A DNA stretch of 35,099 nucleotides from a virus. The notes beneath the pieces are model-generated. The model was not told the origin of the DNA and made no database searches. It saw nothing but the letters and a program-made list of their open reading frames with translations. The translations under genes and the position numbers were made by a program. Shown piece after piece: positions 1 to 35,099 of the stretch. Location of the stretch: the IMG/VR virus record IMGVR_UViG_3300011115_000070, positions 1-35,099 of that record. The stretch is one strand, 5' to 3'. Position 1 is the first letter of the stretch. Every line of letters begins with the position of its first letter.

Positions 1-266
1 CTACTGATAAGCCAAAGCATACTTACAAAACTATGACTGTAAATGGAAAACAAGTGCGTGTCCATAGGCACCTTATGGAGCAGCATTTGGGCAGAAAATT
101 GGCTTCGTGGGAACATGTTCATCACATCAACGGTAATTCGCATGATAACCGGCTAGAAAATTTAGCCGTGCTGTCAAATGCAGTGCACCAAAAAGTTGAA
201 GTTGAAGAGCGCATGAGGCCTATTTGGAACGTTTTGCAGCAGGGGTCTTTGCCGCCGCGCGTTTAA
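1..266 (+). CDS. HNH homing endonuclease, 5'-truncated by window edge
   Basis: This is the C-terminal part of a free-standing HNH endonuclease. The first complete codon is at 3, and an internal ATG lies at 33. The visible core runs from an RxHRxxxE-type segment through EHVHHINGN to [11 protein letters not shown] and an AxHQ ending, the usual HNH_3 layout with metal- and phosphate-binding histidines. The same protein is complete at 34260-34685, where it has an N-terminal Cys4 zinc finger. It runs against the surrounding minus-strand packaging genes, and its last 47 bases overlap the end of the small gene 220-372 antisense. Such genes are usually selfish homing elements. The family is clear; the truncation reflects the window edge rather than decay. 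Confidence 0.8.
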
Positions 267-372
267 CTGCGTATGCAATTGCAACACTTTGAGCCACCGG
301 CTTACCGGCGGCCACTTCAGCTTTCACGTTTTTACGAAAAGCCTCGGGTGTTTTGGATTTTACTAAAGGCAT
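220..372 (-). CDS. Small basic phage protein (MPLVKS type, 50 aa)
   Basis: This 50-residue protein starts [15 protein letters not shown] and ends in a Lys/Arg/Ala-rich tail with [10 protein letters not shown]. Proteins of this kind are common next to terminase or portal genes in phages; I know no assigned function. Its ATG (370-372) overlaps by one base the TAA of the preceding gene, which points to translational coupling. Its 3' 47 bases overlap the antisense HNH gene. A homologue at 34639-34791 is almost identical in its C-terminal half but clearly diverged in its N-terminal half. The reading frame is well supported because the amino-acid pattern is kept between the two copies while the bases diverge. 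Confidence 0.75.
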
Positions 373-527
373 TACTTACCTTTCTTTGCCGTCTTGGCAG
401 AATCTTTGAAGTCTTTGGCGGTAGGCGCGTCTTTGCTGCCAGGCTTATTCATTTTCTCTTTAGAGCCAGCCGCGATACGTGCCTGTTTGGCGTGAATGTT
501 GGCATAAAGCCCTGGTTTAGTCGCCAT
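372..527 (-). CDS. Small basic phage protein (MATKPGLYANIH type, 51 aa)
   Basis: This 51-residue protein starts MATKPGLYANIHAKQARIAA, continues through a GSKEKM segment and a PTAKDFKDSAKTAKK segment, and is strongly basic. It is a recurrent small phage family near terminase and portal genes with no function that I know. It begins one base after the large-terminase stop and couples to the next gene by a one-base stop/start overlap. A diverged homologue lies at 34791-34946. Protein identity is clearly higher than base identity between the two, which confirms it is coding. Binding to nucleic acid or to the portal-terminase machine is possible from charge and context, but this is only inference. 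Confidence 0.75.
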   Translation of the reverse strand: MATKPGLYANIHAKQARIAAGSKEKMNKPGSKDAPTAKDFKDSAKTAKKGK

Positions 528-528
528 A

Positions 529-2052
529 CTATGCCCCCATCCAAGAAGTGTTAACGCCGCTGCCCTGAGAGTTCACGCGGCGGGTTGGTTCAGTGTACTG
601 CCGATGCGCCACGGGAAAAGCAAAGGTCACGGCAATCGCGTCTGCCGCGTCAGGTGAAGCCAATCCTCTTGCTCTCATCTCTTTTTTCCCTTCAAGGAAA
701 ATAGTCCCCGACGAATTCGGTTTCTTCATAGGCCCAGTTAGGTCAGCTTTAAGCTGCCTGTCTGTGGGAATACTAGCAGATTTTAGCCACGACCTCATAT
801 CGTTCCACATTTCGGCCCGCTTATTGCCAAACGCAATAGAGTGTTTTGCCTTGGAACCAAAGTTCACGCCGCGCACCTTATACCGCTGCTCGGTGAGCCT
901 ATCCAGTATCCCGTAGCCCAATCCACCCTCGTCAATCACCGTCATCACAGGCTTATATTCCTCCATCGCCTCAATAACGCGACCAACAATCGTCATGGTG
1001 TCCTCGCCCTGATACCGCTTAATCGCAACAATATCCCGCCCCTGGCGTACCGCAATCACAGTGGCATCAGCACCGCCCCTAGCCGGATCAACCCCCATCA
1101 CGATAGGCGCGGATGAATCCTTGTAACGCGGGCGCTTGGCGGCATCATCCACCAGTGTCCCCGATATAAACTGATCTTCGCCAGCCGATGGAAACTCGCC
1201 GTACACCTCAACCTTGGCCTGAGCAGAGTCCTCGCCATACTCTTGAATAATCTGCTCATACACCGCCTTGTCGGTGTCCTCCACCGTCCTAGCATCAACG
1301 CAGCGCGTGTTCCAGAAATCCCGTTTGGCGTTAAAGCACTCAAAGAAATAGCCCTCGTTACGCCGAGGATTGGAGAACGCAAACCAGTACCTGTCTGGCG
1401 TGTTCTCCGTAAAGAATCCCGCGCCCACTTCCCATATCGGATTAGGGATACCGCTACTCTCATCAAAAATCAGCATCATGCCGTCCTGATTGTGGACACC
1501 AGCGTAGGAATCAGGATTCTCCGCAGACCACAGCTTACCCTCGCAAGCCCAATAGCGCGTACCCTTCTTCAGATCACGCTCAACCAAATCTGTCAACCAG
1601 TTCGCAGGCACTAGCTTGGTGGCGCTTATCTCCCACCAGTGCGAGTTAATCAGCATGGCCGCCCACTTCGTCAACTCGGCCCAGGTGACCGAACGCAACT
1701 GGTTTTCAGAGTTTGCGCTGACCACTACGCTGCCGCCAATCCGAGTGGTCAGCATCCACAGCACCAGCCAGCTAACCAATGCAGACTTACCAATCCCGCG
1801 CCCAGATGACACTGCCATTCGCACGGTGTCATAGGTAATCTGCCCCTTCTGCTTCTTGATGTGATCCGTGATGTCGCGTAGCACCTCGCGCTGCCACTTG
1901 CGCGGGCCTTGGAACCTTTCCAATGGCGTGTTCTTTACACCCCAAGGGAATGCAAACCTTACAAACGCCTCTAGGTCATTGGCAATCGCCGGTGACCATA
2001 GTTCCGTCATCAGCTTTTGCTCTTCCTCGCCTTTGTATATCGGGAGTTGCAT
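529..2052 (-). CDS. terL: Terminase large subunit (packaging ATPase-nuclease)
   Basis: This is the 507-residue motor that pumps DNA through the portal and cuts it. The N-terminal ATPase domain has Walker A SSGRGIGKS (82-90) and Walker B MMLIFDE (192-198) with the catalytic Glu. The C-terminal RNase-H-like nuclease domain has acidic residues in GVDPARGGAD (about D322), VIDEGG (D374) and SPDAADA (D468/D471). Length is normal for the family. The ATG at 2050-2052 directly follows the TAA of the HNH-AP2 gene, with no gap. In P22-like phages terL normally sits next to terS, so the upstream HNH gene is an insertion. Downstream come small genes and, after closing the map, the portal. Confidence 0.95.
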   Translation of the reverse strand: MQLPIYKGEEEQKLMTELWSPAIANDLEAFVRFAFPWGVKNTPLERFQGPRKWQREVLRDITDHIKKQKGQITYDTVRMAVSSGRGIGKSALVSWLVLWMLTTRIGGSVVVSANSENQLRSVTWAELTKWAAMLINSHWWEISATKLVPANWLTDLVERDLKKGTRYWACEGKLWSAENPDSYAGVHNQDGMMLIFDESSGIPNPIWEVGAGFFTENTPDRYWFAFSNPRRNEGYFFECFNAKRDFWNTRCVDARTVEDTDKAVYEQIIQEYGEDSAQAKVEVYGEFPSAGEDQFISGTLVDDAAKRPRYKDSSAPIVMGVDPARGGADATVIAVRQGRDIVAIKRYQGEDTMTIVGRVIEAMEEYKPVMTVIDEGGLGYGILDRLTEQRYKVRGVNFGSKAKHSIAFGNKRAEMWNDMRSWLKSASIPTDRQLKADLTGPMKKPNSSGTIFLEGKKEMRARGLASPDAADAIAVTFAFPVAHRQYTEPTRRVNSQGSGVNTSWMGA

Positions 2053-2535
2053 TTATTTCACTAAATTTTGTTTAGCCAAATTGTAAGCGTTTGCAGCTTC
2101 TTCAATAGTAGCAAACGTACCCAAATGATGCATTTTGTAATTTACACGAATTCTTGCTTGCCATTTGTTTTCTTGCGTTTTGTACACGCCTTTGTGCCCA
2201 GATTTTGGGTTGCGGTGCAAAGTGTTATGCAGATTTTCAGAATGGGAAACTGACCGCAAATTTGCAATCCTGTCATCTGTTGGATTGCGGTTTATGTGGT
2301 CAATGTCACCCGATGGGAAATCCCCGTACACATACAACCACGCCAATCTGTAAGCCGTGTAACCCTTACCGTCAACCCCAATGTACCGATATCCAAACTT
2401 AGACTTGCATCCAGGCTCATCACCGATTTGCTGCTTGCCCCACTTCGTCAAACGCTTGAACTTGCCCGTCTCTGGGTCGTAATGCAGAAACTCTTTCAAA
2501 CGAACTTGAGTGATGTTTGGCTTCATGGCTAACAT
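2053..2535 (-). CDS. HNH endonuclease with AP2 DNA-binding domain
   Basis: This 160-residue putative homing endonuclease starts at ATG 2535; a second ATG at 2526 is equally possible, and neither has a good Shine-Dalgarno site. Residues about 15-70 hold the usual HNH N-terminal beta segment (YDPETGKF to GYRYIGVDGK). The catalytic part is DIDHINRNPTDDR followed by NLR and HNTLHRNPKSG. The last 45 residues (GVYKTQENKWQARI to FATIEEAANAYNLA) are an AP2-type DNA-binding domain. The gene is wedged between terS and terL, on the same strand, with its stop touching the terL start. It is unrelated in detail to the antisense HNH gene at the other end. Mobile-element identity is secure; its target site is not visible. 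Confidence 0.9.
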   Translation of the reverse strand: MLAMKPNITQVRLKEFLHYDPETGKFKRLTKWGKQQIGDEPGCKSKFGYRYIGVDGKGYTAYRLAWLYVYGDFPSGDIDHINRNPTDDRIANLRSVSHSENLHNTLHRNPKSGHKGVYKTQENKWQARIRVNYKMHHLGTFATIEEAANAYNLAKQNLVK

Positions 2536-2550
2536 TGTGCCACGAATTTA

Positions 2551-2580
2551 AAAAATAAAAATAAAAATAAAAATGAAAAT
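2551..2580. repeat. AT-rich hexamer tandem repeat (AAAAAT)
   Basis: Four perfect AAAAAT units (2551-2574) are followed by one GAAAAT. The tract sits just upstream of the HNH-AP2 gene and next to a very GC-rich block. An AT-rich direct repeat near DnaA boxes is the usual look of a DNA-unwinding element, but it could also simply be slippage sequence. Confidence 0.7.
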
Positions 2581-2592
2581 AAATTGTGCGCG

Positions 2593-2647
2593 GGGCCACC
2601 GTTTCTGTGGCCCTTCGCCGTCGGCCCTACCCCCCGCCTTCGGCGGG
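2593..2647. other. Two GC-rich hairpins in the terS-HNH gap
   Basis: The first hairpin has stem GGGCCAC (2593-2599) and GTGGCCC (2607-2613) with a 7-base loop. The second has CCCGCC (2633-2638), loop TTC, and GGCGGG (2642-2647), inside a longer imperfect inverted repeat (about 2618-2661). Base composition is far more GC-rich than the flanks. In the minus-strand transcript the first hairpin is followed about ten bases later by the U-rich complement of the AAAAAT repeat. It is therefore not a canonical terminator, though it might weaken transcription into the HNH gene. Confidence 0.6.
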
Positions 2648-2712
2648 CGGCGGGCTACGGCCAGCGCAACCAAGGTCACTTAGTTCGTGCACCAAACCAA
2701 CGATGTCAGCCC

Positions 2713-2940
2713 TGTGCATAACTTAGGCATCATTGATTCCCCAATGACACAATGCGTGTACCTTTGTAAGTCATTGATAACATTGACCTTTTGACCATAC
2801 CGATTTACTTAGTTCAACCGCGCTACTTAATACAGTGTCCATTATGTGAATGAAAATAGGGATGTTATGGCCCTTTCTGCTTAATCTTTATACAAACGGC
2901 CATATTCTGTGGATAACTTTTACCGTTGGTCTGTGGGTAA
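2713..2940 (-). promoter_or_regulatory. DnaA-box cluster in a 384-base intergenic region
   Basis: Read on the minus strand, TTATGCACA (2713-2721) and TTATCCACA (2908-2916) both match the TTATNCACA DnaA-box consensus exactly. TTACCCACA (2932-2940) is one base off and lies in the 3' end of terS. Between them is a small hairpin TCATTG (2730-2735)/CAATGA (2742-2747) and further CATTGA words. With the AT-rich hexamer repeat at 2551 this resembles a host-type replication origin. Chance matches to a 9-mer with one free position are possible, so the call is tentative. I see no gene between 2536 and 2919. Confidence 0.4.
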
Positions 2941-3552
2941 CTTTGGCGTGACATCGGTTACGTCCATGCCGATCTGGACGCGGGAGCGTGCAGCTTCCAA
3001 TGCGTCCAGTACGCTGATGCGCTCATCACGCACGCTAACGTCGATCTTGTCGCCGTACACCTTCGGACGCAGCTTGGCGGCCACCCACTTGCGTGCGTCC
3101 ACCTGTAGGCGCTTCTGGTTCACCCAAGCGCTGATCTCCACGCCTTGCAGGTGGCTAGGTATCTCTGAGTCAGCCAGGTCGAGAATCTGCTCTGCCAGCC
3201 GGTCAGCGCGTTCCATCTTCACCTTCTCATAGGCAGCGGCCAGCACTGGGTCAGCCTCCATCAGCCGATAAGCGTGTATGTAGCTGATGCCTGACACCTC
3301 GAGCGCGGCCCCCAATGATGAACCCATGCTAACCCGATCAAATATCTCTTTCCAAATTTCCGGTGTGTAGGTCGGCGGGCGGCCAATCGGTTTGTCGCCG
3401 CGGCGGTAAGCACGCGTAGTTTTGACTAAAGATTGTCCGCTTTTGCCGCCTTCCGCGACAATTGGTGGCATTCCAATCGTTACGCCATCCGCAACCCGTG
3501 GCCCTGGTTTTCTGCGCTTCTGCTTGACTTTGACCGGCTCACCGTTTTGCAC
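2920..3552 (-). CDS. terS: Terminase small subunit (Sf6-like)
   Basis: This is the DNA-recognition subunit of the packaging machine. The core has a helix-turn-helix-like segment (from WKEIFDRVSMGSSLGAALEV to YRLMEADPVLAAAYE), a helical ADRLAEQILDLAD segment and the QKRLQVDARKWVAAKLRPK-YGDK ending that marks Sf6/P22-type small terminases. I start it at GTG 3550-3552, giving 210 residues. AAGGAG lies six bases upstream, and the overlap with the preceding gene is then only 14 bases. A longer reading from GTG 3645 would overlap that gene by 107 bases and has a poor ribosome site. The N-terminus is rich in Lys/Arg (KVKQKRRKPGPR), fitting DNA contact. Confidence 0.85.
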   Translation of the reverse strand: MQNGEPVKVKQKRRKPGPRVADGVTIGMPPIVAEGGKSGQSLVKTTRAYRRGDKPIGRPPTYTPEIWKEIFDRVSMGSSLGAALEVSGISYIHAYRLMEADPVLAAAYEKVKMERADRLAEQILDLADSEIPSHLQGVEISAWVNQKRLQVDARKWVAAKLRPKVYGDKIDVSVRDERISVLDALEAARSRVQIGMDVTDVTPKLPTDQR

Positions 3553-4183
3553 TTCTGGCTCCTTCGGCCGCTGCCGTGTCAAAGAGTTTGGTTCCTCGGT
3601 ATGGTTTGCTGATGTCAATGTCGTTCTCCATGTTTTCAAATCCACTTAATCCTGTAGCCTGCACTGGCACCATTTTGGTTCCAGGCAATGCTGCCTTAAT
3701 TTCCCGCACCTGCTTAAGCGTCGGCGCGTTCATCACCGTTTCCAACTCTTCCAGCGTCCAGATGGAGCGTGGGCCTGGCTCCTTCCTAAACTGCTCGTAC
3801 CAAATCCTATCCTTCTCCTGCCTCACAACCACCATCAGGCTCCCGTCCTGCATCCTATGCTCCATACAATCTATTTTAGGCATCCTCTCTAGCCCTACCC
3901 CTTCAGCCCACCTCGTCAACGCCTTGTAGGCCGCTATAAGCCCCTTGCTGGCCCTCTCCAACCTTTCCTCGTCCCGCGCCTGCACGGCTTCCGCAATCCG
4001 TTCCCGCTGCGCGGCAAACTTGCGCCGGAATTCTGCGTCCACCAATTCAAGCACCCGCCCAATCCCGTAAACCTTTTCATGATCCAGCTTTGCCAGTTCA
4101 ACGTCCACCGCCAACGCCTGATTCCAAACCTTAAACGAATCTGATGGGTAAACATCAGTCTCCAACAATTTCTTTGATGCCAT
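3539..4183 (-). CDS. Hypothetical protein upstream of small terminase (214 aa)
   Basis: I do not recognise this 214-residue protein. The first two thirds are helical and charged, with a likely coiled coil around FRRKFAAQRERIAEAVQARDEE. A mixed segment follows (about 105-150) with DGSLMVVVRQEKDRIWYEQF, then a WTLEELETVMN helix. An AAGGA with seven-base spacing precedes the ATG at 4183. It ends 14 bases inside terS and lies directly downstream of the repeat block at 4198-4423, so it probably starts the packaging/late transcript. Its position suggests a role in packaging or in regulation at the repeats. No domain supports either. Confidence 0.75.
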   Translation of the reverse strand: MASKKLLETDVYPSDSFKVWNQALAVDVELAKLDHEKVYGIGRVLELVDAEFRRKFAAQRERIAEAVQARDEERLERASKGLIAAYKALTRWAEGVGLERMPKIDCMEHRMQDGSLMVVVRQEKDRIWYEQFRKEPGPRSIWTLEELETVMNAPTLKQVREIKAALPGTKMVPVQATGLSGFENMENDIDISKPYRGTKLFDTAAAEGARSAKR

Positions 4184-4197
4184 CCTCTAATCCTTCC

Positions 4198-4423
4198 ATA
4201 GCCGACTTCAAACCATAGCCAACTTCCAAAATCGCGAGATAGCCGACTAGCCGACTTCATATTGCATTAAGCAATATTATGCAAGTCGGCTATCCGACCA
4301 CCTATTTCTGGCCGACTTCACGATAGCCAGCTTGCCATGTTTTTACAAGTCGGCTATGTTTTCCAAACAATAGTACATAGCCAGCTTGCCATGCTTTTAT
4401 AGCCAACTTCACAAGTCGGCTAT
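4198..4423. repeat. Iteron-like cluster: eleven copies of ATAGCCGACTTC in both orientations
   Basis: Forward copies, some with one or two changes (GCCAAC, GCCAGC), begin at 4198, 4215, 4239, 4248, 4309, 4323, 4377 and 4399. Reverse copies (AAGTCGGCTAT) begin at 4283, 4347 and 4413. The forward and reverse copies at 4248-4292 close a compound palindrome: a ten-base outer stem TAGCCGACTT/AAGTCGGCTA around an inner stem ATATTGC/GCAATAT with loop ATTAA. Other pairs form hairpins at 4323-4357 and 4399-4423. A longer unit, ATAGCCAGCTTGCCATG plus a T-run, occurs twice (4323 and 4377). The block fills the gap between the primase-helicase stop and the 214-residue gene and holds no gene. Confidence 0.9.
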
Positions 4424-6492
4424 CAGAAAGGTGCCACAAACGGCTCATCTTTATCCTTATCGGGGTAAATTACCCAGCAGTATTCCGCTACATCTGTCTT
4501 GTGATATCCGACCAATTCCTTGGCGAACATAGACTTTTTACCCTTGTAAAAGTCTGTGTTAATGCTGCTGCTGTCACCCTTCAGCTTCACAAATTCCTCT
4601 TTCCATTCGTTTACGGTCACCGTTTTATGGCGCTGGTCACCCACATTTGTCATATGCCCATTGCGTTCTATCGCCTTATGGATAGCGTTCAGCGCCACCT
4701 GCTGGTTCTCCTGCAGCTTCCTTGGCTTCTCTTGGTGGCTGATTGCTTGGTTCTGCATCTGCTGCTGGATGGCCTCATCGCTGGCTCTAACCGCCAGGCT
4801 GATCTGGGATTCGGCAAGCCCTAGCGTCCCAGATTGAATCTCCACCTTCACCATCTCAAAGCCAATCTTTAGCCCGTCCTGGCCATCCTTCTGCTTGCTA
4901 ATTGTGAGGATCCCACTTCCAGCTATCGGGCTTGCTGGGTTTGGTATTGCATCAATCTTCATCAGTTCAAGCTGGGTGTCCACGGCTCCCAGCAGGCTTG
5001 AATGCCCCCGCAATCCCTTGGTGGCATCCTTTCCACTGTGGTGCAGCACCATCATGGCGCAATTCAGCATCCGCTGAATCCGTCCCGCGTTGTGGATAAA
5101 CGCTCCCATGTCTTCGCTATTGTTCTCGTTGCCACCGCCAAACGCTCTAGCTAGAGTGTCAATCTGAACTAACTCAAACTGGACACCTGTACGCTCAACC
5201 AAGTCCTTAATGGATAGCACCAGCAAGTCAAAGTCTTCCGCGCTCGATCTCAGGTTTATCGCGGCCCTGATGACGTAAATTTCGGCACCAGCAGCAGTGG
5301 CGTTGTGCATCTTGCAGGCTTTGATGCGTGCGCCGATGCCGCCAAAGCCTTCGCCGGCAATGTACAGGACTGCGCCCGCGGCTTGCACCTCCCGCCCCAT
5401 CCACGTCCTGCCCGTTGCCACCGCCTCCGCAATGTCCAGCGCAACAAATGACTTGTAGCTGCCTGGCGGCCCGTATAAGGCGCAGAATGCACGCTTTGGA
5501 AGGACGTTGTCTATCAGCCACTCCACCGGCTCATCCTCAATGTCATCCCAGCTTTCGATGTTGAGCAACTGCCTCGGGACTAGGATAGGTGGCTCTTCCT
5601 CGGGTAACGGGTCAAGCGTAATAGGTTCAATAGTTTCCCGTGGAACAATCCACTCTGGTGTCTGCACCTGGTCTATGCTGGTGATGACGGGTAATGCCTT
5701 GGCGAGTTCTGCCAGCTTGGCCCTGTCCCCGCCATCCGCAACCCACTCGTATGCATCGTCACCTAACTCGGGTAAATTGAAGTCCAGCACCCGTACAGCT
5801 TTAGCTACAGGTAAGAGCGCCTCCACTACCCGCTTGGCGTATTTCCAGCCTGGTTGGTCGCAATCAGGCACCACTATCACTACCGCGCCAGCAAAGTATT
5901 GGGTGATGTCTGCCGGCCAATGGCCAGCACCAGCGTGAGACGTTGTGGCAATGGCGCCTATGCTGACCAGGGCATCCGCTGCCTTCTCGCCTTCCACCAA
6001 GTAGATGGCTCGTCCTGCTTCCCTGGCGTTGATGAGTTCCGGAAGCCGGTAAGGCACTATCCGCGCTCCTGTCATGCTGCCCTTGCGGTTGCCTGCGGCA
6101 TCCACCTTGTGCAGTGAGTACGTCTTGCCCTTCTCGGTGTTTGTCTTAAACCGGCGCTTTACGAACAGCGTCTCGCCTGACTCGTCCTTGTATTCCCACT
6201 CGTTTTCAAGCGTTGGCATTGTCATCAATTCACCTTTAATGAGCGCGAGACTGTACTCCTGGCGCTGGAGTGCTGGCAATAGGTTGCGTTCCCGTACTGC
6301 GTCAAATACTGACCCTTGATCACATCCACCGTGGCAGTGGAATAAGAGTTTGCCATTGTCTTCCTTGATGGAGAGGGACGGGTTCTTGTCACCGTTGCCT
6401 CTGCCGTGGCCTGCTACAGGGCAACTCGCAAGCCAGTTCCCGTTCACTTGCTTGGCGTTGCCAAGGGCTTTGGCTATTGTTTCTGTGTCCAT
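4423..6492 (-). CDS. Primase-helicase fusion (CHC2-like zinc, TOPRIM, RepA-like AAA ATPase)
   Basis: This 689-residue protein would make primers and unwind DNA at the phage fork. The N-terminus has a zinc-type array: C24 and H29 in CPVAGHG, then HCHGGC at 52-57. A TOPRIM domain follows, with LVEGEKAADAL (165-175) and VVPDCDQPG (207-215). The C-terminal half is a RepA/hexameric helicase-like ATPase with Walker A GPPGSYKS (341-348), an LYIAGEG strand, Walker B LVQID (441-445) and a HHSGKD sensor segment (484-489). The phage encodes no DNA polymerase, so host Pol III must extend the primers. The ATG at 6492 lies just below a strong terminator, so expression probably needs readthrough or a promoter of its own. 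Its stop touches the repeat block. Confidence 0.92.
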   Translation of the reverse strand: MDTETIAKALGNAKQVNGNWLASCPVAGHGRGNGDKNPSLSIKEDNGKLLFHCHGGCDQGSVFDAVRERNLLPALQRQEYSLALIKGELMTMPTLENEWEYKDESGETLFVKRRFKTNTEKGKTYSLHKVDAAGNRKGSMTGARIVPYRLPELINAREAGRAIYLVEGEKAADALVSIGAIATTSHAGAGHWPADITQYFAGAVVIVVPDCDQPGWKYAKRVVEALLPVAKAVRVLDFNLPELGDDAYEWVADGGDRAKLAELAKALPVITSIDQVQTPEWIVPRETIEPITLDPLPEEEPPILVPRQLLNIESWDDIEDEPVEWLIDNVLPKRAFCALYGPPGSYKSFVALDIAEAVATGRTWMGREVQAAGAVLYIAGEGFGGIGARIKACKMHNATAAGAEIYVIRAAINLRSSAEDFDLLVLSIKDLVERTGVQFELVQIDTLARAFGGGNENNSEDMGAFIHNAGRIQRMLNCAMMVLHHSGKDATKGLRGHSSLLGAVDTQLELMKIDAIPNPASPIAGSGILTISKQKDGQDGLKIGFEMVKVEIQSGTLGLAESQISLAVRASDEAIQQQMQNQAISHQEKPRKLQENQQVALNAIHKAIERNGHMTNVGDQRHKTVTVNEWKEEFVKLKGDSSSINTDFYKGKKSMFAKELVGYHKTDVAEYCWVIYPDKDKDEPFVAPF

Positions 6493-6515
6493 GTCTCGTT
6501 CTCAGTTTTTAAGGG

Positions 6516-6547
6516 AAAAAAAAGCCGCTGGAGATCAACCCAGCGGC
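6516..6547 (-). terminator. Rho-independent terminator after the ssDNA-binding-like gene
   Basis: On the minus strand an eight-base perfect stem GCCGCTGG/CCAGCGGC with an eight-base loop is followed directly by eight U residues. It lies 15 bases below the stop of the 6562-7131 gene and 24 bases above the primase-helicase start. It therefore splits the leftward early operon and should lower primase-helicase relative to the DNA-binding protein. Confidence 0.92.
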
Positions 6548-6561
6548 CACCGAATCAACGG

Positions 6562-7131
6562 TTAAAAGAACTCTTCATCATCCATCACGGGTGCAGGCGC
6601 AGGCTTGGCCTTGCGTACAGGTGCTGGCTCCGGCTCAAAGTCGTCACCGCCATCCGCATTCATGCCTGCGGGACGCGCAACCCACGACACCAGCTTGAAG
6701 TTCGGAACTCGGGTATTGCCCTTTCCAACCTTTTCAGGAGTTGAGTTGATGTATTCAATCACGGGCAACTTTCCAGCGTTATCGCTTGCAGCTTTCTCGC
6801 ACTCGTTGTAAATCTTCTCGAAACCCTTGCAGACTCCATACGAATTAGCCGACCAGTCTACTAAGGACAGCTCTTTTGAGTACAGCGTCACAACGAATCC
6901 GCGCTTGTAGCCCTCTCCAGGAGACTGGCTCTTAGCGCCCAGCACCTCATCCGGCTGCCAATCGCGTACACCAGCACCAATCATCAGCCAGCCGGTCTGG
7001 ACGCTATCCAAGTCCATGACCACCTTCTTGAGTTGGATTTCCTCACTGTCGCGGTTAGTCCAAGCGTTAGCTTGGGGAGCAAAGCGGATGTAAGAGTTTC
7101 CACTGCCGTTGTTGTTTGAAAGATTTAGCAT
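6562..7131 (-). CDS. ssDNA-binding-like protein with acidic C-terminal tail
   Basis: This 189-residue protein has a beta-rich body (FAPQANAWTNRDSEEIQLKK to GYKRGFVVTLYSKE) and a Pro/Ala linker. It ends in DDEEFF, an acidic-aromatic tail like those that SSB proteins and T7 gp2.5 use to contact replication partners. It sits between the nuclease gene and the primase-helicase, as expected for a single-strand binder. AGGA seven bases before the ATG supports the start. I cannot tie the body to a named Pfam family by eye, so function rests on the tail, size and context. A strong terminator follows, consistent with high expression. Confidence 0.65.
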   Translation of the reverse strand: MLNLSNNNGSGNSYIRFAPQANAWTNRDSEEIQLKKVVMDLDSVQTGWLMIGAGVRDWQPDEVLGAKSQSPGEGYKRGFVVTLYSKELSLVDWSANSYGVCKGFEKIYNECEKAASDNAGKLPVIEYINSTPEKVGKGNTRVPNFKLVSWVARPAGMNADGGDDFEPEPAPVRKAKPAPAPVMDDEEFF

Positions 7132-7166
7132 TTCAGTTTCCTAAAGTTACGGGCTTGCGCCCAATG

Positions 7167-8222
7167 TTAGATGGCAGAGGATTCCACCATCTTTGCCAGA
7201 GTCAGCCCACTAGAGACTTTCTCTGTCAAATCGTCGAGCAAATGCTTGTCTGCCTTGCTCAGTAATTTCTCAGCTTGCGCTGGCGTAATTGGCTCGCTCT
7301 TGTAGAGATCGGCAGTTGCAATCGGCAACTCGCTGATGTCAATATCTGACTTCCATTTGCGGATAGCGCGTTTAGGAACCAGATGCCAACCTGGCACTGC
7401 TGCTCCACCCTCCAAACGGCCGGTGGCTAACTTCTTCAGTTCCTCGTAGAACCCTTCCACCAAGTCGGCCTGTTCCAGCCAGTAGGCAATCTCATCTTCC
7501 GACAGTTCCTTGGTTGGCTTAATTGGCACCGCTGCCGCCTTCTCTTTGAGGGCTGGGCAATGCAGCTTGGCAGGGCAATACTTGCAGGCGTTGGTGGATG
7601 GAGTAGGATAGGTATCAGGGTTGTAAGCCTTCTCAATGGCAGGCATTACTACGTCCGATTCCCATGCCAGCAGATCTGCCAGCAGCATCTCATGCGTGCG
7701 GTTAGCGCCCGTCTGCGGCTGCACAATGGTCAGCTTCACGCGCTGGAAGTCTCCCATCAACTTGATTGCGCCCAAGGCGTACAGCTTCATCTGACTGCTG
7801 TCAGCGTCAACGTATCCGCGCCCCGTCTTGAGATCCGCAATCTCCAAGCACTCGCCCTCATTGTCCCAGGCCACAACGTCAGCAGTACCCGCACAGTTAG
7901 CTTTCTTCGTGTCAAGGATAGATAGGTGCTCCTCAACCGTCACGTTGTCGTAGCTGCTTTCCAGTTCTTTGATGGTGTCTAGGTGAAGCTGCGCGAACTC
8001 GGCGTTCTCTTGCGTGATGGTGATGCCCTCAACAATGGACCCGACATGGTTGGCCGGTACGTCACCTGAGAGCCAGCAAATCTCGGCCAGCGCGTGGATT
8101 GCCGTGCCGATTTGGGCGGCTTCACCTGATGGCGAATCAGGAATACCCTCGCAAAGCCTGACGCTTGCAGGGCAAGCCAACCAACGTGCTGCGGCACTCG
8201 GCCTTAGTTTGATGCGTTCCAT
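7167..8222 (-). CDS. RecB/Cas4-like Fe-S exonuclease (DUF2800 type)
   Basis: This 351-residue PD-(D/E)XK nuclease probably resects DNA ends for recombination. Motifs in order: SAAARWLACPAS at the N-terminus, with C17 and C24 as candidates for the first cluster ligand; GTAIHALAE with H43; GTADVV (D115); EIADLKTG (E127, D130, K132), the catalytic core; QMKLYALG; and a cysteine group C213-x2-C216-x5-C222 that fits the AddB/Cas4 iron-sulphur cluster. It acts in the same operon as a RuvC-like resolvase and an ssDNA binder, which together look like a recombination set. The gene starts inside the end of the 8204-8425 gene (19-base overlap), with a GAGAGAG tract as ribosome site. Confidence 0.85.
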   Translation of the reverse strand: MERIKLRPSAAARWLACPASVRLCEGIPDSPSGEAAQIGTAIHALAEICWLSGDVPANHVGSIVEGITITQENAEFAQLHLDTIKELESSYDNVTVEEHLSILDTKKANCAGTADVVAWDNEGECLEIADLKTGRGYVDADSSQMKLYALGAIKLMGDFQRVKLTIVQPQTGANRTHEMLLADLLAWESDVVMPAIEKAYNPDTYPTPSTNACKYCPAKLHCPALKEKAAAVPIKPTKELSEDEIAYWLEQADLVEGFYEELKKLATGRLEGGAAVPGWHLVPKRAIRKWKSDIDISELPIATADLYKSEPITPAQAEKLLSKADKHLLDDLTEKVSSGLTLAKMVESSAI

Positions 8223-8425
8223 TTGTCTCTCTCTCTTTCATGTTCGTTGCTGATGATGGCGTAAGCCTGTTTGCGTACCTCTGCTGTAACCGCATGACCC
8301 AAGTCCTCGGGGTCCAACAAGCGTTTAAGCAAAACAGTCTTGTCGCGTGATGATTCGCGCTCACGCTCTAGCTGAGTGCCCAGCCAGATGATGTGCTCGC
8401 GCATAGTGCGTAGTTGGTCAAGCAT
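8204..8425 (-). CDS. Small helical protein, unknown function (73 aa)
   Basis: This is a short, highly charged, helical protein (MLDQLRTMREHIIWLG..., with ERERESSRDK and EHERERDKW). I start it at ATG 8425, two bases below the stop of the PP-loop gene. It overlaps the nuclease gene by 19 bases, and its Glu/Arg-rich end supplies that gene's purine-rich ribosome site. I recognise no domain. Tight packing in the operon and the amino-acid composition support a real gene. Confidence 0.6.
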   Translation of the reverse strand: MLDQLRTMREHIIWLGTQLERERESSRDKTVLLKRLLDPEDLGHAVTAEVRKQAYAIISNEHERERDKWNASN

Positions 8426-8427
8426 GA

Positions 8428-9252
8428 TTAGTCCCCGCAAAAGCAGGCAATACTTTCTTCATTGGGGTCAAACATATCGCGCTGGTCAACGGCGAATGCC
8501 GCCATTTGAGCGTAGCTAGGCCGGTCGGAACGGAACACCGCACCGCTTGGCTTGGATGCCAATGCCAATGCCAATGCCTCCATTTTGGCCCACCATATAG
8601 CACGTTTTGGATTTTCCGCAATTAGAGATAACACTTGTGCGCCGCCTTTTAGAAAGCACAGATCGCAGTTGCCATGCATAGTCACGCCATTCATGTTTGG
8701 CAGGCCCAAGTCAAACGGCTGCGCCTTCCAAAATGCCGAAATGTCTGACTTGGTGATGCCAGCAGTCACCAACGGAATGCGTGATTTGTCAGCAATCTTG
8801 GCGGTTCGGCGCTGCTCGTCTGCTCTCATGCCAACCCAATCCATTGTCTCATTGTGTTCCCATCCCAACGATTTCAAATACTTGTGAATGGTGCGAATTT
8901 TCAGTTCAGCAGTGCAGAACCTAGTCACCGGATTCGGTAGGTAATTGCGCTTGCGAATAAGCGCCTCAAACGGCTCACCGTCGCGGCTGGCGGTATCAAA
9001 TGTCACGCGCTTAAATGCCAAATCAGCGTCTTGAAACTCAACCCAATGAATCTCAACATTCCATTGCTCTGAGCAGTCCTGCACAAAACGCAATGTCGCT
9101 TCATCTTCCTTGCCAGTGTTGGCAAAGCAGACAATAGCTTCTGCTGGCAACCCGCCATTGCTTTGCAGCACCCGCCAAAGCATATAGGCGCTTGTTCGCC
9201 CACCGCTAAACGATATGCACGTTGGCTCTGTAATTTTGAACGGGTCAAGCAT
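8428..9252 (-). CDS. PAPS-reductase/ATP-pyrophosphatase-like PP-loop protein
   Basis: This 274-residue member of the phosphoadenosine phosphosulphate reductase family activates a substrate with ATP. The PP-loop is ISFSGGRTSAY near residue 14. FANTGKE, the CTAELKIRTIHKYL segment and the late Cys pairs CDLCFLKGG and CFCGD are also family-like. I start it at ATG 9252, overlapping the RuvC-like gene by eight bases; a TTG at 9276 is the alternative. True assimilatory reduction is unlikely in a phage. Relatives (DndC, TilS/ThiI-type enzymes) move sulphur or modify nucleic acids, so DNA or tRNA modification is possible. No DndB/D/E or cysteine desulphurase gene is present here, so it would need host partners. 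Confidence 0.8.
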   Translation of the reverse strand: MLDPFKITEPTCISFSGGRTSAYMLWRVLQSNGGLPAEAIVCFANTGKEDEATLRFVQDCSEQWNVEIHWVEFQDADLAFKRVTFDTASRDGEPFEALIRKRNYLPNPVTRFCTAELKIRTIHKYLKSLGWEHNETMDWVGMRADEQRRTAKIADKSRIPLVTAGITKSDISAFWKAQPFDLGLPNMNGVTMHGNCDLCFLKGGAQVLSLIAENPKRAIWWAKMEALALALASKPSGAVFRSDRPSYAQMAAFAVDQRDMFDPNEESIACFCGD

Positions 9253-9724
9253 TTTTTGTGATGTACCAGTAAGCAATCAGCGCAGCATCTGCGCGGCCAT
9301 CGTCCTTCGCACGCTTAAACAGTTCAGCGCGTGTAGGGAACAGTTCCATCGCACGCATACGGCTGGCATCCTTGCCCGCTGCGCGGCCCACAGCCTTAGT
9401 CCAGGTGGCAGGAGTGACGTATGTATGTGGCATCCGAAAAGCAGCCACAACGCCCTCTATGATGCCTGCGCTGCGCCCGAAATTGAACATACTGCTGACG
9501 CCTTGGCCTGGCATCGCGCCCACCTTCTCAATCACAACGTGAGCCTCCGGATAGCAGACCAAAATATCGCGCAATCCAGCCGCGCTGATGTGGCGTTTCT
9601 TTGTCTTGCCTGAGTCCACCTCCAGCGTAGGCATATCAACTACGTCATGCAAGGTGTTGGGAAACTTACTAAACAAGCTGATGGCTCCGCTGATGCCTGG
9701 GTCGATTCCTATGACAAAACTCAC
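9245..9724 (-). CDS. RuvC-like Holliday junction resolvase
   Basis: This 159-residue RNase-H-fold endonuclease would cut four-way junctions made during replication and packaging. Motifs: VIGIDPGISGAI with the first Asp at the N-terminus, VVIEKVGAMPGQG with the second acidic residue, and KDDGRADAALIAYW with the last Asp pair. I start it at GTG 9724, which overlaps the HTH gene stop as GTGA. The longer reading from the 9778 codon would add 18 residues out of frame with any homologue pattern. It lies second in the leftward early operon. Confidence 0.9.
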   Translation of the reverse strand: MSFVIGIDPGISGAISLFSKFPNTLHDVVDMPTLEVDSGKTKKRHISAAGLRDILVCYPEAHVVIEKVGAMPGQGVSSMFNFGRSAGIIEGVVAAFRMPHTYVTPATWTKAVGRAAGKDASRMRAMELFPTRAELFKRAKDDGRADAALIAYWYITKNA

Positions 9725-9951
9725 TGCTCGCGCTCCTTCTGTAGCGCCAGCAGCCTGGCTTCCACCAGGGCATCGCAAGCCTCTTGCAGCTTGATGACTG
9801 CCGAGTACAAGGGAATCACCTTGGCGGTGCTCCAGCGGCTCACCTGGGCCTTGTCAATGTTTGCGGCATAGGCGACATCACTGAGAGTAAAGCCTGACCG
9901 TTCCGCTTTCTCGCGGATGACCCTAATGGCAGATTGTGTGGTCGTTTCCAT
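9721..9951 (-). CDS. Cro/CI-type helix-turn-helix regulator
   Basis: This small DNA-binding protein has a clear HTH: SGFTLSDVAYAANIDKAQVSRW, with the recognition helix at IDKAQVSRW, followed by a helical dimer-like tail. I use ATG 9951 (76 residues). An ATG at 9981 would add ten residues. AAGGAG at 9966-9971 is 14 bases from the first choice and lies inside the second, so the start is open. It heads the leftward operon and faces the rightward operon across a control region with two dyads. It is therefore the best candidate for an early switch repressor. There is no integrase, so lysogeny is not implied. Confidence 0.8.
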   Translation of the reverse strand: METTTQSAIRVIREKAERSGFTLSDVAYAANIDKAQVSRWSTAKVIPLYSAVIKLQEACDALVEARLLALQKEREQ

Positions 9952-9984
9952 GATTAGATTATCATCTCCTTGTTGACGCATTCT

Positions 9985-10004
9985 ACACCGAAATGTCTAG
10001 GTGT
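9985..10004. promoter_or_regulatory. Candidate operator dyad ACACC-N10-GGTGT
   Basis: This 20-base imperfect palindrome has perfect five-base arms and two further symmetric base pairs inside, the typical size of a Cro/CI half-site pair. It lies 34 bases upstream of the preferred HTH start (4 bases upstream of the alternative), where an autoregulatory site would be expected. Confidence 0.45.
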
Positions 10005-10032
10005 TTTCCCTAATGCAATTCGCAACTGCTGT

Positions 10033-10062
10033 TTGTGATTTAACAATCAACTGCGATATGAT
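10033..10062 (+). promoter_or_regulatory. Sigma-70 promoter for the rightward early operon with an embedded dyad
   Basis: The -35 is TTGTGA (10033-10038) and the -10 is TATGAT (10057-10062), with an 18-base spacer. Transcription would start near 10070, and an AGGAGG ribosome site (10097-10102) sits four bases before the ATG at 10107. A dyad TGATT-N4-AATCA (10036-10049) overlaps the -35 and spacer. A repressor bound there would block the promoter; the adjacent HTH protein is the natural candidate. Confidence 0.65.
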
Positions 10063-10106
10063 TCACTCATCAACAACCCGCCGTAAGGCAATTTTTAGGA
10101 GGTCTT

Positions 10107-10295
10107 ATGACCGATTTCACTTTCTCTCCAGCAGACTTTGCAGCTACCGAAATTACGGTAGTCGCTAACACTTTGGACGCCAAGCAATACCTTGCAGAGC
10201 GTTATGGTTTTGGTTGCGTTTCTATCAGCATTCGCAAGTCTGCTGCTCCGGAATTTGCTGACTCGTTTGAGTTTCAGGGCTTGTCTTACCAATAA
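10107..10295 (+). CDS. First gene of the rightward early operon, unknown (62 aa)
   Basis: This 62-residue protein (MTDFTFSPADFAATEITVVA...) is soluble and slightly acidic. A perfect AGGAGG ribosome site and its place directly behind the promoter suggest strong early expression, as for anti-host or anti-defence proteins. The sequence itself shows no known domain, so I give no function. A GC-rich hairpin follows at 10303. Confidence 0.75.
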   Translation: MTDFTFSPADFAATEITVVANTLDAKQYLAERYGFGCVSISIRKSAAPEFADSFEFQGLSYQ

Positions 10296-10302
10296 TTAAC
10301 CA

Positions 10303-10318
10303 GGGGGCTGCGGCCCCC
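10303..10318 (+). terminator. Hairpin after the first early gene, possible attenuator
   Basis: The hairpin is a six-base stem GGGGGC/GCCCCC with loop TGCG, followed by ATCTTTAGG. The U-run is poor, so it may slow transcription or protect the 3' end of the first message more than stop it. The next gene starts 17 bases below. Confidence 0.5.
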
Positions 10319-10335
10319 ATCTTTAGGAGAACGTA

Positions 10336-10638
10336 ATGAGACTCACAGACCGTCAACGCAGCCAGCTTAAAGCTGCTGCCATATTCGGAGGCGACCATGT
10401 TAGCAAGGTAGCAGCCGCCTTGCAGCTAGAGAACCCCGAGGCGTTTTGGCAGGAGCGTGAACTGCACCATCGCAACTTCTGGCATGAGCCTATGAGTTAC
10501 GGTTTCACTATCCCGCACCGCAGCTTTGTGCATTGGTATGTGCCTGGCCGTAAAAGTGAATACGGTCTTGAGCAGCGTCAGATCATGGCGCAAAACCATC
10601 ACCTCACCATCACCCGCCAGATCGGAGTTGGAGAATGA
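10336..10638 (+). CDS. Early protein, unknown function (100 aa)
   Basis: This 100-residue protein starts MRLTDRQRSQLKAAAIFGG. AGGAG eight bases upstream supports the ATG. The first third is a helical, HTH-like segment (HVSKVAAALQLENPEAFWQE), and the rest is rich in His, Trp and Tyr (HHRNFWHEPMSYGF, FVHWYVPGRKSEYG). I do not recognise the family. Its end overlaps the next gene as ATGA, showing coupled translation. Confidence 0.7.
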   Translation: MRLTDRQRSQLKAAAIFGGDHVSKVAAALQLENPEAFWQERELHHRNFWHEPMSYGFTIPHRSFVHWYVPGRKSEYGLEQRQIMAQNHHLTITRQIGVGE

Positions 10639-10721
10639 AATCCTTAATCCTTGACGCCGCACTTTCTGCTGCAATCCTCGCCGGCCTAGCTTACGTTATT
10701 ACACAATGGTGGTTTCTATGA
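10635..10721 (+). CDS. 28-residue single-pass membrane peptide
   Basis: This micro-protein is MKSLILDAALSAAILAGLAY plus VITQWWFL: almost entirely one hydrophobic helix with a Trp-Trp interface at the end. It overlaps both neighbours by ATGA (10635-10638 and 10718-10721), which is the main evidence that it is translated. A role in the host inner membrane, such as exclusion or modulation of a membrane protein, is possible but not shown. Confidence 0.6.
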   Translation: MKSLILDAALSAAILAGLAYVITQWWFL

Positions 10722-10966
10722 TGAATCCTCTAGAAATTGAGATCAAGCGCACAGTGTTTGCGCACCTGCCTGCTGTTGGCGACTTTGGCATTTTGAGTCG
10801 CGGTGACCTTGCCACCGTCCTGCATACGGCCTGCACTGAGGCGGCCCTGGCAGGCTGGGCGCGTGGCGCTGAGACTGCTGAGAAACGCCTGGTGGCCGAG
10901 TTGGAGATTCTGCGCGGTGAATTGAAGTCCTTGCAAAAAGAATTGCTGTGGGAGCAAACAAAGTGA
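10718..10966 (+). CDS. Early helical protein, unknown (82 aa)
   Basis: It starts at ATG 10718 (or the adjacent ATG 10721), overlapping the preceding stop as ATGA. The N-terminal part is mixed (NPLEIEIKRTVFAHLPAVGD). The C-terminal half is a coiled-coil-like helix (ETAEKRLVAELEILRGELKS). No family recognised. It ends overlapping the GTG of the next gene by four bases. Confidence 0.7.
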   Translation: MMNPLEIEIKRTVFAHLPAVGDFGILSRGDLATVLHTACTEAALAGWARGAETAEKRLVAELEILRGELKSLQKELLWEQTK

Positions 10967-11103
10967 TAAAGCTACTCGCCAACGTCTTTATGTTTATTGG
11001 CCTATGGGCCACCACAATGGCCGGATTTTTTTGGATTGGCTACGCCACTTACGAACCCCATTGCCGCACTGTCGCGGCCATGTTTACGGAGAACTGCAAA
11101 TGA
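10963..11103 (+). CDS. 46-residue membrane protein
   Basis: This gene has a GTG start overlapping the preceding TGA (GTGA). The hydrophobic stretch LLANVFMFIGLWATTMAG plus FFWIGY is one long or two short membrane helices. A short Cys-containing tail follows (PHCRTVAAMFTENCK). The stop overlaps the next ATG as ATGA. The last codons sit in a block duplicated at 11229-11255. Function unknown. Confidence 0.6.
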   Translation: MIKLLANVFMFIGLWATTMAGFFWIGYATYEPHCRTVAAMFTENCK

Positions 11104-11104
11104 T
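11080..11104 (+). repeat. Duplicated start cassette, copy 1
   Basis: ATGTTTA, a short variable joint, then GGAGAACTGCAAATGAT (11088-11104), which carries a GGAG ribosome site and the ATG of the 11100 gene. Copy 2 at 11229-11255 differs only by two single-base insertions before GGAG. The shared 17 bases are identical and place each ATG at the same distance from GGAG. Confidence 0.85.
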
Positions 11105-11258
11105 ACTTACACCACAACAGATGGCAGAGTCGGTGTTGAAAATACTAGATGACGTTGTTGCCGACATCTACCTACCTGAAGAGCAGGAAGAAGCCAAGGC
11201 CCGTATCCTTGATGCATGGAGCGCGGAGATGTTTAACGGGAGAACTGCAAATGATTGA
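11100..11258 (+). CDS. Early acidic helical protein, unknown (52 aa)
   Basis: This 52-residue protein (MILTPQQMAESVLKILDDVV..., with YLPEEQEEAKARILDAW) is predicted to form two or three helices. The start uses the GGAG in the duplicated cassette nine bases upstream. Its end overlaps the next gene by eight bases, through cassette copy 2. No family recognised. Confidence 0.7.
   Translation: MILTPQQMAESVLKILDDVVADIYLPEEQEEAKARILDAWSAEMFNGRTAND
11229..11255 (+). repeat. Duplicated start cassette, copy 2
   Basis: Second copy of the 25-27-base cassette described at 11080-11104. The 17-base core GGAGAACTGCAAATGAT (11239-11255) is identical and provides the start of the 11251 gene. Its two extra bases change the frame of the upstream coding sequence, so the conserved part is the translation signal, not the protein end. 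Confidence 0.85.
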
Positions 11259-11448
11259 GACTATTAAGCAATTACTGGCTACGCCAACCCCGCTAGAGAT
11301 GGCGGCACGGGAACTGGTGGAGGCCCAGCGTTCCAAGTTGGAAGCTGAGAGCGCCAGGGAGTACGCCTATCACATGGTGCAGTACCACGATGACCGCATC
11401 AACCGGCTGCGGGAAAGGCTAGACGAACTTAGAGGAGAAGCGGTATGA
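11251..11448 (+). CDS. Early coiled-coil protein, unknown (65 aa)
   Basis: This 65-residue, mostly helical protein (MIETIKQLLATPTPLEMAAR, then a charged helix with YHDDRINRLRERLDELRGE) uses the duplicated start cassette. Its TGA overlaps the next ATG by four bases. I see no catalytic motif; a small adaptor or inhibitor is possible. Confidence 0.7.
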   Translation: MIETIKQLLATPTPLEMAARELVEAQRSKLEAESAREYAYHMVQYHDDRINRLRERLDELRGEAV

Positions 11449-11567
11449 AACCCGATGACGACGATGAAGAAGATTTGATTTTCAGTTTCTTTTTTGTTGC
11501 GTTCGCCATACTTATTCTGGCGTTTGTGGTGGTTGGTGTGGGCATAACTATTTGGGGATTATTATGA
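11445..11567 (+). CDS. 40-residue membrane protein with acidic N-terminus
   Basis: The sequence is MKPDDDDEEDLIFSFFFVAF followed by AILILAFVVVGVGITIWGLL. Seven acidic residues in a row precede one long transmembrane helix. GAGGAGAAG lies just upstream of the ATG, and ATGA overlaps join it to both neighbours. The acidic head would stay in the cytoplasm or act as an interaction tag. Function unknown. Confidence 0.65.
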   Translation: MKPDDDDEEDLIFSFFFVAFAILILAFVVVGVGITIWGLL

Positions 11568-11830
11568 AAGATGCAGAGGATGAAGCGTTTGACGAACTTG
11601 CCAAGCGCCAGGGGCATTGGGGCGGTGGCTATCAGGCTAAGAAAGCTATGGCAAAAGCCCGCGTTGAAGAAGACGATGACGATACACAGGTCTACCAAAT
11701 TCAGCAACTGTACACACAGGGCTGGAACGCTGCGCTAGACGAAGCCGCCAATCGCATCAGTGAAATCGCAGCATTTCCCAAGACTACGCAGGATAGCTTT
11801 GCTGTGTTTATTAGGGGGTTGAAGAAGTGA
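11564..11830 (+). CDS. Early protein, unknown (88 aa)
   Basis: This 88-residue protein starts MKDAEDEAFDELAKRQGHWG, has a run of acidic residues in the middle (VEEDDDD), then a helical domain with QLYTQGWNAALDEAANRISE, a pattern often seen in small phage proteins next to replication genes. The start uses GGGGA eight bases upstream. The stop overlaps the GTG of the next gene. No function assigned. Confidence 0.7.
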   Translation: MKDAEDEAFDELAKRQGHWGGGYQAKKAMAKARVEEDDDDTQVYQIQQLYTQGWNAALDEAANRISEIAAFPKTTQDSFAVFIRGLKK

Positions 11831-12240
11831 AGTGTCCGACTTGTAAATCCTGGGTGGAGGTGAAAGAGACGCGCAGCAAACCCAACAACGAAACGTACCG
11901 CCGCTATCAGTGCGCTAACGAACACACCTTCAGCACCAAAGAAACTTTTGCTGTGTGGGACAACTACCGCAAAAGCGACAAACCTGATGAGATTCGCAAT
12001 CTGCTACGCAGCGTACCTACGGGGTTATCTTGCATTCAGATTGGCAAAGTGATTGGAATAACTGAGGGTGATGTGCGAAAAAAATTGAGAGGTATGAACG
12101 ATGTTTACATCGTAGAGTGGGTTAACCCGCCCCGTCATACCGCGCTGTGGTCGGTAGCTGAAAGCGTTAGGGATAAGCCGTCAAACGCTTCCAGGCCACG
12201 CAAGTCTGCTGAGACACTGCGCCAGCTAGGAGTGGTCTAA
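11827..12240 (+). CDS. Zinc-ribbon plus HTH regulator-like protein (NrdR-like N-terminus)
   Basis: The GTG start gives 137 residues. The N-terminus MKCPTCKSWVEVKETRSKPN and the RRYQCANEHTFSTKE segment that follows resemble the zinc ribbon of NrdR (CPxC, a middle RRY/RRR, C, then HTFST). The fourth ligand is a His or is missing: after YQC comes NEH instead of xxC. A likely winged-HTH segment follows (EIRNLLRSVPTGLSCIQIGK to VRKKLRGM). It lacks the ATP-cone, so it is not a true NrdR. It closes the rightward operon and abuts the endolysin stop with no gap. It could act as a late-gene activator, but only fold and position support this. Confidence 0.7.
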   Translation: MKCPTCKSWVEVKETRSKPNNETYRRYQCANEHTFSTKETFAVWDNYRKSDKPDEIRNLLRSVPTGLSCIQIGKVIGITEGDVRKKLRGMNDVYIVEWVNPPRHTALWSVAESVRDKPSNASRPRKSAETLRQLGVV

Positions 12241-12579
12241 CTACACGTTCCGTTCAAAGTGCGGGCAGTCCACCAGCGAACGGAAATTCCCGCCCCAACG
12301 ATTTTTAGGGTACAGGCTTTCCCAATACGCACCGATGGGCGCCAGCATGGCCTTGTCCCAGATGATTTTGCCGTCCTTGAAAAAGTTCAAGTCCATCGCG
12401 CACCGCTTGAGATGAATGCTGTTCATGGTCTTGCTGCGGCCCGTCTTGAAATAGATGGCTTGCTGTTCTGGAGTACGGGCTAGTTCCCCGCCAGTGACCA
12501 TAAAGCCTTGTTCGGTGGCGTGTTGGATCAGCTTGCACATATCCAGCAAGAATGCGGCTTGTTCGACGTTTAGGCTCAT
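12241..12579 (-). CDS. Endolysin, M15-type L-Ala-D-Glu / D-Ala peptidase
   Basis: This 112-residue peptidoglycan peptidase ends infection by cutting cell-wall peptides. The zinc site is clear: SIHLKRCAMDLNFF gives the His and Asp ligands (SxHxxxxAxD), and DCPHFE gives the last His. GGELARTPEQQ is the usual N-terminal segment. Length fits compact single-domain phage enzymes. No signal peptide is visible, so release needs the holin, whose gene overlaps it by ATGA. It is the last gene of the leftward late transcript, which meets the rightward early transcript exactly at 12240/12241. I see no terminator at this junction. Confidence 0.9.
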   Translation of the reverse strand: MSLNVEQAAFLLDMCKLIQHATEQGFMVTGGELARTPEQQAIYFKTGRSKTMNSIHLKRCAMDLNFFKDGKIIWDKAMLAPIGAYWESLYPKNRWGGNFRSLVDCPHFERNV

Positions 12580-13088
12580 TTTGCGCTCCTCATCTCTGCC
12601 AGCTTCTCAATGGTTCGGCCGGCAAAATAAGCCCCCATAATCAGCTGTCCCCAATTTCCCAACAATGTTACGTAACTTTCATTGGCGTTGTACCCAAAAG
12701 CTGACATCATGGCAAACAGGAAAAAGCCCAAGAAGATAGCAATCAAACTCATGGGCCGGATGTTCTTGGACAACCAAGAGTCGGATGCCATATCCGCTTC
12801 CCAGCGATCTGTGATGTTGTCAGCGTCATTCTGAGCAGCTTTTGCCAGCAATTCCAATTCAGCCAGTTCCATCTTGGCTTTTTCAATGCCGAGTTCAATC
12901 AGCCGTTCTTCATGGTCATACTGAAGCTGCCGCAGCTTGGCGACATCCTCTGGCGTAGGGTTATCGGGTATCTTCACGCCCAACGTGTTCTCAACTACTT
13001 CCTTGCCCTTGGCCTGAATGGCGCTAGACAACAGCGTCAGACCGTTTTCAGCCAGTGTGCCCAGCAGGGCACCGAGTATTGGAATCAT
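12576..13088 (-). CDS. Holin, 3TM gene-transfer-release type
   Basis: This 170-residue membrane protein starts at ATG 13088 behind GGAGAGA; the upstream extension to 13160 has no site. MIPILGALLGTLAENGL at the start, a long charged helix with HEERLIELGIEKAKMELAEL, then IRPMSLIAIFLGFFLFAMMS and a third hydrophobic segment near YVTLLGNWGQLIMGAYFAG followed by RTIEK match the holin-of-3TMs family. It makes the membrane hole that lets the endolysin out. It overlaps its neighbours by ATGA on both sides. Confidence 0.85.
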   Translation of the reverse strand: MIPILGALLGTLAENGLTLLSSAIQAKGKEVVENTLGVKIPDNPTPEDVAKLRQLQYDHEERLIELGIEKAKMELAELELLAKAAQNDADNITDRWEADMASDSWLSKNIRPMSLIAIFLGFFLFAMMSAFGYNANESYVTLLGNWGQLIMGAYFAGRTIEKLAEMRSAK

Positions 13089-13555
13089 GCGCGTCTCTCC
13101 AAAAATAGAGTAGTGAAAAAGTAACTCAGTCCGATGGCAGATAGGAATATTGAAATCCAAAACGTCATGCTAACCGCTTCCATGATCTGCTGGCGTTTCT
13201 TGGCTTTAGCCATTGCCGCTTCCATCTCAGCCTTTTTGCGCCGCTGGATGATGTTGTTGCGCTCCAGCAGCACACCTTCCCATACGTCGGCGTTGCCCGA
13301 CCAAATAAGCGTGTTCTTCAGGTCAATCTCAGCCTCGGCAAGCTGCTTGGCCTGCATCACAGTCTCTAGCGCTTGAGCGGTATCGCTCTTAAACTTTTTG
13401 GGGTTGTTCGCCGCTTGCTGAACAATGTCCTTTGCCTCGAAAAACTTGCCAAGGTCTGACGCAATACCGTTGATGTCCTTGCCCAGCTTGATGGCTGCCT
13501 GGATGCCCTTTACCGCTGCTTGCGCTGCTGCGAACGCGGTGAAAGGGTCTAGCAC
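13085..13555 (-). CDS. Helical protein with C-terminal membrane anchor (156 aa)
   Basis: The GTG start gives 156 residues. The N-terminal two thirds are Ala/Lys-rich helix (AAQAAVKGIQAAIKLGKDI, ERNNIIQRRKKAEMEAAMAK). The end is one transmembrane helix (MTFWISIFLSAIGLSYFFTT) and a short basic tail. It sits in the lysis cluster directly upstream of the holin. A tail-anchored topology could suit a holin modulator, a spanin-like part or an injected protein. No motif decides. Confidence 0.7.
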   Translation of the reverse strand: MLDPFTAFAAAQAAVKGIQAAIKLGKDINGIASDLGKFFEAKDIVQQAANNPKKFKSDTAQALETVMQAKQLAEAEIDLKNTLIWSGNADVWEGVLLERNNIIQRRKKAEMEAAMAKAKKRQQIMEAVSMTFWISIFLSAIGLSYFFTTLFLERRA

Positions 13556-13713
13556 CGCTTATTCACAACCACCCAGCGGCAGATGCGTCCGTCTTTGTCT
13601 ATAAACTCGTTTGCGCTTGGCTTGTCATCCTTTTTAGGAATGCGGCAGACCAGCACCGTTTTTGTATCGGTATTGGGCCACGGGCTATCAGCGGAAGCAA
13701 TAAACTCGCTCAC
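13549..13713 (-). CDS. Small protein in lysis cluster (54 aa)
   Basis: The GTG start overlaps the preceding stop as GTGA and gives 54 residues: MSEFIASADSPWPNTDTKTV, a basic middle (RIPKKDDKPS), and two Cys near the end (GRICRW, NKRC). Its stop lies seven bases inside the next gene. Composition and tight overlaps make it a probable real gene. It has no lipobox or membrane helix, so it is not an outer-membrane spanin. Function unknown. Confidence 0.65.
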   Translation of the reverse strand: MSEFIASADSPWPNTDTKTVLVCRIPKKDDKPSANEFIDKDGRICRWVVVNKRC

Positions 13714-13928
13714 TTGTCTTGCTTCCCGTCTAGCTTGTCAAAGATTTTGCCTAGCATATCCTTGATGTCTTTCATATCGTCGCGGTAGTCTTGCTTGGCA
13801 ACGTAGACCAAGGGCAGCTTGGATATATCGCTTTTCAGTTCCTGCACCGCCGACCACAGTTCACGGGCGAACCATCCGGCCACAGCCAACGCCGCGCCAA
13901 ATAGGATGTTGAGTAAATGCTGTTCCAT
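13710..13928 (-). CDS. Small membrane protein with coiled coil, possible lysis role (72 aa)
   Basis: ATG 13928 overlaps the preceding TAA by one base and has AGGA upstream. The protein has an N-terminal membrane helix (LLNILFGAALAVAGWFA), then a helical charged region ending DMKDIKDMLGKIFDKLDGKQ. This is the layout of an inner-membrane spanin or an XhlA-like haemolysin accessory. No partner lipoprotein gene is seen nearby, so the spanin idea stays open. Confidence 0.7.
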   Translation of the reverse strand: MEQHLLNILFGAALAVAGWFARELWSAVQELKSDISKLPLVYVAKQDYRDDMKDIKDMLGKIFDKLDGKQDK

Positions 13929-15727
13929 TATCGTCCTGCCGCTTGTTGTTGTGCTAGTGCCTCTTGGTTGGCTTGCAGCCAAGCATCAAATCCGCTTTGC
14001 TGCTGATTGGCAAGTTGGTTGGCCGCTAGTGTTGCCTGCCGTGCTTGCTGCGCGTTCATTGGGATTTGAGATGCCAATCTTTTAGCGTTTGCAACAGTAG
14101 GCGCAAGCGCATTGGTAACCGGCACTGCAATATTTCTAGCACCGCGTGCCGCTGCACCAGCGCCATATGCTGCTTCACCAACCAAACGCGGACTCATAAA
14201 TGGCATAGCGGCCAAAACGGAAGGGTTAGAAAACGCTGCTAATCCTGCACCTATAGCGCCACCTTGAGCAGCTAAATTGCGTGGAAGTTTTGCGGTCATT
14301 GCTTGCCCAGCAAGTGCTGGCATCAATTCAGTTCCACCTTGCGCCGCAAGCTGTTCAGCCAATGCCGTGCGTTGCCCGTAATTGGTAATCACGTTGTTGC
14401 GGGTTAGGGATTGCAATTTACGCAATGCAGTGTCATCAGATGCTTTTTTACCCAATGACAATGTGCGCTCAATCTCATGGATAAGGTCGCTGGATTCGCT
14501 GTAATCCTTCATCACCTTTGCGTAGGTTGGAGCTTGGGCGCTAATTTCAGATTTCACCGCATCATAGATTTTTTTGCCAGCAGAAAATGCTGTTTTTTCT
14601 TCTGGCCCTAATTTGCCAAAATCTTCCCAAATGCTTTGCTTTAAATAATCAAGACCTTCTGGCGTATGGTATTCAACAGGATCAAGATTTTTCCATTGAT
14701 CTATTTTTGTTCTTATTTTTTGTAATGCTTCAACCGCTTTTGCGTCTTTTGGTATTCCTGATTTTTTAAAACTGACCATGCTTTCGGCATCTGCCAAAGC
14801 CTTGTCAATTCCTGCAAAATCAAGAACAGTTTTATCGTTGGTAATGTCCACCATGCCAGATCGGTAATCCGCTTGCTTGGCAGCATTCATGTTAGCTAGA
14901 TTTGATCTTGCGTCATCCAACACTTGCGTAATGGGAACATCTCCGCGTATATTTTCCTTAAACGCTGTTTTACCTTTTAGACCCGATTCAAATGCTGTCT
15001 TAACGGTGTCACCGCCAACGCCAGTGCTTAATCCCAAAACATTAGGCAAAACTTCTGTGCCTAACTTGGGTACTAGTTGAACGCCTTTAATCATGGCGTT
15101 AACAGGATTTGTGACATCACTAGCCCTAGTCAAAGCATTAGCCACTGCCGCTGTTCTGCCGCCCATGTTGGCGGCTCTAAGCGCAGCACCGCCACCTCCT
15201 AGCAGCATAGATACATCGCCGACAAAACGAAACGGGTCTTCCTCCATCGTCTTTTGGAATTCAGCGCCCGAACTGTAAGGCTTTACAAATTCTTGACCGG
15301 CTGCACCCGCAACAGTTTGCGCTCGTTGTAAAGCGGCAGGGTTACCCAAAGGGTTGTATTGTGATGTCTCAATGGCCGTTAAACCGCGTTGCACCGGCCC
15401 TGGAAGCGCCTTGTAAACACCGCCCGCCACAATGTCGCCAATGCCTTGCGCGGTTTGCAATGGACTTGATACGGCCTCTGCTAAACCGCCAATGGTGTTG
15501 CGGTACAAGCTAGGCAATGCGCTTTCAACTGTCTTGCCAAATTCATAACCTGCGGGTTGCGCTGCACCAGCACGGGCAGCAGGCATACCCTCGCCAGCGG
15601 GTGCTGCTTGCAAACCTTCCGCAGTCTTTGCCTCTTGGTAAGCCCTAGCCACCGTTTCAAAGTCAGGAGTGCCTTGTTTGTCTTTGTTAGCAACAATCCA
15701 TTTGGCGTAGTCTTCAGCTTTTGCCAT
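13928..15727 (-). CDS. Internal virion / DNA-ejection protein (599 aa)
   Basis: This large, Ala-rich, mainly helical protein lies at the position of P22 gp16/gp20, after the gp7-like gene. The N-terminus has AEDYAKWIVANKDKQGTPDF followed by ETVARAYQEAKT, a segment I have seen at the start of ejection-type proteins of environmental podoviruses. The middle is helical with few aromatic residues, and the end is Gln/Ala-rich (QANQEALAQQQAAGR). Such proteins leave the capsid with the DNA and help it cross the envelope. I see no lysozyme motif. The stop overlaps the next start by one base. Confidence 0.7.
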   Translation of the reverse strand: MAKAEDYAKWIVANKDKQGTPDFETVARAYQEAKTAEGLQAAPAGEGMPAARAGAAQPAGYEFGKTVESALPSLYRNTIGGLAEAVSSPLQTAQGIGDIVAGGVYKALPGPVQRGLTAIETSQYNPLGNPAALQRAQTVAGAAGQEFVKPYSSGAEFQKTMEEDPFRFVGDVSMLLGGGGAALRAANMGGRTAAVANALTRASDVTNPVNAMIKGVQLVPKLGTEVLPNVLGLSTGVGGDTVKTAFESGLKGKTAFKENIRGDVPITQVLDDARSNLANMNAAKQADYRSGMVDITNDKTVLDFAGIDKALADAESMVSFKKSGIPKDAKAVEALQKIRTKIDQWKNLDPVEYHTPEGLDYLKQSIWEDFGKLGPEEKTAFSAGKKIYDAVKSEISAQAPTYAKVMKDYSESSDLIHEIERTLSLGKKASDDTALRKLQSLTRNNVITNYGQRTALAEQLAAQGGTELMPALAGQAMTAKLPRNLAAQGGAIGAGLAAFSNPSVLAAMPFMSPRLVGEAAYGAGAAARGARNIAVPVTNALAPTVANAKRLASQIPMNAQQARQATLAANQLANQQQSGFDAWLQANQEALAQQQAAGR

Positions 15728-15728
15728 G

Positions 15729-17219
15729 CTACCTCCGACCTTTGTTTAAGATTGCATCTGCTGCGCTCATTGCGGAACTACCACCGGCAGCCGCTGGTGC
15801 TGGCGGTGGCACTAATTTCGCCGCTTTTCCTGCCGCAATTCTTGCCGCGCTAATGACATTTTCCAATCGTTTTTGTTTATCCAAAATTTGATTTGGTTTA
15901 TCACCAATTTGCGGAAAATAAGCTTCTCGATAGCCTTCTAATTGTTCTTTGGTATACGCGGCTCCAGTGCCAAGCGTCAGCGCTGCATCAAGAATATCTA
16001 GTTGCGCTGATGCCACTTGTTGCCGCGCTTCTGGTGTCAAAGTATTTGCCAACGGCGTTGACAATTTTGCAACTGCTGAAGCAAACAACCCAGGTTTAGC
16101 TGCATTAGGGTCTTTTACCAATGCTTCTGTTAATTGACCTTCTGAAAATTGCAACCGTTGCAACAATGTTGCGGCCTTGCGTTCACCTTCAGTTGCTGCG
16201 CCTTCTTTTACTTTATCAGCAGGGCCACCTGGAATAGGCTCAAGGGTTGTGCCACTAGCGTCATAACGGTATCCACTAGGCGCTTTAAGTTTTGCAGCCC
16301 CACCCGTTGCTGCTTTACCCGCACCACCTTTAGCAACAATAGGCAAACCGCCTTGAATCGGCGTTGGGACTAAAGTTCCTTCTGCATCAAGGGTATACGG
16401 AACATTGCCAATTTTCAATATCTTGGCCGCAGCAGCGGCTGCTGGCACTCTGTCTGCGGAAATGATTTGACCTGTGTCCTGATCTAGTGCTTTGCCAGCA
16501 CCAAGACTCAGATAACGCCCACCTTCACCGCGTCCAGGTTTTAATGATTGCTCAAAAGCCTTCACCAACAAGTCACGGTCATTTTTCCAGCCAGGTGCTG
16601 GCGTGCCGCCACGCGAAAATTGCTGGTCGCCTTCTTGAATTTTCTTTAGCAAAGCAGCAGCATCTTGCAAAGGATTGATTGGCCTAACCATTGCGTTTGC
16701 CACAGGCTCAGTAACAACGCTTGGTGCGACTGTGCCCGCAAGGGTGTTAGGCATTGCAGACATTGGCGCGGCAGTAGCATTGACGGAAGCTGAATTAGCA
16801 ACTGGCATCCGACTTGCTTCGTAATCTCTTTGGTTTTTGTACGCTTGCAATACTTGCAAAGATTTTAGAAGTTGCTCACCACCGGCTCGCACCATAGGAT
16901 TGGGGTGATTAAACATTTGTTCAGCGGCCGCAAATGGATCTCGCGGTGCTTCTGAATGTTCTGCGGCTTTAGCCATAACTGTTTTTACATAGTTATCAGC
17001 TTCAGTTGCTTGATCCAACGTCAGTTTTGACGTGGCGGCACGGGACTGCGCTTCTTGCATCCGCAGCGGAGCCATCTGCTGTTGCTCTTGCATCTGCATC
17101 TGTGCAAGTTGATTCTGAGTGCCCGCGTTTACAACATTCATAAGCTGGCCGTATTGAGCAATTGGGCTTTCCAACTGAAGCGGCTGCCCGCCCAATGCAA
17201 TTCGTGTATCTAATGGCAT
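15729..17219 (-). CDS. Internal virion / DNA-ejection protein (496 aa)
   Basis: It starts MPLDTRIALGGQPLQLESPI, followed by AQYGQLMNV, then a long Gln/Met-rich helix (LAQMQMQEQQQMAPLRMQEA). The centre is low-complexity Ala/Gly/Pro, and the end returns to helix (ILDAALTLGTGAAYTKEQLE, then PQIGDKPNQILDKQKRLE). This is the build of P22 gp20-type ejection proteins, and it lies between a gp7-like gene and another large internal protein. Assignment to gp20 or gp16 by letter is not possible by eye. AGG lies before the ATG. Confidence 0.7.
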   Translation of the reverse strand: MPLDTRIALGGQPLQLESPIAQYGQLMNVVNAGTQNQLAQMQMQEQQQMAPLRMQEAQSRAATSKLTLDQATEADNYVKTVMAKAAEHSEAPRDPFAAAEQMFNHPNPMVRAGGEQLLKSLQVLQAYKNQRDYEASRMPVANSASVNATAAPMSAMPNTLAGTVAPSVVTEPVANAMVRPINPLQDAAALLKKIQEGDQQFSRGGTPAPGWKNDRDLLVKAFEQSLKPGRGEGGRYLSLGAGKALDQDTGQIISADRVPAAAAAAKILKIGNVPYTLDAEGTLVPTPIQGGLPIVAKGGAGKAATGGAAKLKAPSGYRYDASGTTLEPIPGGPADKVKEGAATEGERKAATLLQRLQFSEGQLTEALVKDPNAAKPGLFASAVAKLSTPLANTLTPEARQQVASAQLDILDAALTLGTGAAYTKEQLEGYREAYFPQIGDKPNQILDKQKRLENVISAARIAAGKAAKLVPPPAPAAAGGSSAMSAADAILNKGRR

Positions 17220-17228
17220 GATTGTTCC

Positions 17229-17882
17229 TTAACCCAATGGTACGCCTTGTTGCGGCCTAAACATTTGATTTACTGGGCTGTTGTAGTTCAGATAATTTGA
17301 CAGCCCGCTGTTGATGGCGTTGCCAACACCGACATAGCCAGACGCTCGCGCATTAGCACCGCCCATGTACGCTTCACCGGCATTGCTTGCCATGTTTTGA
17401 CCCGCCGCGCCAATGGTGTTGGCCGTGGTTTGGCCCATTCCAGTAAGCGATTGCAGCGGGTTTAGACGCGCTTGGCGTTCAGCTTGATAACGGTTGAATG
17501 CGTTGGTGTACTCTTGCGAACCCATGTCTTGGCCGTAACGTGTAGCGGCTTTTAATGCACCGCCCGAAATCAGACCTCCGCGTGCAGCCGCCGAACGCTC
17601 TAGCGCTTTTTGGCCTTCTGACAAACGAAATCCATAGCCTGGGTCTTGCTGAAACTGCTCCATGCTAAACGGTGTGTACCGAGATGCTTTTACCAACTCA
17701 GGTAGTGCGTTAACGCCTGCTTTGTAAAACGGTTGTTGCCGTTGTACATTTTCTCTGTACATTCTTTCTTGCAATGCAGCCGATTGATCGGCGGCTTGCG
17801 ATTGCGTTTGCGCGGCCTTGTTGGCCTGATTTGCGCTAAGTAGGCTAGAGCCTACGATTGCTGCGGCGGTCATCCATGCCAT
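17229..17882 (-). CDS. P22 gp7-like DNA-ejection protein
   Basis: This 217-residue protein has the signature of DNA-transfer proteins. It has an Ala-rich N-terminal segment (AAAIVGSSLLSANQANKAAQ), QQPFYKAGVNALPELVK, then DPGYGFRLSEGQKALERSAA followed by ARGGLISGGALKAATRYGQD and QEYTNAFNRY, and a Gly/Asn-rich end. In P22-type virions it leaves first with the genome and forms part of the trans-envelope channel. Its position before two large internal proteins fits the P22 order 7-20-16. Confidence 0.85.
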   Translation of the reverse strand: MAWMTAAAIVGSSLLSANQANKAAQTQSQAADQSAALQERMYRENVQRQQPFYKAGVNALPELVKASRYTPFSMEQFQQDPGYGFRLSEGQKALERSAAARGGLISGGALKAATRYGQDMGSQEYTNAFNRYQAERQARLNPLQSLTGMGQTTANTIGAAGQNMASNAGEAYMGGANARASGYVGVGNAINSGLSNYLNYNSPVNQMFRPQQGVPLG

Positions 17883-17883
17883 A

Positions 17884-18246
17884 TCAAACTCCTTCGCTCA
17901 TAGCTAGAGCAATGTTTTGCACCTGGCGAACATCCACCGGCGCTATAAGAACTTCGTCAATTTCATCTTCGTCGGTGCAGTCCGTTGCGTGAATGCAATA
18001 CCACACCACATCTGTAAGCGACTTTACACCATGATGTCTGCCAGCAGCAATGCTAAGACAAGCAGGCGCGTGCATCACAGATGTTTCCCCGTCAACTATC
18101 AACTCAATTGAGCCGCTTGCCAAGATGGACAAATGGCTGTGCTTATGGGTGTGCTGCATTAGCCAACTTCCCGCTGGAATGATGGTTTCCTTGGCGTACA
18201 CGCCGCTGGAAAAGTGATGCTTGATTTCGGGTTCAATAAAGTTCAT
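17884..18246 (-). CDS. Cupin-fold protein next to tailspike
   Basis: The 120-residue reading from ATG 18246 is preferred over 18297, which would run back through the tailspike end. The cupin motif is visible: MQHTHKHSHLSILASGSIEL followed by a short beta strand with IVDGE, then AAGRHHGVKSL. These give the metal-type histidines. An acidic tail (DCTDEDEIDEVL) ends the protein. Cupins near tail genes occur in environmental phages; they may be small structural trimers or sugar-binding enzymes. Here the neighbour is the tailspike, so a role in spike assembly or glycan chemistry is possible. Confidence 0.75.
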   Translation of the reverse strand: MNFIEPEIKHHFSSGVYAKETIIPAGSWLMQHTHKHSHLSILASGSIELIVDGETSVMHAPACLSIAAGRHHGVKSLTDVVWYCIHATDCTDEDEIDEVLIAPVDVRQVQNIALAMSEGV

Positions 18247-18260
18247 GGTTTTGCTTCTAT

Positions 18261-20180
18261 TTAAGCCCAACCAGTAGCCATAGATTTCACCAGCCAATTG
18301 CCATCGGATAGCTTTTCCAAAGTTATGCTGCCACCGTTTACAGATGATTGAATTGAAGTCCCCGCAACAGTGGTTAGCGGATGTATAACCGCCGTAGCTA
18401 AAGGTGTAAACCGAATGTAGTAGCCCGAATTACCAGATGCGTCAAGATTCAATTCAGAGCCATAGGGAAACAAAGAATCGGTAACCGTTCTGTTGTTGGG
18501 TGAACTAAAATTGTTGTACCTGTTCCAATCCACATATGAATCCAATGTTTTGGACGTGCTAAGTGGAACCGTAACATTATTGATGTCGTTAAAACGCCAA
18601 TTCGTTGGCAGAAATATTCGCATCTTGCTGCCGCCTAATCCGGTCACAAAATTGATGTAACCAGAAAAATACACATCGGTTATTGCGCTTGCATTACCAG
18701 CAGCAAGTGTGTATTGCAAAGTAGATGAATTGTCTACAACAGTAACATTATTAAAGGAAATTTTCCCAACTTGGGCATTAGCTAAAACGTCATTGTTGCC
18801 GTTAATGGTTATAGCCGAACCCAAATATGTAGTTGTGTTTGCAGCAGTGTTAGCGTTTCTGATAAAAATATTGTTGAAGTACATAAAGTCAAAATTGACG
18901 CTATGCCTTCCCGCAGCTATTGCAGAATATGTGGTGTCATAAAAAGAACAGTTACTTACGGATATGTTGCCGTAAACTTTTACGCCTGTTGGGTCTGCAC
19001 AATTAGCATCAAAAGTAAAGCCGTATGCGTTATCGTAAAAAGCACAATTTTCAACTGTAAGGTTAAAGTTGTTGTTTACGGTAGGCAACACGCTGCCTGG
19101 GCTTAATGTGTAGCTGTAAGGCAAAAATACGCTTAGTCCAGCGCCGTCATTGTTGTTGAATTCGCAATTGCTAATAACAATATCATCTAATTGCTGCCAG
19201 CTTCCTGCATCTGGCTCGATGTCTATGCCAGACGATGGAGTGGTTCCAGTAGTGTTTTTGAACACGCAATTGTTAATTGTTATTTTTTTGCCTGATACAA
19301 GACTCAAGCCTTGCCGTCTGTTGTTGTCGCAGATGCAATTTTCAATGGTAATGTTTTCGGAAGTTGGCCCAACCAACTCATCGCTTGAAGTGATAACAAT
19401 TCCATCGCCGCCAGTGTCTTTAACAGTCAGGCCAGACACTACAACGGTGTTAGCTATGTTGATAAACACTCCATGCCTTTGTTCGCCGCTTGTGTATTCG
19501 CTTTTTATTCCCGTTATTGTCGCGCCATTACCCAAAACACGGACATTAGACACGCCTTGAATAGTCAACATCCTATGATTTGCAGGGATGTTGGATATAG
19601 CTTTGATTGTTGTTCCTGCCGTCATTACCAATGTGGTATTTGACGGGGGGAAAATTTGGTCTACTACAAAAGTGCCTTCTGGGAAATATATTGTGCTTGC
19701 GCCGCTATCTAACGCAAATTGAATAGCGTTAGTGTCAACTGTCGTACCGTCACCTACCGCGCCAAAGTCTGTGATACTGACTGTTTCACGCAACTTGGCT
19801 TGAACAGTAGTGGCTACAGAGTCAGCCCCGCCTTGGGTGTACCCGATAAGAGACGCGCCAGAAGACAACGCCAAAGTGGCAAATGTGGACGCAAGCGTGG
19901 CCTGATCCGCACCATTCAAATTGTCAACAGTCCAAATTTCCACGTTAGTGGAACTTGCAAGTTTTAGCTTATAGGTAGCAGAACTTAGCCAAACATTGGC
20001 CTCGCCTCGACTGTCCAAGATGATTGGATTGGTGTTGGCAGTGTTGCCGGACGAACTGGTGTATGTCGTTAATGGGGTAGTAGTGCCAGCCGCATAACTG
20101 TATAGCTTGCCGCCTGACAATGGTACGCCATTAGCATCAAAAAATTGCAGCTTTGGAGGCGTTGCGATAGATGTAGTCAT
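18261..20180 (-). CDS. Tailspike, pectate-lyase-type right-handed beta-helix
   Basis: This 639-residue receptor-binding and probably glycan-cleaving protein has an N-terminal virion-binding domain of P22-tailspike style (PPKLQFFDANGVPLSGGKLY followed by SYAAG, then ILDSRGEANVWL). A short neck follows, then the pectate-lyase-3 entry ITDFGAVGDGTTVDTNAIQF and STIYFPEGTFVVDQ (about 130-175). About 15 beta-helix coils follow, many with Asn/Cys repeats of the IENCICDNNRRQGLSL kind. The C-terminal region (from about 520) is probably the trimerisation or capping domain. AGGATGG precedes the ATG. The spike decides host range. Confidence 0.9.
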   Translation of the reverse strand: MTTSIATPPKLQFFDANGVPLSGGKLYSYAAGTTTPLTTYTSSSGNTANTNPIILDSRGEANVWLSSATYKLKLASSTNVEIWTVDNLNGADQATLASTFATLALSSGASLIGYTQGGADSVATTVQAKLRETVSITDFGAVGDGTTVDTNAIQFALDSGASTIYFPEGTFVVDQIFPPSNTTLVMTAGTTIKAISNIPANHRMLTIQGVSNVRVLGNGATITGIKSEYTSGEQRHGVFINIANTVVVSGLTVKDTGGDGIVITSSDELVGPTSENITIENCICDNNRRQGLSLVSGKKITINNCVFKNTTGTTPSSGIDIEPDAGSWQQLDDIVISNCEFNNNDGAGLSVFLPYSYTLSPGSVLPTVNNNFNLTVENCAFYDNAYGFTFDANCADPTGVKVYGNISVSNCSFYDTTYSAIAAGRHSVNFDFMYFNNIFIRNANTAANTTTYLGSAITINGNNDVLANAQVGKISFNNVTVVDNSSTLQYTLAAGNASAITDVYFSGYINFVTGLGGSKMRIFLPTNWRFNDINNVTVPLSTSKTLDSYVDWNRYNNFSSPNNRTVTDSLFPYGSELNLDASGNSGYYIRFTPLATAVIHPLTTVAGTSIQSSVNGGSITLEKLSDGNWLVKSMATGWA

Positions 20181-20183
20181 TTT

Positions 20184-20369
20184 TTACCATCCTGCTAGGG
20201 TTATGTATTTCTGCCCGTCATCGCCACAATCAGCTAGGAATTCATCCTTTTGTTCTGCGGAGTAGTTGCGGCATTTTACGCGCTTGAGTTCTTCATCCAC
20301 CAATTCAAGCCAAGCGGCTTCAAGCGTATTAGATTGCGTGTCGTGGGTCACAGTGGCTAGATAACTCAT
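20184..20369 (-). CDS. Small protein between tail fibre and tailspike (61 aa)
   Basis: This 61-residue acidic protein (MSYLATVTHDTQSNTLEAAW, ELKRVKCRNYSAEQKDEF, DCGDDGQKYITLAGW) overlaps the long fibre stop as ATGA and ends three bases before the tailspike. Small genes of this kind often accompany fibre genes, sometimes as chaperones, but I see no domain that proves it. Confidence 0.7.
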   Translation of the reverse strand: MSYLATVTHDTQSNTLEAAWLELVDEELKRVKCRNYSAEQKDEFLADCGDDGQKYITLAGW

Positions 20370-22003
20370 GCCGTTACTCCTTTAATGACGGCAAAATTGA
20401 ACACTGGCTGTTCAACCGTTGTCCCGCCCGTTGTGGCGAATGTTATCCTAAAGCTACCGGCGGCGGTAGCCGTGACAAATATCTGGTACAAGTCAGTTCC
20501 TGACTTTTGCGTGACATAAACAACATCGGTAGCCGCCACCGTTGAATTGGTCACTGTGAAACTTTGAAAAGTTGCAAGACCAGCCGCAGACACAAGCGTG
20601 ATAGCGCCATTGGTCTTGTTCAATGTCACGCCTGTAGTGCGTGATGTGACTTGGGTGACAGAGCCGCCAGAGCCTGTGCCATAGCCTAAACCGCCAGCAG
20701 CAGCGGTGACAAGCATGGAGCCGGTGGAAGTAATACGCACCATTTCTGTTGACGTAGAAAAATCGTCAGACATCCACCCAAAAGACATAACGGCTGCGTT
20801 GTTATTAAAATAACCGTTTTTTGCGCCTGCGCTACTGTTGGTGTCCGACAGTATTAACCGTGTATTTACTAGAGAAGATACATGGAGAAGTGATTGCGGT
20901 GAAGTAGTCCCAATACCTACATTCCCGCTGGCATCTTTGTAAATTTGGCTAGTGCCAATCGCAATAACGCCAGTGCCACCCGTCAACGTGGTGGTGTAAG
21001 AAAGACTTGTAAACGCGCCAGTGTTGGCTGTAGTTGCCCCAACAGTTCCATTGATGTTGATAGACGCAGTGCCGGTCAGGTTGGTGACTGTTCCGCTGCT
21101 TGGCGTACCTAGCGCATCACCATTTACAACAAACGCGCCAGCAGAGCCTGTGTTGACTCCAAGAGCCGTAACAACGCCTGTACCTGTAGTGATAGTGCTT
21201 GGCGCTACACCAGCACCACCACCTACTACCAAAGCGTTAGCAGCTAAAGCAGCCGAAGATGCCCAGGTTGATGCGCTAGAAAAATACACTACGCCGCCGC
21301 TAGTTCCGGCCACTGTTAACGCTGGCGTGGTGGTGGCAGTAGCAACAGTAATAAGGCCACCAGTAAAGCTGACGCTTGTCACGGTTCCGCTTGTGGCAGG
21401 TGAAGCCCAAGTTGGTGCGCCGCCGGTAGTGGCTGTTAAAACTTGGCCTGTTGTGCCAGCAGCGGTGAACGCATACGCTGTACCCGTCCCATAAGCTACA
21501 CCGTAGGTTGTAGGGGTCGCAGAGCCGTTTGTTCCACCACTGGCAATAGCCAAGGTGCCTGCAAGCGTTACAGCGCCTGTGGTGGCCGTTGTTGGCGTTA
21601 AGCCGGTAGTGCCGCCCGAAAAAGACAACACGCCCGTGTTGCTGATGGTTACATTGCCTGTTGCGCTAGACACTGAGATGCCCGCGCCTGCTACGTTGGA
21701 CAGCACGCCAGAATTGGCAATTGTGATAGTTCCTAAAGCATTGGTAACTGTAATCCCACTGCTAGGTGTTAGCGTGTTAAGGGTGTACCCTGTGCCATTA
21801 CCAATCAGTAGCTGGCCGTTGGTAGGGATAGTATTTAGCCCCGTGCCACCGCTAGTTACGGGAATAATGCCAGTGCCTGTTCCAACAAGGTCATACAAGC
21901 TATAAAACCAGCGATACCATTCACGCGACACCGCCCCAGTTCGCTCGTCAATAAGCGAAACCCTTGGGGGCGTGATTTGCGTGGAATTGGGGCTGGTAGC
22001 CAT
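20366..22003 (-). CDS. Long tail fibre / appendage protein
   Basis: This 545-residue protein has an N-terminal virion-binding segment (TQITPPRVSLIDERTGAVSR, then EWYRWFYSLYDLV) and a long Gly/Thr/Ser beta-repeat shaft with PVTSGGTGLN and PTNGQLLIGNGTGYTL. A GIGTTSPQSLLHVSS knob segment lies in the second half. Residues 206-300 are strongly similar to 163-252 of the fibre at 30496-31635, and the last about 100 residues resemble the decoration-like protein at 25244-25660. The gene is therefore a mosaic of domains reused in this genome. It lies after the gp10-like gene, where P22 has its needle (gp26), so it may replace or add to the needle. Confidence 0.8.
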   Translation of the reverse strand: MATSPNSTQITPPRVSLIDERTGAVSREWYRWFYSLYDLVGTGTGIIPVTSGGTGLNTIPTNGQLLIGNGTGYTLNTLTPSSGITVTNALGTITIANSGVLSNVAGAGISVSSATGNVTISNTGVLSFSGGTTGLTPTTATTGAVTLAGTLAIASGGTNGSATPTTYGVAYGTGTAYAFTAAGTTGQVLTATTGGAPTWASPATSGTVTSVSFTGGLITVATATTTPALTVAGTSGGVVYFSSASTWASSAALAANALVVGGGAGVAPSTITTGTGVVTALGVNTGSAGAFVVNGDALGTPSSGTVTNLTGTASININGTVGATTANTGAFTSLSYTTTLTGGTGVIAIGTSQIYKDASGNVGIGTTSPQSLLHVSSLVNTRLILSDTNSSAGAKNGYFNNNAAVMSFGWMSDDFSTSTEMVRITSTGSMLVTAAAGGLGYGTGSGGSVTQVTSRTTGVTLNKTNGAITLVSAAGLATFQSFTVTNSTVAATDVVYVTQKSGTDLYQIFVTATAAGSFRITFATTGGTTVEQPVFNFAVIKGVTA

Positions 22004-22005
22004 AG

Positions 22006-23649
22006 TTAGGCATTTGTCGGGCTAAGTATCAATTCCGCGCCCATGATGGCAACTTTTACCGGATCGGTGCCGGACACCTCGTAAACCCTATCGCGCAGCT
22101 TAAGCGTCATGCCTAGCCGCCGCCAAAAGACACGCTTGTAATACTCGCCAATCTTACCCATTGATGACCAATATTCGTTGCTCCAAGTGTGGCCGCCGTC
22201 ATCTGACCAACGCAACATGGCTTGAGGATCGTAGCCTGGTGCGGCGGGATAGGCTGTGGTCACTAAGTTGTACCCGCTAATATCCGTATCCGATAGTTCG
22301 TATTGACCCAAAGGCTCAAAACCATCCCCTGCTTCGGTAGTTAGGGTGTCGCCTGATTGAGTAGCCAAATACGTTTGTACATATTCAGCCACAAGGTCTA
22401 ATCCTGACTCAGTGTCAATATTTTCACTTTCATACTCTGGGTATAAATTTAGCCCAACGCCGGACTCAACATTCAATTGCAGACTGTGATGCGCGGTGCG
22501 TTTTAGGTTGTTCTGCCCCGACGGCAGCGCCCGCCATGAACGCAGCCACTTTTGGATGCCTCCGTTGTCGGCGTATACGTCAAGGTCAAATGTGTAGATG
22601 TTGCCGTTTTCAAAGTCGCCGACAATGATGTTGCCGCCAAAGTTGCACTGGCAATTGCTGCGGTGCCGCATAAACTCGCCAGCGTCCCATCCGGCTCGTT
22701 CGTGCCAGGCTTGAGTTGCTACGTCGTACACCCAAGTGGCATTACCCGATGGGAATGTCAGCACATAGAAAGCGTGGCCTTCTTGTTGGTATGTGTACGC
22801 AATAGCGTCCGAAATGTTGCCGTATTGGGCAATTGCGTACTCAATGGCGTGTGTAGAGACGCGCTGGCCGGTGTAGCCGTTTGCGCGGTAGACAATGCCT
22901 TGGCCGCGAGCGTCTGTACCCAACCAAAACAGGCCGTTGTCCATCTTGGCAATGGTGTACGCAGAAACACAGCCAATTTCATTGAACGCGCCTTGAATGC
23001 GTTGTAATGGAAAGTCAGTAGCGCCAGAGTCGTACCAAACTTCTACTGAGTCGGTGCCAAACACCCACAGTTCGCGGTGGTCGGATATAAGACCCACTAC
23101 ACCATCGGGGGAGCCTTCAGCAGACGCAAAGTCTAGCGGGTCAACAGATGTGCCATCAAGCAACTGTGTAACCCAGATGATTTGGCTGTTGGGCTGGTTG
23201 AAGACAAAGTATCCGTCAAGGTAGGCCACCGTTACAGCACCAGCAAAGTCTGGATCTGTAATTTGAGCGAACACGTTGGTGGTTTCGTTGTAGATGTACC
23301 CGTCAGGGTTGCAAGCAAAGAAAATTTGCGTTCCGTTGTCCGCAATGGACACCGGGCCTGTACCCGACACCGTGCCCAACAATGTCGGTGTGGCCGTCAA
23401 TCCGGTCAGCTTGTAGACTTCATTCCCTGACACGACATAGAAGTCGCTGCCGTTAGTCTGATGCGCCCACAAAGCGCGGATTGGGCCTGTACCTACTGAT
23501 TGCAGGAAATTGAGGCCAGGGGCGCGGTTGAGGAAAGCGGCGGTCTGTCCGTTGTCCGGTGTCATCTCCGGAAACAGGTTGACCATTCGGTTGTCCGCAG
23601 CATTGATACTGCGGGCGACATAGGACGCGCCGAGTATTGGTGTTTGCAT
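22006..23649 (-). CDS. P22 gp10-like tail / packaged-DNA stabilisation protein
   Basis: This 547-residue protein belongs to the phage stabilisation family that closes the portal channel and carries the tail. It starts MQTPILGASYVARSINAADN, followed by RMVNLFPEM, then AAFLNRAPGL, and contains repeated beta-propeller-like strands (HRELWVFGTDSVEVWYDSGA, then GLFWLGTDARGQGIVYRANG). The end is a second beta domain (LRWSDDGGHTWSNEYWSSMG). Length and position after the gp4-like gene match P22 closely. Confidence 0.9.
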   Translation of the reverse strand: MQTPILGASYVARSINAADNRMVNLFPEMTPDNGQTAAFLNRAPGLNFLQSVGTGPIRALWAHQTNGSDFYVVSGNEVYKLTGLTATPTLLGTVSGTGPVSIADNGTQIFFACNPDGYIYNETTNVFAQITDPDFAGAVTVAYLDGYFVFNQPNSQIIWVTQLLDGTSVDPLDFASAEGSPDGVVGLISDHRELWVFGTDSVEVWYDSGATDFPLQRIQGAFNEIGCVSAYTIAKMDNGLFWLGTDARGQGIVYRANGYTGQRVSTHAIEYAIAQYGNISDAIAYTYQQEGHAFYVLTFPSGNATWVYDVATQAWHERAGWDAGEFMRHRSNCQCNFGGNIIVGDFENGNIYTFDLDVYADNGGIQKWLRSWRALPSGQNNLKRTAHHSLQLNVESGVGLNLYPEYESENIDTESGLDLVAEYVQTYLATQSGDTLTTEAGDGFEPLGQYELSDTDISGYNLVTTAYPAAPGYDPQAMLRWSDDGGHTWSNEYWSSMGKIGEYYKRVFWRRLGMTLKLRDRVYEVSGTDPVKVAIMGAELILSPTNA

Positions 23650-23650
23650 A

Positions 23651-24304
23651 CTAGACGTAACTTGGATACCATTTGGTGGTCGTAACGTCGTAAGTCATTG
23701 TCAATGCCCTACTAACCACCGCTGTACCAGCCACGGCGATATTGCCCGCTGTTGTCCAAGTAAATGCGCCCGTTGGAATTAATGTAATCGTACCGCCGCC
23801 GGTAGAAATTGGCGCTGCTGCGGTGATAGTCACAACCGCTGTTGTCCCAGAAACAAAAACAATTGGGGTTGTTGGCGCAATGGTTGTTGCGCTTGCAATT
23901 GTTGGTGCAGCCGCGCTTACGGCATTAAAACCACTCAATGAAAGGCTGGTGCCTGTAGCCGAGCCAAGAATGGGGGTCACCAAAGTTGGCGCATTAGAAA
24001 AAACTAATGACCCAGTGCCTGTATCGCTCGTAACCGCAGCGCTTAAATTGGCGCTAGTCGGTGCAGCCAAAAATGTAGCTACGCCTGTCCCCAATCCGCT
24101 TACGCCAGTTGCAATAGGTAAACCTGTGCAGTTGGTCAAAGTGCCACTTGCGGGAGTTCCAAGCGTGGGTGTAACCAATGTTGAATTGGTAAACAGTAAT
24201 GCGTTGGTGACTTGTTTTGTCGTGCCCCCTTGGACAATAGGCAAAACGTCGGTTGTAGCCGCAGCAGTAGCTGCCGGTAAAGCTGATATTGCAATGGTAG
24301 CCAT
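23651..24304 (-). CDS. Small fibre-like protein between gp4- and gp10-like genes
   Basis: ATG 24304 (217 residues) follows the gp4-like stop closely, and GGA lies upstream. The sequence begins MATIAISALPAATAAATTDV, includes QGGTTKQVTNA, and then repeats of the TLVTPTLGTPASGTLTN and TLVTPILGSATGT kind. Such low-complexity beta shafts occur in phage fibres. P22 has nothing between genes 4 and 10, so this is an added structural gene. Its C-terminal part (TITLIPTGAFTWTTAGNIAV) resembles fibre tips. I infer a minor tail appendage. Confidence 0.7.
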   Translation of the reverse strand: MATIAISALPAATAAATTDVLPIVQGGTTKQVTNALLFTNSTLVTPTLGTPASGTLTNCTGLPIATGVSGLGTGVATFLAAPTSANLSAAVTSDTGTGSLVFSNAPTLVTPILGSATGTSLSLSGFNAVSAAAPTIASATTIAPTTPIVFVSGTTAVVTITAAAPISTGGGTITLIPTGAFTWTTAGNIAVAGTAVVSRALTMTYDVTTTKWYPSYV

Positions 24305-24305
24305 A

Positions 24306-25022
24306 TTAGTAATTTCCTGCGTAAATGTTAAACCGTTGACGGGTGGCGACAATAGCGTAAGGCATTGACATTACATCATCTGGGTTGTTGATGCGTTTTA
24401 AATTGCGCTTACTGGTCATAGCAATGCGGGTGACCTGTGGGCTTGGCTCAACGCCAAACTCAGGTGCAAATTCCATCGCCAAGTTGTAGGTGAACGCACG
24501 CAGATAGCCTGGAGGGAACGCCAGCACAGTCGCCAAATTGGCCGGCTGGGTGAGTTCCTCAACGCTAATAAAATGCCATTCCAAGTCCCGCGTGGGTTTT
24601 GGGTAGATGTACATATCAATGTTGGGATATGTCATGTTGACAAATATCACCTGCGGATAGGTGGATGTCACCGTCTTTACGGCAATACCATCGTATTGCT
24701 GCTGGTTGATTGCTTTGATGCCAAAACTGACGTTTGTGCCTGGGTCGCGGTAGTAGGTTGCGTCATCCAGCAAAATAGGCCGGTTGCCCACAAAGTCACC
24801 CGTCGGGCCAAGTGTGCGGTTAATGAAACCGGCAGGCCAGGTATACATTTGATCTTGAGTGCTAAACACCGACAATCGTTCAGTGTTCCACGAATCAATC
24901 ATCTGATTCATTGCGGTCAGCGCGTCTTGCGACACTGACGCGGATGGAGTCTCGCCTTCAGCTAAAACGCCAAGCAGTCGCAGCGCCCGATTGATCTGGT
25001 CACCCGCTGTATACGTTGTCAT
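24306..25022 (-). CDS. P22 gp4-like tail accessory factor (head completion)
   Basis: This 238-residue protein binds below the portal and joins head to tail. Family features: TAGDQINRALRLLGVLAEGE, LTAMNQMIDSWNTERL, FINRTLGPTGDF, MYIYPKPTRDLEWHFIS, and LAFPPGYLRAFTYNLAMEF. A GAAGGAG ribosome site precedes the ATG at 25022. It follows the coat block and precedes the gp10-like protein, as in P22. Confidence 0.9.
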   Translation of the reverse strand: MTTYTAGDQINRALRLLGVLAEGETPSASVSQDALTAMNQMIDSWNTERLSVFSTQDQMYTWPAGFINRTLGPTGDFVGNRPILLDDATYYRDPGTNVSFGIKAINQQQYDGIAVKTVTSTYPQVIFVNMTYPNIDMYIYPKPTRDLEWHFISVEELTQPANLATVLAFPPGYLRAFTYNLAMEFAPEFGVEPSPQVTRIAMTSKRNLKRINNPDDVMSMPYAIVATRQRFNIYAGNY

Positions 25023-25024
25023 AG

Positions 25025-25210
25025 CTAGACTCCTTCTAGTTCCACTTTTCTACGTCGCTTTACTTCCAGGACGTTTACAGGAGCCGCCAATTCAAAGTCA
25101 GGCGTATCCTCAGTATATCGCACCCAGCCGTTTTTCTCGTCGGCTTCTGCTTCAAGTTCCATTGTGGCAACTTTTCTGCCGTGGATAGGATGCTTTAGGT
25201 ATATGACCAT
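25025..25210 (-). CDS. Small protein upstream of gp4-like gene (61 aa)
   Basis: This 61-residue protein starts MVIYLKHPIHGRKVATMELE, contains WVRYTEDTPDFE, and ends in a basic VLEVKRRRKVELEG segment. It looks like small head proteins that often sit beside gp4-type genes, but I know no function. It lies directly below a terminator hairpin and two bases above the next gene. Confidence 0.7.
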   Translation of the reverse strand: MVIYLKHPIHGRKVATMELEAEADEKNGWVRYTEDTPDFELAAPVNVLEVKRRRKVELEGV

Positions 25211-25215
25211 AGGTT

Positions 25216-25237
25216 AGAAAGGGGGCTTGTGGCCCCC
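25216..25237 (-). terminator. Hairpin after the second decoration-like gene
   Basis: On the minus strand, GGGGGC/GCCCCC with a five-base loop is followed by UUUCU. It stands between the 25244-25660 stop and the 25210 start. The U-run is short, so partial termination is likely. This would step down expression from coat-level genes to tail genes. Confidence 0.7.
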
Positions 25238-25243
25238 TCCTTT

Positions 25244-25660
25244 TTAGCTCGCGCCGTGGATGATTGAGAAATTGATGATGACAGCTTCAGAATATGAAGT
25301 AGCCGCAGTCAAATTCCGCAACGTGATCAAGGCAGAGCCAGCAGCTAGATAGGAAACGTAAGTGGTGTAAGCACCAGCCGCGCTACCAGTTGTATTGCTA
25401 GATACGCACACAATGATTGTGTCATTGGTGGAAATCGTGCTGTTGGTCAAAACAAACGACACAGCAGCGCCAGCGGCTAGCGCTGCGTCGTGCATTGTAA
25501 TGCGACCAGCAGACTTGTTTAAGGTCACGCCGGTTGATTTGCTTGTGGCTTGCGTCACAGTGCCTTGCGCTGCTGCGCTGTAGCCAATTTCTTGGCTTGC
25601 GTAGCAGGTAGTAAATTCGGGGTCGCTGTACGCGACACCTACTGCTTGGGTATTTGGCAT
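25244..25660 (-). CDS. Beta-rich decoration-like structural protein (138 aa)
   Basis: This 138-residue protein contains GTVTQATSKSTGVTLNKSAG, a SFVLTNSTI strand, and NFSIIHGAS at the end. This is a compact beta domain also present at the C-terminus of the long fibre at 20366-22003 (SVTQVTSRTTGVTLNKTNGA). It lies two genes below the coat and between two terminators, so it is probably made in large amounts. A capsid decoration role fits, but a fibre-tip or head-fibre role fits the shared domain equally well. Confidence 0.65.
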   Translation of the reverse strand: MPNTQAVGVAYSDPEFTTCYASQEIGYSAAAQGTVTQATSKSTGVTLNKSAGRITMHDAALAAGAAVSFVLTNSTISTNDTIIVCVSSNTTGSAAGAYTTYVSYLAAGSALITLRNLTAATSYSEAVIINFSIIHGAS

Positions 25661-25674
25661 GATTGTTTCCTTTT

Positions 25675-25695
25675 AAAACAGGGGCCGAAGCCCCC
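25675..25695 (-). terminator. UUCG-loop terminator after the first decoration-like gene
   Basis: On the minus strand, GGGGGC-UUCG-type hairpin (stem GGGGC/GCCCC, loop UUCG) is followed by UGUUUU. It sits just below the 25703-26128 stop. The stable tetraloop and U-run make a credible intrinsic terminator that limits readthrough from the coat genes. Confidence 0.8.
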
Positions 25696-25702
25696 GTTAG
25701 GT

Positions 25703-26128
25703 TTAGGCAATACGGTACAAAGACCAAGCGCCGTCGCCAGTTTTTACCGCGCGATACATTTGAGCAGTACCAGCGGTGGTGACGGTCATCAAGCCTTGAG
25801 TGCCCGACGAACCAATCGTCCAGCCGGTGTTGGTCGTGATGGTAATCACGCCAGAACCGGAACCGTTGGTATTGACCACCGTGAAATCAAAGCTGCTATT
25901 GACTTTGGCGCTAGACACGGCTGCGTCCAGATCAGTAGCCAAAGGCAGCGTGTAAGCTGCTGCGGTCGTAGTGGGAGTGCCCAAAAGAATACCGTTCAGA
26001 ATTTGAGCAGTTGTCAGCGTTGCCGTAACAGTTGCCGTTGCTGGGGTAGCTTGAGTGCGAAGTTGAACTTCAGTCAGATTGCCGTCACCAACTTGGTAAC
26101 CGCCTGCGCCATTGGGTAGAGTAGCCAT
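25703..26128 (-). CDS. Beta-rich structural protein next to coat (141 aa)
   Basis: This 141-residue Thr/Ala-rich protein starts MATLPNGAGGYQVGDGNLTE and contains TAAAYTLPLATDLD, SFDFTVVNTNGSG and ITITTNTGWTIGSSGTQGL, with a YRAVKTGDGAWSLYRIA end. Proteins with this pattern occur directly after coat genes and are often capsid decoration or head-fibre subunits. A GAAGGA ribosome site precedes the ATG, and a terminator follows. No close parallel in P22 itself. Confidence 0.65.
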   Translation of the reverse strand: MATLPNGAGGYQVGDGNLTEVQLRTQATPATATVTATLTTAQILNGILLGTPTTTAAAYTLPLATDLDAAVSSAKVNSSFDFTVVNTNGSGSGVITITTNTGWTIGSSGTQGLMTVTTAGTAQMYRAVKTGDGAWSLYRIA

Positions 26129-26154
26129 GATAATTTTCCTTCAAAAAGAATTGA

Positions 26155-27363
26155 TTAGCCCCAGATGCGGCAAGCCATCTGTGGACGAATGGTGCTGAAG
26201 CCATACAGTACGTCAATACGGCAAGGCAATCTATCGTTATTCACATCATACTGACGGACGATACGCAAACTGATTCCGTTATGCACTGCGCGAGCAGCCA
26301 TATCGACCCCAGATGGCAGCAAAAGATCAGCCGTACAAAAGGTGATTGCGTCCTTGTGGTAGACCAAATTCTGTGCGTAAGCAGTAGAAGCGGTACCCAA
26401 GAAAGTCACAACAGCATTGATTAGCGGCAAGGCAGTCATGGTCGCCAATGCGTGAGAAGCGGAGTACATGGGAGCCACAGTCACAGTCCAAGTGCCAGCA
26501 ACAGCGGTTGCATCAGCCAGAGCCACAAACTGGAACAACGAACCAGTGGTTTCACGGGTTTGTGGGTTTACAGCAAAAACGCTACCGCAAGTAAACACGT
26601 CACCAGCCTTGATGGTAGTGGTCACGGAGGCTTGCGACAAGCTAATGGTTGAAGAACCTTCCGAAGTCACCGAAGCGGCAACAATGGTAGCGGCAGTCGC
26701 ATCGCGCGAACCGGTAGTGTGTTGCTTGATAGACTGAGACATATTGACTTCTTCAAAGCCCAACACGCCAGTGCCCATCATGCCGTTACGAAATTGCTTA
26801 GACACCGTATCGGTAGGATTGAAAAGACCTTTCATGCCTTCAACCAGACCAGCATTAGCAGCGGGGTTAACCGTTGCATAACGGGGCGACATAACAGCAG
26901 CGTTCTCGTTCAGCTTTTGTTGGGCTTGCAACAGCACCAAAGAAGTGGACGGGGTGGTGCCAGGGCTACCAACGCTGTTACCAATGGTTTTGTACGCATT
27001 AGCAACGTCAGCGTCAATAGACGATGCCAACTGGCTAATACGCGGCTTGAGAACACGGTCAGCAAAGTCATCCAATTGCATGGTCAACTCAGCAGACGTG
27101 AAATTCACGCCGATGTGCTTTTGGGTGCTAACGGACAGAGTAGTGAACTGCTCGTTGTCATCTTGCACTTGCAGGGCAGCGCCGTCGGTGACCAAAGCGC
27201 GGTCAGGCAGACGAATACGCAGGGTGGAACCGATCTTCGCACCTTCAACAGCAAAGCTGTCGTCGTACTGACGGTTAACGTTACGGGTGAGTACCAGATT
27301 GTTCTCGAGGATTTCGAGAGCCTTTCGGGTAATCATGTCAATGGTTAGGATGCTATTAGCCAT
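26155..27363 (-). CDS. Major coat protein (P22 gp5-like, HK97 fold)
   Basis: This 402-residue capsid subunit has a helical N-arm (LTIDMITRKALEILENNLVL followed by TRNVNRQYDDSF), the SALRI-type TLRIRLPDRALV strand, TLSVSTQKHIGVNFTSAELT, and FNPTDTVSKQFRNGMMG in the centre. An inserted beta domain lies at about 230-320, as in P22 coat, and the C-terminal YDVNNDRLPCRIDVLYG is typical. AAGGAC precedes the ATG. Length is near P22 gp5 (430). It is preceded by scaffold and followed by decoration-like genes. Confidence 0.9.
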   Translation of the reverse strand: MANSILTIDMITRKALEILENNLVLTRNVNRQYDDSFAVEGAKIGSTLRIRLPDRALVTDGAALQVQDDNEQFTTLSVSTQKHIGVNFTSAELTMQLDDFADRVLKPRISQLASSIDADVANAYKTIGNSVGSPGTTPSTSLVLLQAQQKLNENAAVMSPRYATVNPAANAGLVEGMKGLFNPTDTVSKQFRNGMMGTGVLGFEEVNMSQSIKQHTTGSRDATAATIVAASVTSEGSSTISLSQASVTTTIKAGDVFTCGSVFAVNPQTRETTGSLFQFVALADATAVAGTWTVTVAPMYSASHALATMTALPLINAVVTFLGTASTAYAQNLVYHKDAITFCTADLLLPSGVDMAARAVHNGISLRIVRQYDVNNDRLPCRIDVLYGFSTIRPQMACRIWG

Positions 27364-27385
27364 GAAAAAAGTCCTTAAAAAATAA

Positions 27386-28171
27386 TTAGCGGTTAGCCTG
27401 CGCTTGCCACTTCTTCATCTGCCGTGCCCTTTCAGCTTCAATCCACTGCGAATCAGTCATGGTCTTGATAGACCGTGGATCCGTAGTGTCATAGGCCGGT
27501 GATCCAGTGGATCGGGCAGAGACAGGCGAAATAGGTGCTGGCGCTGACGATGTACGTTTCACGGGCGGGTCTGATGCCAATTTGGCTTCAATCCGTCCAA
27601 TCTCTTTAGCCTGGGCGAGTGGCGACAGACGGGAAATGCGATCCGCTTCCTTGGGGTTTGTGCCGAGGTGGTATGCCAACTCAGGCCCAATATCCGAGGA
27701 TTGGATTGCCTCTGCCATCACGTTAGTGATTGGAAGTTTGGGGTTGTACGCAACTTGTTCAAAGTCATCGTATTTGTTCCGCGCTTCTTCTTCCTTCTCG
27801 TGGTAGCTTTCAAGAACTTGCGACTGTTGCTTTGCCGCTTCGCGCTGTGCAATCAACTGTTCGGCCTTTTGATAGGCCAATGCATCGGCGTAAGCCTCTG
27901 CACTTTCAAATTGATCAACAGTTTGAGTCGGCGCTGCTCTTAACGTCTGCGTTTCCGCAGCGCGTTGCGCTTGATCTCGTTCCCATTTCCTTTGCTCTCT
28001 TGCAAGGCGTTTGCCGATTGCAGCGTCCAATTCTTCCTGTGTGAAAGTCTTAGCTTGCTGTTCTTCAGCTACTTCCGGCGCAATAACTTCAGACTCAGGT
28101 GCAGCCGTTGCCACCTGTTCCGGCGCGGGGTCAACTACCGCTAGGTTTTCTTCTGACATTTTTGATTCCAT
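27386..28171 (-). CDS. Scaffolding protein
   Basis: This 261-residue, highly charged, helical protein lies directly upstream of the coat gene, as expected for the scaffold that shapes the procapsid and is then released. Features: an acidic Pro/Ala N-terminus, FTQEELDAAIGKRLAREQRK as a coiled coil, ESYHEKEEEARNKYDDFEQV in the middle and a basic C-terminal helix (EAERARQMKKWQAQANR), which in P22 is the coat-binding part. AGGGA upstream supports ATG 28171; ATG 28159 is the alternative. Confidence 0.85.
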   Translation of the reverse strand: MESKMSEENLAVVDPAPEQVATAAPESEVIAPEVAEEQQAKTFTQEELDAAIGKRLAREQRKWERDQAQRAAETQTLRAAPTQTVDQFESAEAYADALAYQKAEQLIAQREAAKQQSQVLESYHEKEEEARNKYDDFEQVAYNPKLPITNVMAEAIQSSDIGPELAYHLGTNPKEADRISRLSPLAQAKEIGRIEAKLASDPPVKRTSSAPAPISPVSARSTGSPAYDTTDPRSIKTMTDSQWIEAERARQMKKWQAQANR

Positions 28172-28201
28172 AGAATCCCTGGTGAGCGCACCAGTACGTT
28201 T

Positions 28202-28699
28202 TTAAGGACTAAGTGCTGCCACCTTGTCCTGGAATGCTTTAATCCGTGCCTCTAAAGCGGCGCGGTCTTGAACTACTGCGGCTTCCGCAACGGTAAGTTT
28301 ATCTTGACGATACGCAATGTCCGTTTCTTTGTCGCCTAGTTTCTTTTCCCATGCCGCAAGTTCCGCACTTTTGGCGTTAGATGCAGCAGCAAAGTCAGCC
28401 GCTGCTTTAGTCGTTTCATCGTCCTTGGCATCTGCTGCTGCGGCTTTAGCTTTAGCTGCGGCCAGCTTGTCCTTGGCCTGCGCTAGCATATCGTCGGCTT
28501 GAGCCTTTGCAGTTTCTAGCGCGGCTTTAGCCTCGTCACGGGCAGCAAGCGTATCCGCTACCGCATTCATCGCGCCTTGGCGCTGTGCCAGTTCAGCCTG
28601 CAAATTGACTAGCGTGGTCAACTCATTAGGCAATTGATTCTTGATGTAGTCAATAAGACTTGTATGGTTCATTGAACCACTATCACCTTGGATGTTCAT
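28202..28699 (-). CDS. Ala-rich coiled-coil protein upstream of scaffold (165 aa)
   Basis: An AAAGGAG ribosome site supports ATG 28699. After a short N-terminal part (MNHTSLIDYIKNQLPNELTT) the protein is one long coiled coil of Ala/Lys/Asp/Glu/Gln (KAALETAKAQADDMLAQAKD; WEKKLGDKETDIAYRQDKLT). No catalytic residues. Its position and length suggest a second scaffold-like or assembly protein, or a spacer in a head fibre. I cannot decide. Confidence 0.7.
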   Translation of the reverse strand: MNIQGDSGSMNHTSLIDYIKNQLPNELTTLVNLQAELAQRQGAMNAVADTLAARDEAKAALETAKAQADDMLAQAKDKLAAAKAKAAAADAKDDETTKAAADFAAASNAKSAELAAWEKKLGDKETDIAYRQDKLTVAEAAVVQDRAALEARIKAFQDKVAALSP

Positions 28700-28711
28700 T
28701 ATGTGACTCCT

Positions 28712-29017
28712 TTAGGTGTAGTAAGTAATGTTCAGCTTAGAACTGGCCGACTGCTCAATAAATTGGATGGCTTTTAGGTCACCGTCATACTGAAGCGTTA
28801 CGCCAGCCGCAAGCGGCATTCCAACCGATGCAGTAGGTGCCACACCATCATCGCGCCACCGAACGGCCTGAGTCTCAGGCGTAATGAGAGCAATTGCCGG
28901 ACGGCAATTCAACCCGTTCAAGTCCGTGGTTGGAACGGTGAGACTCGTTGCGGCACTCAGCGAAGTGATTTGCTGATAGCCCAAGCGGGTGGTAATAGCC
29001 TTAAGATTAAGTGACAT
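28712..29017 (-). CDS. Small beta-rich structural protein (101 aa)
   Basis: This 101-residue protein starts MSLNLKAITTRLGYQQITSL and contains LTVPTTDLNGLNCRPAIALI, VRWRDDGVAPTASVGMPLAA and KAIQFIEQSASSKLNITYY. The RWRDDG...G segment recalls small phage head or tail beta-sandwich proteins of marine and freshwater podoviruses. AGGAGA seven bases before the ATG. The ATG touches the stop of the Phe-rich gene. Confidence 0.7.
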   Translation of the reverse strand: MSLNLKAITTRLGYQQITSLSAATSLTVPTTDLNGLNCRPAIALITPETQAVRWRDDGVAPTASVGMPLAAGVTLQYDGDLKAIQFIEQSASSKLNITYYT

Positions 29018-29281
29018 CTAAAATCTCCTGCGCTCGGTGAAAGAGCGAATTTCAATAAACAGTTGAAGAATAGCAGAAAAGAACGCGCCTGCGAAAAAAG
29101 CCCCCGAAAAGAAGTTGCCTACCAGGTCAAGAAAGAAACTCCCCGAATAGAACGATCCATAGAAGAAGTTTCCTACCGCCCCGCCAAAAAAGTCCCCGCT
29201 AAAAAAAGTCCCGTTAAAAAAGTTGCCTGTTTGGGCGGTAAAAAACTGCCCGTTAAAAAACGCTCCACTAAAAAAGTTCAT
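29018..29281 (-). CDS. Phe-rich 18-residue repeat protein (pentapeptide-like)
   Basis: This 87-residue protein consists of four repeats of 18 residues from N2, N20, N38 and N56. Each reads N-FFxGx-FFxGx-FF plus a five-residue turn (for example NFFNGTFFSGDFFGGAVG). Twenty-three of the first 68 residues are Phe. Five-residue FFxGx steps resemble pentapeptide repeats with Phe in the inward position, so a small quadrilateral beta-helix is likely. The end is a helix and a basic tail (IEIRSFTERRRF). It overlaps the 29268 gene by 14 bases and touches the 29017 start. It lies in the added block between portal and scaffold. Function unknown; a fibre tip or adhesive spike is possible. Confidence 0.75.
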   Translation of the reverse strand: MNFFSGAFFNGQFFTAQTGNFFNGTFFSGDFFGGAVGNFFYGSFYSGSFFLDLVGNFFSGAFFAGAFFSAILQLFIEIRSFTERRRF

Positions 29282-29621
29282 ACCAACTTAACGTGTTTTC
29301 ATCCCATGACCACATTGCATCGCCTGTTGGCTTTGCCACAGGAGCCTGCCACAAACAAGTTTCTTCATCTAGCACCCAGCTTGGAAATGGCTGCGGCGGG
29401 ATAAACGCATCGCGCTGGGCATCGTAGGTGTAGCCAATACCAGCGTAGTTTTTGCGAAACGGAGTGCCGCCCAATTGATGCTGATTTCCGCTAGTGTTGT
29501 AGCTGGTGCGTTTGTACACATCGCCAGTGCGGGTAGTCAATTCGTTTTCATCATCCTCGTCTCGGCCCACCGTGACAAAGATAACCACATTGTTTTCATC
29601 AAGTTTTGCAAAATGGCTCAT
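29268..29621 (-). CDS. MSHFAKLDENN-type phage protein (cyanophage-like family)
   Basis: This 117-residue protein starts MSHFAKLDENNVVIFVTVGR and has KRTSYNTSGNQHQLGGTPFR followed by KNYAGIGYTYDAQRDAFI, then PPQPFPSWVLDEETCLWQAP. This is a family I know well from marine and freshwater phages, notably cyanophages, where it is usually listed as an uncharacterised structural or tail-linked protein. It overlaps the Gly-rich gene by ATGA. Its presence in a P22-like phage points to exchange among aquatic phages. Confidence 0.8.
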   Translation of the reverse strand: MSHFAKLDENNVVIFVTVGRDEDDENELTTRTGDVYKRTSYNTSGNQHQLGGTPFRKNYAGIGYTYDAQRDAFIPPQPFPSWVLDEETCLWQAPVAKPTGDAMWSWDENTLSWYELF

Positions 29622-30496
29622 GTGAATGTCACCGTTTCACTTGTCGTAGATGTAGCTGTTACTGTGTAAATTTTAAAACCAGTAATTGTTGTTGGGGTTT
29701 GCGTAACTCCACCTGAAAATGTTGCGGTGTTTGTGTTGGGTATTTTAATAATAACTACGCCGGAACCGCCTTGTTTTCCAGCTTGGTCGCGTGACCCACC
29801 ACCGCCACCGCCTGTATTAACGGTTCCGACAGTTCCTGACCCTCCACCATTTCCGCTATACCCATTACCGCCACCACCAGCGCCGCCAGTGCCGCCAGTT
29901 GTTTGTCCGATACCGCCACCGCCGCCTGCGTAAGTAACCGCTGAACCTGTAATGCTTGAACTTGTACCCGCGCCGCCGCTACCACCAGTAACCGTAGAAG
30001 CGCTGCCGCCTGTTGCGCTTGCGCCGCCGCCGCCGCCAGATGAAAAATTACCTGTTGCGCCAATACCGCCATTATTTCCTTGCGACGGGGAGGTTGATGG
30101 TGTATTTCCAGTGCCGCCCGTATTGCCGCCGCTTGTGCCGTTGATATTGCCCGCACCGCCGCCCGAACCGCCATTGCCGCCTGGAGAATCTGAAGCGTAA
30201 GCGCCGCCAAATCCACCGCCTGCGGCGGTGATAGTGGTAAATACCGAATTGGAACCGACAGTGCCGTGTCCAGGCGCTCCTGATGCGCCGCCAGCCCCGC
30301 CTGCTCCAACCGTTACCGTGTAAGCTGTAGAAAGAGAAAGCGACAACGCAGTTGCGGTTCTAAAACCCCCTGCACCGCCGCCGCCTCCTTGATGACCGCC
30401 GCCACCGCCACCACCGCCAACAACTAAATAATCAACAGAAACCCCGCTACTAGCAGCAGTAAACGAACTAAACAAAGCGCCGGCAAAACCCGACAT
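29618..30496 (-). CDS. Gly-rich tail tip / adhesin-like protein (292 aa)
   Basis: I start it at ATG 30496, overlapping the fibre stop by one base, with GGGAG eleven bases upstream; an ATG ten residues further up is in the fibre end. After FTAASSGVSVDYLVVGGGGG comes a Gly-rich region to about residue 245, with poly-Gly runs spaced by Ser, Thr and Asn. The last about 45 residues are a beta domain (VVIIKIPNTNTATFSGGV, then GFKIYTVTATSTTSETVT). Long Gly runs of this kind pack as polyglycine-II bundles in T-even tail adhesins (gp38). A role in receptor recognition is likely; the exact fold is inferred. Confidence 0.75.
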   Translation of the reverse strand: MSGFAGALFSSFTAASSGVSVDYLVVGGGGGGGGHQGGGGGAGGFRTATALSLSLSTAYTVTVGAGGAGGASGAPGHGTVGSNSVFTTITAAGGGFGGAYASDSPGGNGGSGGGAGNINGTSGGNTGGTGNTPSTSPSQGNNGGIGATGNFSSGGGGGASATGGSASTVTGGSGGAGTSSSITGSAVTYAGGGGGIGQTTGGTGGAGGGGNGYSGNGGGSGTVGTVNTGGGGGGSRDQAGKQGGSGVVIIKIPNTNTATFSGGVTQTPTTITGFKIYTVTATSTTSETVTFT

Positions 30497-31635
30497 CAGG
30501 TAACTCCCGCGCCAGATACATACCAAAGGTCGGTAGCCACTTTAATCATGGTCGCCATACCTTTGGTTGCTACTGACCGAGTGGTTGCCGCAGCGCCGTT
30601 GGCAAGCTGCAACCCGGTAGTGGGGCCGCTGATGGTGCAGACACCGCTGTTGCCGTTCACCACCGTCACCACAGTCCCAATTGGGAAAGCTACGGATGCG
30701 TTGGTTGGCACGGTAATCGTGTTAGTTGACCCAGTGGTCAAATAAATGTGCTTGCCGTCATCTGCCAGCACTAGGGTGTAAGTCGCGCCCGTTTGGCTGT
30801 TTTGTGGCATCTGGCGGTAGCCAATGGTGTAGCCAGTGCCTGCGCTGTCGTTGACCGTGGAGGTTGAGATGATGGCGCTGCCTTGCACCATAAATGCACC
30901 AGAAGAACCTGTATTCACGCCTAGCGCGGTCACAACGCCTGTGCCGGTAGTAGTTGTAGCTGGCGCTGCCCCAGCGCCTCCACCAAGCACCAAAGCGTTT
31001 GCGGCTAGTGCAGCCGATGTCGCCCAAGTGCTTCCGCTTGAAAAGTACGGGATGCCGCCGGATGTGCCCGCAACGGTAATGGCAGGAGTTGATGTAGCAG
31101 TGGCAATAGACAACAAGCCGCCTGTAAAACCAACGCTGGTGACCGTTCCCGCATTGCCAGCAATGCTAATGGAACCCGCGCCATTGGTAATGGTGATGTT
31201 GGAGCCAGCAGTTATTGCAGCTAGGGTATACCCTGTTCCATTACCGATAAGCAATTGCCCGTTGGTAGGCGTAGTAGTAAGCGCTGTTCCACCGTTGGCG
31301 ATAGGCAATGCAGTGCCAGAATAGCTGATTGCAAGCGTTCCGCTAGTCGTAATTGGACTGCCTGCTACGGATAAAAACGCCGGTACGCTGGCCGCTACGC
31401 TAGTAACTGTGCCAGTTCCACCGCCACCGCCGCCAGATGAGTTAATCGTTTGATTGGGCCAGGTGCCGCTAATGGTGACGTTTGTGCCAGCAACCAACGC
31501 CGGTGTGGCCGTGCCAGTGCCGCCGTTAGCAACATCCAAAATGCCAGCAAACGAATGGTCTGCGTTCCAAGCAGTCGCGCCAGCCGTGCTGAATGACGAA
31601 TCAGCAGCAGTTGAGTGGGTTACGGTGATTGTCAT
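30496..31635 (-). CDS. Tail fibre-like protein, paralogue of the long fibre
   Basis: This 379-residue beta-repeat protein has an N-terminal part (MTITVTHSTAADSSFSTAGA, then TAWNADHSFAGILDVANGGT), a GGGGGG linker at about 68-73, PTNGQLLIGNGTGYTL and, at 163-252, a block closely similar to residues 206-300 of the fibre at 20366-22003 (TVTSVGFTGGLLSIATATST; GTGVVTALGVNTGS). A beta tip (TYTLVLADDGKHIYLTTGST) ends it. The block must have been duplicated or exchanged inside this phage. It overlaps the DUF5856-like gene by ATGA. Confidence 0.8.
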   Translation of the reverse strand: MTITVTHSTAADSSFSTAGATAWNADHSFAGILDVANGGTGTATPALVAGTNVTISGTWPNQTINSSGGGGGGTGTVTSVAASVPAFLSVAGSPITTSGTLAISYSGTALPIANGGTALTTTPTNGQLLIGNGTGYTLAAITAGSNITITNGAGSISIAGNAGTVTSVGFTGGLLSIATATSTPAITVAGTSGGIPYFSSGSTWATSAALAANALVLGGGAGAAPATTTTGTGVVTALGVNTGSSGAFMVQGSAIISTSTVNDSAGTGYTIGYRQMPQNSQTGATYTLVLADDGKHIYLTTGSTNTITVPTNASVAFPIGTVVTVVNGNSGVCTISGPTTGLQLANGAAATTRSVATKGMATMIKVATDLWYVSGAGVT

Positions 31636-32000
31636 GCCAGGAATCTCAGTTTATAGAGCGTGGACAGGTACAACTCAATGATGTTGTCAATCAATTGCTG
31701 AAGTGAGGAATCCGACTTGTCCACCACCTCATACCGACACTTTTCAATGTCATCCAATTGCCCTTGCAGGAAATCAATGATGTTGGCCGTCTTGGTAGCC
31801 GAGTGCAGCGTGATTGGCCCCATCAAGCCGTGGCGGCCTTGGTAGGCTTCAGCAAATGCGTCGGCGTGGTCAATGATGCTGTCGTAAAAGGTGTTCAGCG
31901 CAACGTGCTTGGAATAGCTGCGCGTGTTCAGATGGACGCTGTGCGCCACATCACGGGCGAGGAATAGCATTCCTACAAAATCGGCGGCTTTGTACATCAT
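31632..32000 (-). CDS. DUF5856-like ferritin-fold phage protein
   Basis: This 122-residue, all-helical protein starts MMYKAADFVGMLFLARDVAH followed by SVHLNTRSYSKHVALN, then FYDSIIDHADAFAEAYQGRH. The HxxH-like and AEAYQGRHG segments are those I associate with DUF5856, a phage family with a ferritin/Dps-like bundle (name from memory). Possible metal ligands: His, Asp and Glu of the second helix pair. Function unknown; it often sits beside portal genes. It overlaps both neighbours by ATGA. Confidence 0.7.
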   Translation of the reverse strand: MMYKAADFVGMLFLARDVAHSVHLNTRSYSKHVALNTFYDSIIDHADAFAEAYQGRHGLMGPITLHSATKTANIIDFLQGQLDDIEKCRYEVVDKSDSSLQQLIDNIIELYLSTLYKLRFLA

Positions 32001-34204
32001 TGTGGCATTCCCATAGGTGGCTGTTGCATTTCCATCGGCATTTGTTCCATGCCTTCCATTGGCATCTCAAGGCCGGTATCCATATCGCGCCCAGGCATCT
32101 CGTTAACCAAGTCGCCAGAAGTAATCATGCCATGCACGGTGCCCAGCACTATGTCTTGAATCTGCTCGGGCGACATGGATGCCTGCACGGCAGAAATCCG
32201 TTGAGTCTCGGCCTGATACGCTTTCACCTGCGCCTCAAAGTCTTTGCGGTGCATATCCTGCGCCTCAATGGACTTGCCAGCGTTGATAATCATCTGGTGC
32301 ATCTGCTCCATCTCTTGGCCCATCGCTTGGATCTGCTGCTCAGCGGCTTGCAACTCGGGCGGCTTATCGCCGTCCTGCATCAGCTTGGGGTCAATCGTCT
32401 TGGCAAAGCGTTTAGACATCTCTTGGGCACCAGGCCAATCCATGTTCTTCACAAACAAGTCACCGGCCACTTGCCATAGCTGCGGGTTGCCTCGCAACAG
32501 TTCTGCCATCGCTTCCAAAGCCTCTTGGCGTTTGGTGGCGTAACCTGGGCCGGTGGTCACCACAACGTCGTATTTGCCGACGCTAGGGTTGTAGATCTTG
32601 TCGATCACAATGCCTTGCTGATCCACAATCTTCTTTACCGGCTCGGCCTGCATCGGGTCAATTTTGACCATATCGGTTTCACCGTCCTCACCAATGATTC
32701 GCGCCACCCGCTGGGTGTCGTAAATCTTGGGGATCAGGTCAACCAACTGGCGCACGATATGTCGCACGCCACGCGCTAGGTTGTCGCCGTAGTGGTAAGT
32801 GCCAACATCGCCCTCGCGTTGACGCGCAAGAATCGCCCTTCCTGAGCGTTCGTTGGATGTCATGCCCAAACTGGCGTTATATTGACCAGTTGACGCTTTG
32901 ATGTCCTCGGACGCGCCAGCTTTGGCCTGCAACAACCCGCTGGAAGCCATTGGCGGCTGGGCACGCTGTGGTAGGGGCAGAATGCTGCCAGAACCGTCTG
33001 TAACGTCTGGATTGACCTCTAAATACGGCCAATTGGTCGTGTTTGCAGTCTTCCACTGGTTCTCGTAACCCTCAAACTGGCCGCCATAGCCAATAAATGG
33101 CGCTTTTGGAGCCAAAGCCAGCATTTCTGCCTCTTGGGACACCCAATAGTTGTACATCCGTTGCGCGTCTTTGGCATTTCGCACCAGACCTGACACATAC
33201 AAACGGCCATCAACCTCAAATTCGTTGCCGACGATGCGAACAACGGGGATGTACTTGCCCGCCCACTCGCGCTGTTCCAAAATCTCGTAGCCGTTAATCT
33301 TGCAATACTTGATTTTGCACCGATCAGACTCGCGTGACTTCAGCGGCTTGCCAAATTGGGTTTTTAGCAACTTATCCTCGGGCGAATTGTCAAACGCCGT
33401 GACATTACCAGGGTACAGATTCAGCGTAGCGCGGTCGTAGTCAACGTAGTAATAGTCCGCAATGCGAATGGTGTCCTCGTTGAGCCACTGCGACAGATTC
33501 TGGTCACCAACGCCCAGCGACTGCAAGGTCGTGATAGGCGCTGAATCAGGGTACATCCGTTCGTAGTCCGCTTTTGTGATGTCCTCGGTGATGAAACACC
33601 ACTTGGCATCAGACCCGCACGGGTCTTGAATCGTCGGATCCATGTAGACGCTGAAACTGTTGCGGATGCGCCCAATCTTGATGTCTTGGTCAAACGTATC
33701 GTCGTCGCAATACTCCGTCAGGATTCGGATGTAACCTTCGCCGTAGCTAACCTGGTTCTCGCAGGCGGTGTCGTAAGCGACATCGGCATCCGAGATGTAC
33801 TCAATGTGCCTGACCATGCCGTTGAAGATTTCGGCGACTGCGACATCGGCTTTGTCATCGGCAGGAATAACCTTGCCACTTGGGCGGTTTTGGCGTTGGT
33901 CATTGGTCACTTGCCGGACGTGCTGCGGCAGTTTGTTGATTGTCAGGCACGGGCGAGCGTTAATCGTCTGGCCCTGCACCGCGCCGCGAGTCGCCAGCAC
34001 ATCGGCAGGCCATTGCCAATGGTTATCAGGCGAACCGGCGTAAAACTTCAAATCGTCAATCTCGTCCTCACGGGACTCAGACAATGCGCCAATCGCCATA
34101 TCCAGACGGCTGCGGGCAGTCGCCAAGATGTCGGAATTATCGTTCTTCTTGCCACCACCGTTGGCGACATTACCCACTGCTACCATGCCGGTGTAATCAG
34201 CCAT
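31997..34204 (-). CDS. Portal protein (P22 gp1-like)
   Basis: This 735-residue protein would form the twelve-fold ring that carries the packaging motor and later the tail. The N-terminal part has DDLKFYAGSPDNHWQWPADV, RPCLTINKLPQHVRQVTNDQ followed by RQNRPSGKVIPADD, then ENQVSYGEGYIRILTEYCDD and FSVYMDPTIQDPCGSDAKWC, all typical of P22-type portals. The C-terminal barrel is a long helix (AAEQQIQAMGQEMEQMHQMI) and a Met/Pro/Gln-rich tail (EGMEQMPMEMQQPPMGMPQ). Length equals P22 gp1 (725) closely. AAAGG lies 9 bases before the ATG. Confidence 0.95.
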   Translation of the reverse strand: MADYTGMVAVGNVANGGGKKNDNSDILATARSRLDMAIGALSESREDEIDDLKFYAGSPDNHWQWPADVLATRGAVQGQTINARPCLTINKLPQHVRQVTNDQRQNRPSGKVIPADDKADVAVAEIFNGMVRHIEYISDADVAYDTACENQVSYGEGYIRILTEYCDDDTFDQDIKIGRIRNSFSVYMDPTIQDPCGSDAKWCFITEDITKADYERMYPDSAPITTLQSLGVGDQNLSQWLNEDTIRIADYYYVDYDRATLNLYPGNVTAFDNSPEDKLLKTQFGKPLKSRESDRCKIKYCKINGYEILEQREWAGKYIPVVRIVGNEFEVDGRLYVSGLVRNAKDAQRMYNYWVSQEAEMLALAPKAPFIGYGGQFEGYENQWKTANTTNWPYLEVNPDVTDGSGSILPLPQRAQPPMASSGLLQAKAGASEDIKASTGQYNASLGMTSNERSGRAILARQREGDVGTYHYGDNLARGVRHIVRQLVDLIPKIYDTQRVARIIGEDGETDMVKIDPMQAEPVKKIVDQQGIVIDKIYNPSVGKYDVVVTTGPGYATKRQEALEAMAELLRGNPQLWQVAGDLFVKNMDWPGAQEMSKRFAKTIDPKLMQDGDKPPELQAAEQQIQAMGQEMEQMHQMIINAGKSIEAQDMHRKDFEAQVKAYQAETQRISAVQASMSPEQIQDIVLGTVHGMITSGDLVNEMPGRDMDTGLEMPMEGMEQMPMEMQQPPMGMPQ

Positions 34205-34259
34205 TATTTCTTACCTTTTGTGTTACACTACGCAATAACAACGTGTATTGGAGTAGCGT

Positions 34260-34685
34260 ATGCCTAATTATGGACATCCCACCGGCGTAAACAAAATTTG
34301 CCAATGTTGCAAGGCTGAGTACTATGTTCCGCCTTACAGGGCTGAAAAAGCAAAATATTGTTCCCGTTCGTGTTTGGCAAAAGAACATTTGGAACAATTT
34401 GCGCATCTTCGTTTTCAACCTACTGATAAGCCAAAGCATACTTACAAAACTATGACTGTAAATGGAAAACAAGTGCGTGTCCATAGGCACCTTATGGAGC
34501 AGCATTTGGGCAGAAAATTGGCTTCGTGGGAACATGTTCATCACATTAACGGTAATTCGCATGATAACCGGCTAGAAAATTTAGCCGTGCTGTCAAATGC
34601 AGCGCACCAAAAAGTTGAAGTTGAAGAGCGCATGAGACCTATTTGGAACGTTTTGCAGCAGGAATCTTTGCCGCCGCGCGTTTAA
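34260..34685 (+). CDS. Complete HNH homing endonuclease with N-terminal zinc finger, antisense to packaging genes
   Basis: This 141-residue protein has an N-terminal Cys4 finger (CQCCKAEYYVP, then AKYCSRSCLAK; about 14-40). An HNH_3 core follows from residue 65: [20 protein letters not shown], then [20 protein letters not shown] and [15 protein letters not shown] lies eight bases before the ATG. It is transcribed away from the portal and toward the small minus-strand genes, and its last 47 bases overlap 34639-34791. The copy at the left edge (1-266) is 98% identical. It is a selfish element that has used the terL-portal gap. A weak -10-like TACACT lies upstream at about 34224. Confidence 0.88.
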   Translation: MPNYGHPTGVNKICQCCKAEYYVPPYRAEKAKYCSRSCLAKEHLEQFAHLRFQPTDKPKHTYKTMTVNGKQVRVHRHLMEQHLGRKLASWEHVHHINGNSHDNRLENLAVLSNAAHQKVEVEERMRPIWNVLQQESLPPRV

Positions 34686-34791
34686 CTGCGTATGCAATTG
34701 CAACACTTTGGGCCACCGGCTTGCCCGCTTTAACTTCAGCCTTTACGTTTTCACGAAAGGCTTTGGGAGTAGATGATTTGACGAGTGGCAT
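34639..34791 (-). CDS. Small basic phage protein (MPLVKS type, second copy)
   Basis: This 50-residue protein (MPLVKSSTPKAFRENVKAEV...) is the counterpart of 220-372. The last 27 residues differ at only one position, while the first 23 differ at several. The difference follows the base-identity step at about 34720. Start and stop overlaps match the first copy. The antisense HNH gene ends inside it. Confidence 0.75.
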   Translation of the reverse strand: MPLVKSSTPKAFRENVKAEVKAGKPVAQSVAIAYAVKRAAAKIPAAKRSK

Positions 34792-34946
34792 CATTTGCCT
34801 TTCTTGGCCGTCTTGGCTGAATCTTTAAAATCTTTGGCCGTTGGAGCGCCTTTTGCGCCTACAGGGCGCATTTTTTCTTTGCTGCCCGCTGCAATACGTG
34901 CCTGTTTGGCGTGAATTGCGGCATACAAGCCAGGTTTGGTAGCCAT
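34791..34946 (-). CDS. Small basic phage protein (MATKPGLYAAIH type, second copy)
   Basis: This 51-residue homologue of 372-527 has the same length and the same PTAKDFKDSAKTAKK end. The middle differs (KMRPVGAKGAP against KMNKPGSKDAP). The bases are about 74% identical, mostly at third positions outside the variable middle, so the gene is under protein-level selection. It couples to the next gene by TGATG and starts one base after the stop of the partial gene 34948-35099. Confidence 0.75.
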   Translation of the reverse strand: MATKPGLYAAIHAKQARIAAGSKEKMRPVGAKGAPTAKDFKDSAKTAKKGK

Positions 34947-34947
34947 A

Positions 34948-35099
34948 TCAGCACTTCCATCGTTTAAGAGCAGCTTTAGCGCGTTCGCCGTCTTTGGCGT
35001 TGGCCGCTACAGCGCCCATTCTTGCACAAAATGAATCCTTGCGGCCTTGGTCTGCCTTGGTCTTGGGATTTGGGGCTGGCGCTTTAAGATTGGAGCCGG
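34948..35099 (-). CDS. Partial small phage protein with RKDSFCAR...KRWKC motif (5' end outside window)
   Basis: The last 49 residues are visible, with the ends NPKTKADQGRKDSFCARMGA and GERAKAALKRWKC. This is a known small phage family (I associate it with DUF6321, from memory) with two conserved Cys, often near terminase or portal genes. It is absent from the left overlap, where the MATKP gene instead follows terL directly. The right end therefore belongs to a different gene arrangement. Its start and upstream neighbour lie outside the window. Confidence 0.7.
   Translation of the reverse strand, partial: GSNLKAPAPNPKTKADQGRKDSFCARMGAVAANAKDGERAKAALKRWKC

Follow-up and report, generated by a model that had tools for sequence, protein, structure and literature searches.

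In SaPI and SCCmec elements, a self-loading initiator helicase (Rep and Cch2, respectively) acts with a short-iteron origin that lies directly downstream of its own gene in these staphylococcal islands (PMC7581432, citing Ubeda et al. 2007); inverted repeats beside the iterons of these origins could form hairpins. For Cch2, recognition of the origin by the helicase C-terminal domain was demonstrated by binding assay (PMC7581432). The α protein of P4 unites a bacterial-type primase, a helicase and a C-terminal winged helix in one polypeptide, with the winged helix binding the origin iterons, and pRN1 depends on a stem-loop that immediately follows its primase-helicase gene (PMC4234260). The pRN1 enzyme combines an archaeo-eukaryotic primase with an SF3 helicase, and its origin has no iterons and one stem-loop of about 100 nt (PMC4234260). 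In RSF1010 (IncQ), the helicase, primase and iteron binder are three proteins (RepA, RepB′ and RepC), and oriV has iterons as well as stem-loops at which the primase starts (summarised in PMC4234260).

The window, i.e. the whole stretch of DNA analysed here, corresponds to a 35,099-base virus record of IMG/VR and carries P22-like portal, head-closure, scaffolding and DNA-ejection genes, nearly all on the minus strand. Among the window genes checked, no polymerase was seen. The helicase core of the primase-helicase (residues 314-490) is of the AAA_25/RepA type (Pfam AAA_25, 5e-37), with RepA (1g8y, E 0.0014) as its nearest solved relative, and residues 6-264 match phage DNA-primase families. 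The match to the CHC2 zinc finger is weak, no Toprim Pfam match was returned for the protein and Toprim-like motifs were discerned by eye only. The following gene (3539-4183) encodes a 214-residue protein with no Pfam or PHROG family match. A phosphoadenosine phosphosulfate reductase-like gene is present in the replication region (8428-9276), an HNH endonuclease gene (2053-2535) is matchless in every locus compared and the terminase genes (529-3645) are swapped as a block among otherwise similar phages.

Between the stop codon of the primase-helicase (4423-4425) and the start of the 214-residue gene (4183), both on the minus strand, positions 4198-4423 contain no genes, as originally predicted. 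Allowing up to two mismatches, ATAGCCGACTTC occurs at 13 sites in the window against 1.44 expected, a number reached by none of 100 shuffles, and 9 of the 13 sites fall in 4198-4423. With up to three mismatches allowed, the number of sites in the block is exactly 11 (8 on the plus and 3 on the minus strand), and all of them lie in the interval from the primase-helicase stop to the following gene; the two GCCAGC copies (4323 and 4377) are matched only at three mismatches, and the copies at 4239 and 4247 share four bases (Table 1). The eleven-copy, two-orientation cluster of the original prediction therefore holds at the looser threshold, with nine copies at the stricter one, and we regard the cluster as confirmed as a real feature. 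The predicted compound palindrome is likewise present with exact arms: the outer arms (4248-4257/4283-4292, 10 bp) are made of iteron sequence, and the inner arms (4259-4265/4271-4277, 7 bp) are non-iteron and enclose the loop ATTAA (TTAAT on the minus strand). The GC content of the block is 45% vs 51% for the window.

Table 1. Positions in the window of the putative origin, its repeats and the proposed initiator
Feature	Position	Strand	Remarks
Putative origin: intergenic iteron block	4184..4422	-	239 bp, between primase-helicase stop codon and start of 214-aa gene
Iteron copy	4198..4209	+	Exact ATAGCCGACTTC
Iteron copy	4215..4226	+	1 mismatch (GCCAAC)
Iteron copy	4239..4250	+	2 mismatches; overlaps copy at 4247
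Iteron copy	4247..4258	+	1 mismatch; outer arm of central palindrome
Central compound palindrome	4248..4292		Iteron arms enclosing non-iteron hairpin
Iteron copy	4282..4293	-	1 mismatch; outer arm of central palindrome
Iteron copy	4308..4319	+	2 mismatches
Degenerate iteron copy	4323..4334	+	3 mismatches (GCCAGC)
Iteron copy	4346..4357	-	1 mismatch
Degenerate iteron copy	4377..4388	+	3 mismatches (GCCAGC)
Iteron copy	4399..4410	+	1 mismatch (GCCAAC)
Iteron copy	4412..4423	-	1 mismatch; extends into helicase stop codon
Primase-helicase, proposed initiator	4423..6492	-	689 aa; CHC2-like zinc-finger/primase N-terminal part, helicase core, C-terminal winged helix (predicted)
Predicted winged-helix domain	4471..4710	-	Helicase residues 595-674; part co-changing with iterons
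Predicted recognition helix H3	4522..4563	-	Residues 644-657; contains K650 (codon 4543-4545)

Like the SaPI and SCCmec elements, the window phage has multiple short repeats directly downstream of a putative initiator-helicase gene, and the helicase has a putative C-terminal DNA-binding domain, here a predicted winged helix for which fold matches are weak; inverted repeats able to fold into hairpins are another shared trait. Unlike their helicases, which have DUF927 or D5/Primase_Cterm cores, that of the window joins an AAA_25/RepA-type core to a DnaG-like N-terminal part, and its putative iterons form a single array of about ten that runs both ways, with a large set of paired variants. The protein is also reminiscent of P4 α in combining a bacterial-type primase, a helicase and a predicted winged helix with iterons at a putative origin, although α has an SF3 helicase rather than one of the AAA_25/RepA type. 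P4 has a second site, crr; in the window, the iterons all lie in one block and a second site was not seen. As in the stem-loop origins of pRN1 and Bordetella phage BIP-1, the block immediately follows the gene of a primase-helicase that ends in a winged helix (predicted in the window phage), and structure is kept among relatives while sequence changes (PMC4234260); unlike that of pRN1, it is dominated by iterons, and its compound palindrome is smaller. A RepA-type helicase, iterons and stem-loops are shared with the RSF1010 oriV (PMC4234260); however, the three functions that RSF1010 divides among separate proteins apparently reside in one protein in the window phage, where the motif follows the helicase's own C-terminal domain in the apparent place of a separate RepC.

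A search of viral contigs for two inverted exact copies of the motif found one near-identical phage only; hence, relatives were sought by protein. Using the helicase as query returned 80 loci (65 at 76-96% identity and 15 at about 50%), a second query reached more of the ~50%-identical distant group and a second viral-contig scan gave mostly the contigs of the first. No helicase relative was found in bacterial genomes, of which one per species was scanned. In the IMG/VR relatives examined, all on contigs extending past the helicase, a repeat block of about 150-260 nt is found at the same place in 61/61 close and 74/74 distant loci, followed by a relative of the 214-residue gene, which neighbours the helicase in close and distant relatives alike. 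The motif itself differs among phage groups, with all copies switched together (AGTCGGCTA, AGTTGACTA, TTGCGTA, TGCATACA, GGACAAATGG, GTCTACATA and others). The window dodecamer is limited to class A (17/61 close loci), while classes B and B2 have AGTTGACTA/AGTTGCCTA, and classes C, D, E, F and G have AGTTGGGTA, TTGCGTAG, CTGCATACA, ATTACATAC and GTATAGTTT, respectively; in the distant group, the motif is GGACAAATGG, GACGAATGG, GATAGATGA, CGATAGATA or GTCTACATA. In all, more than ten motif classes are distributed over three lineages. Taken literally, the expectation that the dodecamer would be found in relatives with this gene order therefore failed: most relatives lack it. What they have is another dodecamer in the same arrangement.

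Within each block the copies agree with one another, and between groups every copy has changed, yet copy positions are largely kept (in classes A, B and C, for example, they are 1, 15, 67 and approximately 131, 168 and 210). Copy number exceeds the shuffled-block maximum in most blocks; in L049, L153, L208 and L220-L222 it equals or falls below that maximum. Some distant loci (L209, L210, L215, L217-L219 and L223) have an additional segment of 60-100 nt in the first 100 nt past the helicase stop, with more iterons and with inverted repeats of its own, which looks like an extension or duplication of the array.

Our analysis revealed that the motif is matched to one part of the helicase and hardly to other genes. 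In 30-residue windows, differentiation between motif classes is 0-0.5 up to residue 570 and rises to 0.65-0.86 in residues 571-689, compared with 0.03-0.15 in the next gene, and the genes on either side of the helicase and block show little of it. Residues 631-660 differ at 49% of sites between motif classes vs 7% within them. For the distant group, the window-by-window correlation is dominated by shared ancestry; we therefore preferred a pair-matched comparison, restricted to pairs with 92% or more identity over residues 1-540 and intended to separate the motif link from ancestry. In the close group, identity of the C-terminal domain is 0.896 when the motif is the same vs 0.581 when it differs, compared with 0.831 vs 0.805 for residues 1-60 of the next gene; among distant-group pairs, the corresponding values are 0.746 vs 0.423 and 0.897 vs 0.907, the locus pairs being non-independent and some contigs possibly near-duplicates. 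Permutation of the labels gave z = 17.4 for the C-terminal domain vs 2.6-6.2 elsewhere; as permutation p-values ignore relatedness, and the neighbour gene and primase part also reach small p, it is the effect size (0.311 vs 0.013-0.050) that we rely on.

Individual pairs illustrate this pattern. L217 and L227 are 98% identical over residues 1-540 and 53% in the C-terminal domain, and their motifs are GGACAAATG and GTCTACATA, respectively; L186 and L156 represent a further sharp natural swap (N-terminal part 96%, C-terminal domain 35%), whereas L204 and L215, which have the same word, are 92% identical over residues 1-540 and 90% in the C-terminal domain. The C-terminal domain adjoins the block, so the linkage is partly physical; the near absence of the link on the other flank of the block argues against its being wholly so. 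That same flank bears on the suggestion that the 214-residue neighbour might bind the repeats, which we rejected: the neighbour's sequence hardly varies with motif class, and this holds even for the 60 residues at its start, only a few bases from the block. With the cultured phages described below included, the iteron motif and the predicted C-terminal winged-helix domain of the helicase change together in three separate lineages, a strong co-variation.

AlphaFold2 applied to the aligned C-terminal parts predicted a winged helix, with pLDDT of about 92-95 over most of residues 595-674. No credible Pfam family was matched by this domain, and the best matches in a fold search were winged-helix proteins, none below E 0.001. 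Many of the top class-informative residues (645, 646, 649, 650, 654 and 657) lie in helix 3, the predicted recognition helix. At residue 650, Lys is present in every class A protein (17/17) and Arg in every class B protein (16/16), and the C-terminal domains of L052 (class A) and L013 (class B), which are 91% identical, differ within helix 3 solely at this residue, with further differences outside it at 606, 628, 635 and others. The linker between the primase and helicase parts (P0001 residues 271-300, window about 5593-5682) is equally variable within and between motif classes, unlike the C-terminal domain.

The arrangement is also found in cultured Roseobacter phages. CRP-831, CRP-811 and CRP-823 share the order single-strand-binding protein, RepA-type helicase, block of 175-186 bp and next gene; the block contains nine copies of TTTTATACA in CRP-831 and eleven of TTTGTAGTA in both CRP-811 and CRP-823, and the iterons of CRP-831 and CRP-811 sit at nearly matching places. 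Between CRP-831 and CRP-811, helicase identity is 97-100% over alignment columns 420-600 vs 70-77% in the C-terminal part, and next-gene identity is about 90%. CRP-811 and CRP-823, which have the same word, are 97-100% identical in the C-terminal part vs 70-85% near the N-terminus. CRP-831 also has a gene similar to the window's phosphoadenosine phosphosulfate reductase-like gene, placed two genes downstream of its helicase. In Idiomarinaceae phage 1N2-2 (L231:3492-3756), a 265-bp block with seven GCGGTACAC-like copies follows the primase-helicase and is likely another putative origin of the iteron kind; GCGGTACA-type words recur in it, and it includes the perfect palindrome ACACACCTAT/ATAGGTGTGT. 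MW202711 and Mae-JY30 encode related helicases and lack such a block; hence, the arrangement is widespread, but not universal.

Since the motif changes with the predicted winged helix and the array lies directly downstream of the helicase gene, we propose that the block is an origin bound by this protein. It is probably the replication origin of the phage, and its approximately ten repeats would be iterons for the C-terminal winged helix of the primase-helicase. The original prediction had named the primase-helicase as a possible origin binder, and the co-change in three lineages, together with a position matching that of the SaPI, SCCmec and pRN1 origins, speaks for this choice.

Several other functions were weighed. 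The array could be a set of operators through which the helicase C-terminal domain controls transcription of the terminase and other downstream genes, or decides inter-phage immunity, with replication starting elsewhere. The pairing of domain and motif indicates a recognition pair, not the purpose of recognition, and the block is co-directional with the downstream genes; however, no promoter-like site is present on its transcribed strand, only one weak terminator-like site lies within it, and ten sites downstream of the binder's own primase-helicase gene resemble the initiator-origin pairs of SaPI, SCCmec and pRN1, making this an unlikely explanation. The nearby terminase gene raises the question of a packaging (pac) site recognised by the small terminase subunit, whose gene is 0.5 kb distant. 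This we rejected as extremely improbable, because classes A and D each combine the same iterons with two unrelated terminase types, the large subunit being either 96-99% or about 31% identical to that of the window, and the terminase has thus been exchanged independently of the motif. Concerted copies in both orientations might also arise if the palindromic repeats were selfish or host-derived and template switching had homogenised them with no binding protein. However, copies keep their place and spacing across groups whose motifs differ, motif copies are nearly absent elsewhere in the genome and the motif is linked to one protein domain, which renders such an origin of the repeats highly improbable.

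A structured RNA, whether a 3′ end signal (the original prediction had mentioned RNA hairpins ending the early transcript), a regulator or a packaging RNA, would make the hairpins the element kept by compensatory change and the repeats a by-product. The transcribed strand does fold very stably (−103 kcal/mol, z −8.0), but the opposite strand also scores (z −6.5), and over 17 block types folded against shuffles, with the class G row excluded as its 450 nt included coding DNA, the transcribed strand is the better one in some and the other strand in more; in class A, the energy gap between strands is mostly base composition. Rfam 15 returned best scores of 14-17 bits, far below the gathering scores. 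As the copies change jointly, any pairing between them would seem to covary; covariation over the iteron helices is therefore no proof of structure, and the non-iteron central hairpin alone was examined. Its stem sequence varies across relatives with compensatory change between groups, and pairing and a TAA-containing tip are usually retained, in a comparison where the automatic hairpin finder missed or misplaced the hairpin in about 20 distant loci. Pairing nevertheless explains neither the common sequence of the copies nor arrays of 4-7 direct and one or two inverted copies; in L217, with seven direct copies and one inverted copy, repetition cannot stem from pairing, and in many blocks surplus direct copies have no partner. 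Nor does an RNA predict the co-change with the winged helix. With both strands scoring, we rejected structured RNA as the main explanation and consider it very unlikely.

Taking the block as an origin bound by the primase-helicase, we infer the following sequence of events. The winged-helix domains would bind the array on double-stranded DNA and helicase rings would form on it. Opening of the AT-richer DNA and of the central palindrome, the latter possibly as a hairpin, would follow, after which the helicase would load itself at the block. Initial primers would come from the primase domain of the same protein, with the conserved hairpin tip as a possible priming site, and a host polymerase would then take over, a step proposed because no polymerase gene was seen. 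GC skew, the check suggested in the original prediction, has no switch at the block in the window or in CRP-831/CRP-811; because it tracks gene direction it is uninformative here and lends the origin reading no support.

Origins with iterons downstream of the initiator gene are a kind already known, and most likely this locus is of that kind, with a RepA-type initiator and with array and reader diversified together many times. Our literature searches, which covered few subscription papers, found no description of this block, and the papers searched describe neither this helicase type nor a two-way array nor so many matched variants. As to why the pairs are so diverse, we tentatively suggest, as a possibility we consider rather doubtful, that origin and initiator form a fast-diversifying recognition pair serving as a self/non-self label, phages that share hosts being driven to new specificities and switching the ten-copy arrays and the winged helix together. 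A new specificity could then bar relatives or satellites from using the phage's initiator, and a single substitution in the recognition helix might sometimes suffice for the switch (K650R between classes A and B, e.g. L052 vs L013).

If the origin reading is right, these phages, cultured Roseobacter phages included, would provide a large natural collection of initiator-origin pairs whose proteins are otherwise almost the same. The choice of iteron by a winged helix would become directly testable, as would the manner in which an initiator and a ten-copy array shift specificity jointly with function kept, and an origin would be placed in phages whose replication start GC skew hardly reveals.
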